Below, piece after piece: positions 1 to 64,000 of a stretch of DNA of 64,000 nucleotides (position 1 is the first letter of the stretch; each line of letters begins with the position of its first letter). The position numbers and the translations under genes were made by a program. The stretch spans positions 137,693-201,692 of the forward strand of contig NZ_JAUIRR010000004.1 in the NCBI RefSeq assembly GCF_030577135.1. The letters are read 5' to 3'. The notes under the pieces were generated by a model, which saw only the letters and a program-made list of their open reading frames with translations, was not told where the DNA came from and did no database searches. This DNA is from Sulfurimonas sp. hsl 1-7. Lineage in GTDB: Bacteria; Campylobacterota; Campylobacteria; Campylobacterales; Sulfurimonadaceae.

Positions 1-530
1 TTTTTATATCCTAATTTTTCACTAAAAGAGTTGTTTATGTAAACTATAAAACCTTCTAGATCAGTTACTAAAATCAGGTTATTAGAGATATCTACGATCG
101 AGCTTAAAAGTTTTTCGTGTTTTAGTTCTAGTCCCTTTTTATCTATAATTCTTTGAAAAGAGACATAGCCTATTAGCTCTTGTTCTTTATTTTTTAAAGG
201 GGTAATGGACCATTTTACATAATAAGGGGCTCTGTTTTTCTTATAGTTTACAGTTTGTCCTACAAACTTCTCCCCTCTTTTCAATCTCTCTTTGAGTTCT
301 TGTAAAACTTCATAGTTCGATTCCGTACCTTGAAACATTTTTGGATTTTTTCCAAGGACTTCCTCTTTTGTATAACCTGTTGCTTCACAAAATGTTTTAT
401 TTACATAGAGAATTTGAATGCCTTTATCCCAATTCGCATCTGTAACTACAACAGAGTCAAAAGAGGCTTCAAAAACTTCATATAAAGATTTTTCATCCAC
501 TACATTCAATAATGATGTAAGCTGTTCCAT
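1..530 (-). CDS. PAS-domain sensor protein, C-terminal part outside window
   Basis: The reading frame starts at the ATG ending at 530 and runs off the left edge, so only the first 176 or so residues are seen. The first ~120 residues read as a PAS domain: they contain YVNKTFCEATGYTKEEVLGK followed by a typical PAC tail with WSITPLKNKEQELIGYVSFQ. A second PAS begins near the edge (LILVTDLEGFIVYINNSFSE). No signal peptide or membrane segment is visible, so the sensing part is probably cytoplasmic. The output domain (GGDEF, EAL or histidine kinase) lies outside the window and cannot be named. The PAS call is secure; the function is unknown. Confidence 0.8.
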   Translation of the reverse strand, partial: MEQLTSLLNVVDEKSLYEVFEASFDSVVVTDANWDKGIQILYVNKTFCEATGYTKEEVLGKNPKMFQGTESNYEVLQELKERLKRGEKFVGQTVNYKKNRAPYYVKWSITPLKNKEQELIGYVSFQRIIDKKGLELKHEKLLSSIVDISNNLILVTDLEGFIVYINNSFSEKLGYK

Positions 531-789
531 CTATTCTTCACTTTACTTTTACGTGTATCAGAGTACAAATACAGATATTTTAATACCTTATTATATTCAC
601 CTATCCATTAAAACCTAATAATATATCTATTATAACACCTATTGCACAGAATAAGTTCATATAACTGTTTAATTTTATAGCTATTTTATTTTAATTATCA
701 TATTTAGAAATAATATATTTGATAAAAACAACTAATTATGTTGAAAAAAATCGGTAATAATTAGGTAAAATAAATTAATAGGAGTTCTT

Positions 790-1359
790 ATGAAATACAC
801 TTTACAATTTAGAATCTGGCACTGGTTAAACGCTATCATAGTTCTTGGTTTATTAGGAACAGTCTTTTTAAGAAAAACTTTTTTAAGTTGGAGAACAAAC
901 TCTGAGATCTTGATGACAAAACTAGCTGAGATCAACATAGAGATAACTTCCGAACAGGCAAAAGTACTTGCAAAAGCTATACGTGCAGGTATGTGGGAGT
1001 GGCACATCATACTCGGATATGCTCTGGCATTTTTAATTATCTATAGAATCTATCTGTTTTTTATGGATAAAAGTGAACAAGAGAGTTTCAGCTCTTTAAC
1101 TCTACATAAAAAAGGTGTTAAAATCTCTTACTACATAGTGTATGTAACACTGTTTTTTATGGCTGTAAGCGGTCTTGCTATCCACTTTTATAAAGAGTTG
1201 GAATTAACTAAAGATTTTGTAGGTTCACTCAAAGAGATACATGAACTTGTGTATAACGTAATCCTTTACTTTGTTCCTTTACACATAATCGGTGTAATAG
1301 TTGCAGAGACGCGGGATGAAAAAGGATTAGTCTCTACTATGATTAACGGGGAGAAATAA
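790..1359 (+). CDS. Cytochrome b561-type membrane protein
   Basis: A 189-residue integral membrane protein of the bacterial cytochrome b561 / Ni-Fe hydrogenase b-subunit type. About four hydrophobic segments are visible (roughly residues 13-29, 70-91, 110-131 and 150-170). Histidines sit where haem ligands are expected: RIWHWLN at the N-terminus, WEWHIILGY at the start of helix 2, and EIH plus PLHIIG near the last helix. It probably carries two b haems and moves electrons between quinone and a periplasmic partner. A good ribosome site (AGGAG) precedes the ATG. It faces the AraC gene convergently with an 18-bp gap. No redox partner gene is adjacent, so the partner is unknown. Confidence 0.8.
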   Translation: MKYTLQFRIWHWLNAIIVLGLLGTVFLRKTFLSWRTNSEILMTKLAEINIEITSEQAKVLAKAIRAGMWEWHIILGYALAFLIIYRIYLFFMDKSEQESFSSLTLHKKGVKISYYIVYVTLFFMAVSGLAIHFYKELELTKDFVGSLKEIHELVYNVILYFVPLHIIGVIVAETRDEKGLVSTMINGEK

Positions 1360-1377
1360 TAAGCCGAATTTATAAGC

Positions 1378-2253
1378 CTATAAAACGATTTTCTTCAACT
1401 CAGATGGAGGAAATCCGAACTGGCTTTTAAATTCACGGCTAAACTGAGCAGGGCTTTCATACCCTACTTTATATGCTGCATCGACAACTTTCATCTTTTC
1501 AAATAAAATGTACTGTCTTGCTTTATTTAATTTTACTTTTTTTATGTATTGAATAGGAGAGTCGTTAAAGATCTCTTTGAACTTTCTATGAAAATTAGCT
1601 TTACTCATCCCTGTTTTTCTTGCAAGTTCATCAATGCTGATAGTATCTTCAAGATGGTCTTGTATATCGTCTACAATGTTGGATATTCTAGAGAACTGAG
1701 TGTTTTTACTACATAGTTCCACTAAATGTTTTCCGGCTTCACTTTGAATAATTCTATAGTAAATTTCATCTAATATATGTTCACCTAATACTCTGCTGTC
1801 TTGAGGGTCAAGCAAGCTTTTCATTAAACTGTTAAAAGCTGAATCAAGCTCATTATTCATATCACCGGTAACTACATTTTGTGGCATTTTCTTAGTTTTA
1901 CTCTGAGGTATTTCATCAAGTAAAGCAGTAATTCTTTGTAACCTTTGCATATCAAGGTCAATATAAAGTCCTTTAGTTACTTTGTCAAATACAAAAGATG
2001 CACATTCAAAAGGCTGTACCGCAGCGATTATGACATAATGATCGCTGCTAAGTGTTACTTGCTGGTTATCTATATAGCCTCTTTTTTGCCCACTCGCTAT
2101 TAAAATAATTCCCCTTTTATAGAGTAGCGGTTTCCCCTGCTCGTGATGATTTATCTGAAACAGTTTAACTTCATCCAAAAAAGTGTGTTTAAACCCCTGC
2201 CTTTTTCCACATCCGTACTTTGTAAGTAACTCTTGAATCAAAATCTCTTTCAT
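1378..2253 (-). CDS. AraC-family transcriptional regulator
   Basis: A 291-residue regulator. The first ~180 residues resemble the AraC N-terminal ligand-sensing domain of the AraC_N type, with a cupin-like segment including KRGYIDNQQVTLSSDHYVII. The last ~100 residues are the paired helix-turn-helix domain: helix set 1 in ISIDELARKTGMSKANFHRKFK and set 2 in VVDAAYKVGYESPAQFSREF, closing with FGFPPSE. It is divergent from the FadL-like outer-membrane gene at 2371 across a 117-bp gap, which makes that gene a plausible target. The effector is not apparent. Family assignment is firm, the target is inference. Confidence 0.9.
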   Translation of the reverse strand: MKEILIQELLTKYGCGKRQGFKHTFLDEVKLFQINHHEQGKPLLYKRGIILIASGQKRGYIDNQQVTLSSDHYVIIAAVQPFECASFVFDKVTKGLYIDLDMQRLQRITALLDEIPQSKTKKMPQNVVTGDMNNELDSAFNSLMKSLLDPQDSRVLGEHILDEIYYRIIQSEAGKHLVELCSKNTQFSRISNIVDDIQDHLEDTISIDELARKTGMSKANFHRKFKEIFNDSPIQYIKKVKLNKARQYILFEKMKVVDAAYKVGYESPAQFSREFKSQFGFPPSELKKIVL

Positions 2254-2370
2254 GGAAATTTTTTCCTTAATTGATACGAATAGGCAAAAAATATAGAGAA
2301 TTACCCATTCATTTTATTTAAATTATACACTATTATTCAAAAAATATTTTTAATTTCATTAGGAGAATAG

Positions 2371-3543
2371 ATGAATCAAACAATACTAAAATCAATTGTA
2401 GCAACACTAATTTTAGGAACTACCGCACTGTATGCAACTAACGGAGACAACCTCATCGGTCTTGGTGCAAAATCACGAGGAATGGGTGGAATAGGTATAG
2501 GTATGAGTCATGGAGCAGAGTCTGGACTAGCCAACCCTGCAATGATCACTTCTGTAAAATCAACTGAGATCTCTTTTGGGGGAACAGTTTTTATGCCTGA
2601 TGTTAAATATAATGCAGGAGCAGGCTATCAGCAAAGTGATGCAGACTTAAATGTAATTCCTGAAGTATCTATAGCATCTAAAATTGATGAAAACCTTTAT
2701 ATCGGAATAGGTATTTGGGGTACTGCGGGGATGGGTACTGACTATCGTAACGATACAACAGGAACTACGATGCAGATGGTAACAAACTTACAATTAATGC
2801 AGTTTGGTATCCCTGTAGCATACAAATATAATGGTCTAAGTCTCGGTGTGACAGGTATTATGCAATACGGTGCACTAGATATCAATTATGTATATGGCTC
2901 AAATGTAGGTGCAGGATTTGCTCAAGATATCGCTTTTGGTTACTCTGTAGGTGCAGCTTACGACTTTGAGAACGTAGGGGTATCAGGTCTTACTCTTGGT
3001 GTGGTATATAAATCGGCAATTGAGATGGACTATAACGATCAACTGACAAATGCAACTGCTCCTTTTGCAGTAGCCGGTGTTACAGGAATTCCACAACAAC
3101 TTGAACAACCTGTTGAATACGGTGCAGGTATATCTTATAACTTTAATGCCCACACTGTTGCATTTGATTACAAACGCATCCTTTGGAGCGATGCTAAAGG
3201 GTATGAAAACTTTGGTTGGCAAGATCAGAATGTTTATGTACTCGGGTATCAATATGCATTTACAGACTGGCAGGTGCGTTTAGGGTATAACTATGCAAAA
3301 AATCCTATTGACGAATTAAACCCGACGGTAAATGGCGGTGCTGCATTAAACATGTTCAACCTTTTAGGGTTCCCTGCAACCGTTGAACAACACTATACTG
3401 TAGGTGCTACGTATGCTTTCAATGAGAAGTTTTCATTCGATGCAGCGTTTGTGTATGCACCTGAGATCGAAGAAAATTTCGCATCTATAGGTTCAAAACA
3501 CAGCCAATCAAGTGTAACTCTTCAGGCTAATTTTACGTTTTAA
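2371..3543 (+). CDS. FadL/OmpP1-type outer-membrane protein
   Basis: A 390-residue protein with an N-terminal signal peptide (about residues 1-22, ending TTALYA) and then NGDNLIGLGAKSRGMGGIG, the N-terminal pattern of FadL/TodX/OmpP1 channels (glycine-rich, followed by GLANPAMIT). The rest alternates aromatic and hydrophobic positions as in a beta-barrel and ends in a terminal phenylalanine (LQANFTF), the usual outer-membrane assembly signal. This family takes up hydrophobic compounds such as fatty acids or aromatics. A ribosome site AGGAGAAT precedes the ATG. Its divergent AraC neighbour may control it. The substrate cannot be told from the sequence. Confidence 0.82.
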   Translation: MNQTILKSIVATLILGTTALYATNGDNLIGLGAKSRGMGGIGIGMSHGAESGLANPAMITSVKSTEISFGGTVFMPDVKYNAGAGYQQSDADLNVIPEVSIASKIDENLYIGIGIWGTAGMGTDYRNDTTGTTMQMVTNLQLMQFGIPVAYKYNGLSLGVTGIMQYGALDINYVYGSNVGAGFAQDIAFGYSVGAAYDFENVGVSGLTLGVVYKSAIEMDYNDQLTNATAPFAVAGVTGIPQQLEQPVEYGAGISYNFNAHTVAFDYKRILWSDAKGYENFGWQDQNVYVLGYQYAFTDWQVRLGYNYAKNPIDELNPTVNGGAALNMFNLLGFPATVEQHYTVGATYAFNEKFSFDAAFVYAPEIEENFASIGSKHSQSSVTLQANFTF

Positions 3544-3564
3544 ATCTTATCTAAAATAAAATAC

Positions 3565-3579
3565 GGGGGAAAATCCCCC
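3565..3579. terminator. Short GC-rich hairpin between convergent genes
   Basis: GGGGGA-AAA-TCCCCC forms a strong 6-bp stem in the 69-bp gap between the convergent FadL-like gene and the kinase/phosphatase gene. On the minus strand the stem is followed by a T-rich stretch (GTATTTTATTTT), so it can end the kinase transcript. On the plus strand it is followed by A residues and is less typical. Confidence 0.5.
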
Positions 3580-3612
3580 AAAAAGATTGCAAAATTAAAT
3601 TATATGTAACTG

Positions 3613-5247
3613 TTACTTTTCTAGAAGAAGAATAAATAAAAGAATATTTATTAGAAACATAATTGTAAAAGCTATCCTATAAAACAAGATTGGAGAGCGT
3701 TCTATTAAAGAACTGCTTTTTGTAAAATAAGGTTTTACATTTTGTGGAGATTCTAATTCGTATGTCATTTCGGAATAATGTTTATATCTTCTGTCTGACT
3801 CAATTGCAATCGCTCTTAAAATGACACTATCAAGCCAAGATGGAATGTTATTATTATATACACTTGGTTTTTTAGCTTCTTTAAATGTAGGGGTTGAAAA
3901 TGGTTCAACCTCTCCATAGGGATAATGTTTGGTTAACGCTTTGTATAAGGTTACACCTATAGCAAATATTTCCGTGCTTTCATTAATGCTTCCCTCTATA
4001 AAACGTTCAGGTGCAAGAAAACTAGGCGTCCCGGCACGAGATTGAATCGAAAACAATTCAGTGATGCTGCCGAAGTCAACTATTTTAAACTCTTTTTGAT
4101 CCTCCACAAGGTTTACTATAATATTCTCAGGTTTTATATCTCCATGTACAAGGTCATATTTTAAAAGATACTGAGAAAGTTGCAATAATGTTTTTGCAAG
4201 TTGTATAGTATCATCTACACTTAAGTGTCTATGCTCAATATACGTTTTGAGATCAGACCCGTTACAGTATTGCATTACATAATAACGAAACGTTCTATTT
4301 TCGGGTATATGTACAGTTGGAAACAATACTGTTTTAAGCCGCTTTGCATTCCAAACCTCTTTAACATACAGGTCTAAAATCTCTTCATCATCTAATGCTT
4401 CTACGGGAGCAAACTTAAGTACATACTTTATCCCATCCTTGTTTGCTAACCAGGTTCTATTGTTTTGTATAAGTGATTTCTCTAATGTATAACCATCTAT
4501 TATTTCCTCTCTTTTTAAAGAAACAGGAATTTGTAAATTTTGATTTTTTAATTCAGTAAGTTCATTAATTCTATCGACATTCAACACTACTGCTGTTGTA
4601 TCGTCAGCAAGGTCTTCATTCATCACCCTACTAGCTTTTTTCACTAGATTATATGCACCGGAAACTATACTGTTTTCAATGATATTCTCACTTAGTACGT
4701 TATAAAGGCCATCACTACAAAGTAAAATTTTGTCACCGTTTTGAATTATGTTTTCAAAATAATATGGTTCTATGTTTTCATTAATACCAATTGCCTGAGT
4801 CAGTACACCTTCATATCCGGATTCATTCATAGAGTGATCAAACGACACTTGTGTTAAACTTTGATCCCTATATAAATAAATTCTTGTATCCCCAATATTA
4901 GCGCCGTAAAGCCTATTGCCTTCAATCACTACAATTGCAAGAGTAGTGACCAACTCAACTCTTTCGTAATTTATGAGTGATTCTTTATAGAGGATATTGT
5001 TAATAGATTTTATAAAGCTCTTCATCGATTTTTCTATCGACCATGATTTTGGACGATTTTTAAAATTGTTGATAAGGTATGTAGTAGTTCGTTTTGCAGC
5101 CTCAGCACCTTCAGCGGCACTACCGACTCCATCACAAACAACGGCAATGGTAAGCCCACCTACAGATTGTACATCATAAAAATCATCACCGGTTAAGTTC
5201 TTTCTTTTTGCAAGTGAAAATCCGCTATTTTGAATGTTTGCTACCAT
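3613..5247 (-). CDS. Fused PP2C phosphatase / Ser-Thr protein kinase
   Basis: A 544-residue bifunctional protein. Residues ~1-230 are a PP2C-type phosphatase with metal-binding DGVG (39-42), NIGDTR, SDGLYNV and DDTTAVV. Residues ~245-500 are a Hanks-type kinase with the ATP lysine in YVLKF, catalytic HGDIKPEN (about 366), DFG and APERF. The glycine-rich loop is degenerate. A single hydrophobic segment (about 522-541) anchors the C-terminus, so both catalytic domains are cytoplasmic. Similar fusions lie beside nasA-type transporters and assimilatory nitrate/nitrite reductases in other proteobacteria such as Pseudomonas. Here porin and narK lie just upstream on the same strand, pointing to control of nitrate assimilation. 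Substrates are unknown. Confidence 0.88.
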   Translation of the reverse strand: MVANIQNSGFSLAKRKNLTGDDFYDVQSVGGLTIAVVCDGVGSAAEGAEAAKRTTTYLINNFKNRPKSWSIEKSMKSFIKSINNILYKESLINYERVELVTTLAIVVIEGNRLYGANIGDTRIYLYRDQSLTQVSFDHSMNESGYEGVLTQAIGINENIEPYYFENIIQNGDKILLCSDGLYNVLSENIIENSIVSGAYNLVKKASRVMNEDLADDTTAVVLNVDRINELTELKNQNLQIPVSLKREEIIDGYTLEKSLIQNNRTWLANKDGIKYVLKFAPVEALDDEEILDLYVKEVWNAKRLKTVLFPTVHIPENRTFRYYVMQYCNGSDLKTYIEHRHLSVDDTIQLAKTLLQLSQYLLKYDLVHGDIKPENIIVNLVEDQKEFKIVDFGSITELFSIQSRAGTPSFLAPERFIEGSINESTEIFAIGVTLYKALTKHYPYGEVEPFSTPTFKEAKKPSVYNNNIPSWLDSVILRAIAIESDRRYKHYSEMTYELESPQNVKPYFTKSSSLIERSPILFYRIAFTIMFLINILLFILLLEK

Positions 5248-5293
5248 TGTTATCCCGTCTTATCTTGTGTTTTATATTATACTCAAATCAGAA

Positions 5294-6547
5294 CTATTTT
5301 ATTGAAAATTTGTAATCCAACATTACCCATGCTTTTTGCACATCATTTGTATAACCTGTCGCTTTTCCCTTTGAATATGAAGCATACTTAATTAAAGCGC
5401 CAACATCTTTTACAAAAGGTAGAGGATGTGTGTATAAAAAGTCAATTTCACTTCCTAGATCATCCGTTGTTCCACTTCCCGAAGCCATAGCTTTATCGGC
5501 AGTAAATTTATGATATACGGCTAAAAGTTTCCCAAAATCTTTATTTGCATATCCTAAACGAATGTTGAGATCTTCCAGACCTCCTTGCGGAACGCTTGCT
5601 ACATAAAACACATCTGCCCAGCCGTTAAACTTGTGATTCGTGCCGAGTGAAGGATTGAATGCAGTTTTACCGTCACTCCCTGTTGTACCACTTAAAAATT
5701 CATAATTTACACCTGCTAAAATACCTGAGATATTTACACCAAAGTCAAGATTGTAGTATGAAGCATCAGCTTTTGCTTTTGCCCCGCCATTAATATTCAT
5801 AGTAGCATCGTTTTGTATGGCATACTCAGCTCTGTAATTAAGTTTTACACCATTTGTAGCCACATCCCCTGTTAATGCAAGACCATAAATATCACCTAGT
5901 TCGGCTATCATATAGTCATATGCTGTAATTTTCAATTCCGGCATAACCGTATAGCTTGCATTCAACAGTACACTGTTAGTATCATCTGTATCACCTGCAC
6001 CTACACCTTGTAGACCATACACCCAGGCTGCAAGCACTGAAAGATTTTTTACAGAGTTATCCGAAACATATAAAGTATCATATGAACGTTCAAATTGTCT
6101 CCATCCCACTGTACCAATAAAACGCTGATTATCCAGATTTACTTGTGAACGACCTGCATGTAAAGTAGTTTTCCCAATTTTGTAGTTAATATCTGCATTT
6201 GAGATCATTGCTTTTTGAGGATCTTTAATTACATCATACTGTGTCTCACCGTTAGCAGTACTGTTATATTTATCCGATCCAAAATTGTTTACAGATATCA
6301 CACCGATATTTGTACTTAATCCATCAACATCAAAAAGCTTTGCATTGATAGTTAATTTTGTTCTTGCAGTATATGCATTTGCAGCATCTTTTCCATTATC
6401 TTTAACCTCTGCATACTCATATCTAGGACGGATTTCTCCATCTAATTTCAGATCACTAAAAACGTTTACGCCATCCGCTGCACTAGCAACTGAGTAAGAA
6501 CCCATTAACGAATATAGAGCAACAGCTGATACCATTATTTTTTTCAT
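5294..6547 (-). CDS. Outer-membrane porin of the nitrate island
   Basis: A 417-residue beta-barrel protein with a clear signal peptide (residues 1-24, cleavage after SYSVASAA). The mature start DGVNVFSDLKLDGEIRPRYEY is typical of Campylobacterota Opr/alginate-export-like porins. It ends with VMLDYKFSIK, a terminal strand although not the classical final Phe. It lies between narK (ends 6611, upstream on the same strand) and the kinase/phosphatase gene, 46 bp away, and probably lets nitrate or nitrite cross the outer membrane for the transporter. The barrel call is firm; the solute is inferred from context only. Confidence 0.8.
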   Translation of the reverse strand: MKKIMVSAVALYSLMGSYSVASAADGVNVFSDLKLDGEIRPRYEYAEVKDNGKDAANAYTARTKLTINAKLFDVDGLSTNIGVISVNNFGSDKYNSTANGETQYDVIKDPQKAMISNADINYKIGKTTLHAGRSQVNLDNQRFIGTVGWRQFERSYDTLYVSDNSVKNLSVLAAWVYGLQGVGAGDTDDTNSVLLNASYTVMPELKITAYDYMIAELGDIYGLALTGDVATNGVKLNYRAEYAIQNDATMNINGGAKAKADASYYNLDFGVNISGILAGVNYEFLSGTTGSDGKTAFNPSLGTNHKFNGWADVFYVASVPQGGLEDLNIRLGYANKDFGKLLAVYHKFTADKAMASGSGTTDDLGSEIDFLYTHPLPFVKDVGALIKYASYSKGKATGYTNDVQKAWVMLDYKFSIK

Positions 6548-6610
6548 TACGTTATCCTTTTTTATCTTTATCTTTTTAATATTCTTATTGGTAAAAAAGC
6601 TGGTGAAGAA

Positions 6611-7891
6611 TTAAATTCTTCCTCCTGCTTGTACACCCCAAGTTGTTCTCCATCTAGTTTTTACTAATGAAATTCCACTAATTGCAATAAGTACAACAAT
6701 GGCAAAAATAGTAAATCCTGCAGCATAGCCGTCAAATGCACCTTTTGACCATCCAAGTGTTTTAATAAGGGCTGTACCACCCAGACCACCTGCAGCACCG
6801 ATAATTCCAGTCATAATTCCAATATCTTTACCAAAACGCTGTGGTACTAATTGAAAAACAGCACCGTTAGCCATACCAAGGTTTGCCATGATCAAGAATA
6901 AAACTACAATTGCTACTCCAAACGGAAGCGTGATAGTTGCATTTACCATAGCTAAAAGAGTTACTGTTCCAAAAAAGATATAAAGTGATTTAATTCCACC
7001 AAGTTTATCAGCGATTGCTCCACCTACCGGACGAAGAACAGCACCTGCGAATATACATAATGCTCCAAAATACCCTGCTATAACTTTTACATTCTCTTCG
7101 TTAAGAACATCTAGACCAAAAGCAGACATATCAGCTTGATATGTGTTCATAAGATAAACTTTCATATATCCTGCAAAACCTACAAAACCACCAAAACTTA
7201 CCGCATAAAAAAGGTTAAACCACCATGTGTCTTTATCACGTAAAAGTTTCATATAGTCTTTTAACTTTTTAGGGTTTGCTTTGTATACAGATTCAGGAGC
7301 ATTCTTAGCTAAAAATGCGTAAGCTATAAAGACAACGATAGCCATCACAGCACCCACACCAAATACTGATTCCCAACCATAATACTCAGCAATTTTTGGA
7401 GCGAATAAGAAATCAATAACAACCCCGATATTACCAGCGCCTGCAATACCTAAAACAACACCTTGCAGTTTTGCCGGATACCATTGCCCTGCTTGCGGCA
7501 ATGCCACTGCAAAAGAAGCTCCGGCAAATCCAAGACCAAGAGCTACCAGCAGTAATGTTTCATATGTTATGCTGTTTCCTTGTAAATATGCAGTTAGTAA
7601 TGCTGTAATAACTACACCTTGAGCTAAAAGAGCGGTTAGCTTAGCCCCAAGTTTGTCTACTCCAAAACCAAGTAATATTCTAAGAAGTGCTCCTGAAAGT
7701 ATAGGAAGAGATAGTAAAGTTGCTTTTTCTCCCGCTGTCATAATATGACCACCCAGAGCTAAAGCTTCAGCTATTTCTGTACTTAATGGACCTAACATTG
7801 TCCACACCATAAAACTCATATCAAAATATAAAAAGGCCATAAACAATGTTGGAGTATGTCCCTTTCCTATTAAATCTTTAAACCCTGCCAT
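6611..7891 (-). CDS. narK: Nitrate/nitrite transporter, MFS family (NarK/NasA)
   Basis: A 426-residue, 12-helix major facilitator protein. Both nitrate signature motifs are recognisable: GIAGAGNIGVVIDF in helix 5 and GAAGGLGGTAL in helix 11. It imports nitrate (or exchanges nitrate and nitrite) across the inner membrane. Length is normal for a single NarK domain. It is divergent from cysG across 173 bp, and the porin and kinase/phosphatase genes follow it on the same strand, so it likely heads an uptake operon. A ribosome site AAGGAA precedes the ATG, directly after a copy of the 15-bp motif at 7907. Whether it should be called narK or nasA depends on phylogeny; assimilatory context favours a NasA role. 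Confidence 0.92.
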   Translation of the reverse strand: MAGFKDLIGKGHTPTLFMAFLYFDMSFMVWTMLGPLSTEIAEALALGGHIMTAGEKATLLSLPILSGALLRILLGFGVDKLGAKLTALLAQGVVITALLTAYLQGNSITYETLLLVALGLGFAGASFAVALPQAGQWYPAKLQGVVLGIAGAGNIGVVIDFLFAPKIAEYYGWESVFGVGAVMAIVVFIAYAFLAKNAPESVYKANPKKLKDYMKLLRDKDTWWFNLFYAVSFGGFVGFAGYMKVYLMNTYQADMSAFGLDVLNEENVKVIAGYFGALCIFAGAVLRPVGGAIADKLGGIKSLYIFFGTVTLLAMVNATITLPFGVAIVVLFLIMANLGMANGAVFQLVPQRFGKDIGIMTGIIGAAGGLGGTALIKTLGWSKGAFDGYAAGFTIFAIVVLIAISGISLVKTRWRTTWGVQAGGRI

Positions 7892-7906
7892 TTGGTGTTC
7901 CTTATC

Positions 7907-7921
7907 TTAATTTTACATTAA
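7907..7921. promoter_or_regulatory. 15-bp repeated motif, narK-proximal copy
   Basis: TTAATTTTACATTAA lies 16-30 bp upstream of the narK start. An identical copy is at 8001 and a related one is upstream of the nitrate reductase gene at 13273. The pattern TTAA-N3-TACATTAA is imperfectly dyad symmetric (TTAA...TTAA ends), as for a dimeric regulator site. The regulator is unknown. Confidence 0.5.
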
Positions 7922-8000
7922 CTCATTCGAGATATAAAATTATATACCAATAAAATATCTATTTAAACACTATATTGATTACTTTTTAATCATTTTATCT

Positions 8001-8015
8001 TTAATTTTACATTAA
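8001..8015. promoter_or_regulatory. 15-bp repeated motif, cysG-proximal copy
   Basis: An exact second copy of TTAATTTTACATTAA, 94 bp from the first and 49 bp upstream of the cysG start, in the same orientation on the plus strand. Its position suits an operator near the cysG-nirA promoter. Confidence 0.5.
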
Positions 8016-8064
8016 ACAGATGCTAGAATTTTATCAGTCAGATAGTTAAATTAAAGGATATAGG

Positions 8065-9318
8065 ATGAAAACATTACCTATAGTATTACATAATAAAAAG
8101 ATTTTGCTTATAGGTGCTGGAAAAGTGGCATTGCAAAAAGCAAAAGTGTTACACAATAATAATATAGACTTTGAAGTGATAGCACAAGATGTTACTACTA
8201 ATATAGAAGAGTTCACATCAAAATTGAAATATAAAACATTTCAAAGCTCTGATCTTAAAGATTATGAAATAGTGATCGATGCAACTGGTAATGAAGATGT
8301 TACTTCTTTATTGTTAGAGTTAAAAAAACAAAGAAATATCTTACTCAATGTTGTAGATGTACCTGAACTTTGTGACTTTTATTTTGCATCACTTGTACAA
8401 TACGGTCCATTAAAGATTGCAGTCAGTTCTGGAGGTGCGTCTCCGACAATCACTCAAGTTGTACGTGACAAGATCAAATCTATGCTTCCACGCGAACTAG
8501 AACAACTCACAGAAGAAAAACTGCAACTTCGTAAGCAAAATATCATAGAGCCGCAAAAGACAAAACAAGAGACACAACAACTTCTTGGAAAAGTGTACCT
8601 CGTAGGATGTGGGACTGGTGATGTAGAGCTTTTAACACTCAAAGCGTACAGAATTATTCAAAGTGTAGATGTTGTATTTATCGATCACTTAATTGCAGAT
8701 GAGATTTTAGAGATCATTCCAAAAGAGACAAAACGTGTTTTTGTCGGTAAGCAAAAAGGGTTTCACTCTGTCAAACAAGAAGAGATAAACGAACTTCTTT
8801 TAGAACATGCCAAACAGGGGCTGAGCATTGCAAGACTTAAAAGCGGTGATCCATATATATTTGGCAGAGGGAGTGAAGAAGCTATATCTATGGTTGAAAA
8901 TGGGATCAAGGTCGAAGTTATTCCGGGTATCTCTTCAGCCATTGCAGCACCCCTTTTAAGCGGTATCGCTCCTACAGCCAGAGGATATGCAACGAACTTA
9001 TCAATAGTTTCTGCACACTTAGCCGGTAATAGAGTGAACTTGGAATGGATACCACTTTTAAAATATCCTAACCATACAGTTGTCGTACTTATGGGTGTAT
9101 CACGTGCAAAAGAGATCAAAGAGTGTGCTATAAAAATCGGGACAGATATCACTAAACCCGTGGCGGTGATATCAAACGCCTCGCGAACAAACCAAAGTGT
9201 CAATACAGGTACTTTGGAAAACTTAGAAGAGTTGTGCACAAATGCCAAGCGTCCTGCACTTATAGTCTTTGGAGATGTTGTAAATCTTCACAGTGTATTA
9301 CCTAAATTTGGAGAATAA
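8065..9318 (+). CDS. cysG: Siroheme synthase CysG (SirC + uroporphyrinogen methyltransferase)
   Basis: A 417-residue fusion making siroheme from uroporphyrinogen III. The N-terminal ~150 residues are precorrin-2 dehydrogenase/ferrochelatase: a Rossmann loop LLIGAGKVALQKA and the siroheme-synthase middle segment SSGGASPTITQVVRDK. From about residue 175 comes the SAM-dependent methyltransferase: VYLVGCGTGDVELLTLKA, GDPYIFGRGSEE and PGISSAIA. It is slightly shorter than E. coli CysG (457). It is followed after 2 bp by the siroheme-requiring nitrite reductase, so the operon makes both cofactor and enzyme. Ribosome site AAGGATATAGG precedes the ATG. Confidence 0.95.
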   Translation: MKTLPIVLHNKKILLIGAGKVALQKAKVLHNNNIDFEVIAQDVTTNIEEFTSKLKYKTFQSSDLKDYEIVIDATGNEDVTSLLLELKKQRNILLNVVDVPELCDFYFASLVQYGPLKIAVSSGGASPTITQVVRDKIKSMLPRELEQLTEEKLQLRKQNIIEPQKTKQETQQLLGKVYLVGCGTGDVELLTLKAYRIIQSVDVVFIDHLIADEILEIIPKETKRVFVGKQKGFHSVKQEEINELLLEHAKQGLSIARLKSGDPYIFGRGSEEAISMVENGIKVEVIPGISSAIAAPLLSGIAPTARGYATNLSIVSAHLAGNRVNLEWIPLLKYPNHTVVVLMGVSRAKEIKECAIKIGTDITKPVAVISNASRTNQSVNTGTLENLEELCTNAKRPALIVFGDVVNLHSVLPKFGE

Positions 9319-9320
9319 TT

Positions 9321-11222
9321 ATGAAAAAGTTAGAAGAAATAAGTATTGCTAGAAATAAAAAAATAAATAAAATTGAGAAGATCAAAGAGTTAAAAACTCC
9401 TAATGAAGCTTATGAACAGTTAGAATACTACGCTCAAAACGGTTATGATTCAATCCCTGATGAAGATAAAAAATACTTTTTAAAATGTTTTGGTATTTTC
9501 GATAAAGACGGACTTACCCCTAAGCAGTTTATGATGCGTGTTCGTGTGCCGGGAGGTCACCTCACTGCTAAGCAAGCCGAGACAATCGGAAATGTTGCGA
9601 AAAAATACGCTCAAGACTACATAGACATCACAACACGTGCACAGATCGAATTACGTTATCTCGATATTGAAAATATCCCTACCCTTTTATCAGAGCTAAA
9701 GACAGTTGGTATAGATGCATACCAAACAGGAGTAGATAATTTTAGAAATATTGTAAACGATCCGCTTGATAAATACGCATTTGACAACATCTTACCATCA
9801 CAAGAGCTCCTTACAAAGATTCAAAGTATCTTCTTACACGATCCCCAATGGATTGGAGCATTACCAAGAAAGTTTAATACTTCGATCTCAGGCTCAATAT
9901 CAAACCGCTGTAATGTGTATGGACATGACTGCTGTTTTGTACTGGCTCAAAAAGATGGTGTGTACGGATACAATATGTATCTTGGCGGTAAAGTTGGAGA
10001 AGTGGCAAAAAATGCCGACATCTTTTTGAAAAATGAGGATGAAGTTTTAAAAGCGTATGGCTCAATCATTGATCTTTTTAAACGCTTCGGTTTTCGTGAC
10101 AATAGAAACAAAAATCGTCTTCACTATTTGATACAAGAGGTTGGAATGGAAGAACTATCATCAGCTATCCGTGAAAATGCAGGAATTGATTTTTCTACTG
10201 CAGGGGAGAGTTTAACGACACTTGACTTTAGTGATGCCGATCACGGAAAAGTACAGCTTAAAGACAGTAGTTTTGGTTTACATGTAGTTGTACCTTCAGG
10301 AATATTTAGCGGCTCTTCACTTATTGAGGCTGCGCAGATTGCAAAAACTTACGGGAACTCAGAACTTCGTTTTTCAGTAGAGCAAAATCTCTATATTTTA
10401 GGTGTTAAAGATGTTGATACTGCACTTGCACAACCATTTTTTAAAGAATATAAGAACGTCAATACACCTTACTTTAATAACCTTATAGCCTGCGCAGGTA
10501 CAAAACACTGCTCTTTTGGCGTGATAGAGAATAAAGAAGATGCAAAAAACATGGCTGAATACCTCAGCAAACAAGTACCGCTTAAAGATGCAAGGGTACG
10601 CTTTTACTGGTCTGCGTGTGTTAAAGGGTGTGGACTTCATGGACTCGGTGACATCGGTTTTGAAGGATGTAAAGCAAAACTTGACGGCAATACTGTTGAC
10701 GGTGTACATATCAGCATCGGGGGAAAACTGGTTAGTGAAGGTTTAGAGGGTTATACCGTCATCAAATCGGCACCGCTTGTTTATGCACCTTACTTTGTAG
10801 AGACATTGATGTTGGAGTTTAAAAAACTCAGATTGCCAAAAGAGAGTTTTGAAAAATTTCATGATCGCATCTTAACTCAATACAGTTCTGCATATATCGG
10901 ATTTGTTATGCAGCTTAAAGCGTATCTTCGATCGAAGAACATCTCGATAGAATTTGATATCAATAAAATATCAGGTACCGGAAAAAACGAGGAGTTTGAG
11001 ATCTTTGAACTTGGACGAAAACTCTACTACCAGTCTTTTAAAGAGGAGGCATATTCAGCATATGAGCGTTTTACAAATGAGAATCCGAGAGAACTGCTTC
11101 AAGAACTCTCTCAAAAAGAGATAGATACAAACCTTGCAACTATGATAGAGTCGATGATCGGCAATCAAACACGTGCAAAAGTATTTTCAGAACTTACAAG
11201 ATATATAGCTTTAAGTGCTTAA
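9321..11222 (+). CDS. nirA: Ferredoxin-type siroheme nitrite (sulfite) reductase
   Basis: A 633-residue reductase with two half-repeats. The siroheme/[4Fe-4S] ligands are C391-x5-C397 (CAGTKHC) and C433-x3-C437 (CVKGC). The substrate-side basic segment PGGHLTAKQAETIGNVAKKY is present. Nitrite rather than sulfite reduction is inferred from the neighbouring narK and nitrate reductase genes. The protein is about 100 residues longer than common NirA proteins; the extra C-terminal part after about residue 530 is charged and helical and does not look like a known redox domain to me. No NAD(P)H flavoprotein domain is present, so ferredoxin is the probable donor. It is co-transcribed with cysG (2-bp gap). 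Confidence 0.9.
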   Translation: MKKLEEISIARNKKINKIEKIKELKTPNEAYEQLEYYAQNGYDSIPDEDKKYFLKCFGIFDKDGLTPKQFMMRVRVPGGHLTAKQAETIGNVAKKYAQDYIDITTRAQIELRYLDIENIPTLLSELKTVGIDAYQTGVDNFRNIVNDPLDKYAFDNILPSQELLTKIQSIFLHDPQWIGALPRKFNTSISGSISNRCNVYGHDCCFVLAQKDGVYGYNMYLGGKVGEVAKNADIFLKNEDEVLKAYGSIIDLFKRFGFRDNRNKNRLHYLIQEVGMEELSSAIRENAGIDFSTAGESLTTLDFSDADHGKVQLKDSSFGLHVVVPSGIFSGSSLIEAAQIAKTYGNSELRFSVEQNLYILGVKDVDTALAQPFFKEYKNVNTPYFNNLIACAGTKHCSFGVIENKEDAKNMAEYLSKQVPLKDARVRFYWSACVKGCGLHGLGDIGFEGCKAKLDGNTVDGVHISIGGKLVSEGLEGYTVIKSAPLVYAPYFVETLMLEFKKLRLPKESFEKFHDRILTQYSSAYIGFVMQLKAYLRSKNISIEFDINKISGTGKNEEFEIFELGRKLYYQSFKEEAYSAYERFTNENPRELLQELSQKEIDTNLATMIESMIGNQTRAKVFSELTRYIALSA

Positions 11223-11243
11223 ATGGGATTTCTCCATTTAAGC
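11217..11243. terminator. Bidirectional terminator between nirA and nitrate reductase
   Basis: GCTTAAATGG, a 7-nt loop, then CCATTTAAGC: a perfect 10-bp inverted repeat filling the 20-bp gap between the convergent genes and overlapping the nirA stop. AT-rich flanks make it usable from both sides. Confidence 0.6.
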
Positions 11244-13222
11244 TAAATCTTCACAATTTTAACAGCTGCATGATTATAGTCAGGTTCTAATGATTCCGGA
11301 TCATACAGATCATTTGTCAGATAGTTAATATCTCTATTACTTAATGGAATAAAAATATTCTTTTCATGTATATTCTCCGTTACCAAAGCAGTAGTAATAA
11401 TCTCTCCGCGTTTTGAGATAACTTTTATTTGCTCACCATCTTTTATTCCTAATACATCTGCATCATTTGGGTGAATTTCACAAAAATCCAAAGGTTTATA
11501 CTTTAATAAAGTTCGGGGTAAATTTGTTTTCGTTCCACTGTGCCACTGATCCCTTGTACGACCCGTCAATAAAATAAACGGATACTCTAACGATGTTTTT
11601 TCACTTAAGAGTTTATTTTCTACAAAGAACAGATTCCCTTTCTTATCGGGAGTTAGGAATTCTTTAATATTTTCTCCCCAAACAAACGGCATCATACCGA
11701 TCTTGTCATAATCTGCATCGGCGATATCCATGTAAGGATTGAGTTTTGTCATTGCTTGGTACTCTTGAAATATCTCTTTTGAGTTTTGGTAATTAAATGC
11801 TTCTTTATATCCGAGTTCCTGTCCTATAAGCTGGAAAATTTCCCAGTCAAGTTTTGCATCAATCGACTGCCGTGTTAAACGTTCCTGTTTTGTAATAGTA
11901 CGATCGAGATTTGTCTGAGTCCCCTCTTTTTCACCCCATGGAGCTGCAGGGAGTTTTATGTGGGCAAACTTTGAAGTCTCCGAATTTTCATATGCATTTA
12001 TTTCAACCACTAACGGAATCTTCTTGATCAATTCCTCCATCTTATTTCTGTTTGGCAAATGATAAATCGGATCGGTATGACACACAATAAGTACATCCAG
12101 ATCTGATTCTAACATTTGTGTTGCAGTTAGTCCTTTTTCCTGAGCCACATTGTCACTCTTCCAAAATTCAGACACTTTTTTAACACTCTCTTCATCAAAT
12201 CCAAGGTGAACTGCCAACATCGTAGCGAGTCCGCCAACTTCCCTACCACCCATAGCATTTGGCTGACCTGTCAAACTAAGCGGGCCATTCCCTTTTTTGA
12301 AAATTTTTCCGGTTAAAAGATGAGTATTTATAAGTGCTAAGTTTTTATCTACACCCTGGACAGACTGATTAAGTCCCATTGTCCATGCTGTTATAATATT
12401 TTCACTTTCTTTATAAAGTTGAAAAAACTTTTCAAACTGCTCTTTTGAAAGTCCTGTACGTTTTAACATCTTTGTTACAGGAAGTCTTTTAAACTTGTTT
12501 TTTAGAAGTTCAAAATTATTTACATGATTTTCAACAAACTCTTTATTATATAGCTCCTCATCTATCAAACGTTTTGACAAAAGGTTAAAAAAGTCTATAT
12601 CGCTTCCCGGTTTAATAGGTAAATAAAGGTCGGCACTTTTTGCAGTTTCAGTAAAACGAGGATCTATAACAACAACTTTAAGTCCATTTTTAATCGCTTT
12701 TTTTATTTTATTATGAAATACGACATGAGCTTCTGCAGTATTTGCACCGGTCAATATTAAAAGGTTCGCACTGTAAATATCATTCATTCTCAAAGGTACA
12801 AAATCAGCACCTATACTTTTTTTATATCCAACTACGGCACTCGCCATACATGTACGACTGTTTGTATCGACGTTAGCTGTACCAATAAAGCCTTTTCCAA
12901 GTTTGTTGGCAACATAATAGTCTTCTGTTAAAAGCTGCCCTGAAAGATAGAAACCGATTTTATCTTTTGTCGTAGCCTTTATCTTGTTGGCAATATGAGT
13001 GATCGCATCATCCCATTTACAAAGTTCAAAGTCGTTTTCAATATTTTCTCGTATAAAAGGTCTTAGCAATCGCGTGTCTGTTTGAATGCTAATGAGTTCA
13101 GACACCCCTTTTGAACAAACTTTTCCATCATTTATAGGATAGGTTATATCTCCAATTAAATTCTTTTCATCATATTCTAAACCGCATCCAACACCACAAT
13201 ATCCACATACAGACTTAATCAT
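11243..13222 (-). CDS. nasA: Assimilatory nitrate reductase, molybdopterin subunit
   Basis: A 659-residue molybdopterin oxidoreductase. The N-terminal [4Fe-4S] site is C6-x2-C9-x3-C13...C36 (CGYCGVGC, then VCSKG). Family motifs follow: SRTCMASAVVGYKKSIGAD, GANTAEAHVVFHNKIKKA, GPLSLTGQPNAMGGREVGG and the C-terminal molybdopterin-dinucleotide domain with LLTGRTRDQWHSGTKT. There is no twin-arginine signal, so it is cytoplasmic, as expected for nitrate assimilation. It is nearer in size to ferredoxin-dependent NarB than to NADH-linked NasA, and no electron-transfer subunit lies nearby. It reduces nitrate to nitrite, which NirA then takes to ammonium. It has its own promoter region on the opposite strand, with a copy of the 15-bp motif. 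Confidence 0.92.
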   Translation of the reverse strand: MIKSVCGYCGVGCGLEYDEKNLIGDITYPINDGKVCSKGVSELISIQTDTRLLRPFIRENIENDFELCKWDDAITHIANKIKATTKDKIGFYLSGQLLTEDYYVANKLGKGFIGTANVDTNSRTCMASAVVGYKKSIGADFVPLRMNDIYSANLLILTGANTAEAHVVFHNKIKKAIKNGLKVVVIDPRFTETAKSADLYLPIKPGSDIDFFNLLSKRLIDEELYNKEFVENHVNNFELLKNKFKRLPVTKMLKRTGLSKEQFEKFFQLYKESENIITAWTMGLNQSVQGVDKNLALINTHLLTGKIFKKGNGPLSLTGQPNAMGGREVGGLATMLAVHLGFDEESVKKVSEFWKSDNVAQEKGLTATQMLESDLDVLIVCHTDPIYHLPNRNKMEELIKKIPLVVEINAYENSETSKFAHIKLPAAPWGEKEGTQTNLDRTITKQERLTRQSIDAKLDWEIFQLIGQELGYKEAFNYQNSKEIFQEYQAMTKLNPYMDIADADYDKIGMMPFVWGENIKEFLTPDKKGNLFFVENKLLSEKTSLEYPFILLTGRTRDQWHSGTKTNLPRTLLKYKPLDFCEIHPNDADVLGIKDGEQIKVISKRGEIITTALVTENIHEKNIFIPLSNRDINYLTNDLYDPESLEPDYNHAAVKIVKI

Positions 13223-13272
13223 AAAATACCTTTTTCAAGCTTTTTCAATATTTATAGGCATTATAACAATAT

Positions 13273-13287
13273 TTAATGTATTTTTAA
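13273..13287. promoter_or_regulatory. 15-bp motif upstream of nitrate reductase
   Basis: TTAATGTATTTTTAA on the plus strand (TTAAAAATACATTAA in the gene's direction) matches the narK/cysG motif at 12 of 15 positions, all differences falling in the three-base centre. It lies 51-65 bp upstream of the nitrate reductase start, in the same orientation relative to its gene as the cysG copy. Confidence 0.4.
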
Positions 13288-13401
13288 GAGTATTAGTGGT
13301 GTTTTTTTCATCAATTGATATTATACAAAGGATATATATTATATTTTTATGTAAAAAAAAGAATTAAATATTAAAAAAATAATATTTTGAAATACTTGCT
13401 G

Positions 13402-14397
13402 CTAATTAAACTGCCAGGATAAATTTATTCTGGCAAAACTTGTCGATGTAGGGTTTGCAACAGTCGATCTAGATGGAAAGAAATCTAATGATGCTGTAAA
13501 GTTTTTGAGATAGATAGTTGCTCCGGCATTCAATACCGGCAATATATTTGGTCTGTCAAAACTGTATCCGAGACGCTTACTCTCTTCATAAAGATATAAA
13601 TATCCTACGAAATTCAGATGAACTCCCCCGTGAACATCCCAGCCAAAAGAACTGTTTTTATGCTCAAGTTCAACCATATCACTTTTTGAACCACTTAACA
13701 ATCCGCTTGAACTTTTAAAATTCAAGGGCATATTCTCTCCATATCGTACTGAGCTGCCTACTCCCGCTCCACAATAAAAACTCCCGACATCGGCATAATA
13801 GCTATTAAACCATTCAAAACGTTTTGAATCTCCAAAGTTTCCTGTATACTGTTTGATCCCGTGTACGTACTCCAGCTGCATAATGATTCTTGTGCCGATT
13901 TGATTGTCCCACCCTTTTGGATCGATCGAACCTGTGATCTTGTGAACAGTTTTTTGTAACTGCTCCGCTCCTGAATTCGGTCCTGCTACTCCTATTGTAA
14001 AACGGTATTCATCAAAATCATCACTATCCCATGATAAAAGTGAAAAAGCACTGCTTAATGTCCCCATATATGGTACATCATCATATATCGCATCTGTTCT
14101 TTCAAGATTATTTGGAGTGATCATCATCCCTTGTACACTAATACTTCCTGCACGTTTACGCTCAGAAAAAGAGACACCGACAAGCTCTACAATGCTGCTC
14201 AAAGATTGTATGTAGTTTTGAGTAAAGCTATCGTTTAACTCACCACTATAGCCCTCACTAATCCAACCAAACTGTACACCGCTTGTATAATGATCATCCG
14301 AATTAAAAGGTAAATCATTATCATGTAAAATATATAAACTATCGCCATATAACGGCAAACAAATCATCAAACTAAAAAATAAAAACTTTTGTATCAC
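13402..14397 (-). CDS. LpxR-family lipid A 3'-O-deacylase-like outer-membrane protein
   Basis: A 331-residue protein with a signal peptide (about residues 1-18) and then LHDNDLPFNSDDHYTSG, which matches the LpxR/DUF2219 N-terminal pattern with the catalytic Asn-Asp and Thr region. Further on, KTVHKITGS...PKGWDNQ holds the conserved catalytic His region. The rest is beta-barrel-like and ends NLSWQFN. LpxR enzymes remove the 3' acyloxyacyl chain from lipid A in the outer membrane. The start is GTG, its G shared with the TAG stop of the upstream permease gene, so it is translationally coupled to the exporter operon. Barrel family is confident; activity is inferred. Confidence 0.78.
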   Translation of the reverse strand: MIQKFLFFSLMICLPLYGDSLYILHDNDLPFNSDDHYTSGVQFGWISEGYSGELNDSFTQNYIQSLSSIVELVGVSFSERKRAGSISVQGMMITPNNLERTDAIYDDVPYMGTLSSAFSLLSWDSDDFDEYRFTIGVAGPNSGAEQLQKTVHKITGSIDPKGWDNQIGTRIIMQLEYVHGIKQYTGNFGDSKRFEWFNSYYADVGSFYCGAGVGSSVRYGENMPLNFKSSSGLLSGSKSDMVELEHKNSSFGWDVHGGVHLNFVGYLYLYEESKRLGYSFDRPNILPVLNAGATIYLKNFTASLDFFPSRSTVANPTSTSFARINLSWQFN

Positions 14398-15521
14398 TAT
14401 TCGCTCGCTAAACTTTTACGAAAAATTGCCAAAGAGATAAGGAAAAACAGCATACCGATAGCAACAATAGCTAAAAGTTCAGTCCATACAACATCGATCC
14501 CTGCTCCTCGGTATAAAACAGCTTGAGCCATACTTACAAAATGACTTGTAGGCATTAAAAGCATCACATCTTGAATCCCTTCAGGCATACTGTCAAAAGG
14601 GGTAACGCTTCCTGAGAGTACTTGCAGCGGTAAGATTGTCAAAATAACAATGAGTCCAAGCTGCGGCATTGTTCTAGCAACAGTCCCCATAAAGATCCCC
14701 ATTGAGGTAGTAGCAAAAAGCATCAGTAAGGCACCAAATAAAAATAGCCATTCAGACCCTATAATAGGAACTGCCAATATCCATTTAATGAGAAAAAATA
14801 AAGAAAGCGCTGATGACACAACAACTACCAGCCCCATAGACCATACTTTAGAAAGCATTATCTCTGTAGCACTAAGTGGCATAACCAATAGGTGTTCGAG
14901 TGTTCCATGCTCTCGTTCACGGATTAGTGCCGCACCTGAGAGTATGATTGAAAGCATTGAGATCTGCTCAATTAGTTTCATTACACTTCCAAACCACAGA
15001 CTATCGAGTGTAGGATTGAACTTTATTCTCGTTACCAAGTTGATCGGCAATGATGCACTTGTTTTGTAACCGTTTAAAAAGATATTGAGTTCATCATTGA
15101 TCATCTGTTGAATATACCCGGCTCCGATTCCCGCCTGAGACATCCGTGTCGCATCAATATTGACTTGCACAGTCGGGTGTTTCCCCTGTAAAAGCTCTTT
15201 TTCAAAAGATGGCGGAATAGTTATAACAAAAGTATAAATCCCCTCATCCATATTTTTATCGATCTCATCAGCATCTATAACGTCAGGAGAGAGGAATTCA
15301 GGTTCATGAAAAGCTTTCATCAAACGTGCTGAAAGGGGTGAACGATCTTCATCTACAAAGGCGATGGGCACTTTATTTAACTCTGAACTTGCAGAGGTTG
15401 CACCTATGTAAATACCTAGAGAAAATGAATATATGATCAAAAACAGCATAACTTTATCCTGCCAAAGACTTTGAAGTTCTTTGAGACCTAAATACCATAT
15501 GTTTAATAGCCTTTTTTTCAT
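14397..15521 (-). CDS. ABC-2 type permease, YhhJ/YbhR-like
   Basis: A 374-residue ABC-2 permease. One N-terminal membrane segment (about residues 20-42) is followed by a large periplasmic domain (to ~175) and then five membrane segments. The conserved ABC-2 pattern REREHGTLEHLLVMPLSATEIMLSK is present between helices. It matches E. coli YhhJ in length (375) and in gene order. It overlaps the RbbA gene by one base (TAATG). With RbbA and the HlyD protein it would form an inner-membrane exporter whose substrate is unknown. Confidence 0.88.
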   Translation of the reverse strand: MKKRLLNIWYLGLKELQSLWQDKVMLFLIIYSFSLGIYIGATSASSELNKVPIAFVDEDRSPLSARLMKAFHEPEFLSPDVIDADEIDKNMDEGIYTFVITIPPSFEKELLQGKHPTVQVNIDATRMSQAGIGAGYIQQMINDELNIFLNGYKTSASLPINLVTRIKFNPTLDSLWFGSVMKLIEQISMLSIILSGAALIREREHGTLEHLLVMPLSATEIMLSKVWSMGLVVVVSSALSLFFLIKWILAVPIIGSEWLFLFGALLMLFATTSMGIFMGTVARTMPQLGLIVILTILPLQVLSGSVTPFDSMPEGIQDVMLLMPTSHFVSMAQAVLYRGAGIDVVWTELLAIVAIGMLFFLISLAIFRKSLASE

Positions 15522-18241
15522 TACTGTTCCTGTTTTTTCAGTGCTAATGCGCTAAGCAGCGTAATTACAATCACGGCTGCAGTTAATCCCATCAAGTCAT
15601 GGGTTAAATCTTTGAACTCCAAGGCCTTACTAAAAACACCCCGACTGATATTAATAAAAAATGTTGCCGGGAATATCTCCCCGATAAAAGCCCCTACCCC
15701 TTCTAAGGAACTCACGGGGTCTTTTAATCCTGAAAAACTGATTGTCGGTAAAAGCGTAAGTATGGCTGTCCCGGCAATCGCTGCAATCTGTGTTCTGGCA
15801 AAAGCCGATATTAACAGTCCCATCCCCGTTGTAGTGGTAACAAAAAGCAGTGCTCCAACAATAAGAGTTGTCAAGCTCCCTTTTAGCGGCACTCCAAAAA
15901 GAAATATTGCAAAAAGAATCAGTCCTAAAAAACCTATCATACTGATCACGATATACGGAAGCTGCTTCCCGAGTAAAAACTCAAAGCGGGTCACAGGAGT
16001 TGCATAGAAGTTAGTAATGGAGCCGAGCTCTTTTTCACGTACAATACTCAGTGCCATTAAAATAGAAGGTATAAAAACCAGTAACATCGGAATTACAGCA
16101 GGAACCATTGCATAGATACTTTTAAAGTCTTGGTTATAACGGTAACGCATTTCGATATTTGCAGCAGACAAACTTGGAGTATATCCTAAAGTTTGACGAG
16201 CTAATGAAAGTATATAGTTATAATGCATCCCGCTTATATACCCTTTAATAGTCTCTGCCCTAAAAGGCATAGCTCCATCGATCCATACACCGATCTCAAC
16301 ATCTCGTCCCTGTTTCAAATTACGCCCAAAACCGGGCGGTATCTCAAGGGCAACGGCAATCTTTCCACTTCGCATCCGGTCTTCGAGTTCATCTTGGGAA
16401 TAGATAGGGGATTGTTCGAGAAAATATCTGGATCCTGAAAGGTTTTGAATATAGTCACGGCTTTGAGGTGTGCGATCTTGATCGAGCACTGCAAAACGCA
16501 GATCCTCTACATCCATTGTGATCCCGTATCCCAAAGTGAGCATAAGCAAAATCGTACCTAATGAAGCGAACATAAGGCGTATCGGATCACGCAAAAGTTC
16601 TAGTGTTTCACGATAGCTGTAACCAAAAAGACGCAGCGGGCTAAAAAAACGGTTCGGTTGTTTTGACTGTTCAAACTCTACCACTTCAGCTTCACTCTCT
16701 TTTTGTCCCTTAACTCCGCTTGCTTCTTCCAAATACTCAATAAATGCTTCTTCAAGTGTTTCTTTATTTCGTTGTTTTGTTAGTGCTTCAGGTGTATCAC
16801 TTGCAAGTACACGCCCCTCATGCATCAGAGATATTCTGTCACAGCGCTCACCCTCATTCATAAAGTGAGTTGAGACAAATATAGTTACACCGTCATTACG
16901 AGAGAGGTCTATCAGCAGCTCCCAGAAACGATCCCTAGATATCGGGTCAACTCCGGAAGTCGGTTCGTCAAGTATAAGCATTTTAGGATGGTGTACAACC
17001 GCTACGGCTAAAGAGAGGCGCTGGCGGATTCCTAAAGGAAGATCAGCTGTTAAAGAGTCTTTGTAATGCTCTAAATCAAAACGCTCTATCATCTCATCAA
17101 TACGCTTTTTAATCTTCTCTTTTGGAATGTGAAACAATCGTGCATGGAGCATAAGGTTTTGGAGTACTGTCAGCTCGCTATAAAGAGAAAAAGATTGTGT
17201 CATATAGCCTACTTGATTTCTCGTAGCCATATCCTGAGCATCTGTCGGTTGTTCAAATAACCATGATTCTCCACTTGAAGGGGTTAACAGTCCCGTTAAC
17301 ATCTTCATTGTCGTTGTCTTCCCGCAACCGTTGGAACCTAAAAATCCAAAAATTTCACCGCGTTCAATAGAGAAGCTTACATCATTAACGGCGGTAAAGT
17401 CGCCAAAACGCATGGTCAAACCTTTGGCAACGATAGCTTTAGTTTCATCTTCTTGAACTTTTCGTGGAGGAATTTGTAAAAGTTCATGCCCTTGTCGTTT
17501 TGCTTCAGGAAGTAAAGCGATAAATGCTTCATCAAGATTAGTAGTTTTCGTTTGTAAGAGAAGTTCTTTAGGTGTTCCCGTAGAGAGAATTTTACCCTCA
17601 TCCATCGCAACAAGCCAGTCAAAGCGCTCAGCCTCTTCCATATAAGCCGTTGCAATAATGACACTCATCCCTTCACGTCTTTTTCGAATTCTCTCAACAA
17701 GCTCCCAAAACTGACGTCTGGAGAGTGGGTCTACACCCGTTGTCGGCTCATCAAGTATTAAAAGTTCCGGATCGTGAATCAGGGCACAACAAAGTCCCAG
17801 TTTTTGTTTCATCCCTCCAGATAATTTTCCTGCCGGACGATCTCTAAAGGGAGTCAGCCCCGTACTGGCTAATAGTTCTGTGATTCTAGCTTTTCTCTCA
17901 GCCTTGCTTTGACCAAACAGACGGCCGAAAAAATCGATGTTCTCTTCAACTGAAAGTGACATATAAAGGTTTTTGCCTAAACCTTGAGGCATAAATGCAA
18001 TGCGTGGCCCTATAGCATTTCTGTCATTTTGCAAATCAATATTATAATCAAGTACTTCGATAGAACCTTCTTGGAGTTTACGCACACCTGAGACCAATGC
18101 AAGCATACTTGATTTCCCCACACCATCAGGGCCTATAAACCCGACCATACATCCTGATGGGATATCTAAACTTACATTATCTACCGCAACTGTGCTGCCA
18201 TAGTGATGAGAAAGGTTTTCTATATGGACAACAGGTTTCAT
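15521..18241 (-). CDS. rbbA: RbbA-like ABC exporter: two ATPase domains fused to permease
   Basis: A 906-residue protein, close to E. coli RbbA (911). ATPase 1 (about residues 5-235) has Walker [10 protein letters not shown], signature LSGGMKQKL and Walker [14 protein letters not shown]; its H-loop reads ATAYM, without the usual His. ATPase 2 (about 270-500) has GSNGCGKTT, a degenerate signature [21 protein letters not shown] and an intact STHFM. The last ~370 residues are an ABC-2 permease with a periplasmic loop and [16 protein letters not shown]. coli RbbA was described as ribosome-associated, but the architecture and neighbours here indicate an exporter. Its start overlaps the HlyD stop (ATGA). 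Confidence 0.92.
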
Positions 18242-19236
18242 GGAGTAGTTTTATTATTCTCTGTCACTTGAAGATACTCAGGCCACGATGTTGAACTCTC
18301 TAAACGCACATAAGCTACACCCGGAAGACCGCTTTTGGCACTTTTAAAACCATCTTTTATAATTTTTGGATCAACCTTTACTTTTATGCGGAACATAAGT
18401 TTTGCACGCTCCTTATCAGTTTCAATCTCCTTTGGAGTAAACTGTGCCTCAGGAGAAACAAAAGATACAAAAGCGGGTATCGGCTTGTTTGGCAATGCAT
18501 CGATCATAATACGTGCTTCACTTCCAATTGCTACACGTCCTGCATCGGCAGTAGGTAGAAATATTGTCATAAATGTATCTGTTACATCTAAAAGAGTATA
18601 TAGTTTTGTACCGCTGCCTACAATCTCACCCGGTTCAACTAGTTTATATAACACCCTAGCGTTGATCGGAGCATATAAACTACACTCCTCAATATTAACC
18701 TTTATAGTCTCTACTTGCGCCTTTGCCGCTTCTATTGAAGCCTCGGCACTGATAACCTGAGCTTTTGCAGCTGCTAGAGCTGCTTTTGCACTTTTGAGTC
18801 TTGTTTCATCTTGTTGCAGCTGTACTAAAGAAATATTTTTATTTACATAGAGTAATTTTGAACGTTCTAAATTCTTTTGTGCAAGAGACAATTCGCTTTT
18901 GCGTTGAGCTACTATTGCTTTTGAATACTCTTTTTGCTGAATAGCCTGCTGCACCATCGCTTCTGTTTGTTTTAACCTTGCCTCTAACTCTTTGGTATCG
19001 AGTTTAGCCATTAACTGACCTTTTGAAACTATCTCACCCTCTTGCACCAATACATCTTTTACCCGTCCCGGATACTTCGTAGCTATATCAACTTCCGTCA
19101 TCTCAAGGCGCCCGTTTCCTGATGCAAAGGCATCACTCAGCTGATTTGAATTTAAGTTTTCCATCATGTAATATATGATGAAAGCGCCAACAACTAAAAC
19201 TCCGAAGAGAACCTTTTTTAAAACAGTTTTATTCAT
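18238..19236 (-). CDS. HlyD/YhiI-type membrane fusion protein
   Basis: A 332-residue periplasmic adaptor. One N-terminal membrane anchor (about residues 8-25) is followed by a split biotinyl-lipoyl domain ([26 protein letters not shown]... and later [22 protein letters not shown]). Between them lies a long alpha-helical hairpin rich in Ala, Lys and Gln (about 80-175). It links the RbbA/YhhJ inner-membrane exporter to the TolC-like protein encoded just upstream. It overlaps its neighbours by 4 bp on both sides (ATGA), giving tight translational coupling. Ribosome site AGGTAAAAGA. Confidence 0.92.
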
Positions 19237-21587
19237 TCTTTTACCTTTGATGTTTTGTGTGATTGGTTATGCGAATTTTCTAAAGTTGAGAAAAACTCTT
19301 TTGTAAACGATTTACGCTCAGATTCATCCATAAAAAAGTCAAACCTTCCCATATCTCTTTGCAAGTTCATCAGATCTGTTAGAAACTTATAGATGGCACT
19401 TGCAGATCTTTGATCAGCCAAAAGGGTTTCATTTTGGGCTACAAGCAGATCGGTCATAGAACGAGTCCCTTTTGCATAGTTGTTTTGCACAAGTTCAAAA
19501 CTTTTTCTTGCCGCTTTTGCCGCCTGTTCAGTCAGTTCGATAGAGGGATAACTAGAGCGGATAGTATGAAGATCGTAACGGATCTGTTGCTCTATTGAGT
19601 TTTCCTCCTGCTCTTTTGAGAGTTGCAATTGCTGCAATTTAAGCTGAGAATGTGATGAACGGGCACCTCTAGCACTCCCCTCGTATAAAGGGAGTGAAAG
19701 GACAACACTTGCACTCCAATTGGTTTGATCTTCCAAACTAAAACCTGATGCAGGGTTACGTTGTTCATCAAAAACTCTCGATACCTCTCCCACAAACTCA
19801 ACATCTGGTGAGAAGTACGTTCTGCGGTCCGATGTCAGTTTACGCTTTTGAGCAGCTATGTAACCGTTGTACATCTGCAATTCCGATGCATTTTTCAAGC
19901 CTTCTTGAACAATATAATCATTTATACGCTTTAGATCGTTTTCATTTGAGATCAAAGAGAGAAGCTCTTTGTTACTGATAAGTAACGCCGGATCCTCCAA
20001 TGTAGCGGGAACGGTCTTTATTCTCTGTGTTATAGGATAGTGTAAAATCAAATTAAGTGCATCTTGAGCCTGTTCTACACCAGCTTTCGCCTGAAGTACA
20101 CGCTGTTTTGAGGTAGCTATTCTACTCTCCCAATGATAAAGATCTGAAAGGTCAGATGTCCCTGCATCTACACGGGCTTGTGCCATCTCTAGATTTGACT
20201 TTGTTAATTTTAGATTCTCTTTTTCTACTTTCAATTGTGTTTGAGCTATAAGTATATTTAAAAACATTGTCGTAGCTTGTTCTACAACATCCATCTCCAA
20301 TGTACGCTGCTGTGCTACAGTGGCAGCTTTTACTTTTTTTTGTATCTCTAAAGCAGCCAAAGCTTTTTCTGAAAAAAGAACCTGATGAACTTTAATAGCA
20401 CCCATTGAACTTTTCTCAGCATAAAAACCGTTTTTTACGTATACATTGTCACTATTTTGCTGCGTATAGGAGACACTACCTCTAATTTGAGGAAGTAAGA
20501 CAGATCGAACCTCTTTGATGTTTTCATCTTCCTGTTTTACTCCCAGCTCTCCAGCAATAATGTAAAGATTGTTTTTTATTGCAAGTTTGGCAACATCGCT
20601 TAAACTAAGAGCCTTTCCTTCTATCCGTTCGCCGTCCCCTATCACCTTTGCTTTATTAAGAAGTTCAAAAGAGGGATAGACACCAATTTTATTTGTAGTA
20701 TTTAAATTAATCAGGAGTTCGTGTTTATCTTCAAATTTTGTAGGGAGTTGCTGAAGATTTTCACCTCGCAATACTGCTTGAATATTCAGTGCTAACTGTC
20801 TAATTCTTCTAGAGGTATTCTCAGTCGATACCGATGACATCATAACCCCGTCATAAACGCTTAGATCATCTCCAAAAGAGTAACTTGGAAGACGATTCTG
20901 TACTAAAGTCTCTATTAGCTTTTGTTTTGATGCAGCACTTAAAGAGGGAAGCGGCGTAAGCATAACAGCCTGAGTATCTGCAGGTATTTGTTCAAGTGGA
21001 TTTTTAGAACCGCTTACAATTACATGAAGATTTATACCTTTGTTTAAAGTAGATTTTTTCAAACTATCCATTGCATCAGGAAGGGATGATGATAGTTTTT
21101 CATCTACGATCAGTGTCATGTTTTTAAAGTTTACAACATCTAAAAAGTCTTTAAGAGCAATATCAAAAGGGGTACCAAAAGCAAGGTAATTCAGGTTCTG
21201 CTTATTTGATTGAGATTGCTGCTGTTTAAAATCTAGTAAATAAGGTGCAAAAGTTGGTTTTTTAAGTGCTTTTTCTTTCAAAGCGGTGTTTGTAGATACA
21301 AGGCCAATCGTTATGATCATATCTACATTAGGTTCGTTTTGTAATCTGTCTATTGCTTCTTGGGCCTTAGAAGTTGACCAATCAATAATAATAGGCTTCG
21401 TAAAATCTATTTTAAATTCACCCTGTGTCATCACTTTGAGTTCTGTTGAGAGTTCATCTTTTATCTTTTGATATTGAGAGGTTTGAGCGTCCATAACAAT
21501 ACTGATTTTTACCTCTGAAGATTGTGGTGCACCCCATAGGCTGATAGTTGCAAAAACTGTCAATAAAAGTAGTTTCATCTTCTTCAT
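19233..21587 (-). CDS. TolC-like outer-membrane efflux protein with N-terminal binding-protein domain
   Basis: About 784 residues, far longer than TolC (~470). After a signal peptide (MKKMKLLLLTVFATISLWGA) residues ~25-310 look like a periplasmic binding protein of the ABC_sub_bind type, with NVDMIITIGLVSTNTALK, FKNMTLIVDEK and AVMLTPLPSLS. The TolC part begins near LSLSDVAKLAIKNN and has two coiled-coil repeats, the second in NSIEQQIRYDLHTIRSSY with LVQNNYAKGTRSMTDLL. An ATG at 21602 overlaps the TetR stop, but AGAGGGAG sits just ahead of the ATG at 21587, so I use that start. The fusion suggests substrate capture or docking at the channel. The TolC part is certain, the N-terminal role is inference. 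Confidence 0.85.
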   Translation of the reverse strand: MKKMKLLLLTVFATISLWGAPQSSEVKISIVMDAQTSQYQKIKDELSTELKVMTQGEFKIDFTKPIIIDWSTSKAQEAIDRLQNEPNVDMIITIGLVSTNTALKEKALKKPTFAPYLLDFKQQQSQSNKQNLNYLAFGTPFDIALKDFLDVVNFKNMTLIVDEKLSSSLPDAMDSLKKSTLNKGINLHVIVSGSKNPLEQIPADTQAVMLTPLPSLSAASKQKLIETLVQNRLPSYSFGDDLSVYDGVMMSSVSTENTSRRIRQLALNIQAVLRGENLQQLPTKFEDKHELLINLNTTNKIGVYPSFELLNKAKVIGDGERIEGKALSLSDVAKLAIKNNLYIIAGELGVKQEDENIKEVRSVLLPQIRGSVSYTQQNSDNVYVKNGFYAEKSSMGAIKVHQVLFSEKALAALEIQKKVKAATVAQQRTLEMDVVEQATTMFLNILIAQTQLKVEKENLKLTKSNLEMAQARVDAGTSDLSDLYHWESRIATSKQRVLQAKAGVEQAQDALNLILHYPITQRIKTVPATLEDPALLISNKELLSLISNENDLKRINDYIVQEGLKNASELQMYNGYIAAQKRKLTSDRRTYFSPDVEFVGEVSRVFDEQRNPASGFSLEDQTNWSASVVLSLPLYEGSARGARSSHSQLKLQQLQLSKEQEENSIEQQIRYDLHTIRSSYPSIELTEQAAKAARKSFELVQNNYAKGTRSMTDLLVAQNETLLADQRSASAIYKFLTDLMNLQRDMGRFDFFMDESERKSFTKEFFSTLENSHNQSHKTSKVKE

Positions 21588-21598
21588 AACACTCCCTC

Positions 21599-22189
21599 TC
21601 ATCTGTTTTTAACCAGTAATAAAAAACTTTCCACCAGCTCATCGCTTTTTTGCATTAAATCATCGTTTACAATGACCCAGTGTTTTACCATCGCAGTACT
21701 AATACTATCATATAATAAAGTCATTTCCATTGAAGTTTTAGAAGTGTTTACTTTTTCTCTCAAAGACTCCATGATATTTTCACTAATAAATCTATATACA
21801 TGCATCATCACATCATCTTCATCTGTAAAGTTGTAAGTATTTATATAAAACAATGGATGGTTCACACCTATATGTAGTACGTTTTTATGGGAGGTAAAGG
21901 CTTGAAATTTAATGTTTGTTAATATTTGAAGTTTTTTATACGGGTCGTTTACATCTTTAATTTTGTTTTCCAGTATTTCAAGATAGTAATCAATTTGATT
22001 CAATATATAGTTGTTGTAAAGGTTCTCTTTTGAACCGAAAATTGTGTAGATAGAGCCAACTGACACACCGACATTTGAGGCCAGTTCTGCTACTTTCATA
22101 TTTTCATAACCCTCATTTTGGAAGAGTTTTGATGCCTCTTCAAGTATTAAGTCTCTTTTGAGCTCTTGAACTTTCTTTTTTAAACTCAT
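21599..22189 (-). CDS. TetR-family repressor of the exporter operon
   Basis: A regulator of about 196 residues. The N-terminal helix-turn-helix is clear: ILEEASKLFQNEGYENMKV, then ELASNVGVSVGSIYTIFGSK and LYNNY. The C-terminal ligand domain is divergent, as usual. A TTG 42 bp further upstream is also open, but the ATG at 22189 has AGGAAAAT at the right distance and starts just before the DNA-binding domain, so I use it. It is the first gene of the exporter operon and overlaps the region before the TolC gene. Palindromes at 22202-22256 are candidate operators, so it probably represses its own operon. The inducer is unknown. Confidence 0.92.
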   Translation of the reverse strand: MSLKKKVQELKRDLILEEASKLFQNEGYENMKVAELASNVGVSVGSIYTIFGSKENLYNNYILNQIDYYLEILENKIKDVNDPYKKLQILTNIKFQAFTSHKNVLHIGVNHPLFYINTYNFTDEDDVMMHVYRFISENIMESLREKVNTSKTSMEMTLLYDSISTAMVKHWVIVNDDLMQKSDELVESFLLLVKNR

Positions 22190-22201
22190 ACTATTTTCCT
22201 T

Positions 22202-22213
22202 TGGAATATTCCA
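22202..22213. promoter_or_regulatory. Perfect 12-bp palindrome TGGAATATTCCA upstream of tetR
   Basis: TGGAATATTCCA is fully self-complementary and lies 13-24 bp ahead of the tetR start, between the start and the candidate operator at 22232. It could bind a dimeric regulator; which one is unknown. Confidence 0.35.
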
Positions 22214-22231
22214 CTCATTGTAGTGCAGCAA

Positions 22232-22255
22232 TTCATAAAATGAACTTAATTCATT
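22232..22255. promoter_or_regulatory. Candidate TetR operator: overlapping inverted repeats
   Basis: Two overlapping repeats: TTCAT-AAA-ATGAA (22232-22244) and AATGAA-CTTAA-TTCATT (22239-22255). AATGAA/TTCATT half-sites are typical of TetR-type efflux regulators. It sits in the 175-bp gap between tetR and the divergent methyltransferase gene, so it could act on both. Confidence 0.5.
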
Positions 22256-22312
22256 CTAAATACAATATTAAAAATATTTAGAGTTTTACGAAGACAAATA
22301 TCTGGTTTATAC

Positions 22313-22318
22313 TATAAT
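22313..22318 (+). promoter_or_regulatory. -10 box TATAAT for the double methyltransferase gene
   Basis: An exact TATAAT, 46 bp before the ATG at 22365, in an AT-rich stretch without an obvious -35, which is the usual pattern in Campylobacterota. Confidence 0.5.
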
Positions 22319-22364
22319 TGCGATCTTATTTAAATTTTTAGCATCATATATGGAGTACCCTTAA

Positions 22365-23735
22365 ATGGCAGATACAACACAAATAATCACCCTCTATACA
22401 GAACTGGCAAATAATCCACAAAAAGATTTTGGATGGGACAAAGGTCTTGAAAACGCCAAAGCTCACGGTTATAAACAAGAATGGATTGAGAAACTTCCTT
22501 CTGAGGTATGGGAGTATTGTGCCGCAGTAGGTAATCCTTTTACTTTGGGTGAGATTCATGAAGGAGAGAGTGTTGTTGATCTTGGATGCGGTGCAGGTGT
22601 TGATTTACTTGTAAGCGCATTAAAAGTAGGAGATAAAGGTCAGGCAATCGGCATAGATATAACTCCAAAAATGGTTGAAAAAGCAAAATATCACGCTGAA
22701 CTTGCCGGACTTACAAATGTAATTGTAAAAGAATCTAGCTTTGATGATACCGGTCTTGAAGAAAACAGCATAGATGTTGTGATCTCAAATGGAGCGATTA
22801 ATTTAACGGGTTGTAAAGAGAGTGTCTTTGCTGAGATTCACAGAATACTAAAACCTAATGGAAGGTTGATGTTCGCAGATATGATCGATATTACGGAAAA
22901 TTCAAGTGAGTGTTGTTCCAAAGAGCTAACTGCTTGTTGTTCTTCTGAAAAAGAGGATTGGGCTAACTGCGTCGCCGGAACATTACGCAAAGATGAACTA
23001 CTCAACATAATGAAACAAGCCGGTTTTGAAAATATTGAATTTGGGGGCTTAACACATTACACAACAGCCGAAACCACTCAGGGAGCCCTCTTTAAAGCCA
23101 CCAAAAAACCTTTAGATGAAGTACGTCAAAATTACTGGAATAACTTTTTTAATACAAGAGATTATACTCAGGTACTATGGCACCAGACACATCCAAGCAG
23201 ATCGCTCGAACAGATTCAACAATATGCATCTAAAGATGATGCCATTATAGATGTTGGCTGCGGGGCATCTTTACTTGTTGACAACTTGATCGCAGATGGG
23301 TATAAAAACATCTCTTTACTTGATGCAGCTCATGAACCTTTAGAAACTGTCAAAAAAAGACTTGGTGAGAATGCAGAGATCCCTACTTTTAACTGTTCAG
23401 ATATTGTCAACTTCAAACCGAAGCAAAAATTTAAAGTCTGGCATGACAGAGCGATGTTTCACTTTTTACTAAACAGTTCGGATAGAAAAAAATATTTTGA
23501 GGTATTAAAGGAAAGTTTACTACCTGATGGAATAGCAATCATAAATACTTTTGCACTAAACGGAGAGACAGAGTGTGCTGGTTTAAAAACAGCACAATAT
23601 AGCAGCGATATTATCAAAAATGAGTTGCCTAAAGGTTTGAGTTTGGTTAAAAGTGAAGAGTTCATCCATATTACACCAAAAAATACTGAACAAAAATATT
23701 GTGCATTCTTTATAAAACCGGATAATGAAGCATAG
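22365..23735 (+). CDS. ArsM-like methyltransferase fused to a second SAM methyltransferase
   Basis: A 456-residue double enzyme. Domain 1 (about 1-250) resembles arsenite methyltransferase ArsM: SAM motif VVDLGCGAGVDLL (about 69-81), FDDTGLEENSIDVVISNGAINL, and ANCVAGTL at the place of an ArsM cysteine. The cysteine normally in the SNCVINL motif is replaced (SNGAINL). A cysteine cluster ECCSKELTACCSS sits near residue 182. Domain 2 (about 262-455) has another SAM motif, IIDVGCGASLLVDNL, and WHDRAMFHFLL, as in small-molecule methyltransferases. It is divergent from the TetR-exporter operon. Arsenic or another thiophilic element is a possible substrate, but the changed cysteine makes that uncertain. 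Confidence 0.75.
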   Translation: MADTTQIITLYTELANNPQKDFGWDKGLENAKAHGYKQEWIEKLPSEVWEYCAAVGNPFTLGEIHEGESVVDLGCGAGVDLLVSALKVGDKGQAIGIDITPKMVEKAKYHAELAGLTNVIVKESSFDDTGLEENSIDVVISNGAINLTGCKESVFAEIHRILKPNGRLMFADMIDITENSSECCSKELTACCSSEKEDWANCVAGTLRKDELLNIMKQAGFENIEFGGLTHYTTAETTQGALFKATKKPLDEVRQNYWNNFFNTRDYTQVLWHQTHPSRSLEQIQQYASKDDAIIDVGCGASLLVDNLIADGYKNISLLDAAHEPLETVKKRLGENAEIPTFNCSDIVNFKPKQKFKVWHDRAMFHFLLNSSDRKKYFEVLKESLLPDGIAIINTFALNGETECAGLKTAQYSSDIIKNELPKGLSLVKSEEFIHITPKNTEQKYCAFFIKPDNEA

Positions 23736-23763
23736 AAAATTAAGTAAGGAAGTTTAAAATAGA

Positions 23764-23838
23764 TGGTGGTCACGATTGGACTTGAACCAACGACCACTTC
23801 CATGTCAAGGAAGCACTCTACCACTGAGTTACGCGACC
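23764..23838 (-). tRNA. tRNA-Val (anticodon GAC)
   Basis: A 75-nt cloverleaf on the minus strand: acceptor GGTCGCG pairs with CGTGACC, followed by A and an encoded CCA. Anticodon stem CTTCC/GGAAG encloses loop TTGACAT, giving anticodon GAC (Val, GUC/GUU). The T arm GTTGG-TTCAAGT-CCAAT is intact. Confidence 0.95.
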
Positions 23839-23977
23839 ATTAAAAAAAGAGAAAGGAATTTTATCTAAAAAATCTTAAACTAATTTGGATATTTAAAAAA
23901 ACATTCAATCTTTGAAATATTTTGTAAAATATTGGAATATTCTCAACATTTTACTTTTAATTTAGGTATACACATTG

Positions 23978-23983
23978 TATAAT
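23978..23983 (+). promoter_or_regulatory. -10 box TATAAT for pckA
   Basis: TGTATAAT (extended -10) lies 63 bp before the pckA start. The leader between them holds a 6-bp inverted repeat (TGATAC...GTATCA), whose function is unclear. Confidence 0.5.
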
Positions 23984-24046
23984 TTCACCTCTTAGATGAT
24001 ACTAAGATACAGGTATCAATTTTTTAAAATACCCCGAAGGTAAAAA

Positions 24047-25630
24047 ATGGACATTAAAGAATTAGAAGATTTAGGACTAAAAAGTATTGGTCAAGTCTTT
24101 CACAACTTAAGCTATGACGAGCTTCATAAACATGAGCTGGCCAATCATGAAGTGGAAGCAACCAACCAAGGTGCGACCGCAGTCGACACAGGTATTTTCA
24201 CAGGACGTAGTCCAATGGACAAATACTTTGTCGAACGCGATCCATCAAATAAATATATCGCATGGGGCGATGTGAATAAACCCGTATCTCAAGATATTTT
24301 TGAAGAACTTTATGAAGTTGCATGTGAACAACTTTCAAATAAAGACTTATATGTTACAGATGTTTTCTGTGGCTCATCTCCGGCTTCTAAGCGTTCTGTA
24401 CGTTTCGTATCAGAAATCGCATGGCAATCTCACTTTGTAAAAAACATGTTTATCCGCCCAACTTCTGCTGAACTTGAAGTTTTCAAATCTGATTTTACAG
24501 TACTTAATGCTTGTAAAACAGTAAATGACAAATGGAAAGAGCACGGACTAAACTCAGAAGTTTTCGTTATGTTCGATGTTGAAAACAACTTAGCGATCAT
24601 TGGTGGTACATACTACGGTGGAGAGATGAAAAAAGGTATCTTCTCGATGATGAACTACTGGTTACCTTTAGAGGGTAAACTTTCTATGCACTGTTCTGCA
24701 AATGTAGGTAAAGATGGTGATACTGCACTATTCTTTGGTCTTTCAGGAACAGGAAAAACTACACTTTCTACTGATCCAAACCGCGCTTTAATCGGTGATG
24801 ATGAGCATGGTTGGGATAACCACGGGGTATTTAACTTTGAAGGTGGATGCTATGCAAAAGTTATCAACCTTGATCCAAAAAGTGAACCAGAGATCTACAG
24901 CGCAATAAAAAAAGATGCACTTTTAGAAAACGTTGTAACAAATGACGACGGTGAAGTTGATTACGATGATGGTTCAAAAACAGAAAACACTCGTGTTTCT
25001 TATCCAATTGAACATATTCCAAATCACAAAACAGATCTTATGGCAGGTCATCCGAAAAATATCATCTTCTTAACAGCTGATGCATTCGGTGTATTACCTC
25101 CTGTATCAAAACTTACTCGTGAACAAGCAATGTACTACTTCTTAAGCGGTTATACTGCAAAAGTTGCAGGAACTGAGCGTGGTATTACTGAGCCGGTAGC
25201 AACATTCTCTGCATGTTTTGGAGAAGCTTTCTTACCGTTACACCCAACAGTTTATGCAAAACTTTTAGGTGAAAAAATCGATAAACACGGTGTAAATGTT
25301 TACCTTGTGAACACTGGTTGGACTGGTGGAAAATACGGTACTGGTAAACGCATGAGCATCAAAGATACTCGTGAATGTATCAACTCTATCTTAGACGGTT
25401 CGATCAATAACTGTGAATTTGAAACTACTGAGGTATTTGGTTTAAATATTCCAAAAACTTTAGGTGATATCAAACCAAGTGTCCTTAATCCGAAAAATGC
25501 TTGGAAAGATACTGAAGAGTTCAATAAAACAAGAAACACTCTTGCAAACATGTTTGTAGAAAACTTCCACAAATATCAAAGTGAAGACAGCGAGTTTGAT
25601 TACTCGGCAGCTGGTCCGAAAATCAAATAA
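24047..25630 (+). CDS. pckA: Phosphoenolpyruvate carboxykinase (ATP)
   Basis: A 527-residue cytoplasmic enzyme of gluconeogenesis: oxaloacetate + ATP to PEP + CO2 + ADP. Hallmarks are the P-loop [11 protein letters not shown] (about 242-252), the Mg/Mn site [20 protein letters not shown], and [10 protein letters not shown] near the N-terminus. Length matches ATP-type PckA (about 530). In an organism running the reverse TCA cycle it can link C4 acids with PEP. It is single, with its own promoter, ribosome site GAAGGTAAAAA, and a low-GC but highly regular coding style. Confidence 0.97.
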
Positions 25631-25650
25631 AACACTTCTAATTACAAAGA

Positions 25651-26208
25651 CTACTTTTTAGTAGCCTTTGTTAGATACATCCAAATTAATCCCCCGATAC
25701 TAAAAACAATCACCGGTGCTAACCATTTATTATCAGATATATACAGTGCAAAGGCCTTAAGCGGTGCTCCGAAAAAGTAACTTGCAAGCCCGAAAGCAAG
25801 TGCCCATACAGCCGCTGCAAAAAAGTTCAACACTGCAAACTTTTTAAAATCATACTTTGTAAGTGCAATTGCGATCGGAATAATCGTTTTAAGACCATAG
25901 ATATATTTTTGAATAAATATAACCCAGTCTCCGTGTTTTTTCATCATCATATGAGATAGTGCCAGTTTACGTCTATGTTTTCTAAGCCCCTCCATCATCA
26001 TGTGCTTTTGATTTCTAGTCAACCAAAACAGCAGTACATCACCAAGCATATTCCCCATAAAAGCGACAGCCATTGAAGTTGCCAAATCCATTTTTCCCAT
26101 GTAACTCAGCACTCCTGCTGCAATAAGTCCAACAAACCCACCGCCAAGTGAGTATAAAAATAGTGCTATATATCCGTATGTAGCTAAAGAGCTAAATGTT
26201 TCTTCCAT
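25651..26208 (-). CDS. DedA-family membrane protein
   Basis: A 185-residue protein with about four to five hydrophobic segments. The DedA/SNARE-associated pattern is present: an early GGGFVGLIAAGVLSYMGKM, then FMGNMLGDVLLFWLTRN, a basic middle loop, and FIQKYIYGLKTIIPIAIALTKYDFKKF. DedA proteins are linked to lipid carrier flipping and membrane homeostasis; the specific role here is unknown. It follows uvrB by 15 bp on the same strand with ribosome site AAGGAAAA, so it may be transcribed with it. Confidence 0.85.
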   Translation of the reverse strand: MEETFSSLATYGYIALFLYSLGGGFVGLIAAGVLSYMGKMDLATSMAVAFMGNMLGDVLLFWLTRNQKHMMMEGLRKHRRKLALSHMMMKKHGDWVIFIQKYIYGLKTIIPIAIALTKYDFKKFAVLNFFAAAVWALAFGLASYFFGAPLKAFALYISDNKWLAPVIVFSIGGLIWMYLTKATKK

Positions 26209-26223
26209 TAAAAGTTTTTCCTT

Positions 26224-28206
26224 TTATAATTGTTTTATTTTTGCGATTTCGTCACGCAGGCGAGCAGCTTCTTCAAAGTTTAACTCTTTTGCAGCTTGTT
26301 TCATTTTTAATGACAACTCTTTTACTACTGCTTTTTTCTCACTAGCGGGCATTTTATCCATTTTTTTGTGTTTTTGATAAAGTCCGCCACCATCTTCAAT
26401 CTTCAAGTTTTCATCGAGTGTTCTTTTCGTTGTTTTTGGAGTGATGCCGTGTTCTTTATTGAAATTCTCTTGCACTTCACGTCTGTGTGCTGTTGTATCC
26501 ATAGCTCTTTGCATCGAACCTGTCACCTTATTTGCATACAAAATTACACGACCGTTTTCGTTTCTTGCCGCACGTCCGATCGTCTGAATCAGTGCCGTTT
26601 CACTTCTTAAAAAGCCCTCTTTGTCGGCATCTAAAATAGCAACTAAACTTACCTCAGGCAAGTCCAAACCTTCACGAAGCAAGTTAATTCCGATCAGTAC
26701 TTCAAACTCTCCAAGTCGTAATGAACGGATGATCTGGTTCCTCTCGATCGTATCTATATCGGAGTGCATATACTGTACTTTTATTCCAAGGTCTGCCAAA
26801 TATTTTGTTAGAGCTTCTGCCATTTTCTTTGTAAGAACCGTAATCAAAACACGTTCATCTTTTGCAACTGTTTTCTTGATCTCATCGTGAACATCTTCCA
26901 CTTGATTGTCTGATGGTTTTACCTCAACGATCGGATCAAGTAACCCTGTAGGACGGATGATCTGTTCTGCTTTTACGGCAGAGAGTTCCAGTTCATACTC
27001 ATTTGGTGTCGCTGAAACAAAAAGATAATGTGGTGCTTTGTGGATGTACTCATCAAGTTTTAATGGACGGTTGTCAAGCGCTGAAGGGAGTCTAAAACCA
27101 TACTCAACCAACACCTCTTTTCTCGCACGGTCTCCTGCATACATTCCACGGTACTGAGGTAGTGATACGTGCGATTCATCTACGATCACAAGATAATCTT
27201 TATGATTCACTTCAAAGTAATCTAGCAATGTAAAAGGTGCTTCACCGGGCTTTTTATTTGTCAAAAGTCTTGAATAGTTCTCGATCCCTTTACACATCCC
27301 TGTAGTTTCCAGCATCTCTAAGTCAAACTCTACACGTTGTTTTAAACGCTGATATTCAACAAGTTTACCCTCTTTTTGAAAGTACTCAAGCCTCTCGTCA
27401 AGTTCCTCTTCAATTCTCTTAATTGCTACAGCCATCTTATCTTGAGAGACGCTAAACTGACTTGTTGCATAGATCGTAAAACTTTTATGCTCTTCTAGTT
27501 TTTTGTTATCGATTACATCAAATGTATAGATAGATTCGATCTCATCTCCAAAAAACTCGATACGGATCGCTTCTTGTTCAAAATAAGGTGGATACACATC
27601 AATAGACTCACCGTTTACACGAATATGACCGCTGTCAAAATAACTGTCATTTCTGCTATATCCCATCTCTACCAAACGAAGAAGAAGCTGTTTTTGATTG
27701 ATCTCATCCCCAACTTCAATAGCTTGGACCATCGTCATATATTCTTCTGGATCCCCCAAACCGTAGTTAGCAGAAACCGACGCGATCACAATAACATCAT
27801 CATATGAAAGCAGATTAGCCGTCGAACTTAAACGAAGACGCTCCAACTCATCATTGATTGCACTGTCTTTTTCAATAAAAAGATCTTGACGAGGGATGTA
27901 AGCTTCAGGCTGATAGTAATCGTAGTATGAGACAAAGTACTCTACATGATTGTTTGGGAAAAACTGACGAAACTCAGAATAAAGCTGTGCTGCCAGTGTT
28001 TTGTTATGGGTCATAATGATCGTAGGACGTTTTACTTTTTCAATAATTCGCGCCATTGTATGGGTTTTTCCACTACCTGTTACACCTTCTAGTGTTTGGT
28101 ATTGGTTCCCGGCCAAGATGGAGTTGGCTAATTTTTCGATCGCTTCTGGCTGATCCCCTGCCGGCTGATATGGTGATACTACTGTAAAATTCGGTTCTTT
28201 TTTCAT
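26224..28206 (-). CDS. uvrB: Excinuclease ABC subunit B
   Basis: A 660-residue helicase-like subunit of nucleotide excision repair. Visible are Walker [13 protein letters not shown] (about 41-52), the damage-probing beta-hairpin [12 protein letters not shown], helicase motifs including [13 protein letters not shown] and IGRAARN, and a C-terminal UVR motif [18 protein letters not shown] that contacts UvrA/UvrC. Length matches the family. A TATAAT lies only 8 nt before the ATG on its strand and no ribosome site is seen, so the mRNA may be leaderless. Confidence 0.98.
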
Positions 28207-28213
28207 AAATCGA

Positions 28214-28219
28214 ATTATA
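28214..28219 (-). promoter_or_regulatory. -10 box TATAAT close to uvrB start
   Basis: On the minus strand TATAAT ends 8 nt before the uvrB ATG (TATAATTCGATTTATG). Transcription would begin at or next to the start codon, and no Shine-Dalgarno is present. Confidence 0.5.
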
Positions 28220-28257
28220 ACTAAATGGGGACAATAAATATTTTAAGTCTTTTTGTA

Positions 28258-28263
28258 TATAAT
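28258..28263 (+). promoter_or_regulatory. -10 box TATAAT for the DctP-LivK gene
   Basis: TATATAAT-like box 31 bp before the ATG at 28294, in the 87-bp divergent gap shared with uvrB. Confidence 0.4.
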
Positions 28264-28293
28264 TAAATCCTATATATTATAAAGTGATTCATA

Positions 28294-30450
28294 ATGAAAA
28301 AAATTGCTACTCTTTTTCTAATACTACTTGTAACTATTTTAATAGTTTGGGCATTCTACTTGTCTCTTGGTAAAGATGTCATGCCATCTACAGTAAAAAA
28401 GTCTACAAACAATGATCTAATACATTTAAAATTTGGACACAATACTCCCGTGGACAGTGCTTTACATGAAGCATCCGTAAAATTTGCAAACGAGGTAAAA
28501 CGTAAAACAAACGGGAAAGTCGTTATAGATATATTTCCAGCGCAACAATTAGGAAACGACCATCAGATGGTAGAGATGGCAAGAGATGGAGAGATCGATA
28601 TCATCTTGACACCTACGGCAAAGATGAGTGTAGCAGTTCCTTCTATACAATATGCCGATCTGCCGTTTTATTTTCCGACACGTCAAGACGTATACGATAT
28701 GTTAGACGGCGAACCGGGAGAGATGATACTTCATAAACTAAAGTCTATCGGACTTATCGGCGTTTCATTCTGGGAAAATGGTTTTAAACACTTTACTGCA
28801 AATGAACCTATCCTTTCGGTAGAAGATTTTAAAGATAAAAAAATCCGTGTTATGAAAAGCCGTATTATTATGGAACAGTTTAAGTCATTTGGAGCAGAAC
28901 CTGTTCCGATAGACTTCTACTCTACAAAACAAGCACTGCATGACAAAGTTGTAGACGGGCAGGAAAATCCTTTAGTAGCCATAGTAAGTATGGGCTTTCA
29001 TAAGGAGCAGTCCGATCTTACATTAAGTGAGCATGCATATCTTGGATATGTATTATCTTTCAGTGAAAAAACATTTAATAAGCTTCCCCAAGATATTCAA
29101 ATGATACTTATCGATACAGCTAAAGAGGTTACTCCGTGGGAAAGAGAAGAGACACAAAGACGTGAAGCAAAACTTTTAGACACAATCGAACAAAGTGGCG
29201 TCCGTATTCATCAAATAAGTGCTCTAGAGCGTCAAAAATTTGCAGCAAAAACAGCTCATATTCCGGGACAATTTGAAGAGATTATCGGAGTAGACACTAT
29301 CTCAAAGACTCAAGAGTTGCTATATAACAAATACGGAGTAAATTTCAAGTTTGACGATCATATCCTAATAGGGATAGACACTGATGTCTCGGTAGACTCA
29401 AAAGTTGCCGGTTTAGCCATAAAACGTGGAGCTGAATTAGCCGTTGAAGAGATCAATAGCAAAGGCGGTGTACTTGGAAAACCTCTAAAAGTTATCGTCA
29501 AAGATCATAGAGCTATTGCCAGCAGAGGGATCCAAAATGTTCAAGAATTCGCTAAAAACAAACATCTTGCAGCTATCATTGGAGGAGTTCACGGTGCTGT
29601 AATATCAGCAGAGATGGATACTATCCAAGAACTAAAAGTACCTTATTTAATTCCTTGGGCTGCTACGGCGGGAATTGTACAAAACGGCTATGAAGATAAT
29701 TATATTTTTCGTGTATCTGCGAATGATAAACTAGCTTCTGAATATATCGTAAAGTATACAACACAAAAATATTCAAGACCAGCTATTATAGTTGAAAACT
29801 CTGTCTGGGGTAGAAGTAATCTAAAACTAATGAAGCAGTATTGCAAAAAACACAATATTATAGATGCTATTGAAATTGTTTTCAACCGTGGACAAAACAG
29901 TTTTGACAAAGAGATTACTCAAGTTGTAAATTCACAGGCAGATTCTGTTATTATGGTTGCAAATCCATTAGAAGCTTCAAAAATACTTCAAGCGTTGTAC
30001 GTTCAAAAGAAAACTTTACCTATAGTTTCCCATTGGGGTATTACAAGTGGAGATTTTTTCCAAAAGAATGAAGATATTTTAAAAGAGTTAAATTTAAGCG
30101 TGTTTCAGACATTCTCTTTTGACGGTAAGTTAAATGCTAAAGGGAAACATCTTTTAGATAACTATAAAAATAGATATATGGTAAAAAAATCTGCAAACAT
30201 TAAAGCACCTATTGGAGTTGCTCAAGCTTATGACATTGTTTATCTGTTAGCTCTTGCCATTGAAAAAGCGGGAACGACTGACAAAGTAAAAATCAAAAAT
30301 GCACTTGAGAATTTACCAAACTATCAAGGGGTTCTTAAAAACTATACTCCGGCTTTTAGTAAAAAAAGACATGATGCGTTAGACGGTAAAGATTATTATA
30401 TGGCAAAATACAATCAGGATGGTCATCTTGTACCAATTAAAAATAAATAA
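28294..30450 (+). CDS. Double periplasmic binding protein: DctP-type fused to LivK-type
   Basis: A 718-residue protein. An N-terminal hydrophobic segment (about 5-25) is a signal anchor. Residues ~45-350 are a TRAP DctP-type binding domain: QQLGNDHQMVEMARDGEIDI, the ligand-arginine region KKIRVMKSRI (about 182-191) and DGQENP (about 221). Residues ~355-710 are an ABC branched-chain amino-acid type domain (Peripla_BP_6): AGLAIKRGAELAVEEINSKG, GGVHGAVISAEM and PIGVAQAYDIVYLLALAIEK. No TRAP or ABC permease gene is nearby. The next gene, 18 bp on, is a membrane GGDEF-EAL protein, so it may be a ligand sensor rather than a transport component. Domains are clear, role is inferred. Confidence 0.85.
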   Translation: MKKIATLFLILLVTILIVWAFYLSLGKDVMPSTVKKSTNNDLIHLKFGHNTPVDSALHEASVKFANEVKRKTNGKVVIDIFPAQQLGNDHQMVEMARDGEIDIILTPTAKMSVAVPSIQYADLPFYFPTRQDVYDMLDGEPGEMILHKLKSIGLIGVSFWENGFKHFTANEPILSVEDFKDKKIRVMKSRIIMEQFKSFGAEPVPIDFYSTKQALHDKVVDGQENPLVAIVSMGFHKEQSDLTLSEHAYLGYVLSFSEKTFNKLPQDIQMILIDTAKEVTPWEREETQRREAKLLDTIEQSGVRIHQISALERQKFAAKTAHIPGQFEEIIGVDTISKTQELLYNKYGVNFKFDDHILIGIDTDVSVDSKVAGLAIKRGAELAVEEINSKGGVLGKPLKVIVKDHRAIASRGIQNVQEFAKNKHLAAIIGGVHGAVISAEMDTIQELKVPYLIPWAATAGIVQNGYEDNYIFRVSANDKLASEYIVKYTTQKYSRPAIIVENSVWGRSNLKLMKQYCKKHNIIDAIEIVFNRGQNSFDKEITQVVNSQADSVIMVANPLEASKILQALYVQKKTLPIVSHWGITSGDFFQKNEDILKELNLSVFQTFSFDGKLNAKGKHLLDNYKNRYMVKKSANIKAPIGVAQAYDIVYLLALAIEKAGTTDKVKIKNALENLPNYQGVLKNYTPAFSKKRHDALDGKDYYMAKYNQDGHLVPIKNK

Positions 30451-30468
30451 AAGAAAGAGTAATTAAAT

Positions 30469-32730
30469 ATGGGTTTTTTACTAAGATCATTAACTTTTAA
30501 AAGTATAAAAATAAGAGTGGTAGTTCTTATCAGTGCTCTTATTGCTTTTGCTCTTTTTTCCATAACATTACTTGTATTGTTCATTGTCAACTCCCATATG
30601 AGTGCTCAAATGAATACACTTCTAAAAACAAGAGCACACTCAATTTATGAAAAACTTGATCAAAGGATAGGTTATTTAATAGATAACAGTGTTCTATTAA
30701 CAAAAAATGAACTCATCGTTAATTCTCTTATAGATAAAAACGGTAGAAAAACTTACCTGCCCCCTTTAGTAGACAACTTTATGAAAGGGAAAGATGTCCT
30801 TTACTTAAACATTGTCGACTTTGACGGCAGGGCAATTTTTCAGACGCAAAAAGACATACCCCTTTACAACCAATCTACAAGACTCAGAGCCGCTCTTGCT
30901 CTAGGAAAAGTATCTTACTATATCAAAGATGGTGATGATAAACTAGTGATCATTGCACCGATCGAGTACTACAACACAACACAGGGTGCAGCTATAGTCG
31001 TATTTAAAATGGATGAAATAGCAAAAAGAGTTTTAATAAATAACGATGATATATACATAAAACTCTTTCATGACAATAAAAATATTTTCTCATTGAACTT
31101 TCAAAAAGATATAACCTACCATTCATCTTTACATACGGTAGAGAATGATTCGTTTTTAAAACAACTAGATGTAGTTCTAGAGATAGGGGTCCCTAAAAAG
31201 ATATATATGGCTCCACTGCAAGATATATTTTTAAAACTCTTAATTCTTGGAGTAGTATTTATTTCAATTGGGATGATCTTGTCAAATATGTTGGCTAACG
31301 GTATTACAGATCCAATTCTTACACTTTTTAATAGAGTTAAAAATTCCGATCACAAAAGTGAAGTGTTTTGTAGCCCACTGGGAACCCATGATGAGCTAGA
31401 GGAACTTGCCAAAGCATTTGATGAACGTTCACTCCTGCTGCAACACCAGGCACAGTACGATGCGTTGACAGATCTTCCAAACAGGGTCCTATTTCTTGAC
31501 AGACTCGAACAGAGTATAAAAAGCACACTGCGTACTAAAGAAAAATTTGCCGTTTTATTTATTGACCTCGATCACTTCAAAGAGATTAACGATTCTTTCG
31601 GCCATGATTTTGGCGATAAACTCTTAATAATAGTTGGGGAATATATTGAAAGTATTGTCAGAGAAAGTGACTCTGTTGCTCGTATGGGTGGTGATGAGTT
31701 TACGGTATTACTCAATGATTTGCATAATGAAAACGATATTATTAATATCCTGCAAAAAATCATGCAGCTATTTACAAAACCGTTTGTGATTGCACATCGT
31801 CAATTTTATGTCACATGTAGTATTGGGATTGCGCTTTATCCTCTACATGGGAAAACTCCTGAAGAGTTACTAAAAAATGCTGATGCGGCAATGTATAAAG
31901 CAAAAGACAAAGGTCGAAATACTTATCAGTTCTATACCAACGATATGACTGAAAAAGCCTATGAGCGTATAACTTTAGAGACACAACTAAGAGAAGCGAT
32001 TGTCAACAGAGAATTTGAGGTCTATTTTCAACCGCAGGTAAATATTAACGACAATAAGATCATCGGTATGGAAGCTCTTATAAGATGGAATCATCCGGAA
32101 GTTGGTTTAGTACCTCCAGGAAAGTTTATCCCATTAGCTGAAGATACGGGACTGATTGTTGAGATAGACAGACAGGTTATGCAAGATGCAATGAAACAGT
32201 TTCAAGAGTGGATTGATCTTGGGCTTGAAGTGGGTATCTTATCTATAAACCTTTCAATGATACAACTTAACCATGAAGATTTTATAGATTTTGTTAAGAC
32301 TACTATTAAAAACACAGGAATATCTACAGAAAACCTAATGTTTGAAGTAACGGAAACACAGGTCATGAAAAACCCTAAACAAGCTATCATTATGCTTCAG
32401 CAACTTAAAGATATCGGTATAAAACTTGCCATTGATGACTTTGGAACAGGACACTCTTCTCTTTCTTATATTAAAAAGTTACCGATAGACAAACTAAAAA
32501 TAGATCAATCTTTTGTTATGGATGCATTAGTCGATAAAGATGATAGAGAATTAACAAGAGCTATTATCTCTATAGCCAACAGTTTAAATCTTGAAGTTAT
32601 TGCCGAGGGTGTAGAAACGAAAGAACAAGCGGAATTTTTAGTTAAAAACGGATGTGTTGAAGCACAAGGTTATTTCTATTATAAACCTTTGGATGTTATA
32701 ACTCTGACGAAAATATTAACAAAGAGCTGA
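30469..32730 (+). CDS. Membrane GGDEF-EAL c-di-GMP protein with periplasmic sensor
   Basis: A 753-residue protein. Two membrane segments (about 18-42 and 250-272) flank a ~205-residue periplasmic Cache-like domain; a HAMP-like linker follows. The GGDEF domain (about 330-490) has an intact GGDEF (RMGGDEFTVLL) and the RxxD inhibition site (RESD five residues before). The EAL domain (about 505-750) keeps EALIRW, NLS, EVTET, DDFGTGHSS, KIDQSFV and EGVET, so it should be an active phosphodiesterase. Net direction cannot be read. It probably works with the double binding protein encoded just before. Ribosome site AAAGAAAGAG. Confidence 0.92.
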   Translation: MGFLLRSLTFKSIKIRVVVLISALIAFALFSITLLVLFIVNSHMSAQMNTLLKTRAHSIYEKLDQRIGYLIDNSVLLTKNELIVNSLIDKNGRKTYLPPLVDNFMKGKDVLYLNIVDFDGRAIFQTQKDIPLYNQSTRLRAALALGKVSYYIKDGDDKLVIIAPIEYYNTTQGAAIVVFKMDEIAKRVLINNDDIYIKLFHDNKNIFSLNFQKDITYHSSLHTVENDSFLKQLDVVLEIGVPKKIYMAPLQDIFLKLLILGVVFISIGMILSNMLANGITDPILTLFNRVKNSDHKSEVFCSPLGTHDELEELAKAFDERSLLLQHQAQYDALTDLPNRVLFLDRLEQSIKSTLRTKEKFAVLFIDLDHFKEINDSFGHDFGDKLLIIVGEYIESIVRESDSVARMGGDEFTVLLNDLHNENDIINILQKIMQLFTKPFVIAHRQFYVTCSIGIALYPLHGKTPEELLKNADAAMYKAKDKGRNTYQFYTNDMTEKAYERITLETQLREAIVNREFEVYFQPQVNINDNKIIGMEALIRWNHPEVGLVPPGKFIPLAEDTGLIVEIDRQVMQDAMKQFQEWIDLGLEVGILSINLSMIQLNHEDFIDFVKTTIKNTGISTENLMFEVTETQVMKNPKQAIIMLQQLKDIGIKLAIDDFGTGHSSLSYIKKLPIDKLKIDQSFVMDALVDKDDRELTRAIISIANSLNLEVIAEGVETKEQAEFLVKNGCVEAQGYFYYKPLDVITLTKILTKS

Positions 32731-32792
32731 TACTACTTTGAACTACCAATAAACTGGACAAACATCTAAAGATAGTTCAAAACACTATCAGC
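32726..32792. repeat. Nested imperfect inverted repeat after the GGDEF-EAL gene
   Basis: GCTGATA (32726) pairs with TATCAGC (32786), and inside them TTTGAACTA (32737) pairs with TAGTTCAAA (32773), separated by 4-nt mismatched segments, with a 27-nt loop. It overlaps the GGDEF-EAL stop codon. It may be an RNA hairpin ending the transcript or a relic of a mobile element; no transposase is nearby. Confidence 0.45.
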
Positions 32793-32795
32793 ATT

Positions 32796-32839
32796 GAGAG
32801 AATTGCCCACTGAAATATAAAATTTCAATAGGCATCTCT
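32796..32839. terminator. Possible bidirectional terminator hairpin
   Basis: TGCC...GAAAT-ATAAA-ATTTC...GGCA forms an imperfect hairpin between two convergent genes. No clear T tract follows on either strand, so this is tentative. Confidence 0.3.
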
Positions 32840-32846
32840 ATAAAAA

Positions 32847-33410
32847 TTAAAAAATGTATTTAATCCCTGCATAAACACTTGACCCGCGAACTGAATCGAT
32901 AGTGCTGCCTTCATACTCTACTAATGCTTCATAATGCTCATTGATATGATACTCTACACCTGCACCATATACCATGCCGTTGTCATTTAGATCAACATTA
33001 AGTTCATCGATTTTTTCATGTTCAAACTCGTATCCAAGTTTTCCCATAATCCCGATACTGTGAGTTAGAGGATATGTATATGTAACGTCTGCTGCATATG
33101 TCCAGTATTTTGCAACGCCGTTTACAATGTCAACACCGTCATCTTCAGTTACATCATTTTTACTATATGATGTATCAAGTTCAACCGCAAAGTGGTATGG
33201 TAGAGTATAACCAACATCAATACCCAAACCACGACCTGCTTTCCCATCAAGTGTGATATCTGTACCCTCTTTTATAGTCTCACCTGTAGTATATAGACCT
33301 TTTACAACTACGTAAAACTCACCAGACTTAGCATGATGATGCTCTTCTGCCATGATTGTTGATGCACAAATCATTAATGCAGACGATGCAAGTGCTATTT
33401 TTTTAATCAT
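32847..33410 (-). CDS. Small outer-membrane beta-barrel protein
   Basis: A 187-residue protein with a signal peptide (about 1-21, ALMICASTIMAE). The mature part begins with EEHHHAKSGEFYVVVKGLY, a histidine-rich start, then eight alternating strands typical of OmpA/Opa-like porin-family barrels (GRGLGIDVGYTLPYHFAVELD, GVEYHINEHYEALVEYEG). It ends in a terminal phenylalanine (VYAGIKYIF). It probably sits in the outer membrane as a small structural or adhesion barrel. It lies between two c-di-GMP modules but has its own strand position and no known link to them. The HHH segment could bind metal. Confidence 0.78.
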   Translation of the reverse strand: MIKKIALASSALMICASTIMAEEHHHAKSGEFYVVVKGLYTTGETIKEGTDITLDGKAGRGLGIDVGYTLPYHFAVELDTSYSKNDVTEDDGVDIVNGVAKYWTYAADVTYTYPLTHSIGIMGKLGYEFEHEKIDELNVDLNDNGMVYGAGVEYHINEHYEALVEYEGSTIDSVRGSSVYAGIKYIF

Positions 33411-33532
33411 TCCCTATTCCTTCTATATTTTAATGAGATTATAGGATAATTAAAAATTTAACTCTTTACTATTTTTGTTTGTAAAGTTATCTATTTTTGT
33501 TATTTTTATAGTTAATTATTGTTCAAATAATT

Positions 33533-35833
33533 TTATATTCGGACTTGGTTTCGCCCATTTTCTTTTGCTTCATAGAGTTTTTCATCAGCTCGAGTTATAG
33601 TTTGTTTAATATTTTCACCCTCATTATGTATAGCAAGACCGAAACTACAAGTAAGCGTTGATATATCTTTAAAGTAATGGTTTTGAATTTTTACTCTAAT
33701 ATGTTCAGTCATTTGTTGAAGACTCTCTTTGGAGTCTACACGTGTAACTATAATAAACTCTTCACCACCCCAGCGTATAAGATGATCATATTTACGGATC
33801 TCCTCTTTTACAACCTGAACTAAAGCGATTAAAACATCATCACCCACATCATGTCCGTAGGTATCGTTGATCAATTTAAAATGGTCTATATCAAAGAACA
33901 CTATTCCGGTTTTTGCATTGTTATCTTGATTTAACTTCATTATATTTTTTATATTCGTTTCAAAATATACACGGTTGTGTGCGCTTGTAAGTTGGTCACG
34001 GTTGAGTTGTCTTTCAAGCTGCAGCCTTTCAAGCATCGAGTCACTTATATCATTAAACTCAACTACATAATTTTCATTATTATACTTGTTGATTGTGACA
34101 CTAAAAGCATGAGGAGTCGCAGTACTGTCTAACATAGAGACGATTCTTTGTCTTCTGGAAAGATTTAACAAACTCTCAATCCAATGCTCCTCCCCCTCTT
34201 TCACATCTTTTAAAGAGAAGAAACCTTCATGATCTATAAAACGTTCACATATACAGTCATACTTTTCTTTAAATGCTTTTAGGTTTTCAAAGCCAAAAAA
34301 ATGGTAAAAACTTTTGTTTGCAAATTTAAACTGCTTACCATCTGTTAAAACAACTATCGAGCTTTGAAGGTCAATAAACTTTTCCAAATTTTCATATGCT
34401 GCTGCTCTTTCCGTAATATCATAAAGACTGCCAAAGCTTTTAACAATGTCACCGTTACTGTTTAATTCATGACTTCCATGTTCCTCTACAAAACGTATCT
34501 CCCCATCCTTTGTCACGATACGATGATGTATCTCATAGGTAGTTTTGTTTTTAATCGATTCCGTGTATGCCTTGTGTACTTTTTTACGGTCCTCAGGGTG
34601 TACAAGTGATAAAAACGCTTTATATGAAGGTCTGAATGTTTCAGGCGTGATATCAAGGATCTTATAGACCTCATCAGTTAAATAAAACTTTTGTTTTATA
34701 TGATCGTACGTTAAAGAACCGAAATGAGCAATTTTTTGTGCATGATAAAAAGAGTCGTTTATTGCTTGCAATCTATATCTATTTTTACGTAATTTTTCAA
34801 TCTGATATAAAATTATAAATAACAATATAAACATCACTGCACTTATTACAAATGCAATAATTTTATAGATTAAGTACTCATGCTGTATATCTAATATCTC
34901 ATTTTGTAAACTAAAGGAGATCAAATACCCGGCATGTTTTTGATCAGTATTTACAAAACTGATAAAGTTAACTGTATACCCTTTGTCGTTATCGATAATA
35001 GAGACCGAAAAATCTTTGTGTTCCTGAAGTTCCTCATAAAAGTGAGGAGATTGTTTTGCTAATTCAGTCAATTTTGACACAAGTTTATTTTCTGAGTTAC
35101 GCTTTGTAATAGCTGATATTTCAGGATTCTCTATATAATAGTTTTTATCAAAATCCGATATGGAGATCAATCCTCTATGCCACTTAAATACTTTGTCGTA
35201 ACTTTCATGCTTTGTTACAATCAATGCAAAAACAGAGTTTGGCATCAGTTTACTTAGTTTTGCTTCTATCCCTTCAAATGCGATCGAGAACTCCGCACTT
35301 CCTAGATATTCACCTTTATCTATTATTGGAAAAACATATCTGTAACCTGAGAAGAGCCTTCCCCCTTCAAACCCTATCACTTGTTTATGTTCACGATTCA
35401 CCATTTGAATAGACTTTCTTAAATCTATAAGAGAATCCCCGTTTTCACAAGGCATATTCATTCGCAATAAACTTTTTCCATCATCAGTATGTATATGAAA
35501 CTGACGTACATACATCCCTTTCATCGCATCATATGATTTATATAAAGCCCTGTAGAGTTTTCCTCGTAGAAGATTGCGTTTTTCTTCACTTTTAGAGTTT
35601 TTAAAACTGTGTAACAGATTCATCACAGTATCGTTATGTAAAAGAAAATTAAAATCTTTTTGACCTGCAACCTCATAAGTATTTATAACACCGTTATAGG
35701 TTGCCTTAGTAGTTAGAAGCGCATGGTGATTATAGTCAACTATCGCCACCTCTTTCATATGATCCAGATATTTAAATAAACAAAATACGAAAACAATAAA
35801 AACAATAGAACTAAGGAGAACCTTTTTTATCAT
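33533..35833 (-). CDS. Diguanylate cyclase with dCache and PAS domains
   Basis: A 766-residue membrane protein. Membrane segments at about 5-22 and 325-347 enclose a large periplasmic domain of the dCache_3 type (VRQFHIHTDDGKSLLRMNMP, then GYRYVFPIIDKGEYLGSAEF). A PAS_3 domain follows (FYLTDEVYKILDITPETF...SLVHPEDR), then a weaker PAS, then the GGDEF domain (about 600-766) with active GGEEF (RWGGEEFIIV) and an RxxD inhibition site (RKYD). It should make c-di-GMP in response to a periplasmic signal. Its ATG overlaps the stop of the PhnD-like gene (ATGA), so the two are translationally coupled. Confidence 0.92.
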   Translation of the reverse strand: MIKKVLLSSIVFIVFVFCLFKYLDHMKEVAIVDYNHHALLTTKATYNGVINTYEVAGQKDFNFLLHNDTVMNLLHSFKNSKSEEKRNLLRGKLYRALYKSYDAMKGMYVRQFHIHTDDGKSLLRMNMPCENGDSLIDLRKSIQMVNREHKQVIGFEGGRLFSGYRYVFPIIDKGEYLGSAEFSIAFEGIEAKLSKLMPNSVFALIVTKHESYDKVFKWHRGLISISDFDKNYYIENPEISAITKRNSENKLVSKLTELAKQSPHFYEELQEHKDFSVSIIDNDKGYTVNFISFVNTDQKHAGYLISFSLQNEILDIQHEYLIYKIIAFVISAVMFILLFIILYQIEKLRKNRYRLQAINDSFYHAQKIAHFGSLTYDHIKQKFYLTDEVYKILDITPETFRPSYKAFLSLVHPEDRKKVHKAYTESIKNKTTYEIHHRIVTKDGEIRFVEEHGSHELNSNGDIVKSFGSLYDITERAAAYENLEKFIDLQSSIVVLTDGKQFKFANKSFYHFFGFENLKAFKEKYDCICERFIDHEGFFSLKDVKEGEEHWIESLLNLSRRQRIVSMLDSTATPHAFSVTINKYNNENYVVEFNDISDSMLERLQLERQLNRDQLTSAHNRVYFETNIKNIMKLNQDNNAKTGIVFFDIDHFKLINDTYGHDVGDDVLIALVQVVKEEIRKYDHLIRWGGEEFIIVTRVDSKESLQQMTEHIRVKIQNHYFKDISTLTCSFGLAIHNEGENIKQTITRADEKLYEAKENGRNQVRI

Positions 35834-36660
35834 TTCATATTCCCCTCTTTTGGTATCTCACAATCTATATTTAAACTATCATATAATTTTGTATCTGCAG
35901 GTACTACACCATATCTTAAACTAAGGTCCCACTTTTCATAAGTTGTTTTTGGAATACTTAAAAGTGTATAGGTAAGCTTTGTGATCTCTTGATCTGAAAG
36001 CGTTTTTTTATTGACAACTATAGTAAATCCCGGAAGCAGTTCACTTACAGCTACAATATCCATACCGAGTGATTCATACTGCTTAGCAATAGCTTCGGTT
36101 GAGCCGGCAAGGACAAACTCCTCTCTCATTACAGAAGTTAATGCATTTGTATGTGACATTGTATAGTTATACAGCTGCTCTTCAAGGGCAACTCCAAATT
36201 TTTTCTTTAGCAGTTTTCTTGTAGCGTAGTAACCGCAGGTAGAAAGCGGCTGTGTAAGTGCAATCTTTAATTTTTTATCAAAATCAATCTTATCTTCACT
36301 AAATTTAGATAGTGCACATCTATAAAAAGCTTTTCCATCTTTTTGTTTAAATGAAACGATCGGTTCAATATCTGGATATTTTGATTTTAATATTGCATAT
36401 GGTAAAGGTCCAAGATAAGCTATATCGATGGTTCCATCTTCAAAACCTTTTAAAATATCTTCATAGTTATTTTGATAGTTAAACTTGATGGTTAAGGAGC
36501 TGTTCTTTTGCAGGTAGTCTATAAGAGGGATAAAAGCTTGAATAGTTTTTTGCTCATTTTTCATAGGCAGGGGAGAAAAATAAATCTCCCTTTTTTGAGT
36601 TGCTAAAAGTGGTATTGACAATAGAACTATAAAAAGAAGTGTTCTTTTAACAAGGCTCAT
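35830..36660 (-). CDS. PhnD-like periplasmic binding protein
   Basis: About 276 residues. A signal peptide (MSLVKRTLLFIVLLSIPLLA) is followed by a phosphate/phosphite/phosphonate binding-protein domain (PF12974 type): IYFSPLPMKNEQKT, YEDILKGFEDGTIDIAYLGPLPY, STCGYYATRKLL and VVNKKTLSDQEI. An upstream TTG at 36678 is open, but the ATG at 36660 has AGTAGGT before it and gives a clean signal peptide. No ABC permease or ATPase gene adjoins. It overlaps a diguanylate cyclase gene by 4 bp, so it probably delivers a ligand signal to that sensor. The ligand is unknown. Confidence 0.85.
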   Translation of the reverse strand: MSLVKRTLLFIVLLSIPLLATQKREIYFSPLPMKNEQKTIQAFIPLIDYLQKNSSLTIKFNYQNNYEDILKGFEDGTIDIAYLGPLPYAILKSKYPDIEPIVSFKQKDGKAFYRCALSKFSEDKIDFDKKLKIALTQPLSTCGYYATRKLLKKKFGVALEEQLYNYTMSHTNALTSVMREEFVLAGSTEAIAKQYESLGMDIVAVSELLPGFTIVVNKKTLSDQEITKLTYTLLSIPKTTYEKWDLSLRYGVVPADTKLYDSLNIDCEIPKEGNMK

Positions 36661-36748
36661 TTTACCTACTTTTATCAAATTAATTTGATTGTAACTAAAA
36701 AATATATAATCAAATCTTAATTGAATCTAATAAATCCACTTTAATTTT

Positions 36749-37531
36749 TTATAGTGATACGATGTAGACTTTTGAGTTTTTTACCTCTACTTTACCAAGA
36801 AGCTCATACTCAAAAAGTTTTGTAGCATCTTTCTTCATCGCCTCTTCATACGTTGGATTTGTTTTACAAAAGAGTAAAAACTCATCTTCATCAACTTCAT
36901 TTTTTTCTCTCGTACCAAACTGTTCTATAAATTCATCAATGTTATAGATAAGCTTAGCCTTACCCTCTTTAAGAAGTTGAGAACTCCCTTCGCTTTCACC
37001 TAACCTATGAGGAAACACATAGATCTCTTTTTCCATCTTTAAAGCATACTCTACACTTCTCATCGTTCCACTATCTAAATCAGCATACGCTACGATCAAG
37101 ATATCGCTCAAAGCTACGATCAACTCATTTCGAAGAGGGAAGTTATATCTTCTTGAGGGTTCACCCTTGGCAAACTGACTTAACACTAACCCTTTGTTTT
37201 CTATCTCTTGGATCAGGTTTTTATTCACAGCAGGATAGCGGACATCTAAACCTGTCCCTGCTACCATAATAGTATTTGCAGCCCCCGCACTTTTATGTGC
37301 AATAGCATCTATTCCAATTGCTCCGCCGCTGACTATTTTAATACCTCTTAAGGCTAATTTGGAACAAAGTTCCTGTGTGATATTTCGGGCATATTGATTT
37401 GGTTTTCTACTTCCTACAACCGATATTTTTTTAGATTCCAATAACTCAATGTTACCTTTATAGTAGAGATTTTCAGGATATTTTTTCATAGCGTTTAAAC
37501 TATCTATCTCAAAATCTATTTTTGCAATCAT
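36749..37531 (-). CDS. dprA: DNA-processing protein DprA
   Basis: A 260-residue protein of the DprA/Smf family, which protects incoming single-stranded DNA and loads RecA during transformation. The Rossmann core is clear: KISVVGSRKPNQYARNI, SGGAIGIDAIAHKSA, AGTGLDVRYPAVNKNL and FPLRNELIVALSDILIVAYA, then SGTMRSVEYALKMEKEIYVF. It is short, as typical of Campylobacterota DprA, lacking an N-terminal SAM domain. It starts 2 bp after the stop of the polysaccharide deacetylase gene. Confidence 0.92.
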   Translation of the reverse strand: MIAKIDFEIDSLNAMKKYPENLYYKGNIELLESKKISVVGSRKPNQYARNITQELCSKLALRGIKIVSGGAIGIDAIAHKSAGAANTIMVAGTGLDVRYPAVNKNLIQEIENKGLVLSQFAKGEPSRRYNFPLRNELIVALSDILIVAYADLDSGTMRSVEYALKMEKEIYVFPHRLGESEGSSQLLKEGKAKLIYNIDEFIEQFGTREKNEVDEDEFLLFCKTNPTYEEAMKKDATKLFEYELLGKVEVKNSKVYIVSL

Positions 37532-37533
37532 AA

Positions 37534-38535
37534 CTAGTACATGGTACCTATTTTTACAAGCTGTACACTTTTAAGGAGTGCTTTTGACTCGGCTAAAGCT
37601 TGTAAAGTATTTTTATGCGGATGGCCGATCGCTATAGCTTTTCCATGTGTTTTTGCAAACTCTACAGCTTTTTTGATCTGCTCTTTTACATACTCTTTTT
37701 CCATATGATGATCTAGAAAAACATCACGGGCAACATATTTTACACCGTAATTTTTTGAGACTTTCGGTGCTTGTGTTTGTGCAGTTGTTCTACTGTCTAC
37801 AAAATGTAATCCTAACTTTTGAAATGCAAAGTAGAGTCTGTTCATAGCCACTTCATTTGAGGTAAACTTGCTACCTGTATGGTTATTGATATACTCCACT
37901 TTTGGGAAAAGTTGTTTTATATCTTCTACTCTTTTAAAGATCTCTTGTTGCGAATCATGCACACGTAAAGTATATGGTTCTTCTTTGGAAAAATGTTGTG
38001 CCTCCATCGGTAAGTGAACCATATAGCCGCTCTCTTTTGCAGCCAACTTTGCAGAGTTAGGACGTGCAGGACTAGGTGGCAAGAAAGACATAGTCAATGG
38101 TATTTGCAAAGATTTTATAGCGCGAACCTGCGAAGCTGTACTTACGTCATCAATAATAATTGTCAACTCCGGTTTATGAGTAGTGACAACTCTTTTTTCA
38201 ACTACCTTCTTTGGAGGATTAACAAGTGTAGTGTCTTCAATTTCATGTGAAGCCGATGTATATGATTTAGACTCTTTTTTCAAGACTTCTTGTAATCTTT
38301 TTGTCACATCCTGTTTTTCAATTTTAGCCGTTTTTTCAAGTTTTTTCAGTAACTCTTTTTGCTTTTGCTGCTCTTTTTTTACAAGAGTGCTAATCTGCTC
38401 TTTTCCTTCGTTAAACCCAAAATAGTACCCAGCTACCAATGAACTCAGCATCAATGCTACAATAGCTAAAAACCAAGCCGTATAAGTAAGTATTTTTGAA
38501 CTTGACGATGTTTTCTTTTTTCTTTTTCTTGCCAT
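37534..38535 (-). CDS. Divergent polysaccharide deacetylase-family protein
   Basis: A 333-residue protein. A basic start (MARKRKKKTSSSS) and a membrane segment (about 15-38) anchor it in the inner membrane. A coiled coil rich in Lys and Glu follows (about 45-95), then from about 123 a divergent polysaccharide deacetylase domain (PF04748): LTIIIDDVSTASQ, PLTMSFLPPSP, YMVHLPMEAQHF, YINNHTGSKFT, HFVDSRTT and KAIAIGHPHKNT. The Asp, two His and Arg of the active site are there. It probably acts on cell-wall or surface glycan in the periplasm, with substrate unknown. Confidence 0.85.
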   Translation of the reverse strand: MARKRKKKTSSSSKILTYTAWFLAIVALMLSSLVAGYYFGFNEGKEQISTLVKKEQQKQKELLKKLEKTAKIEKQDVTKRLQEVLKKESKSYTSASHEIEDTTLVNPPKKVVEKRVVTTHKPELTIIIDDVSTASQVRAIKSLQIPLTMSFLPPSPARPNSAKLAAKESGYMVHLPMEAQHFSKEEPYTLRVHDSQQEIFKRVEDIKQLFPKVEYINNHTGSKFTSNEVAMNRLYFAFQKLGLHFVDSRTTAQTQAPKVSKNYGVKYVARDVFLDHHMEKEYVKEQIKKAVEFAKTHGKAIAIGHPHKNTLQALAESKALLKSVQLVKIGTMY

Positions 38536-38661
38536 ATTTTTAAAACTTTATCTATCTTATTTTTGAAACTATATCCTAAAAAAATTAAATCACTAAAATC
38601 TATGGCAATTTGTCATAAAATTAGTACAAATACTATGTGGTTTATTTAAGCATAACTTATG

Positions 38662-38667
38662 TATAAT
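38662..38667 (+). promoter_or_regulatory. -10 box TATAAT for rpsF-ssb-rpsR
   Basis: TGTATAAT, 106 bp before the rpsF start, giving a leader of about 100 nt. Confidence 0.5.
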
Positions 38668-38689
38668 TCCGAGTTCCTTTCTCTTTGTA

Positions 38690-38768
38690 ATGTCAAATAA
38701 TGACACTATATTCAGATCCGAAAGGGAAACAAAAGCCTAGAAACAGGCAATACCAAGAGGAGATCATA
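38690..38768 (+). promoter_or_regulatory. rpsF leader, possible S6:S18 autoregulatory RNA
   Basis: The leader holds a CCG (38718-38720), a short GCCT-AGAAAC-AGGC hairpin (38735-38748) and the ribosome site AAGAGGAG. S6:S18-binding leaders with a CCG element are known in many bacteria; I could not verify the full structure here. Confidence 0.25.
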
Positions 38769-38772
38769 CGAT

Positions 38773-39156
38773 ATGAGAAAATACGAAAACCTAGTAATCG
38801 TAAAACCTACATTAACTGCTGAAGAGATTCAAGCTAGCATTGCTGCTATCGAAGAAGTAATCACTTCTAACGGTGGTGAAATCGCTGCTACAGATGCAAT
38901 GGGAATGAGAAAACTTGCTTACCCAATCGCTAAAAACGAACGTGGTTATTACCATGTTATCTACTATTCAGTAGCACCATCTTCAATTACTGAAATTGAA
39001 AGACGTTTCCGTATTAACGAGGAAATTCTTCGTTTCGTAACTATCAAATACGAAAAAAACAGTGAAGTAAAAGCATGGGATGCATTAGTTGAAAAAGCTA
39101 AAAAAGCTCCAGTTGCTAAAGAAGAAGCACCAGCTACAGAAGAAGCTGCTGAATAA
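38773..39156 (+). CDS. rpsF: Ribosomal protein S6
   Basis: A 127-residue small-subunit ribosomal protein: YENLVIVKPTLTAEEIQASI, GMRKLAYPIAKNERGYYHVI and IERRFRINEEILRFVTIK are diagnostic. The last 20 or so residues are an Ala/Glu/Pro-rich tail. It binds S18 in the platform of the 30S subunit. It is followed after 14 bp by ssb and then rpsR, the classic order. Ribosome site AGAGGAG. Confidence 0.98.
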   Translation: MRKYENLVIVKPTLTAEEIQASIAAIEEVITSNGGEIAATDAMGMRKLAYPIAKNERGYYHVIYYSVAPSSITEIERRFRINEEILRFVTIKYEKNSEVKAWDALVEKAKKAPVAKEEAPATEEAAE

Positions 39157-39170
39157 TTTAAGGAAAACTA

Positions 39171-39773
39171 ATGTTCAATAAAATAATCTTGGTTGGGAAC
39201 TTAACTCGCGATATCGAACTTAGATACTCTCAAGGTGGTAGTTCAATTGCAAAATCTGCAATCGCTACAACTCGTAAATTCACAAGTAACGGTGAAAGAA
39301 AAGAGGAAGTATGTTTCGTAGATATCACTTTCTTCGGAAGAAGCGGAGAGATCGCAAACCAATACCTTCGTAAAGGGAGTAAAATCCTAGTAGAGGGAAG
39401 ATTGAATTTTGAACAATGGGTTGACCAAAATGGACAAAAAAGATCTAAACACTCTGTTATAGTTGAGTCTATGCAAATGCTTGATGCTAAAGGTACAAAC
39501 CCATCAATGGGTGCACCTGGAATGTCTCAAGATATGCCACAGGGTAATTTTGGTGGTAATGATTACAATGCTCCTATGCAGGGGCAAGCGCAATCATACC
39601 AAGCACCACAAATGCAACAACAGCCAAGTTATGAGCAACAACCTACTCAAAACTACGGTCAACAAAATCAAGGCTACTCTCAGCAACAAGTTGCGGCTCA
39701 ACAAAGTAGAGAGATGCCTAGTAGCAACTCTATACCTGAAATAGATATAGATGAAGATGAAATTCCATTTTAG
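39171..39773 (+). CDS. ssb: Single-stranded DNA-binding protein
   Basis: A 200-residue SSB. Residues ~1-105 are the OB fold: MFNKIILVGNLTRDIELRYS, KSAIATTRKFTS and GSKILVEGRLNFEQWVDQNG. Residues ~110-185 are a disordered linker rich in Gln, Tyr and Pro. The tail PEIDIDEDEIPF is the acidic tip that recruits DNA-repair and replication partners. It works with replication and with DprA-type uptake. It lies between the S6 and S18 genes. Confidence 0.98.
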   Translation: MFNKIILVGNLTRDIELRYSQGGSSIAKSAIATTRKFTSNGERKEEVCFVDITFFGRSGEIANQYLRKGSKILVEGRLNFEQWVDQNGQKRSKHSVIVESMQMLDAKGTNPSMGAPGMSQDMPQGNFGGNDYNAPMQGQAQSYQAPQMQQQPSYEQQPTQNYGQQNQGYSQQQVAAQQSREMPSSNSIPEIDIDEDEIPF

Positions 39774-39800
39774 AAAAAACTAGATATAAAAGGTAATAAC

Positions 39801-40064
39801 ATGTCAGAAAAAAGAAAATACAAAAAAAGATATTGTAAATATTGTGAAGCAAAAGTTGACTTCATCGATTATAAAGATGTAGCAAACTTACGTTTTTCTC
39901 TTTCAGAGAGATATAAAATCATGCCACGTCGTTTAACAGGTAACTGTAAACGTCACCAAGACATGATCTCAACTGTGATCAAACGTGCTCGTGCAGCTGC
40001 ATTAGTACCATACACTGTAACTCGTAAAGCAGTTGTAACTAATCCATTTGAAAATTTAAAATAG
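39801..40064 (+). CDS. rpsR: Ribosomal protein S18
   Basis: An 87-residue protein with the S18 core: [38 protein letters not shown] and [17 protein letters not shown]. The paired cysteines (YCKYC) and the third C in GNCKRH suggest the zinc-binding (C+) type of S18. It ends the rpsF-ssb-rpsR operon, followed at once by a strong terminator. Confidence 0.98.
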
Positions 40065-40074
40065 TCAAATGACG

Positions 40075-40098
40075 AAAGACCTCTTTTTGAGGTCTTTT
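40075..40098 (+). terminator. Rho-independent terminator after rpsR
   Basis: AAAGACCTC-TTTTT-GAGGTCTTTT: a perfect 9-bp stem with a 5-nt loop and T residues at the end, 10 bp after the rpsR stop. Confidence 0.85.
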
Positions 40099-40157
40099 AC
40101 TCCTAAAACCTATAATTAGGAATATTTTTTGCTTTTACTTTTTTAAAAAGTGAGCAT

Positions 40158-41867
40158 ATGAAACATTTCCTTTTACCCTTTCTACTTTTTATCTCCCTAT
40201 TTGCACAACAAAAAGAATTCTCTATTATTATTCATAAACCGTTTGATGCAGCACTCTTAGATATTACTCAAAACTACGATAGAACAATCTCGGCTATCGG
40301 TTTTTCAAATCAAAACATACAAACAACACACCACTCTAAAACATACTCCGACCCATTTGAATATCTTGCCAGTGTTTCAGGACAGTACGGGATGCAGATG
40401 CATCTGGTCCAAGTAGATGACCAAGCTAACATTGTTCTTTCAAAAGTCGCAAAATTATCTCGTTTCAATAAAGCCGTGGCACTTGTTAAAACACCTGATG
40501 ATGGGTACTTTGTAGGTGGTTACACTTTAGACGGAGAGCTCATAGTTGTTAAACTTGATGCAAAAGCAAATGTAGTTTTTACAAAGATATTCGGTACTAA
40601 AAACTACGATCGTATGAATAAGCTGGTACTTTTAAGTGACGGCGGAGTATTGGCAGTGGGTTCATCTTTTACAACAAGAGATACAAGTGACAATATGTTT
40701 GAAACAGGTCTTGGAGTGAGTGATATATTTCTTACAAGATTTTCAAAAAACGGCCATATGCAATGGAGTAAAAAGTTTGGGACAAAAGATGATGACAAGG
40801 GTATAGATGCTGTAGAAGCCGCTGACGGCAGTTTTGTAGTTATCAGTACTACCTCTTACAACCAACACACAGATGCTACATTGATGAGGGTTACAGAAAA
40901 CGGAAATAAACTTTGGCTCAAACAATACAAATCAGAAAACTTGCTCACTCCAAAAAGGATACTCAAACTTCGTGACAACAACTTTCTTGTCTCTTTGGTA
41001 GAATACAATGCTCTCCAACAAGAGCATATCCGTCTTATTAAATTTGACCTCTATAAAAATGTTTTACTCGATAAAAAAATATTTACTACATATCCAAGTG
41101 GTCTTAATGATATAAAAGAGTTCTCAGACGGAACTATAATGGGTGTAGGATATGTCAAGGATGCATTCAATACCGATGCTTTGGCTATGTTGCTCGACTC
41201 AAACCTAGCAATGCTTAGACAAGAGCATTACGGTGAAGACAATTATGATCTCTTTACCTCATTGGTAATTTTAAACAATTCTGAAATTGCGGCAGCAGGC
41301 ATCCATACAGATAACGATTCACAAGAAACAAATATGTGGATCATGAAGCTAAACAGAGATACTACGATTACAAAAGTTCAACTCAATTCCAAATCTCTAT
41401 ATGATAAACTTTGTGAACTTTTTGCACAAGAGATTCACAATAAACAGATAAAAATAACACAAGACCTAGATATAGAACTACTTGATAGCAGTTTGTTTTT
41501 TCAAGTGGGTGTATACAAGCTGACAGATAAACAAAAGCAGTTTATCAAAAGTTTTGGAAAAAAGCTTATCCCTTTTCTGATCAAACATCAAGAGTCTGTA
41601 GCACAATTACAAATCAATGGGCATACGTCAAGTGAATGGGCAAAAGAGGAGTACACTAGCAGATACCTTAAGAATGAAAAGCTTTCAATGCAACGTGCCT
41701 ATTCTGTTTTTTCGACACTATTTCGTACACAAGATACAACTACACAAAAATGGTTAAGTAAGATTATTGTCGGGAGTGGTTTTAGTTCTTCAAAAAAAGA
41801 GGTTTTTAATTATATTGAAAATAAAAGATTATCGAGAAGGGTAAGTTTTAAAATAATTACTCAGTAG
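40158..41867 (+). CDS. Secreted protein with propeller-like repeats and OmpA-like C-terminus
   Basis: A 569-residue protein with a signal peptide (about 1-16, ending SLFA). After ~90 residues come six or so repeats of about 45 residues with patterns like DDGYFVGGYTLDGELIVVKL, DGGVLAVGSS, DGSFVVISTTS and DGTIMGVGYV, as in beta-propellers. Residues ~490-569 resemble an OmpA-like peptidoglycan-binding domain: LQINGHTSSEW, NEKLSMQRAYSVFSTL, VGSGFSSS and NKRLSRRVSFKI. It would sit in the periplasm or outer membrane, bound to peptidoglycan. Function unknown. No operon partner is apparent. Confidence 0.7.
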   Translation: MKHFLLPFLLFISLFAQQKEFSIIIHKPFDAALLDITQNYDRTISAIGFSNQNIQTTHHSKTYSDPFEYLASVSGQYGMQMHLVQVDDQANIVLSKVAKLSRFNKAVALVKTPDDGYFVGGYTLDGELIVVKLDAKANVVFTKIFGTKNYDRMNKLVLLSDGGVLAVGSSFTTRDTSDNMFETGLGVSDIFLTRFSKNGHMQWSKKFGTKDDDKGIDAVEAADGSFVVISTTSYNQHTDATLMRVTENGNKLWLKQYKSENLLTPKRILKLRDNNFLVSLVEYNALQQEHIRLIKFDLYKNVLLDKKIFTTYPSGLNDIKEFSDGTIMGVGYVKDAFNTDALAMLLDSNLAMLRQEHYGEDNYDLFTSLVILNNSEIAAAGIHTDNDSQETNMWIMKLNRDTTITKVQLNSKSLYDKLCELFAQEIHNKQIKITQDLDIELLDSSLFFQVGVYKLTDKQKQFIKSFGKKLIPFLIKHQESVAQLQINGHTSSEWAKEEYTSRYLKNEKLSMQRAYSVFSTLFRTQDTTTQKWLSKIIVGSGFSSSKKEVFNYIENKRLSRRVSFKIITQ

Positions 41868-41893
41868 ATTTTAGACTCAAAAGAGTCTAAAAT
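41868..41893. terminator. Bidirectional terminator
   Basis: TTTTAGACTC-AAAA-GAGTCTAAAA: a perfect 10-bp stem, AT-rich at its base so each strand ends with T or A runs, in the 25-bp gap of two convergent genes. Confidence 0.8.
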
Positions 41894-42234
41894 TAACCAC
41901 ATGCCGGCATTTCACCGTCATTAGCATATTTCCAACAAAAATCATAAAGATCTTCTATGTCTTTGTCTCTCAGTTTATTAATTTTTTTCTCACCGCTTGG
42001 ACACATACCGATCCATTCTTCTTTCAGCTTACCAGCTTCATGAATAGCTTCCCATTCTTTTCTATTTTTCTTTTTAGATAAATCTGCACCCGTTTTGAGT
42101 CCATCTTTTTTACAAGAACTTTTAAGTTTCTTTAAATAAACTCTTTGCCCTTTTGAAGCATCTGCCATAGCACTTGTAGCAAATACAGAACCGGCTACTA
42201 ACGCCGATAACACTAAAGAAGTAGTTTTTGTCAT
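41893..42234 (-). CDS. Secreted cytochrome c-like protein without haem motif
   Basis: A 113-residue protein with a signal peptide (about 1-24, SVFATSAMA). The mature part begins DASKGQRVYLKKLKSSCKKDG, like the start of a class I cytochrome c (KGQ-x-Y-x-K), and the end (RDKDIEDLYDFCWKYANDGEMP) recalls the last helix of such proteins. But there is no CxxCH, so it cannot bind c-type haem in the usual way. Four cysteines remain, probably two disulfides. Similar haem-less proteins are sometimes annotated as cytochrome c in Campylobacterota. Function unknown. Confidence 0.65.
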   Translation of the reverse strand: MTKTTSLVLSALVAGSVFATSAMADASKGQRVYLKKLKSSCKKDGLKTGADLSKKKNRKEWEAIHEAGKLKEEWIGMCPSGEKKINKLRDKDIEDLYDFCWKYANDGEMPACG

Positions 42235-42305
42235 AACATTTCCCTTTAAATATAAAACTGCATTATATTACAATCATCTACTTAAAGAGTAGATTAATTC
42301 AAAAA

Positions 42306-42629
42306 CTATTCACCGAACTCGTCAAAGTTGCTTTGGCGAAATGCAAGTCTAGTTTTATCTTGCTTGAGTTTTTTATAGAGTTTGAATTTTGCTTTTTCCA
42401 GATCGTCATCTGTATATTCAAACTCCGCTTTGATGTTTTCATCATTGATACTAGCAGTATCCATAGCAAAAAGTTTCAACTCTTTTTTTGTCAGTTTTGA
42501 TTTCAACACTGCATAAAGTGCTTTATCGTCTTCAATCAAATCGATAAGATCTAATTTTGTAAATTCTGCCAACTTTTCTCTAAAATTATTTTCGTCGTGG
42601 TATTGTCTCCACACTGTTTTTTCTAACAC
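42306..42629 (-). CDS. Conserved small protein of unknown function
   Basis: A 107-residue, charged, probably helical cytoplasmic protein (VWRQYHDENNFREKLAEF, KLTKKELKLFAMDTASI, DDLEKAKFKLYKKLKQDK). I do not recognise the family. It begins with GTG, whose G is shared with the TAG stop of serB, so it is translationally coupled to it. No signal peptide, membrane segment or cysteine pattern. Confidence 0.7.
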   Translation of the reverse strand: MLEKTVWRQYHDENNFREKLAEFTKLDLIDLIEDDKALYAVLKSKLTKKELKLFAMDTASINDENIKAEFEYTDDDLEKAKFKLYKKLKQDKTRLAFRQSNFDEFGE

Positions 42630-43252
42630 TATATATGCTCCAAAATTTTTGTTAAGTCTTTCTCATCTACGATGATATTGGCTTCTTTTTTTAAGATTTC
42701 TCTACCACAAAATGCTACACGTGTTCCGGCATGAGCAAACATACTCAAATCGTTTGCACCGTCACCGCACACTAAAGTTTCCTCTTCACTTACACCTAAG
42801 ATGTTTTGCAGACGTACAAGCATATCACCTTTTGAGAAGTTGAACATCATATCTCCACCTACTAAACCTGTAAGCTTGCCGTCTTTTACATGAAGGGCAT
42901 TTGAGAAGTCTGCGTCGTATCCTAAAATATCTTTGGCATAACTAGTTGCCGTTCTAAAGCCACCTGAGAAACATACAACCGTCATCCCTCTTTTTTTCAG
43001 CTCAGCGATTGTCTCGATTGCTCCCGGCATATAAGGCAAGTTGTGTGCAATCTTTTCAACAACTGAAAAGTCAAGCCCTTTTAAAAGCCCTACCCTCTGT
43101 TGAAGTGATTCAAAGAAGTCGAGTCTTCCGCTCATTGCTTCTTCTGTAATTTGCGCTACTTGTTCCCCTATCCCTAATTCATCGGCAAAAAAATCGATCG
43201 TTTCACCGTCCATTAGAGTAGAATCAAAGTCAAATACTGCAAGTTTTAGCAT
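42629..43252 (-). CDS. serB: Phosphoserine phosphatase
   Basis: A 207-residue HAD phosphatase for the last step of serine synthesis. Motif I is FDFDSTLMDGETIDF (nucleophile Asp in DFDST), motif II CFSGGFRTAT, motif III/IV GDGANDLSMFAHAGTRVAF. Helical cap with EEAMSGRLDFFESLQQRV, a SerB signature. Length matches short SerB without an ACT domain. It is divergent from the MetF-like gene across 54 bp, linking serine and one-carbon metabolism. Confidence 0.93.
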   Translation of the reverse strand: MLKLAVFDFDSTLMDGETIDFFADELGIGEQVAQITEEAMSGRLDFFESLQQRVGLLKGLDFSVVEKIAHNLPYMPGAIETIAELKKRGMTVVCFSGGFRTATSYAKDILGYDADFSNALHVKDGKLTGLVGGDMMFNFSKGDMLVRLQNILGVSEEETLVCGDGANDLSMFAHAGTRVAFCGREILKKEANIIVDEKDLTKILEHI

Positions 43253-43271
43253 AAATTTCCTCTGTTTATTA

Positions 43272-43277
43272 TATAAT
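43272..43277 (+). promoter_or_regulatory. -10 box TATAAT for the MetF-like gene
   Basis: ATATAAT 29 bp before the TTG start at 43307, in the divergent gap with serB. Confidence 0.4.
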
Positions 43278-43306
43278 TTCGAAATTATAGCGAAATAGGA
43301 CTTTTT

Positions 43307-44218
43307 TTGTTTGAAAAACTGACAGATAAACTAAAAAACGGCAGATATTTAACTTTAGAGACAACTCCAGGACACAATGCCCAGTTTTCTCCGACGATAG
43401 ATAAAATTCAAGATCTTGGTTTAGATAAACTCGTAGATGGATTCTCTACAACAGACAACCCTCTTGCAAAGCTTAAATTTAACGCTCTTTTTGGTGCAAA
43501 ACTGCTTCAAGATAGATTTAATAAGCCTGTAATAGCAACAATGAGTATGCGTGATCGCAATAAGATAGCATTGCAATCCGATCTTTTAGGTGCTAACGAG
43601 TTTGACATAAGGGCAATTCTCGCTCTGACTGGAGATCCTGCGACTATCTCCGATCAGCCAAATACAAAAGGTGTTTTTGAAGGTGACAGCACTTTACTCC
43701 TAGATATAATCAGTGCATTTAACTCGGGGATGGATTATGCGGGTAAACCTTTCAATATAGGGCCTCAACCGATCTATCCGTTTGCAGTTGTAAACTCTTA
43801 TGCAAAAAATCCTAAAACGCTACAAAAAAAGATGCAAAAGAAGATCAAACACGGTGCAATCGGAATTATCACGCAACCGGTGTATGATATTGAAAATGCA
43901 AAACAACTTTTAGAGTTAAAAGAGAATGCCAATAAAGAGTGTTGTTCTGAGAATAAAAGTGCTGAGCTAATCATGGGAGTTTTTCCAATTACGAAACTTC
44001 GTACTGCACAGTTTCTCTCAGCACATGTTCCGGGTATTAACGTACCTGACTGTTGGCTTGAAAAATTGCGTAAAGCAAGTAAAGGCGGTTTAGAAGAGGA
44101 GTACAAAGTCGGTTTTGAACTCAGTAAAAAACTCTTTGATGACTTACAAGAACTCCATCCAAAAGTACACTTAATGACTGCAAACCAGTTTCAAATAGCA
44201 AAAGATATATTAGTATAG
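43307..44218 (+). CDS. MetF-like methylenetetrahydrofolate reductase family protein
   Basis: A 303-residue TIM-barrel protein related to MetF. Recognisable are LETTPGHNAQFSP at the N-terminus, PVIATMSMRDRNKIALQSDL, ILALTGDPATISDQP (the flavin/folate region of the family) and GAIGIITQPVYDIENAKQLL. It departs from standard MetF in several places, so it may be a paralogue. The start is TTG with AATAGGA at a 6-nt spacing; no ATG fits. It is followed after 12 bp by serS and is divergent from serB, which fits a serine/one-carbon context. The activity is not certain. Confidence 0.75.
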   Translation: MFEKLTDKLKNGRYLTLETTPGHNAQFSPTIDKIQDLGLDKLVDGFSTTDNPLAKLKFNALFGAKLLQDRFNKPVIATMSMRDRNKIALQSDLLGANEFDIRAILALTGDPATISDQPNTKGVFEGDSTLLLDIISAFNSGMDYAGKPFNIGPQPIYPFAVVNSYAKNPKTLQKKMQKKIKHGAIGIITQPVYDIENAKQLLELKENANKECCSENKSAELIMGVFPITKLRTAQFLSAHVPGINVPDCWLEKLRKASKGGLEEEYKVGFELSKKLFDDLQELHPKVHLMTANQFQIAKDILV

Positions 44219-44230
44219 ATAAGGGAAGAT

Positions 44231-45481
44231 ATGATTGATTTAAAATTATTACAAAAAGATTTTGACGAAGTAAAAAGAAAACTACTAAGAAAAGGTGTTG
44301 AAGAGTCTACACTTGAAACTTTAAGAGTAAAAAACGAAGAATTAAAAGAAGCAAAGAAAAACTTTGAAGCGCTTCAAGCTGCACAAAATGCTATGAGTAA
44401 AGAGTTTGGTGTATATAAACGTGAGGGAAAAGATATCTCTGAACTAAAAGCTCGTGTTGATGAAAATAAAGTAAAAGTTGCAGAGGCTATTGAAGTGCAG
44501 CGTGTAAAACAAGAGGAACTTGAATCTATCGCAATGGCTATCCCTAATATGCCGGATGATAACGTTCCAGATGGTGCTGATGAAGAGGATAATATTGAGC
44601 TAAAAAAAGTACTTACTCCTCGTGAGTTTACTTTTACGCCAAAAGAGCACTGGGAACTTGCAGAACAAAACGGCTGGATCGATTTTGAACGTGGTGTAAA
44701 ACTGGCAACTAGCCGTTTTAGTGTGCAGTTTGGTATGGGTGCAAGACTCGAGCGTGCACTTATAAACTTTATGCTTGACTTTAACCGTGGACGCGGATTT
44801 GATGAAGTAAGTGTACCTGCACTTGTTAACAGAGAAGCGTTAGAGGGAACTGGACAGCTTCCTAAATTTGAAGATGATCTTTACAAGGTACAAGACCCAG
44901 AGCTTTTCCTTATTCCAACTGCTGAAGTACCGGTTACTAACCTTTACCAAGATGAGATCTTAACAGAGCAAGAGCTTCCTAAAAAGATGACGGCTTATAC
45001 ATCTTGTTTTAGAAAAGAAGCAGGAGCAGCAGGACGTGATACTCGCGGTATGATTCGTCAACACCAGTTCCATAAAGTTGAACTTGTTGCGATCACACAC
45101 CCTGACGAGAGTGAAAAAGTTTTCGATGAGATGGTAGCGTGTGCATCTGACCTTTTAACTGCACTAGAATTACCTCACCGTTTAGTAAACCTGTGTACGG
45201 GTGATCTTGGTTTCGGTGCTGCTCATACTACGGACATCGAAGTTTGGTTACCGGGACAAAATACTTACCGTGAAATCTCTTCTATCTCAAACACAAGAGA
45301 GTTCCAAGCACGTCGTGCAAAAATCCGTTTTAAAAACGGCAAGAAAAATGATATGGTGCATACACTTAACGGTTCATCTTTAGCAGTTGGGCGTACACTT
45401 GTAGCTATTATGGAAAACTTCCAACAAGAAGACGGGACTATTACAATCCCTCAAGCTTTACACCCTTATTTAGGGATGTAA
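44231..45481 (+). CDS. serS: Seryl-tRNA synthetase
   Basis: A 416-residue class II synthetase. An N-terminal coiled coil (about 25-105) grips the tRNA-Ser long arm. Motif 2 is [20 protein letters not shown] and motif 3 [30 protein letters not shown] is the serine/ATP region. Length is normal. It follows the MetF-like gene by 12 bp with ribosome site AAGGGAAG. Confidence 0.98.
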
Positions 45482-45632
45482 AGCGTCCTTATTACGTTCT
45501 TTGAGTTCAATCCCCTCTACTTACTTCTCCTTCTTTTTTAACCTTTACCTATATAAAACCTTATACTTTTTACTTTTTTCATTATATTACTAACGTATTT
45601 TCTATCTATGGTATTAAAATTGCTTGATGTGA

Positions 45633-45638
45633 TATAAT
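45633..45638 (+). promoter_or_regulatory. -10 box TATAAT for the TPR gene
   Basis: GATATAAT 18 bp before the ATG at 45657, in a 175-bp gap that otherwise shows only AT-rich sequence. Confidence 0.45.
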
Positions 45639-45656
45639 TTCAAAAACTAGGTACCT

Positions 45657-47993
45657 ATGGCTAACGAACAAGAAGAAGAGATAATTATCATTGAAGACAT
45701 TGATGCGGTCAAGGATGCGTCTGACAATGAAGCCAAAGAAGATGGAGAAGATGCTTCAAAACAGAAACTTATAATCTTTATCTCGATTGCAATTATTTTA
45801 ATCACTTTAATTTTAGCTATTGTTATATTCTCAAGCTCTTCTGATGAAGAGTTAACAACACTCTCAAGCCAGAGCATTTTAGAGGAAAAACTTAAAACTC
45901 CACAAGAGATAAGAGTTGAACCTAGTAAACTAGAAAAAATGATTGCAAAAGCCAACTATCTCTATTCAAACGGTGACAAGCTTAAAGCACTTTCACTCTA
46001 TCAAAAAATAGCACAATACTCACAAGCAATCTCTATGTATAACCTAGGGGTGGCACAACTTAAAGACAAACAATATAAACTAGCATTAGAGACTTTTCAA
46101 AAGGCGATAGAAAACGATGAAAAGAGATGTGTAAGTGCTATCAATGCAGCAGTTTGTTCTCTTTACCTCAAAGACAAAGAGAGTTTTACATACTATATCG
46201 ATTTAGCCTATGCTTATCTCCCTTACGAAATTAACTCACCGCTTTATTCATACTATTATAGTTTAATCAATTACTATAAACGTGACTACCTTTCTGCATT
46301 AAATAGTTTAAACAATGCTACAACTAACACCTATCCAACGGTTCAGAGCAACCTTAAAGCAAAAATAAATGCACTTTATGAGAATAACTATGATGCTATC
46401 GATGCTCTAGAGATGAATACAGATGAGATTAATGATTTTTCTTTAGGGTTATTGTATTCAAGAGTCGGTGATGCCACTTTGGCTGTCAAACATTTTGAAG
46501 CATCCCTGCTAGCAGAGAAAGAGGTGCTTCGTTCAAGATTGGCAATGGCATTTACATTGCTCAAAGCCGGACAAGTTGAAAAAGCGAATATGGAGCTAAA
46601 AAAAGCTTCTAAGGATTTTCCAGAGGAGGTTATGAAACCTTATCCTGTAGTTGTGAAACTTAAGGACTCACTCTTTGATCCAAAAGAGGCACAAAAAATT
46701 TATAGAAATGTAACCCTTACTTCAAAAAGTATGGATTATCAAAAAATATTTTATTATTCACCATACAAAATGTTTAATGCCGATCAAACGATCAGCTATA
46801 TAAGAAAAGGAAACGCCAATACTTTTATCGATAATATTAAGTCGGCTCAAGAATATCTCAAAAAAAGCTCCTCTTCATCAAATGTAAACAAAGGGATGAC
46901 TCTTGCTATTAAAAAAGCATTAAACCTGCAACTTCGTGAGGCAAATGAGGATTTTCAAAAACTGGTGAGGATCCAACCAAAACACTCTATCCTCCAATAT
47001 AATTTAGGATTAACGTATGCTCAGCTTGGGAATCTCAACAAAGCACATGAACACTTTTTACGATCATACTATCTTGATTCAAAAAACTTTTTAGCGGGTC
47101 TTTATGCCGTGTTTACTGCACAACTGACTAACAACAAATATCTAAAACTACGTTCTATCCTCTCAGACTCAATCCATATGGAAAATGACAGTGAGGAGAA
47201 AGAACTATATAAAGCACTTTTAACTATCTCTCAAAACAACTATCTATTGGCTGCTGACTGGCTTCAAGTAAGTGATAAAAAAAGACCTTTATATTTAGTA
47301 CTGAATGCAATCATAGGTACACACACGAATAACTATGATATAGCTAATGCTGCAACCTCAGAGCTTGTTTCTTTACTGCCAAACGATATTCTTCCTCATA
47401 TTATGTATATGGACACCCATTTCCATAAGTATGATGATGTAAAATATGCTAAAGAGATTATCAGTTATCTTAAAGATCAAAGTTTCGACTATAACGATCT
47501 TTATTACGGACCGTATATTACAAGATATCTTTATATCCAGATCAATCTGTTAACAGGTAGACTTTACTATCTTCGTCAGCAACTCAAAGAGAAATTAGCC
47601 ACTTCAGACAGTTACACGCTTGAGATAGAGAACACTCTTGCACTTGCATCGCTTTTTGATAAACAGTTTGAAGAGTCATATAGTTTATATAACCATCTTA
47701 TTGATGAAAGAAAAATAACTGATGCCTATACACTCTATCTTGGTGCTGTAGCATCTACAGCTGCAGGACATCATAGCAATGCTATAGCACTCTTAGAGCT
47801 TGCAAAAGTAAAGAATAGATCATTTTATGAAAGTAGATTTGCTCTTGCACTTCTGTATTTAGAAGCGAAAAACTATGAAGCTGCCGTTATCCAGCTCTCT
47901 GGAATCAATTCAAATAACTATAGATCAAGCTATTTTGACTTTGGGATAGATACTCAGAAATTGTTATTTGAAAAACAGCATCAAGAGAAGTAA
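45657..47993 (+). CDS. TPR-repeat membrane protein
   Basis: A 778-residue protein. The first ~37 residues are acidic and cytoplasmic (NEQEEEIIIIEDIDAV), then one membrane segment (about 39-60), then a long periplasmic part made of tetratricopeptide-like repeats: ANYLYSNGDKLKALSLYQKI, MYNLGVAQLKDKQYKLALE, LQYNLGLTYAQLGNLNKAHE, ARLYYLRQQL-type helices and ALALLYLEAKNYEAAVIQL. It should be a protein-interaction scaffold facing the periplasm. I do not recognise a specific family; flagellar, pilus or envelope roles are possible. It overlaps the convergent Psd-like gene by 13 bp at its end. Confidence 0.8.
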   Translation: MANEQEEEIIIIEDIDAVKDASDNEAKEDGEDASKQKLIIFISIAIILITLILAIVIFSSSSDEELTTLSSQSILEEKLKTPQEIRVEPSKLEKMIAKANYLYSNGDKLKALSLYQKIAQYSQAISMYNLGVAQLKDKQYKLALETFQKAIENDEKRCVSAINAAVCSLYLKDKESFTYYIDLAYAYLPYEINSPLYSYYYSLINYYKRDYLSALNSLNNATTNTYPTVQSNLKAKINALYENNYDAIDALEMNTDEINDFSLGLLYSRVGDATLAVKHFEASLLAEKEVLRSRLAMAFTLLKAGQVEKANMELKKASKDFPEEVMKPYPVVVKLKDSLFDPKEAQKIYRNVTLTSKSMDYQKIFYYSPYKMFNADQTISYIRKGNANTFIDNIKSAQEYLKKSSSSSNVNKGMTLAIKKALNLQLREANEDFQKLVRIQPKHSILQYNLGLTYAQLGNLNKAHEHFLRSYYLDSKNFLAGLYAVFTAQLTNNKYLKLRSILSDSIHMENDSEEKELYKALLTISQNNYLLAADWLQVSDKKRPLYLVLNAIIGTHTNNYDIANAATSELVSLLPNDILPHIMYMDTHFHKYDDVKYAKEIISYLKDQSFDYNDLYYGPYITRYLYIQINLLTGRLYYLRQQLKEKLATSDSYTLEIENTLALASLFDKQFEESYSLYNHLIDERKITDAYTLYLGAVASTAAGHHSNAIALLELAKVKNRSFYESRFALALLYLEAKNYEAAVIQLSGINSNNYRSSYFDFGIDTQKLLFEKQHQEK

Positions 47994-48613
47994 GCTATTA
48001 AGCTCTCTGATGCTTTTACTCTTTCAGAAATATGTAGATTTAATCGAACATTGGAAGGAAGATAAATTGTTGTTACACAGTTTGTAGCAAAACCGTATCT
48101 CATAGATTTGATAACCTCTTGCTCTTCATGTAGATCACAAAAGATAGGAACTGGAGATTGTTTTAGTGTGTGAACTACTTTTACATTCTCTTCTTTCTCA
48201 TTTACTATTTCAAGTGATAAAGACTCGTTAAGATCAGAAAAAAGTTTAGAAGTCTTCGCGGATTTTGTCCCTTTGATAAGTGCCAGATTTTCAACTTTTC
48301 CATTCAATGGTGCACGTAAAAGTCCTACATCGGTAAAACTAGATTCTATCTCAATTTTGTATCTATATTTACCGCTTTCTATCTCTTCAATAGTACTTAC
48401 AACACCATCACATGGAGCTATAATACTACTTTTATCAAAGATTTGTAATTCTCTTTCCGGGTTTCTAAAAATATATCCAAAAAAGAGCGTTACAAAAAAA
48501 GCAAGTGTTGCTAAAAACTCAAAACCAAACATATAAAATATTATAAAAGCTAATGCAGAATAACCTACATAACTAAAAGAATATTTTGCAATGATTAAGA
48601 GATTATTGTTCAT
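47981..48613 (-). CDS. Phosphatidylserine decarboxylase-related protein, processing site altered
   Basis: About 210 residues. Two N-terminal membrane segments, then [29 protein letters not shown] and [16 protein letters not shown], which match the small (archaeal-type) Psd family. Psd makes its pyruvoyl cofactor by cutting at a Gly-Ser near the C-terminus; here the region reads [15 protein letters not shown] (about 165-180), with no Gly-Ser. A Thr or Cys might substitute, or the protein may be non-catalytic. It follows ftsH with an 11-bp overlap; the same order (cheY, prmA, ftsH, Psd-like) is known in Campylobacter jejuni. A GTG at 48631 is another possible start. Confidence 0.75.
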
Positions 48614-50564
48614 CTTTCTGCTCTTTGTCACTCATAGAAGCATCCTCTTTAAGTTCCTCTTCTATCCCTTCAACTTCTTCAACAAGTTTAGACTCTATTC
48701 CGGCTCTCTCTTCGAAATCTTTAATGATTTTACGAACATCCTCACCTGTGATGTTCTCTTCTTTATAGAGTAATGATACCATATCTTCGATTGCTTCGCG
48801 ATACTCTTCTAAACGTGCTATAACAGCTTCATAACGCTCTTGTAAAGAGTTTTTGATAAATGTATCCATATCTTCGGCCATCTTATCACTATACTCACGA
48901 GTACTTCCACCTGTTGGTCCTAAGAACGATTGACGAGATTTTTCAAGAACCATAAGTCCTGCAATATCTGTCATACCGTACGTTTGCACCATAGACTTAA
49001 TGATGTCAGTTGCACGTTCTAAATCGTTTCCGGCACCTGTAGATATCTCACCTAAGAACACTTGTTCAGCTGCACGTCCGCCAAGAAGAACATCTACTTC
49101 TGCCCATAACTCATGGCGTTGCATCATAAACTTATCCTCTTCAGGTTTGTTTAGAGTGTATCCAAGAGCTGCAAGTCCGCGAGGCACAATAGAAACTTTT
49201 GAAACTTTTTTTGCACCTTCAGTAGTCTCAGCTAAAAGTGCATGTCCACTTTCATGATATGCTACGATTTTTTTCTCTTTCGGATTAATACGACGTGATT
49301 TTTTAGCAAGTCCAGCTAATGCTCTCTCAACAGATTCAAAAAGGTCTTGTTGTTTTACTGTTTTTTGACTTTTACGCCCTGCTAATAGTGCTGCTTCGTT
49401 TACAACGTTTGCTAAATCAGCTCCTGCTAATCCGGCAGTTAAACGAGCAACCTCTTCAAGATCTACATCATCATCCATTTTTACATCTTTAACATGTACT
49501 TTTAAAATCTGAATACGTCCTGCAAAATCAGGTTTGTCAACAAGAACTTGTCTGTCAAAACGACCAGGACGAAGAAGTGCTTGGTCAAGGATCTCAGGTC
49601 TGTTAGTTGCCGCTAAAATAATTACAGGCGTATCAGTACCAAATCCATCCATCTCAGCAAGTAGTTGATTCAAAGTTTGTTCACGTTCGTCATTTCCGCC
49701 CATTACACCGCCGGCAGCACGACTTTTACCGATAGCATCGATCTCATCGATAAAGATAATAGAAGGTGCATCTTTTTTAGCTTGTTCAAACAGGTCACGT
49801 ACACGTGCAGCACCCACACCCACAAACATCTCGATAAAACTAGAACCGCTTACAGAGAAGAAAGGTACTTCTGCTTCACCCGCTACCGCTTTTGCTAAAA
49901 GTGTCTTACCAGTACCGGGAGAACCAACTAATAGTACCCCTTTAGGGATCTTAGCACCAATCTCTACATAACGACCCGGGTATTTTAGAAAGTCAACGAT
50001 CTCGTGAACTTCCTCTTTTGCTTCTTGAACACCGGCTACATCATCAAACTTCGTACTCGGCTTTTCAGAGTTCACCATCTTTTTGTTGGCACCCATACCA
50101 AGCATACCGCCACCCATAGATTTTTGCATTCTCGATGCAAAAAACATCCAGATACCGAGGATTAGTAAAAATGGGAACAACCATCCAAACATCTCTGTAA
50201 ACCAGTTTGATTCACTAAAACCTGTATACTCTATCTTATTTTTATCTAGGAGTTCTACAAGACCGTTATCTTCAGGAATTACTCTTGTAGTATAAAGTGT
50301 AGCACCGTCAGTTGATTTTGCACGGATATAACTTTGTCCAATCTCAACATTGCTTAGTTCTTTATTTTCCACTAGAGCTTTTAATTCAGAATAACTAACC
50401 TGCTTTACTTTAGCTCCACCGCCTAGTGTTGAAGATGAACCGCCACCTTCACCTATCATCATTTTAAATATCAAAATCACCGCAACTGAAAAAATTGCAA
50501 ACGTTATAAGGGGATTTTGATTAAAAAAGTTATTATTTTTATTATTATCTTGTTTATCTGCCAT
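48603..50564 (-). CDS. ftsH: ATP-dependent zinc metalloprotease FtsH
   Basis: A 653-residue membrane AAA protease. Two membrane segments (about 17-37 and 125-145) enclose a periplasmic domain. The AAA domain has Walker [14 protein letters not shown], Walker [12 protein letters not shown] and the second region of homology with RPGRFDRQV. The zinc site is HESGH (in [13 protein letters not shown]). The C-terminal coiled tail is acidic ([13 protein letters not shown]). It degrades misfolded membrane proteins and short-lived regulators. 3 bp follow prmA. Confidence 0.98.
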
Positions 50565-50567
50565 TAT

Positions 50568-51395
50568 TTATCTCTTTTTTACTACTAAACTCACCCATTC
50601 ATCTTGATAGATCTTCTCAACGATCTCACAATCAGAATACGATTTTAAAACTTTATCCTCATACTTATCTAATATACCTGATAAGATTAATATACCATCA
50701 TCTTTTAAAGCTTTTTTCAAATCATTTGCTAAAAATATTAATACGTCTGCAACTATATTTGCCACGACTACATCATATTGCTTCTCTAAGTTTGAGCACG
50801 AACCTTCCCAAATTTTATCAAATTCTAAATTATTCAGTTGTGCATTTTCTAGAGAATTTTTTACAGATATTTCATCCGTATCACAAGCTTCTACACTTGC
50901 TCCAAGTTTCATTGCCGCTAAAGAGAGTATACCACTACCGCATCCAACGTCTAAAACACTATCTCCAGTTTTTACATATTTTGATATTGCTTTAAGTACT
51001 GAAGCCGTTGTTGGGTGATGACCTGTACCAAATGCTAATGCAGGGTCTATTACAATATTAATTAAATCCGGATTATCTTCACTCCATGTAGGATGGATGT
51101 AAAATTTTTCTATTGCAAGTGGTTCAATGCTGTCTCTATACATTTGAACCCAATCATTGTTTTGCAGCTTTTTCTGTGTAGCCTCTAACTCGATTGTAAC
51201 ACCTAAAGCCTTTTGCAGTGCTTCACGAAACTGTTCCAATCCCCAAGCGATAGTTTCTAAGTCATCTTCACTTCTAATGATAAACCCATCATTGGTTTCT
51301 TCAAAACCAACAGGAAGCGTATCGGATAAAAAATCTGAAAATAGTGAATGATGAGAGGAAACTTTTACAGTGAGTTCATAATAATGCTCTTGCAT
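50568..51395 (-). CDS. prmA: Ribosomal protein L11 methyltransferase
   Basis: A 275-residue SAM methyltransferase. The catalytic domain has DPALAFGTGHHPTT (the PrmA active-site hallmark), VLDVGCGSGILSLAAMKLGA and VVANIVADVL. The N-terminal ~85 residues form the L11-recognition domain. Its start shares the A of the cheY TAA (1-bp overlap), and ftsH follows it after 3 bp. Confidence 0.95.
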   Translation of the reverse strand: MQEHYYELTVKVSSHHSLFSDFLSDTLPVGFEETNDGFIIRSEDDLETIAWGLEQFREALQKALGVTIELEATQKKLQNNDWVQMYRDSIEPLAIEKFYIHPTWSEDNPDLINIVIDPALAFGTGHHPTTASVLKAISKYVKTGDSVLDVGCGSGILSLAAMKLGASVEACDTDEISVKNSLENAQLNNLEFDKIWEGSCSNLEKQYDVVVANIVADVLIFLANDLKKALKDDGILILSGILDKYEDKVLKSYSDCEIVEKIYQDEWVSLVVKKR

Positions 51396-51769
51396 TAATC
51401 AGCGATACCCATAACTGCACCAAGTTTCTCTTTTAAAACTTGTGGCGTAAACGGTTTTACAATATAGTTATTTACACCCGCTTTTAAAGCTGTAATAACC
51501 TCTGCTTTACCACCTTCTGTAGTAACCATAATGATCGGAAGATCTGTAAAACGTGCATCTGCACGAACTTTTTTCACAAGCTCTAATCCATTCATCTCAG
51601 GCATATTCCAGTCAGTAATTAACATCTCAATATCCGGGTTTGAATTCATTTGTTCCCAACCCTCAACACCATCAGCACCTTCTAGAACATCTTTGTATCC
51701 TAAACGAGCTAAAGTATTTTTAATAATACGACGCATTGTAGAGCTATCATCAACAACAAGTAATTTCAA
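51395..51769 (-). CDS. cheY: Chemotaxis response regulator CheY
   Basis: A 124-residue single receiver domain. Acidic pocket VVDDSSTMRRII, phosphorylated Asp in MLITDWNMPEMNG (about residue 57), and KPFTP with the conserved Lys; the switch region VTTEGGKAEVI is also normal. It is the first gene of cheY-prmA-ftsH and carries the phosphate signal from CheA to the flagellar motor. The fit to CheY rather than another receiver rests on the start LLVVDDSSTMRRIIKNTL and on synteny. Confidence 0.93.
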   Translation of the reverse strand: MKLLVVDDSSTMRRIIKNTLARLGYKDVLEGADGVEGWEQMNSNPDIEMLITDWNMPEMNGLELVKKVRADARFTDLPIIMVTTEGGKAEVITALKAGVNNYIVKPFTPQVLKEKLGAVMGIAD

Positions 51770-51838
51770 GCGAAATCCTTTTTATATAATTTGCAAATTA
51801 ATTTCGGTAATAATATCGAAATTTTTATTGTTTTACTA

Positions 51839-52549
51839 TTAATCCAATAATTTAAACATCTTAGGCAAGTCTAAAGTACCTTCATAATATGCTTTTCCAA
51901 TAATTACCCCATCAACCTCTTTAGTATCAATAAGTGCTTTAATATCGTTCTCATCTTTCACACCGCCACTCGCGATTGTACTTACGCCACTCGCACGAGC
52001 AATCTCCAGAGTAAACTCAACATTAACACCGCTAAGCGTTCCGTCTTTACCGACATCTGTACAGATTATAGCATCAACTCCGGCATTAGCAAATTCGCGT
52101 GCTAAATCAGTTGCTTTCATAGATGAAACTTCGCCCCATCCTTCTACTGCAACATAACCGTCAATCGCATCAATACCTACAGCTATCGGATATTTTGCAG
52201 CCATATCTCTTACAAATTGAGGATCTTTTACCGCGATAGAACCTAAAATGATTCTATCAATTCCGATCTCAAGCATCTTCTTGATAGTCTCTTCATCACG
52301 AATTCCACCGCCGAGTTCTAGTTTTACGTTACAGTTTGCACGAATTTTTTTAATCTGCTCTAAATTTTTAGGCTCCCCTGCAAATGCACCGTTTAGGTCA
52401 ACCAAGTGTACCCACTCTGCACCCATCTCTTCAAACTTTTTTACAAGTTCCCACGGCTCGTTAGAGTATATTTTAGCACTATCCATCAGCCCTTTTGTAA
52501 GTCTTACCGCTTGTCCATCTTTTAAGTCTATTGCCGGATATAAAGTCAT
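51839..52549 (-). CDS. hisA: HisA, phosphoribosylformimino-AICAR isomerase
   Basis: A 236-residue TIM barrel of histidine synthesis. The N-terminal [17 protein letters not shown] holds the first catalytic Asp; the second lies in [31 protein letters not shown] and [12 protein letters not shown] form the two phosphate-binding sites. It follows hisH by 25 bp on the same strand. Confidence 0.97.
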
Positions 52550-52574
52550 AAAGTGTTTGTTCCTTTGTTTCTTG

Positions 52575-53186
52575 TTATAAATTGATAAAATTTTCTAATA
52601 TTTTTAAGCCGTTTGTATGGCTTTTTTCTGGGTGTGGCTGAATTCCCATTACGTTATTATGTGCCACTGCCGATGTAAATTCATACCCATAGTTTGTTCT
52701 CCCGATAATGTCGTTTTCATCATCGCAATTTACGTGGTACGTATGTACAAAGTAAAGGTAATGCATATCATCGAGCCCTTTAAATAAAGGGTGGTCTGTT
52801 GTAAACATTCTGTTCCAACCCATATGAGGTACTTTGAGTTTTTCATCAAATTTAGACTCATCAAAACGTGTCACTTTTCCCTTAATAAGTCCAAGCCCCT
52901 CGTGTGCACCAAACTCTTCACTGCTTTCAAACAGAAGCTGCATTCCAAGACATATTCCGAGCATCGGCTTACCGCTTGCGGCAAACTCTTTAATCGCATC
53001 GATCATGTTTCTCTCTCTAAGATGCTCCATCGCATCACCGAATGCTCCAACACCCGGTAAGATCAATTTATCGTAATTTTTAAACTTTGCAGGATCGCTC
53101 TCTACAACCGTATCTTTTCCTAAAGTAGCAAATGCATTTTGTACACTTGCCAAATTTCCCATATTGTAGTCAACTATTGCTATCAT
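52575..53186 (-). CDS. hisH: HisH, glutamine amidotransferase subunit of IGP synthase
   Basis: A 203-residue class I amidotransferase. The nucleophile is the Cys in [15 protein letters not shown], and the His-Glu pair is in [18 protein letters not shown] and [16 protein letters not shown] are HisH signatures. It feeds ammonia to HisF, whose gene is not in the window. It is followed by hisA, and its start lies directly after the stop of the PDC-sensor membrane gene. Confidence 0.97.
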
Positions 53187-54092
53187 CTATTCTTCTATCT
53201 TTAATTTTGTAAATTTTATATAAACTGCCAAACTTATAAGTAAAAAGCCAACGCCAGCTACGATAAACATCGCATACTGCAATTTGTCCGGATCGGTGAT
53301 CGCGAATTTAAAGACCAGCATCAACGCTTCAATAGAAAGTGCGATAATGATAGAACCTAAAAAGCGCACCATCGTTTTATGCGGTCCGGCAATATTGTGC
53401 TCTTTATGCCGCCCGAGTATCTCCTCTTCGATCAAGGTTTTGGAGAGATCAAAGATGGCCAAGGAGAGTGTAAGTAAAATTGTCGCTTCAAATACATGCT
53501 TAATATCAAAGCTTGTTGGTGTAATTTCATGTATAAAAAAGCTCTGTACCCCTTTTAAAAATAGAAGAATTGCGACAGCTAAAAGTGCGAATGAAAATGT
53601 TCCGTATGCATATTTGAAAAAGTTACTAAAACCACTGTCGAGTTTTGTGAGCTGCGCAAGGTTTAAAACTTCACCAAGCGGCATATCTATACATGCTACA
53701 TATTTTAAGTTTCCGTTTTCACAGAAAATAGGAGCTGAAGCTGTTACCGTTAAATCACCCGTGATAAGTGACGGATACGGATCGGTAATTGTACAACGTT
53801 CTTCTCTTACGGCACGGTAGTAGTATGCACGGTGTGCAAGTATCTGTCCTATATTCTCTTCAATCGTTTTAGTATCAGTATATGTCGGTGAAACCTGTAC
53901 ACCTTTACTGTCAAGTAGATATACCCCTTCACATTTATTCAATTCTGCCTTAATTTTTAGCAGCCTTGGGATAATCATCTCTTGCGTAATTGACGGAAGT
54001 CTGTTGGGAATATTTTTAGATAAAAGATAGCAAAAATAAGCTCTTGCTTTTGTACGACTTTCTGAAAACTTTTGGATATCTATAGGTACCAT
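53187..54092 (-). CDS. PDC/Cache-domain membrane protein with PsiE-like C-terminus
   Basis: About 301 residues. An earlier in-frame start at 54230 would add 46 residues, but the ATG at 54092 has a strong AAGGAG at 9-nt spacing, so I use it. Residues ~20-170 are a PDC sensor: CEGVYLLDSKGVQVSPTY, HRAYYYRAVREERCTITDPY and TASAPIFCENGNLKYVACID. There is no signal peptide before it. Four or so membrane segments follow; IFDLSKTLIEEEILG between them recalls PsiE-type proteins. It sits directly upstream of hisH. No output domain is seen. Function unknown. Confidence 0.65.
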   Translation of the reverse strand: MVPIDIQKFSESRTKARAYFCYLLSKNIPNRLPSITQEMIIPRLLKIKAELNKCEGVYLLDSKGVQVSPTYTDTKTIEENIGQILAHRAYYYRAVREERCTITDPYPSLITGDLTVTASAPIFCENGNLKYVACIDMPLGEVLNLAQLTKLDSGFSNFFKYAYGTFSFALLAVAILLFLKGVQSFFIHEITPTSFDIKHVFEATILLTLSLAIFDLSKTLIEEEILGRHKEHNIAGPHKTMVRFLGSIIIALSIEALMLVFKFAITDPDKLQYAMFIVAGVGFLLISLAVYIKFTKLKIEE

Positions 54093-54161
54093 TAAGTTCG
54101 ACTCCTTGAAATTTATGAAATTATTATAGCAAATTGAACATAACAACTTTATTACTTTAGC

Positions 54162-54167
54162 TATAAT
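54162..54167 (+). promoter_or_regulatory. -10 box TATAAT close to waaC start
   Basis: GCTATAAT ends 7 nt before the waaC ATG, with no Shine-Dalgarno between, so the transcript may be leaderless. Confidence 0.45.
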
Positions 54168-54174
54168 TACATTA

Positions 54175-55176
54175 ATGAAACAAGAAATAAAAAAAATAGC
54201 TATCGTTAGACTCTCCGCCCTTGGAGACATTGTTAACAGTGCTGTAGTATTACAATTTATTAAACAACTTTACCCTAACGTTGAAATTGACTGGATTACA
54301 GAAGAGGTTTTTGCTCCTATCTTAAAACATAATCCGGAACTGAACATGGTTCACACGGTAAATATCAAAGAGATTAAAAAAGAGAAAAGCTTCTCAAAAC
54401 TCAAAGCGTTAATTTCAAAACTGCGTTCGCTTCCTAAGTACGATCTCGTTATAGATATGCAGGGACTTATCAAGTCGGCAATTGTTGCAAGAATAGTTTC
54501 TAAAAACACTCATGGATTTAACAAATACTCCACAAGAGAATCTTTGGCATCTCTTTTTTATAAAACGACTTCAGATATCCCTTACGAGTACAATGTTGTA
54601 AAAAGAAACTGTTTTGTTGTAGCAGATGCACTTGATTTTTCGATTACAGACACTATGCTTTTAGAAAAAAAGGCTGTATTTCCTATTACAAATCATTATA
54701 CGCTGATGAAAGATAAAAAGAATATCGCTTTTGTTATCGGTGCATCATGGCCATCTAAGATCTATCCAAAAGAGCTTGTTGCAAAAATTTGTGAAAGTTT
54801 ACAAGAACAAGTCTATATTATCTGGGGAAATGAGCAAGAAAAAAGTGAAGCCGAGTGGATATGTGAACAAACAGAATATGCGACACTCGCTCCAAAGATG
54901 CAGCTTGATGAACTTGTATCGTTTATCTCAAGCGTAGATCTCTTAATCGGAAATGACACAGGTCCTACACATATCGCCTGGGCACAGAACATCCCTTCAA
55001 TCACGCTACTGGGACCGACAACAAAGCGTATGATATACGAAACCCCTAAAAACATAGGGATTAAATCATCTTCTGAAGTAGATATTTTAAAAATCAACAA
55101 AGATGATTACTCTATTAAAGATATCCCTTATGAGGATATTGTTCAAACTGCAAAGGATCTTTTATGCAAATGTTAG
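54175..55176 (+). CDS. waaC: LPS heptosyltransferase I
   Basis: A 333-residue GT-B glycosyltransferase of family 9 that adds the first heptose to Kdo of the LPS inner core. Signatures: IAIVRLSALGDIVNSAVVLQ (N-terminal), DLVIDMQGLIKSAIVARI, VIGASWPSKIYP, and GNDTGPTHIAWA for the ADP-heptose site. Cytoplasmic face of the inner membrane. It overlaps the next gene, a lipid A acyltransferase, by 13 bp, so the two LPS genes are coupled. Confidence 0.95.
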   Translation: MKQEIKKIAIVRLSALGDIVNSAVVLQFIKQLYPNVEIDWITEEVFAPILKHNPELNMVHTVNIKEIKKEKSFSKLKALISKLRSLPKYDLVIDMQGLIKSAIVARIVSKNTHGFNKYSTRESLASLFYKTTSDIPYEYNVVKRNCFVVADALDFSITDTMLLEKKAVFPITNHYTLMKDKKNIAFVIGASWPSKIYPKELVAKICESLQEQVYIIWGNEQEKSEAEWICEQTEYATLAPKMQLDELVSFISSVDLLIGNDTGPTHIAWAQNIPSITLLGPTTKRMIYETPKNIGIKSSSEVDILKINKDDYSIKDIPYEDIVQTAKDLLCKC

Positions 55177-56060
55177 GTTATTATATTTTTCTTCTTTTTG
55201 AAAAATTTTTAATGCTCCTACCCCATTTTATAAGAAAAAAGTTTTTCTTCTCTCTGGCTTCTTTAGGGTATCTTTTTTCAAAAAGATACAGAGAGGTATC
55301 TTTTCAAAATCTTGACTTTATATTTGGTGACAAACTCTCCTACGAGGAAAAAGTTTCCATTACAAAATATGCTTTTAAAAATCTTGCTTTAAACTTTTTA
55401 CATGTGATGGAGATTCGTCATATGAGTTTGGATGAACTTAAAAAGCGTGTAAAAATTGAGAATATCGAAGTTGTAGAGAAGGCAAAAAAAGAGAACAGAC
55501 CGATAGTTTACGTTACGCCACACTACTCTTCATGGGAACTTGCAGGAAATAGTATAGGTGGGCTTATAAGCCCTATCTTGCCGGTATACAAAAAGATGAA
55601 AAATCAGACATATCAAGAGTGGCTTTTAGAATCACGTGATCATTTTGGAAATATCTCTTTAGAAAAGACAAATGTAGTTCGACCTTTAGTTAAGTACCTC
55701 AAAAAAGGGTATGCACCCGCTTTATTGATAGATACCAACATCAACCCTAAAGAGGGTGTAATGGTAAAGTTCTTTGGAAAAGATATTCGTCAAACTTCAA
55801 CTCCGGCATTTTTAGCACGTAAATTTGATGCTGCAATTATTCCAGGTGTTATTCATACTGAAGATGAAGAGAACTTTACACTTACGTTATACGATGAGAT
55901 TCCTGTTGAAAAAACAGATGATGAAACGGCAGACATTCAAAAAGCAACACAACTTCAAGCAGATTGGCTTACTTCAGTTATTACAAAAGAGCCAAAATTC
56001 TGGTTTTGGCTGCATAGAAGATTTAAAGGGGACTATCCGGAGATCTACGAAAAAAATTAG
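55164..56060 (+). CDS. Lipid A acyltransferase (HtrB/WaaM type)
   Basis: A 298-residue inner-membrane acyltransferase. One N-terminal membrane segment, then the catalytic H-x4-E motif in VTPHYSSWELAGN (about residues 114-126), PVYKKMKNQTYQEWL and DTNINPKEGVMVKFFGK. WFWLHRRFKG near the end is diagnostic of the family. It adds a secondary acyl chain to Kdo-lipid A. It starts inside the end of waaC and overlaps the convergent permease gene by 4 bp. Which chain it adds cannot be read. Confidence 0.93.
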   Translation: MQMLGYYIFLLFEKFLMLLPHFIRKKFFFSLASLGYLFSKRYREVSFQNLDFIFGDKLSYEEKVSITKYAFKNLALNFLHVMEIRHMSLDELKKRVKIENIEVVEKAKKENRPIVYVTPHYSSWELAGNSIGGLISPILPVYKKMKNQTYQEWLLESRDHFGNISLEKTNVVRPLVKYLKKGYAPALLIDTNINPKEGVMVKFFGKDIRQTSTPAFLARKFDAAIIPGVIHTEDEENFTLTLYDEIPVEKTDDETADIQKATQLQADWLTSVITKEPKFWFWLHRRFKGDYPEIYEKN

Positions 56061-57118
56061 TCCTCTACGATAATTTGTTTTCGTTCACACTCCGCAGTTC
56101 TAGCCTCAAAAAGTTTTAAAATAGTCAAGAAAAATGCAGTAATTGCAGGTCCAAGTATCATTCCCCAAAAACCGAATGTTGTCAGTCCTGCAATGATTGC
56201 AAAGAAAATCACCAACTCATTCAGTTTCGCATCATCATCATTTAAAAGCTTTTTATTGATCTCTTTAATAATGATAGGTTTTATAAACGTATCGGCAATA
56301 ATCGAGATCATAACAATTGAATAGAGCGCTATAAACCAGGCATTCGTACTATTTCCTATTGAAAATTCATATAACATAAACGGTAACCACATTATGATAC
56401 CGCCCACTACTGGGATGAGTGATGCAAAACCGTACATAATCCCAAACAAAAGGCCATTATAACCGATGTAAGAGATAGCTAATCCAAATAAAGCACCCTC
56501 AAACATCGCAGTAGTAATGATAGAGTAAAACACAACACTCATAACAGATGAAAGTTCACGTGAAAGTAAAGTTCCGTCTTCTGAAGACATCTGTACTACA
56601 CGTTTTAAAAATGAAACAATTGTTGAACCGTTATATTGTGCGAAAAAGTAAAATACAATTACTAAAAATGCATTCTTTAAAAATCCTGCCGAAAATGTTC
56701 CTACTTTCCCTGCAAATTTTATTGCTCCCGCCGTTAAAGCATTTACATCTAAGTCTTCCAAACCTCCTGCTATATAAGGCTTAAAAAAGAGTAAATAACT
56801 TGGAGGATTAGCAATCAGTTCACGAATATAATCTTCAACCTTTTTAATAGTATCTGCTTCAAGGTTATTTAATTGTAATGTTAATGTAGTTAGAAAGTAT
56901 CCTAAAGGTGCAAAAAAGAGTGCTGCAAGTAATAAGCTTGAGACAAATGAAGCAGCCAGTTTAGAATGAAGATGTTTTTCCAGGTAGTTTTGAATATTGG
57001 ATGTTGAAATTGCTAAAAGTGCAGCGATCGTAATAGCCATTAGATACGGTGCATATAACAGATACATCCAGTATAGTGCCGTTGCAAATAGTATTGCTAT
57101 AAAATATTGTGGTTTCAT
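56057..57118 (-). CDS. AI-2E family transporter-like permease
   Basis: A 353-residue integral membrane protein with about eight hydrophobic segments and the AI-2E/PerM/YdiK family pattern: FLKNAFLVIVFYFFAQYNG, GLAISYIGYNGLLFGIMYGFASLIPVVGGIIMWLP, shortened here, and FGFWGMILGPAITAFFLTILK. The family includes exporters of autoinducer-2 and Na+/H+ antiporters; the substrate here is unknown. It is preceded by a 12-bp inverted repeat that abuts the ribosome site AAAAGGAG. Confidence 0.88.
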   Translation of the reverse strand: MKPQYFIAILFATALYWMYLLYAPYLMAITIAALLAISTSNIQNYLEKHLHSKLAASFVSSLLLAALFFAPLGYFLTTLTLQLNNLEADTIKKVEDYIRELIANPPSYLLFFKPYIAGGLEDLDVNALTAGAIKFAGKVGTFSAGFLKNAFLVIVFYFFAQYNGSTIVSFLKRVVQMSSEDGTLLSRELSSVMSVVFYSIITTAMFEGALFGLAISYIGYNGLLFGIMYGFASLIPVVGGIIMWLPFMLYEFSIGNSTNAWFIALYSIVMISIIADTFIKPIIIKEINKKLLNDDDAKLNELVIFFAIIAGLTTFGFWGMILGPAITAFFLTILKLFEARTAECERKQIIVED

Positions 57119-57131
57119 TATTTTTGTCTCC

Positions 57132-57160
57132 TTTTACAAAGAAGTAAATTCTTTGTAAAA
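57132..57160. repeat. 12-bp perfect inverted repeat before the AI-2E-type gene
   Basis: TTTTACAAAGAA, a 5-nt spacer, then TTCTTTGTAAAA. On the minus strand it lies right ahead of, and touches, the ribosome site (AAAAGGAG) of the gene starting at 57118. It may be an operator, or an RNA hairpin that affects translation or ends ruvB transcription. Confidence 0.5.
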
Positions 57161-57209
57161 TTCCTCTCACTAAAGCTACGCCTTACGGCGAGATTTTTCA
57201 TTTCGCTTT

Positions 57210-58223
57210 TCAAAATAAAGTCCCGTCTGCATTTACATAATCCATATTAAGAACATCAAAAGTTGCACGTGTAGCACGTCTCCCTTTTGCTGTTCTTTCC
57301 AAGTATCCGTTTGCGATCAAGTACGGTTCAAGAACATCTTCAACCGTCCCCTCATCTTCACTCAGTGCTGCTGCAATAGTACTAAGCCCCATAGGCTTTC
57401 CTTTTGAGCTCACCAAAAGATTTAACAGTTTTATATCCATCTCGTCAAACCCGTGTGAATTGATTCCTAGTTCATTTAAGGCATACTGAGTCGTATCAAA
57501 TGTAATAGTCCGCTCATCTGCAACATCAGCAAAATCTCGTACACGACGCAGTAATCTTAAAGCGATACGGGGAGTTCCACGACTTCTTTTTGCGATCTCT
57601 AAAGCAGACTCATGAACGATCTCTTTATCGAGTTTTCTTGAAGCTTGCGCAATAATTTGTGCCAACTCATCCGGAGTATAAAAATTCATGCGAAAATTCA
57701 TACCGAATCTATCACGTAATGGGTTTGAAAGCATCCCGGCACGTGTTGTCGCACCGATGAGTGTAAAACGAGGTAAATCTATTTTTACCGTTTGAGCTGC
57801 GGGACCACTTCCAATGATAATATCAATGCGATAATCTTCCATAGAGGAATAAAGAATCTCTTCAACCGCAGGGGATAGTCTATGAATCTCATCAATAAAA
57901 AGGATATCACCCTCTTCCAAGTTTGTCAAAATTGCGGCAAGATCCCCGCTTTTTTCTATCATAGGTGCGGCAGTTACTTTTATATTACTTTGCATCTCAT
58001 TAGCGATAATAAGGGCGAGTGTAGTTTTCCCTAGTCCCGGAGGGCCGTAAAAGAGAACATGGTCAAGCGCTTCATCACGCTTTTTACTCGCTTCTATAAA
58101 TACGCCAAGATTTTTTTTGATCTGATCTTGGCCGATATACTCACTCCAAGCATCAGGGCGTAAAGTTACTTCAGAACTCTCCTCTTCAGCATTAAATGTC
58201 TCAATCTCTACTACGCGTTCCAT
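57210..58223 (-). CDS. ruvB: Holliday junction helicase RuvB
   Basis: A 337-residue AAA motor that drives branch migration with RuvA. Walker [16 protein letters not shown], Walker [13 protein letters not shown], sensor 1 [11 protein letters not shown], arginine finger region PLRDRFGM, and the C-terminal winged helix with [10 protein letters not shown]. Length is normal. It follows panB by 20 bp on the same strand. Confidence 0.98.
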
Positions 58224-58243
58224 CTTAGCAACTCTTCTTCATC

Positions 58244-59035
58244 TTAATAGGTATGTTCCTCTTTTGGAAATGTTTTGTTTTGTACCTCATCGGCATACTG
58301 TGCAACTGCATCTTTTACCACTGTCGCACCGTCAAGATATTTTTTTACGAACTTCGGAGTAAACTCTTCGAAAAATCCAAGCATATCAGAAAATACCAAC
58401 ACCTGTCCATCAACATCGGCACCTGCACCTATCCCAATTACAGGGATAGCAACAGACTCTGCAATCTCTTTGGCAACATCTGCTTTAGTACCCTCGATCA
58501 CCATACAAAAAGCACCCGCTTTTTCAACCGCTTTAGCATCTTTTAAAAGCTGCTCTTTTTCCTCTTCGGATTTGCCTTTAACTTTGTACCCGCCTTCACT
58601 TCTTACAGACTGTGGTAAAAGCCCTATGTGACCACATACAGCGATCCCATTTGTTGTAAGGTGTTTGATAATGTCGGCTTTATCTTTTCCACCCTCAATC
58701 TTCACACAGTCAGCTGAAGTGTTTTGAAACACTTTTGTGGCATTTTTCAGTGCTTCTTTTTTGTTTAAATATGTACCAAAAGGCATGTCACATACGACAA
58801 AAGTATCTTTTGCCCCATTACATACTGCATTTGTATGGTAGATCATCTGATCAAGTGTAGCACTAATAGTATCGCCTTTGCCTGCAAAGCTCATATTTAA
58901 ACTATCACCCACTAAAATCATATCTGCACTATTTTCAAAAAGTTTCGCAAAAAGCGCATCATATGCAGTGATCATTACTAACGGTTTTACACCTTTTTGC
59001 TTTTTTATAGAAGATATAGTTAATTTTTTACCCAT
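58244..59035 (-). CDS. panB: Ketopantoate hydroxymethyltransferase
   Basis: A 263-residue TIM barrel of pantothenate/CoA synthesis: 5,10-methylene-THF + 2-oxoisovalerate to ketopantoate. MITAYDALFAKLFENSADMI, LVGDSLNMSFAGKGDT (Mg site), DMPFGTY, VKIEGGKDKADII and GHIGLLPQSVRSEGGYKVKG are diagnostic. It is upstream of ruvB and divergent from the HPt gene. Confidence 0.97.
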   Translation of the reverse strand: MGKKLTISSIKKQKGVKPLVMITAYDALFAKLFENSADMILVGDSLNMSFAGKGDTISATLDQMIYHTNAVCNGAKDTFVVCDMPFGTYLNKKEALKNATKVFQNTSADCVKIEGGKDKADIIKHLTTNGIAVCGHIGLLPQSVRSEGGYKVKGKSEEEKEQLLKDAKAVEKAGAFCMVIEGTKADVAKEIAESVAIPVIGIGAGADVDGQVLVFSDMLGFFEEFTPKFVKKYLDGATVVKDAVAQYADEVQNKTFPKEEHTY

Positions 59036-59092
59036 TTAAAGACTCTTTTTATATTAATTCTAGTATTTTAACCAAAAATTGCTATAATTTGA

Positions 59093-59098
59093 ACAATA
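59093..59098 (+). promoter_or_regulatory. -10 box TATAAT for the HPt-trpA pair
   Basis: GCTATAAT 15 bp before the ATG at 59114, with ribosome site AGGAG in between. Confidence 0.5.
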
Positions 59099-59113
59099 CA
59101 GGAGAATTATTTA

Positions 59114-59515
59114 ATGGGTATAAGAAGTGATTTAGATGCCAATTTTGATTTTGAAATAGTCGATGAGTTTCTGGATCACTACTCTATGATGATCGATAGT
59201 ATGGAAGTGATGGTTATAGACCTTGACAAGCCAAATATGTATAAAAGAAGCGTAAGCGAACTTTTCCGCGTATTTCACAATATCAAATCTGCTTCAAGCT
59301 ATTTAAAAATTGAACCTATGGCAAAACTTGCTGCCTTTGTTGAATCGGAACTTGAAGAGTTACGTGAAAAAGAACCCCCTATAAATGATGAAACAATTAA
59401 CTGGCTTCTTGAAGTAAGTGATATGTTTGCAGCATGGCAAGATGATCTAAAGCTCGATAACGAGCTCTCTAAAATAAAATTCTCTTTATTAAAAATCCCA
59501 GATACGGACAAATAA
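59114..59515 (+). CDS. HPt-domain phosphotransfer-like protein
   Basis: A 133-residue helical protein. The segment RVFHNIKSASSYLKIEPMAKLAAF resembles the HPt motif (HxxKS, with the phospho-accepting His), followed by helices with ELEELREKEPP. It would relay phosphate between a sensor and a regulator, as in the P1 domain of CheA. No kinase adjoins; it lies 2 bp ahead of trpA and shares its transcript. The His/Lys/Ser pattern supports HPt, the partner is unknown. Confidence 0.72.
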   Translation: MGIRSDLDANFDFEIVDEFLDHYSMMIDSMEVMVIDLDKPNMYKRSVSELFRVFHNIKSASSYLKIEPMAKLAAFVESELEELREKEPPINDETINWLLEVSDMFAAWQDDLKLDNELSKIKFSLLKIPDTDK

Positions 59516-59517
59516 CT

Positions 59518-60258
59518 TTGAAAGACTTAGTAGCATATATAACTTCTGGCTATCCAGAAAAAGACTTTACGATTGATTTAGCACTCTCTTTAGGAGAAAA
59601 CGGTGTAGATACACTAGAGTTAGGTGTACCGTTTTCCGATCCCGTTGCAGACGGACCGGCAATTGAAGCTGCAAATCATAAAGCATTATCACTTGGATTC
59701 AAGTTTAAAGACTTACTTGAGATCTCACACGCAGTTGCTCCTGCGGTAGATACTTTATGGATGGGGTATTTTAACAGTTTTTATCAGCAAAATATGGACT
59801 TGCTTCTTCCAAAAGCACAAGAGCTTGGTGTAAACGGACTAATTATTCCCGATCTTCCTCACGAAGAAGCACTGAGATATAAAGACCTGTTTGATGCAAA
59901 CAACCTTGCAAACATTAGCTTTGTAGCACCTACAGATAGTCCTGAACGTATTAAAGAAGTTGTAAGTGATGCACAAAAATTTATCTATATGGTTGCATAT
60001 ACTGGAATTACAGGTGCAGGTGTGAGTGAAGATTTACAACCGTTTTTAGCTACGATCAAAAAGTTTACGCAAACTCCTGTTTATGTAGGTTTCGGTGTAA
60101 ATGAAAAAACGGCAAAAGATAAAGTAAAAGGTGCTGACGGTGTAATTGTCGGAAGTGCATTTATCAATATCTTGCTTCAAGACTCTCTCTCTTTCAACGA
60201 AAAGATCCACAGATGTTCCGATCTTGCAAGAGAGATCAAAGATAAAATCAACAGTTAA
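59518..60258 (+). CDS. trpA: Tryptophan synthase alpha subunit
   Basis: A 246-residue TIM barrel. It cleaves indole-3-glycerol phosphate to indole for TrpB. LELGVPFSDPVADGPAIEAAN holds catalytic Glu and Asp; GLIIPDLPHEEA, VAPTDSPERI, YTGITGAG and GFGVNEKTAKDKVKGADGVI follow. The start is TTG, 2 bp after the HPt stop; no upstream ATG fits. No other trp gene is in the window. Confidence 0.96.
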   Translation: MKDLVAYITSGYPEKDFTIDLALSLGENGVDTLELGVPFSDPVADGPAIEAANHKALSLGFKFKDLLEISHAVAPAVDTLWMGYFNSFYQQNMDLLLPKAQELGVNGLIIPDLPHEEALRYKDLFDANNLANISFVAPTDSPERIKEVVSDAQKFIYMVAYTGITGAGVSEDLQPFLATIKKFTQTPVYVGFGVNEKTAKDKVKGADGVIVGSAFINILLQDSLSFNEKIHRCSDLAREIKDKINS

Positions 60259-60265
60259 GTAAACT

Positions 60266-61159
60266 TTACCCTTTTACTATTTCAAACAATACTAAAAGGG
60301 TATTTTGAAATAAACTGTCATTATCGTCACTTACCATCAGGTAAGTGTTTTTGTCTACTTTTTCAATCCCCTCGAAATTATCTATTTTCCATCCATCTTG
60401 AGAACTTATCTTAGCCAATGATTCTGTACTACAAGTACCATCTATACAACTTGAGAGATCAATTTTTAAGATCTGTGTAGTTCTTGCTCTTGTAAAGATA
60501 TTAGTATCTCTCATCAACACTATTACATTGTGGGTATCTATAAACTTGATATCGGTGATAAATCCCTCTGCATCAAATTTCCAAGTAAAATCTCTCGAAT
60601 AAATTCTATGTTTCTTCTTCTTTTTCAAAGGGGCTTCGGGTGCGGTAATAATTCCATACAAAGAGCTGTAAGCAACTGATTCTAAGCCTTTGTTTATACT
60701 CTCATAGTTCTCATTTTTTCGAAGTTTTTTATTGAGCTTAATCGATTTATAACAATTTCCGTAAAGATCATACAGTTCAACTCTGTTTTTTCCCTCAAAA
60801 GAGATAGCTACACCTTTACCGTAGATATCCATCCCCTCTGCATCTCGAAAATTTTTAGAGAGTTTTTTACCCTGTTTATCTTTTAAAGAGTAACTGTTTT
60901 TATATTTAAATGTTTCAATCTTTTTATCTTTGATAGCAAAATCAAAATGAAGTAATCTTCCTTTATCACTTAAGCAGTAAAGAGTATTCTCTTTTAAGAC
61001 CAGTGCAGAAAATTCACTCAGTTTATCATCGAATGAAGAGAGTTTTTTTGTATCTAATATATGGATCTTCCCTATTTGACACTCTTGTTCTCCATTTGGA
61101 CAAATTGTATATGCGAATAAATTGCTTAAGAGTAAAAAGGGGATAATTAAAAGTTTCAT
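60266..61159 (-). CDS. Secreted phytase-like esterase domain protein
   Basis: A 297-residue protein with a signal peptide (about 1-16, FLLLSNLFA). The rest matches the esterase-like activity of phytase family (PF13449 type): ALVLKENTLYCLSDKGRLLHF, FRDAEGMDIYGKGVAISFEGKNRVELYD, KGLESVAYSSLYGIITAPE and DNFEGIEKVDKNTYLMVSDDN, shortened. It should fold as a beta-propeller in the periplasm. Substrate is unknown. It is convergent with trpA (7-bp gap). Confidence 0.78.
   Translation of the reverse strand: MKLLIIPFLLLSNLFAYTICPNGEQECQIGKIHILDTKKLSSFDDKLSEFSALVLKENTLYCLSDKGRLLHFDFAIKDKKIETFKYKNSYSLKDKQGKKLSKNFRDAEGMDIYGKGVAISFEGKNRVELYDLYGNCYKSIKLNKKLRKNENYESINKGLESVAYSSLYGIITAPEAPLKKKKKHRIYSRDFTWKFDAEGFITDIKFIDTHNVIVLMRDTNIFTRARTTQILKIDLSSCIDGTCSTESLAKISSQDGWKIDNFEGIEKVDKNTYLMVSDDNDSLFQNTLLVLFEIVKG
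60267..60306 (+). terminator. Possible trpA terminator within convergent gene end
   Basis: TACCCTTTTA, a 16-nt loop, then TAAAAGGGTA and TTTT. A 10-bp perfect stem just after the trpA stop, inside the last codons of the opposite gene. Confidence 0.45.
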
Positions 61160-61224
61160 ATTATGATTATAGCGTGTTTGAAGTTTGTGTAACTTAATGG
61201 TGCGTCAAAAGAAATCTACTAACT

Positions 61225-61614
61225 TTACTCAGTAAAATTAGCAAATGCACCTTCAACGCTGAGAACACTTTTATATTTTGTATTTGTAAGCTGTACCCGT
61301 TTTGTTTTTAGATCACAAACCGCTATACGAAAACTTGAACCCATATACGGTTCGACAATACAGATAATTTTCTCCCCTATTTGACGTGTTGCATGAATAT
61401 TGCCTTGAAGCGTCGGGAAAAAATATTGTGGATAACTCAAAGGTGTAATTTCAACGATCTCGACACTCTCTCTTTTCTTTAGACTCTCTGCTAGTATCTC
61501 AGCATCTTCAAAAGTCTCACACTGAACACACCAATCATCAAATTTTTTGTTAAAATGATGAAGATCCTCATCTAAAAAACCACCTGCCGGTGACTGTAAA
61601 GCAAATATTTTCAT
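61225..61614 (-). CDS. Small protein of unknown function
   Basis: A 129-residue cytoplasmic protein without signal peptide or membrane segment. It begins MKIFALQSPAGGFLDEDLHH and has two cysteines in DDWCVQCETFEDAEI. I do not recognise the family. Ribosome site TTAGGAAT precedes the ATG. It stands alone between the phytase-like gene and tRNA-Arg. Confidence 0.65.
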   Translation of the reverse strand: MKIFALQSPAGGFLDEDLHHFNKKFDDWCVQCETFEDAEILAESLKKRESVEIVEITPLSYPQYFFPTLQGNIHATRQIGEKIICIVEPYMGSSFRIAVCDLKTKRVQLTNTKYKSVLSVEGAFANFTE

Positions 61615-61755
61615 ATTCCTAACCTAATATACGGTGATAAATTTTGATCAAACTTAAGATGACCACTTGTAACTGTACTATAAGCCCGTTTCAATTGTTA
61701 ATTAAATGAAAAGTTGATTATTTATTATATTTTGAAGTTTATTAAAGAAAGTTAA

Positions 61756-61832
61756 TGGTGCGCCCGAAGAGATTCGAACTCCTGACCGCCGGTACCGCAA
61801 ACCGGTGCTCTATCCAGCTGAGCTACGAGCGC
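61756..61832 (-). tRNA. tRNA-Arg (anticodon GCG)
   Basis: A 77-nt cloverleaf on the minus strand: acceptor GCGCTCG pairs with CGGGCGC, then A and encoded CCA. Anticodon stem CCGGT/ACCGG with loop TTGCGGT gives anticodon GCG, reading CGC/CGU. T arm with TTCGAAT is normal. Confidence 0.95.
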
Positions 61833-61895
61833 ACATCCATTTAAAGGAGGCTGAAATTATAGCACCTAAAGCTTAGAGTTTCCTAAAACAAAAAG

Positions 61896-62114
61896 CTATT
61901 TATCTATTTTCTCCATAATTTCATCTATTTTTTTATTTTGCATGTAAAGTTCATACGACTGTCTTACATAAGCTTGAAGCATAGTCTTTGCATCATTATT
62001 TCCATCATAGTTGAAATCTCTCTCCATCTGTGATTGTAAAAACTTGGCAAAATCATCATCAACATCTACGTCAAATCTTCTACCGCCAATATGCAAGCCT
62101 AACTTTTTACTCAT
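61896..62114 (-). CDS. Small ZapA-like protein
   Basis: A 72-residue protein: KKLGLHIGGRRFDVDVDDDF resembles the N-terminal beta part of ZapA (a hydrophobic strand, G-x-x-F/Y, then an acidic strand), and the second half is helical (MLQAYVRQSYELYMQNKKID). It could bind and bundle FtsZ. It follows a ZapB-like coiled-coil gene by 6 bp. In other proteobacteria ZapA and a short coiled-coil gene are paired. The similarity is weak, so this is tentative. Confidence 0.5.
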   Translation of the reverse strand: MSKKLGLHIGGRRFDVDVDDDFAKFLQSQMERDFNYDGNNDAKTMLQAYVRQSYELYMQNKKIDEIMEKIDK

Positions 62115-62120
62115 TAAGAT

Positions 62121-62348
62121 TTAGTCCAATATACTTTCAATTTTGTTTACAATCTCATCAATCTCTTGATCTTTTTGTAAATTTAACTCTGTTAACTTTT
62201 CGATCTCTTGGTCTTTGAGCTCTTTCTCAGCTTTTAAAGTCACCAGTTCATTTCTAAGAATTTCATTCTCACCTTTTAAGTCGTATAACTGTTGTAAAAT
62301 CTCTGAAACCTTCTCACTTAAAACATCTAAAGAAGTTTTTTCTTCCAT
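62121..62348 (-). CDS. Small coiled-coil protein, ZapB-like
   Basis: A 75-residue protein predicted as one long coiled coil: VLSEKVSEILQQLYDLKGEN, then LRNELVTLKAEKELKD and EIEKLTELNLQKDQEIDEI, with heptad Leu/Ile spacing. Size and pattern resemble ZapB or the TIGR02449 family next to zapA. It is 6 bp upstream of the ZapA-like gene. Coiled coils are easily confused, so family assignment is tentative. Confidence 0.55.
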   Translation of the reverse strand: MEEKTSLDVLSEKVSEILQQLYDLKGENEILRNELVTLKAEKELKDQEIEKLTELNLQKDQEIDEIVNKIESILD

Positions 62349-62435
62349 CTGTAATCCTAAAATTTATTTCTCATTTATATTCTTGTAATTCTATCATAAT
62401 TCAATACAATAGGATATTTTTTATATCAAATTGGA

Positions 62436-62441
62436 TATAAT
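62436..62441 (+). promoter_or_regulatory. -10 box TATAAT for the sulfhydrylase gene
   Basis: GATATAAT, 31 bp before the ATG at 62473. The leader also has an out-of-frame ATG at 62463 (MNQDG then stop) that overlaps the start. Confidence 0.45.
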
Positions 62442-62472
62442 TTATAAAATTAAGAATTAGGTATGAATCAAG

Positions 62473-63708
62473 ATGGATAACTTTGAAAAATATTGTACTC
62501 AGTTTGTTCAAGAGGTTGGCTCTAAAGAAGGGGCAATTTCTCCAACAATAACTTCTTCAGCATCATTTGCATATGGTGATTGTGAGACAGCAGAAGGTAT
62601 ATTTAACGGCAGTGTAAAAAAGCCTTTATATTCTCGTGTCGGCAATCCAACAAGTGCAAAATTAGAATCTTTAATGGCAATGATGGATGATGGAGTGGGT
62701 GCAGTAGCTACAAGTTCAGGAATGGGCGCTATCAGTTTAAGTGTTATGAGCTTACTTTCTAGCGGGGATGAAGTTATAAGTATCGGTGGTCTCTTTGGCG
62801 GGACATATTCATTCTTCAATGAAACAGTCTCAAGATTTGGGATTAAAACACACTTTTTCGATGTTGATGAATTAGATAATATCAAAAAAGCGATCAATGC
62901 AAATACTAAAATCATATTTTTAGAGAGTGTAGGTAATCCAAATATGAGACTGCCGGATATCAAAGCAGTTGCTCAGATCGCAAATGATGCAGGTGTTGCT
63001 TTAATTGTTGACAATACAATTACACCCCTTAGTATTAAACCGCTAGAGTTAGGTGCAGACATAGTAGTCTATTCAACAACAAAAATTATCTCTGGAAATG
63101 CTTCAGCACTTGGCGGATGTGCAGTTTTCCGTCCAATCAATGAAGGGGATGACAAATTTAAGTCTGAAAGATACCCTTTTATGGCGAAATTTATTAAAGG
63201 TGCCGGGAAAATGGCACTTGTACCAAATGCTAAAAAAAGAGCACTTAGAGATTTCGGGATGAGTGCAAATGCACATGCATCGTATCAAACAATGCTAGGC
63301 TTAGAAACTTTAGCTCTTAGAATGCCAAGAGTCGTAAATAGTGTAGAGGTTATTGCAAAAGAGTTAAGCAAAAACGGTCTGGCGATCAACCACCCTTGTT
63401 TAGAATCTCATCCACATCACGAACGTTATAACAGTGACTTTAAAAACGGGTGTGGAACACTGCTTACTATCGATATGGGTTCAAAAGAAAAAGCATACCA
63501 GTTTCTCAATAGAACAAAACTTGCAACTATAACAGCAAATATCGGAGACAGCAGAACTCTCGCTCTTCATATGGCATCTACAATTTATAGTGATTTTAAT
63601 GAAGATGAGAGAGAATTCCTAGGTATAACAGATGGACTTATCCGTGTCTCTATCGGACTAGAAAATCCACAGGATATCATTGAAGATTTTTTAAACGCAG
63701 CAAGGTAA
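62473..63708 (+). CDS. O-acetylhomoserine sulfhydrylase / Cys-Met PLP enzyme
   Basis: A 411-residue PLP enzyme of the Cys/Met metabolism family. YSRVGNPTSAKLESLMAMMD (phosphate-binding Tyr/Arg), SSGMGAISLSVMSLL, DNTITPLSI and the PLP lysine in YSTTKIISGNASALGG are all present. Possible activities are O-acetylhomoserine sulfhydrylase, methionine gamma-lyase or cystathionine gamma-synthase. The absence of an intact CGS-type tail and the KIISGNASALGG loop favour the sulfhydrylase group, but the exact reaction is not readable. clpS starts 6 bp later. Confidence 0.85.
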   Translation: MDNFEKYCTQFVQEVGSKEGAISPTITSSASFAYGDCETAEGIFNGSVKKPLYSRVGNPTSAKLESLMAMMDDGVGAVATSSGMGAISLSVMSLLSSGDEVISIGGLFGGTYSFFNETVSRFGIKTHFFDVDELDNIKKAINANTKIIFLESVGNPNMRLPDIKAVAQIANDAGVALIVDNTITPLSIKPLELGADIVVYSTTKIISGNASALGGCAVFRPINEGDDKFKSERYPFMAKFIKGAGKMALVPNAKKRALRDFGMSANAHASYQTMLGLETLALRMPRVVNSVEVIAKELSKNGLAINHPCLESHPHHERYNSDFKNGCGTLLTIDMGSKEKAYQFLNRTKLATITANIGDSRTLALHMASTIYSDFNEDEREFLGITDGLIRVSIGLENPQDIIEDFLNAAR

Positions 63709-63714
63709 TTAAAG

Positions 63715-64000
63715 ATGGCAACTGATACAATATATGAAGTTTCACAAGATTTAAAACTACAGTATCCAAAAAAATATAAAGTTTATCTTTTAAATGACGA
63801 CTATACTACTATGGATTTTGTGATCGACGTGCTGATGAATATCTTTCGTAAAAGTTATGAAGAAGCACAAGATATAATGTTAGAGGTACACAAAAAAGAG
63901 AGAGGTCTTTGTGGTGTTTATACACACGAAATCGCAGAGACGAAAGTGATGCAAGTGCTCACTAAAGCTAAAGACAATGGTTTCCCTTTAAAAGCCACTA
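63715..64000 (+). CDS. clpS: ClpS adaptor protein, 3' end outside window
   Basis: The frame is open to the window edge (95 full codons). After a short N-terminal extension comes YKVYLLNDDYTTMDFVIDVL, the ClpS core with the N-degron pocket Asn-Asp-Asp, then RKSYEEAQDIMLEVHKKERG and CGVYTHEIAETKV. ClpS delivers N-end-rule substrates to ClpA, whose gene probably follows outside the window. Confidence 0.95.
   Translation, partial: MATDTIYEVSQDLKLQYPKKYKVYLLNDDYTTMDFVIDVLMNIFRKSYEEAQDIMLEVHKKERGLCGVYTHEIAETKVMQVLTKAKDNGFPLKAT

Follow-up and report, generated by a model that had tools for sequence, protein, structure and literature searches.

A conserved fusion of DctP- and LivK-type binding proteins as a probable two-input co-receptor for a dCache-like membrane receptor

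A protein of a Sulfurimonas species joins solute-binding proteins (SBPs) of two unrelated families, DctP and LivK, in one chain, and its gene adjoins that of a membrane receptor with a GGDEF-EAL output. The two genes form a conserved cassette, in which the receptor head is constant and the output is variable. Wherever the neighboring gene is readable, the fusion stands beside a membrane receptor, and it therefore probably acts as a sensor with two inputs, not as a component of a nutrient pump. We consider it likely that the fusion is a two-input periplasmic co-receptor, acting like NspS-MbaA or LuxP-LuxQ. The analyzed DNA, referred to as the window, is a stretch of 64,000 nt from Sulfurimonas sp. 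hsl 1-7 (GCF_030577135.1, contig NZ_JAUIRR010000004.1, positions 137,693-201,692, forward strand). The features of the pair in the window are as follows:

28294..30450, + strand: DctP-Peripla_BP_6 fusion, 718 aa (ORF, Pfam, structure model)
28294..28368, + strand: N-terminal hydrophobic helix, aa 1-25, probable membrane anchor, no lipobox Cys (model and residue check)
28432..29262, + strand: DctP (TRAP solute-binding) domain, aa 47-323, includes R185 (Pfam, fold, alignment)
29368..30423, + strand: Peripla_BP_6 (LivK-type) domain, aa 359-710, with W455, W505 and W581 (Pfam, fold, alignment)
30451..30468, + strand: 18-bp spacer between fusion and partner gene (ORF coordinates)
30469..32730, + strand: partner, membrane receptor with GGDEF-EAL output, 753 aa (ORF, Pfam)
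30589..31203, + strand: dCache-like periplasmic domain, approximately aa 41-245, the constant part of the partner (alignment, model, fold matches)
31450..31920, + strand: GGDEF domain, aa 328-484, with GGDEF at 407-411 and I-site RESD at 398-401 (Pfam, motif check)
31984..32688, + strand: EAL domain, aa 506-740, with EALIR, N, EVTET, DDFGTG, K and AEGVET present (Pfam, motif check)

The two halves of the fusion are clear members of the DctP and LivK families by sequence and fold. The DctP half (aa 47-323) matches PF03480 with 263 bits (cut-off 23.4), and the Peripla_BP_6 half (aa 359-710) matches PF13458 with 120.6 bits (cut-off 31.7). The predicted structure (pLDDT 91.6, pTM 0.88) contains two folded domains, a low-confidence linker, and a single N-terminal helix formed by residues 2-25, which bears out an earlier note on this DNA that described tandem DctP and LivK-like domains behind one anchor in a 718-residue protein. 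The first 45 residues contain no cysteine, and the helix probably remains uncleaved. The LivK half aligns with the solved fold 4q6w with a Z-score of 44.6 (359 residues, 2.2 Å). No solved chain among the matches listed (the best 60 of 111, and 47 in another listing) spans both halves. A frameshift or misassembly was ruled out as the source of the fusion, which is not an artefact because both Pfam families are matched in one frame in 45 of 45 full-length fusions aligned. A scan of 28150-32900 for promoters and terminators gave no more signals than shuffled sequences.

The gene 18 bp downstream encodes, as the earlier note had it, a membrane GGDEF-EAL protein with both catalytic motifs and a periplasmic domain. 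The GGDEF and EAL domains score 183 and 257 bits, and the GGDEF motif, the I-site RESD (RxxD) and all EAL motifs are intact, from which catalytic activity is predicted. Among homologous partners, GGDEF is letter-perfect in 21 of 25 and the E-x-L of the EAL motif is present in 25 of 25; the partner in locus L066 stops before the later EAL motifs. In the receptor model (pLDDT 89.6), a pair of transmembrane (TM) helices encloses a long N-terminal helix together with two PAS-like modules. The dCache_1 match of the window's partner (aa 45-189, 24.8 bits) lies under the cut-off of 45, and this family is matched at E <= 0.001 in 41 of the 45 partners, the scores listed ranging from 19.8 to 34.6 bits. 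In a fold search, the periplasmic domain matched KinD (Z 17.1, 189 residues aligned, 3.1 Å) and DctB (Z 17.0, 193 residues, 3.2 Å) above LuxQ of the LuxP-LuxQ complex (Z 14.1, 177 residues, 3.2 Å). A sequence profile of the domain gave two matches to solved structures (E 0.45 and 0.73), neither of them a sensor. Twelve periplasmic residues are invariant across the 38 aligned rows, and four of these, R140, Y168, T170 and Q172, map to the first PAS-like module or its vicinity.

The pairing was assessed in fusions gathered by similarity to the fusion alone. Removed before counting were a fusion interrupted by a contig end (L061), a broken piece at a contig end (L067), a DctP-only locus (L070), 19 ordinary TRAP loci (L071-L089), two broken fusions (G151, G021) and two cut by contig ends (G189, G192). 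The remaining 45 aligned fusions come from Campylobacterota and several groups of Pseudomonadota. Carriers of the cassette include environmental type strains such as Amphritea atlantica DSM 18887 and Oceanospirillum beijerinckii DSM 7166. In all 45 loci, the same-strand gene directly 3' of the fusion encodes the N-terminal half of the receptor with the dCache-like domain (43 of 43 by phmmer with the window's partner, L068 by a separate comparison, and the window itself); genome G024 has two fusions, each with its own partner. Conversely, a survey of 228 genomes from the family of the window gave 22 receptor-domain matches, 21 of which adjoin a fusion: 19 stand next to full fusions (18 genomes) and two next to fusions that a contig end truncates. 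The remaining match (44.7 bits) is partial and covers the HAMP-side end. The joining of binding proteins from two unrelated transporter families, called unusual in the earlier note, was indeed seldom encountered, with the full-length fusion present in at least six of 397 genomes spread evenly over the class. These genome counts are lower bounds, because only some candidates per genome were scored (up to four in the family scan, five in the gammaproteobacterial scan and two in the class-wide scan). The gaps between fusion and partner range from -65 to +79 nt, and a 4-bp overlap, by first start codon, occurs in 13 of 45 loci; gene starts and gap lengths are approximate because ORFs were chosen by our own scripts, greedily by length and from the first start codon. 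TM counts and small HMMs also came from these scripts. Distance correlation was rejected as a measure of coevolution: it did not discriminate, its values of 0.79 and 0.78 reflect co-inheritance only, and in the GGDEF-EAL rows the GGDEF domain correlates nearly as well (0.84 versus 0.86).

The outputs of the 45 partners comprise 26 GGDEF-EAL modules, 18 histidine kinases and one that is cut by a contig end; two of the GGDEF-EAL loci (L054, L066) have a split partner frame. The pairing proposed earlier is thus conserved, but its constant element is the dCache-like domain and not the GGDEF-EAL module, and c-di-GMP as the universal output is ruled out by the kinases. An HD-GYP or GGDEF response regulator is reached from nine of 16 readable kinase loci, and c-di-GMP enzymes therefore stand at the end of the pathway in 35 of the 42 loci that could be assessed. 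The output was swapped at least four times on a quick tree of the receptor domain.

R185 of the fusion occupies the position of the carboxylate-binding arginine of the DctP family, whose role in binding is documented (PMC5812351). It matches an arginine in all five DctP chains displayed in the alignment and, judged from aligned ranges, is probably the equivalent of SiaP Arg147. R185 is retained in 49 of 53 fusions and W455 in 47 of 53, the Trp positions being compared among fusions only. Four Magnetococcales paralogues (L164-L167) have lost the DctP arginine and pocket Trp residues, and three of them lack W455. The DctP half is better conserved than the LivK half (mean distance 0.41 versus 0.59). 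The retained folds and pocket residues suggest that two classes of ligands may be sensed.

Single-SBP variants of the pair also occur. A LivK-only SBP precedes a distantly related receptor in seven loci, and one DctP-only SBP lies beside a closer receptor. With the receptor model, the receptors that accompany LivK-only SBPs reach 38-100 bits, and their link to the receptor family is weak, because these scores are partly no higher than the 42.6-44.7 bits of three matches in the gammaproteobacterial scan that have no SBP beside them. In that scan, 14 of 17 matched receptor genes adjoin a fusion or a LivK-only SBP. As to a single origin and the direction of the fusion, one branch (SH-aLRT 96) separates the partners of fusions from those of LivK-only SBPs on a quick receptor tree with long branches (58 rows; L056, L177 and L181 excluded), and LivK-only rows are interspersed among fusions on an unrooted LivK tree.

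Both halves stem from transport SBP families, and the fusion could serve a permease of the TRAP or ABC type from another locus, with the receptor only regulating transport. We regard this as very improbable and rejected transport as the main role. The earlier note saw no TRAP or ABC permease nearby, and our scans agree: a Pfam scan of nine window proteins included seven neighbors between 22365 and 38535, none of which is a permease, and a rough hydrophobicity count over 18.3-53.1 kb left a single ORF with at least three TM segments, 25651-26208, which encodes a VTT-domain protein. Regular linkage to TRAP permease genes, one of the observations that the note had named as telling against its proposal, was not found, as HMMs of DctQ and DctM matched nothing at any of the 45 fusion loci (flanks averaging 6.3 kb upstream and 7.2 kb downstream); the same models matched in 19 of 19 ordinary TRAP loci, eight of which were used for training. 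The LivHM-type permease PF02653 is absent from the window's own genome (99.99% complete), the only one searched, with matches in 12 of 14 controls. The single DctM of this genome lies on another contig (C5) with a presumed DctQ and no DctP match nearby, which leaves room for a distant permease, but the genome's other DctP (C1:529589) could serve it. Within 8 kb of the 45 fusions, 59 of 481 ORFs have multiple TM segments, five of them partners. Among the other 54, neither TRAP nor PF02653 proteins appeared in the 25 of 66 Pfam families listed or in ten ORFs picked by size and read singly, four of which had no family; these ten included BPD_transp_1 in L068, about 5.6 kb away, and ABC-2 in L091. 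Other ABC membrane proteins near fusions (MacB/FtsX in three, ABC_membrane in one) are not regular neighbors. The coupling of the fusion to one receptor domain across phyla also speaks against transport.

A narrower form of the co-receptor reading, in which sensing is left to a single half and the other is a docking adaptor or relic, is conceivable but rather unlikely. It would account for the single-SBP variants, for the Magnetococcales paralogues and for the unequal conservation of the halves, but R185 and W455 are kept in most fusions, and a relic half is unlikely because both pockets are kept over two phyla. As to which half docks, LivK-only and DctP-only variants both exist, and the better conserved half is DctP. 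Alternatively, the receptor could bind a ligand directly through its dCache-like domain, with the fusion buffering or presenting nutrients and no specific complex forming between the two proteins. The nearest solved folds include direct binders, KinD with pyruvate and DctB with succinate, the invariant receptor residues could form a ligand pocket as in these proteins, and the conserved pairing is also compatible with a receptor that just responds to the same nutrients. This explanation nevertheless appears improbable, as receptor domains in the family scan always adjoin a fusion, save the one partial match, and most gammaproteobacterial matches adjoin a fusion or a LivK-only SBP.

We hypothesize that the fusion, anchored in the membrane, serves in the periplasm as a co-receptor for the protein encoded by the gene that follows. 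Each of its two Venus-flytrap domains would have a different small molecule as its ligand, a carboxylate in the case of the DctP half and, for the LivK half, an aromatic or amino-acid-like compound. The open or closed state of these domains would be read by the dCache-like domain of the partner, which would set the balance between diguanylate cyclase and phosphodiesterase here, and a phosphorelay in other genomes. Contact between the proteins, ligand binding by both halves, the two-input logic and the sign of the response are all putative. More tentatively, the pair may be a mobile, output-modular sensor that registers the coincidence or the ratio of two compounds, an organic acid and an aromatic or amino-acid-like one. 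Its head would be plugged into GGDEF-EAL enzymes or phosphorelays, with c-di-GMP as the end point in most cases, and the pair would have moved between Campylobacterota and Gammaproteobacteria. The conserved pair and its natural single-domain variants offer a direct route to test the integration of two nutrients into the decision between biofilm and motility, and the cassette also allows a test of which SBP face contacts the dCache-like receptor. If the co-receptor reading is true, orphan DctP and LivK genes like these should be annotated as transporters only with caution.

To our knowledge, few SBP-driven c-di-GMP systems have been characterized, and no DctP-Peripla_BP_6 fusion was found described in the literature listings searched. 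Unlike transporter DctP and LivK proteins, the fusion joins two families and has no cognate permease that we could find. LuxP is a single domain for AI-2 that docks on the kinase LuxQ; the pair resembles LuxP-LuxQ in that an SBP is matched with a periplasmic domain of related fold (LuxQ Z 14.1), on which it would dock, and differs in the added DctP-type domain and in the varying output. BvgS-type kinases carry Venus-flytrap domains in tandem. These domains, which function in signaling (PMC5829827), are fused to the kinase with no second gene, whereas the fusion is a separate gene. In CdgH, a V. cholerae diguanylate cyclase, a c-di-GMP enzyme takes its input from a tandem of two SBP domains that prefer different amino acids (PMC5431781); both are of the PBPb family and lie inside the enzyme chain without a separate co-receptor, unlike the fusion. 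According to a review (PMC8846402), SBP_bac_3 is the only PBP-clan family to have been studied in c-di-GMP networks. In the NspS-MbaA system of Vibrio cholerae, also reported for Sinorhizobium meliloti (PMC9993111), a membrane protein that has both GGDEF and EAL domains is governed by a binding protein of the periplasm, whose occupancy switches it between cyclase and phosphodiesterase (PMC8967002). Similarly, at the level of gene arrangement, the SBP gene adjoins, in the same direction, a membrane GGDEF/EAL receptor gene in 26 of 45 loci, among them the window, but NspS is a single polyamine-binding SBP and here two SBPs of unrelated families form one chain. A periplasmic SBP that controls a c-di-GMP receptor is thus known, and two unrelated SBP families in one chain are a new variation.

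The solute-binding protein (SBP) of the window carries its DctP half and its Peripla_BP_6 (LivK) half in tandem in one chain, as the earlier note had read it, and both Pfam families match all 45 aligned fusions.

28294-30450 (+): DctP-Peripla_BP_6 fusion, single chain; DctP at residues 47-323, Peripla_BP_6 at residues 359-710
30469-32730: receptor gene, 18 bp downstream of the fusion; dCache-like periplasmic part, GGDEF, and EAL

Motif inspection of the window partner revealed the GGDEF and EAL motifs and the I-site, all present. A species-level scan with one genome per species returned 60 loci: 39 full-length fusions (one cut by a contig end), one broken piece (L067), one DctP-only protein (L070), and 19 ordinary loci, in which DctP adjoins TRAP permease genes. 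The alignment of 45 fusions comprises scan loci, the window, and six loci from further relatives. In the window's family, full-length fusions occupy 19 places in 18 of 228 genomes; four more genomes hold cut or broken fusions, and two matches are merely ordinary DctP. Across the class, at least 6 of 397 genomes, spread over it, encode a full-length fusion.

The fusion is very probably not part of a transporter. The claim that no TRAP permease is linked to it was confirmed, since DctQ or DctM was detected in none of the 45 fusion loci versus 19 of 19 ordinary TRAP loci used as the control for the models, 8 of which had trained them. The window genome contains no PF02653 (LivHM-type) permeases, its sole DctM is on contig C5, and the fusion is its only Peripla_BP_6 protein above cut-off.

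A homologous N-terminal half of the receptor is encoded directly 3' of the fusion in 45 of 45 loci, as established by phmmer with the window's partner (43 of 43), by alignment for locus L068, and by the window itself. The intergenic gap ranges from -65 to +79 nt, approximate because it is counted from the first start codon, and is a 4-bp overlap in 13 of 45 loci. A reverse search of the same 228 genomes with the receptor domain found 22 places, 21 of which adjoin a fusion; the remaining one is a partial match (44.7 bits). Among 369 gammaproteobacterial genomes, including four known fusion carriers, 17 genes match the receptor. Eight have an adjoining fusion and six an adjoining LivK-only SBP, the latter receptors being likewise distant (42-79 bits); three (42.6-44.7 bits) have neither within the few kilobases read. 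Locus L168 is an extra LivK-only case, and four second-copy fusions occur in Magnetococcales (L164-L167). The DctP-only relative (L169:3417-8190, the same as L070), 60% identical across the DctP half, shows that the LivK half can be naturally lost or missing; its gene adjoins a same-family kinase receptor and a REC-HD-GYP gene.

GGDEF and EAL were matched in 25 of 45 partners, including one with the frame broken inside EAL (L066). Kinases make up 18 partners; REC was matched in 17 of 45 and Hpt in 16 of 45. One partner (L054) is divided between two frames, the second of which encodes GGDEF and EAL, and one is cut by a contig end (L056). The kinase gene is followed by REC-HD-GYP in seven of 18 loci (L043, L044, L045, L048, L049, L050, L068), REC-GGDEF in two (L092; L063, with one short ORF between), a REC-kinase or hybrid kinase in five (L052, L053, L055, L057, L065), and something else in two (L037, L059); two are unreadable at contig ends (L046, L062). 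We infer that the kinase acts on the response regulator encoded after it. The 26 GGDEF-EAL partners and nine HD-GYP or GGDEF regulators thus place c-di-GMP enzymes at the end of 35 of 42 assessable loci. The proposed pairing with c-di-GMP genes therefore holds for most loci, but 18 of 45 partners are kinases rather than GGDEF-EAL proteins.

A quick receptor-domain tree, with LivK-only and DctP-only rows included, requires at least four switches between kinase and GGDEF-EAL by parsimony. The receptor tree and the LivK tree, some forks of which are weak, both place Amphritea, Oceanospirillum, and Thiomicrorhabdus among Campylobacterota, as expected if the gene pair moves together. The partners scanned at L164, L165, and L167 have no recognised output domain beyond PAS, and a receiver-bearing gene is next.

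Other SBP genes are arranged similarly, and several SBPs seem wired to c-di-GMP enzymes in this small genome (2.28 Mb).

33533-36678 (-): second SBP-GGDEF pair, close by in the window; PhnD-type SBP (PF12974, 125.7 bits)
L192:6933-10275 (contig C1, about 396,932-400,274): third SBP-GGDEF pair of the genome
23667-23838 (+): HPnc0260, an antisense RNA family of Rfam (64.9 bits, cut-off 59)

The PhnD-type gene overlaps a dCache_3-PAS-GGDEF gene by 4 bp and has no phosphonate permease next to it; locus L090 (14927-18072) has similar ORFs at the same place. In the third pair, a Peripla_BP_4 SBP (153.9 bits) overlaps a PAS-GGDEF protein with two predicted transmembrane segments. In a gammaproteobacterial symbiont (L037:12690-15922), the fusion and its kinase partner are directly followed by an SBP of the PhnD type with a sensor kinase, which makes two consecutive SBP-receptor pairs. 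The HPnc0260 match lies opposite tRNA-Val (-).

Among solved structures, the best relatives of the DctP half are 4ovs and 7bbr, a binder of sugar acids. R185 of the fusion is matched by an arginine in each of the five DctP chains listed in the alignment, a position that holds the ligand carboxylate in the TRAP family (PMC5812351). Among 53 fusions (the 45, L164-L167, and L174-L177), R185 is kept in 49 and missing in the four Magnetococcales second copies, in which the LivK tryptophan positions are also altered. The LivK half is most similar to 4q6w (Z 44.6), a Bordetella SBP whose structure was determined in complex with 3-hydroxybenzoate, and in fold comparison further resembles several binders of amino acids and aromatic acids. 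Since W455 (47/53), W505 (46/53), and W581 (47/53) are kept in the fusions and in 7 of 7 LivK-only relatives, the sequences suggest that both groups belong to a single subfamily linked to receptors of this kind.

By analogy with NspS-MbaA and LuxP-LuxQ, the liganded fusion would most likely dock on the dCache-like domain of its partner. Docking through the LivK half is argued for by the existence of LivK-only relatives, and docking through the DctP half by its better conservation and by the DctP-only locus L169. The favoured reading is that the fusion acts as a two-input periplasmic co-receptor.

The conserved receptor cassette without a linked TRAP permease is real, and represents a novel form of signalling through SBPs; the claim is strong on the genomic side, and the biochemical role is proposed by analogy. 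A literature search by title and abstract start, covering few subscription papers, found no description of a DctP-Peripla_BP_6 fusion. LuxP-LuxQ provides a fold match to the partner's dCache-like domain. In NspS-MbaA, whether the GGDEF-EAL protein synthesizes or degrades c-di-GMP depends on the occupancy of the SBP (PMC8967002). CdgH is a c-di-GMP enzyme with tandem SBPs of different specificities; there, however, both belong to one family and lie inside the enzyme chain (PMC5431781), whereas the fusion is a separate protein joining two families.
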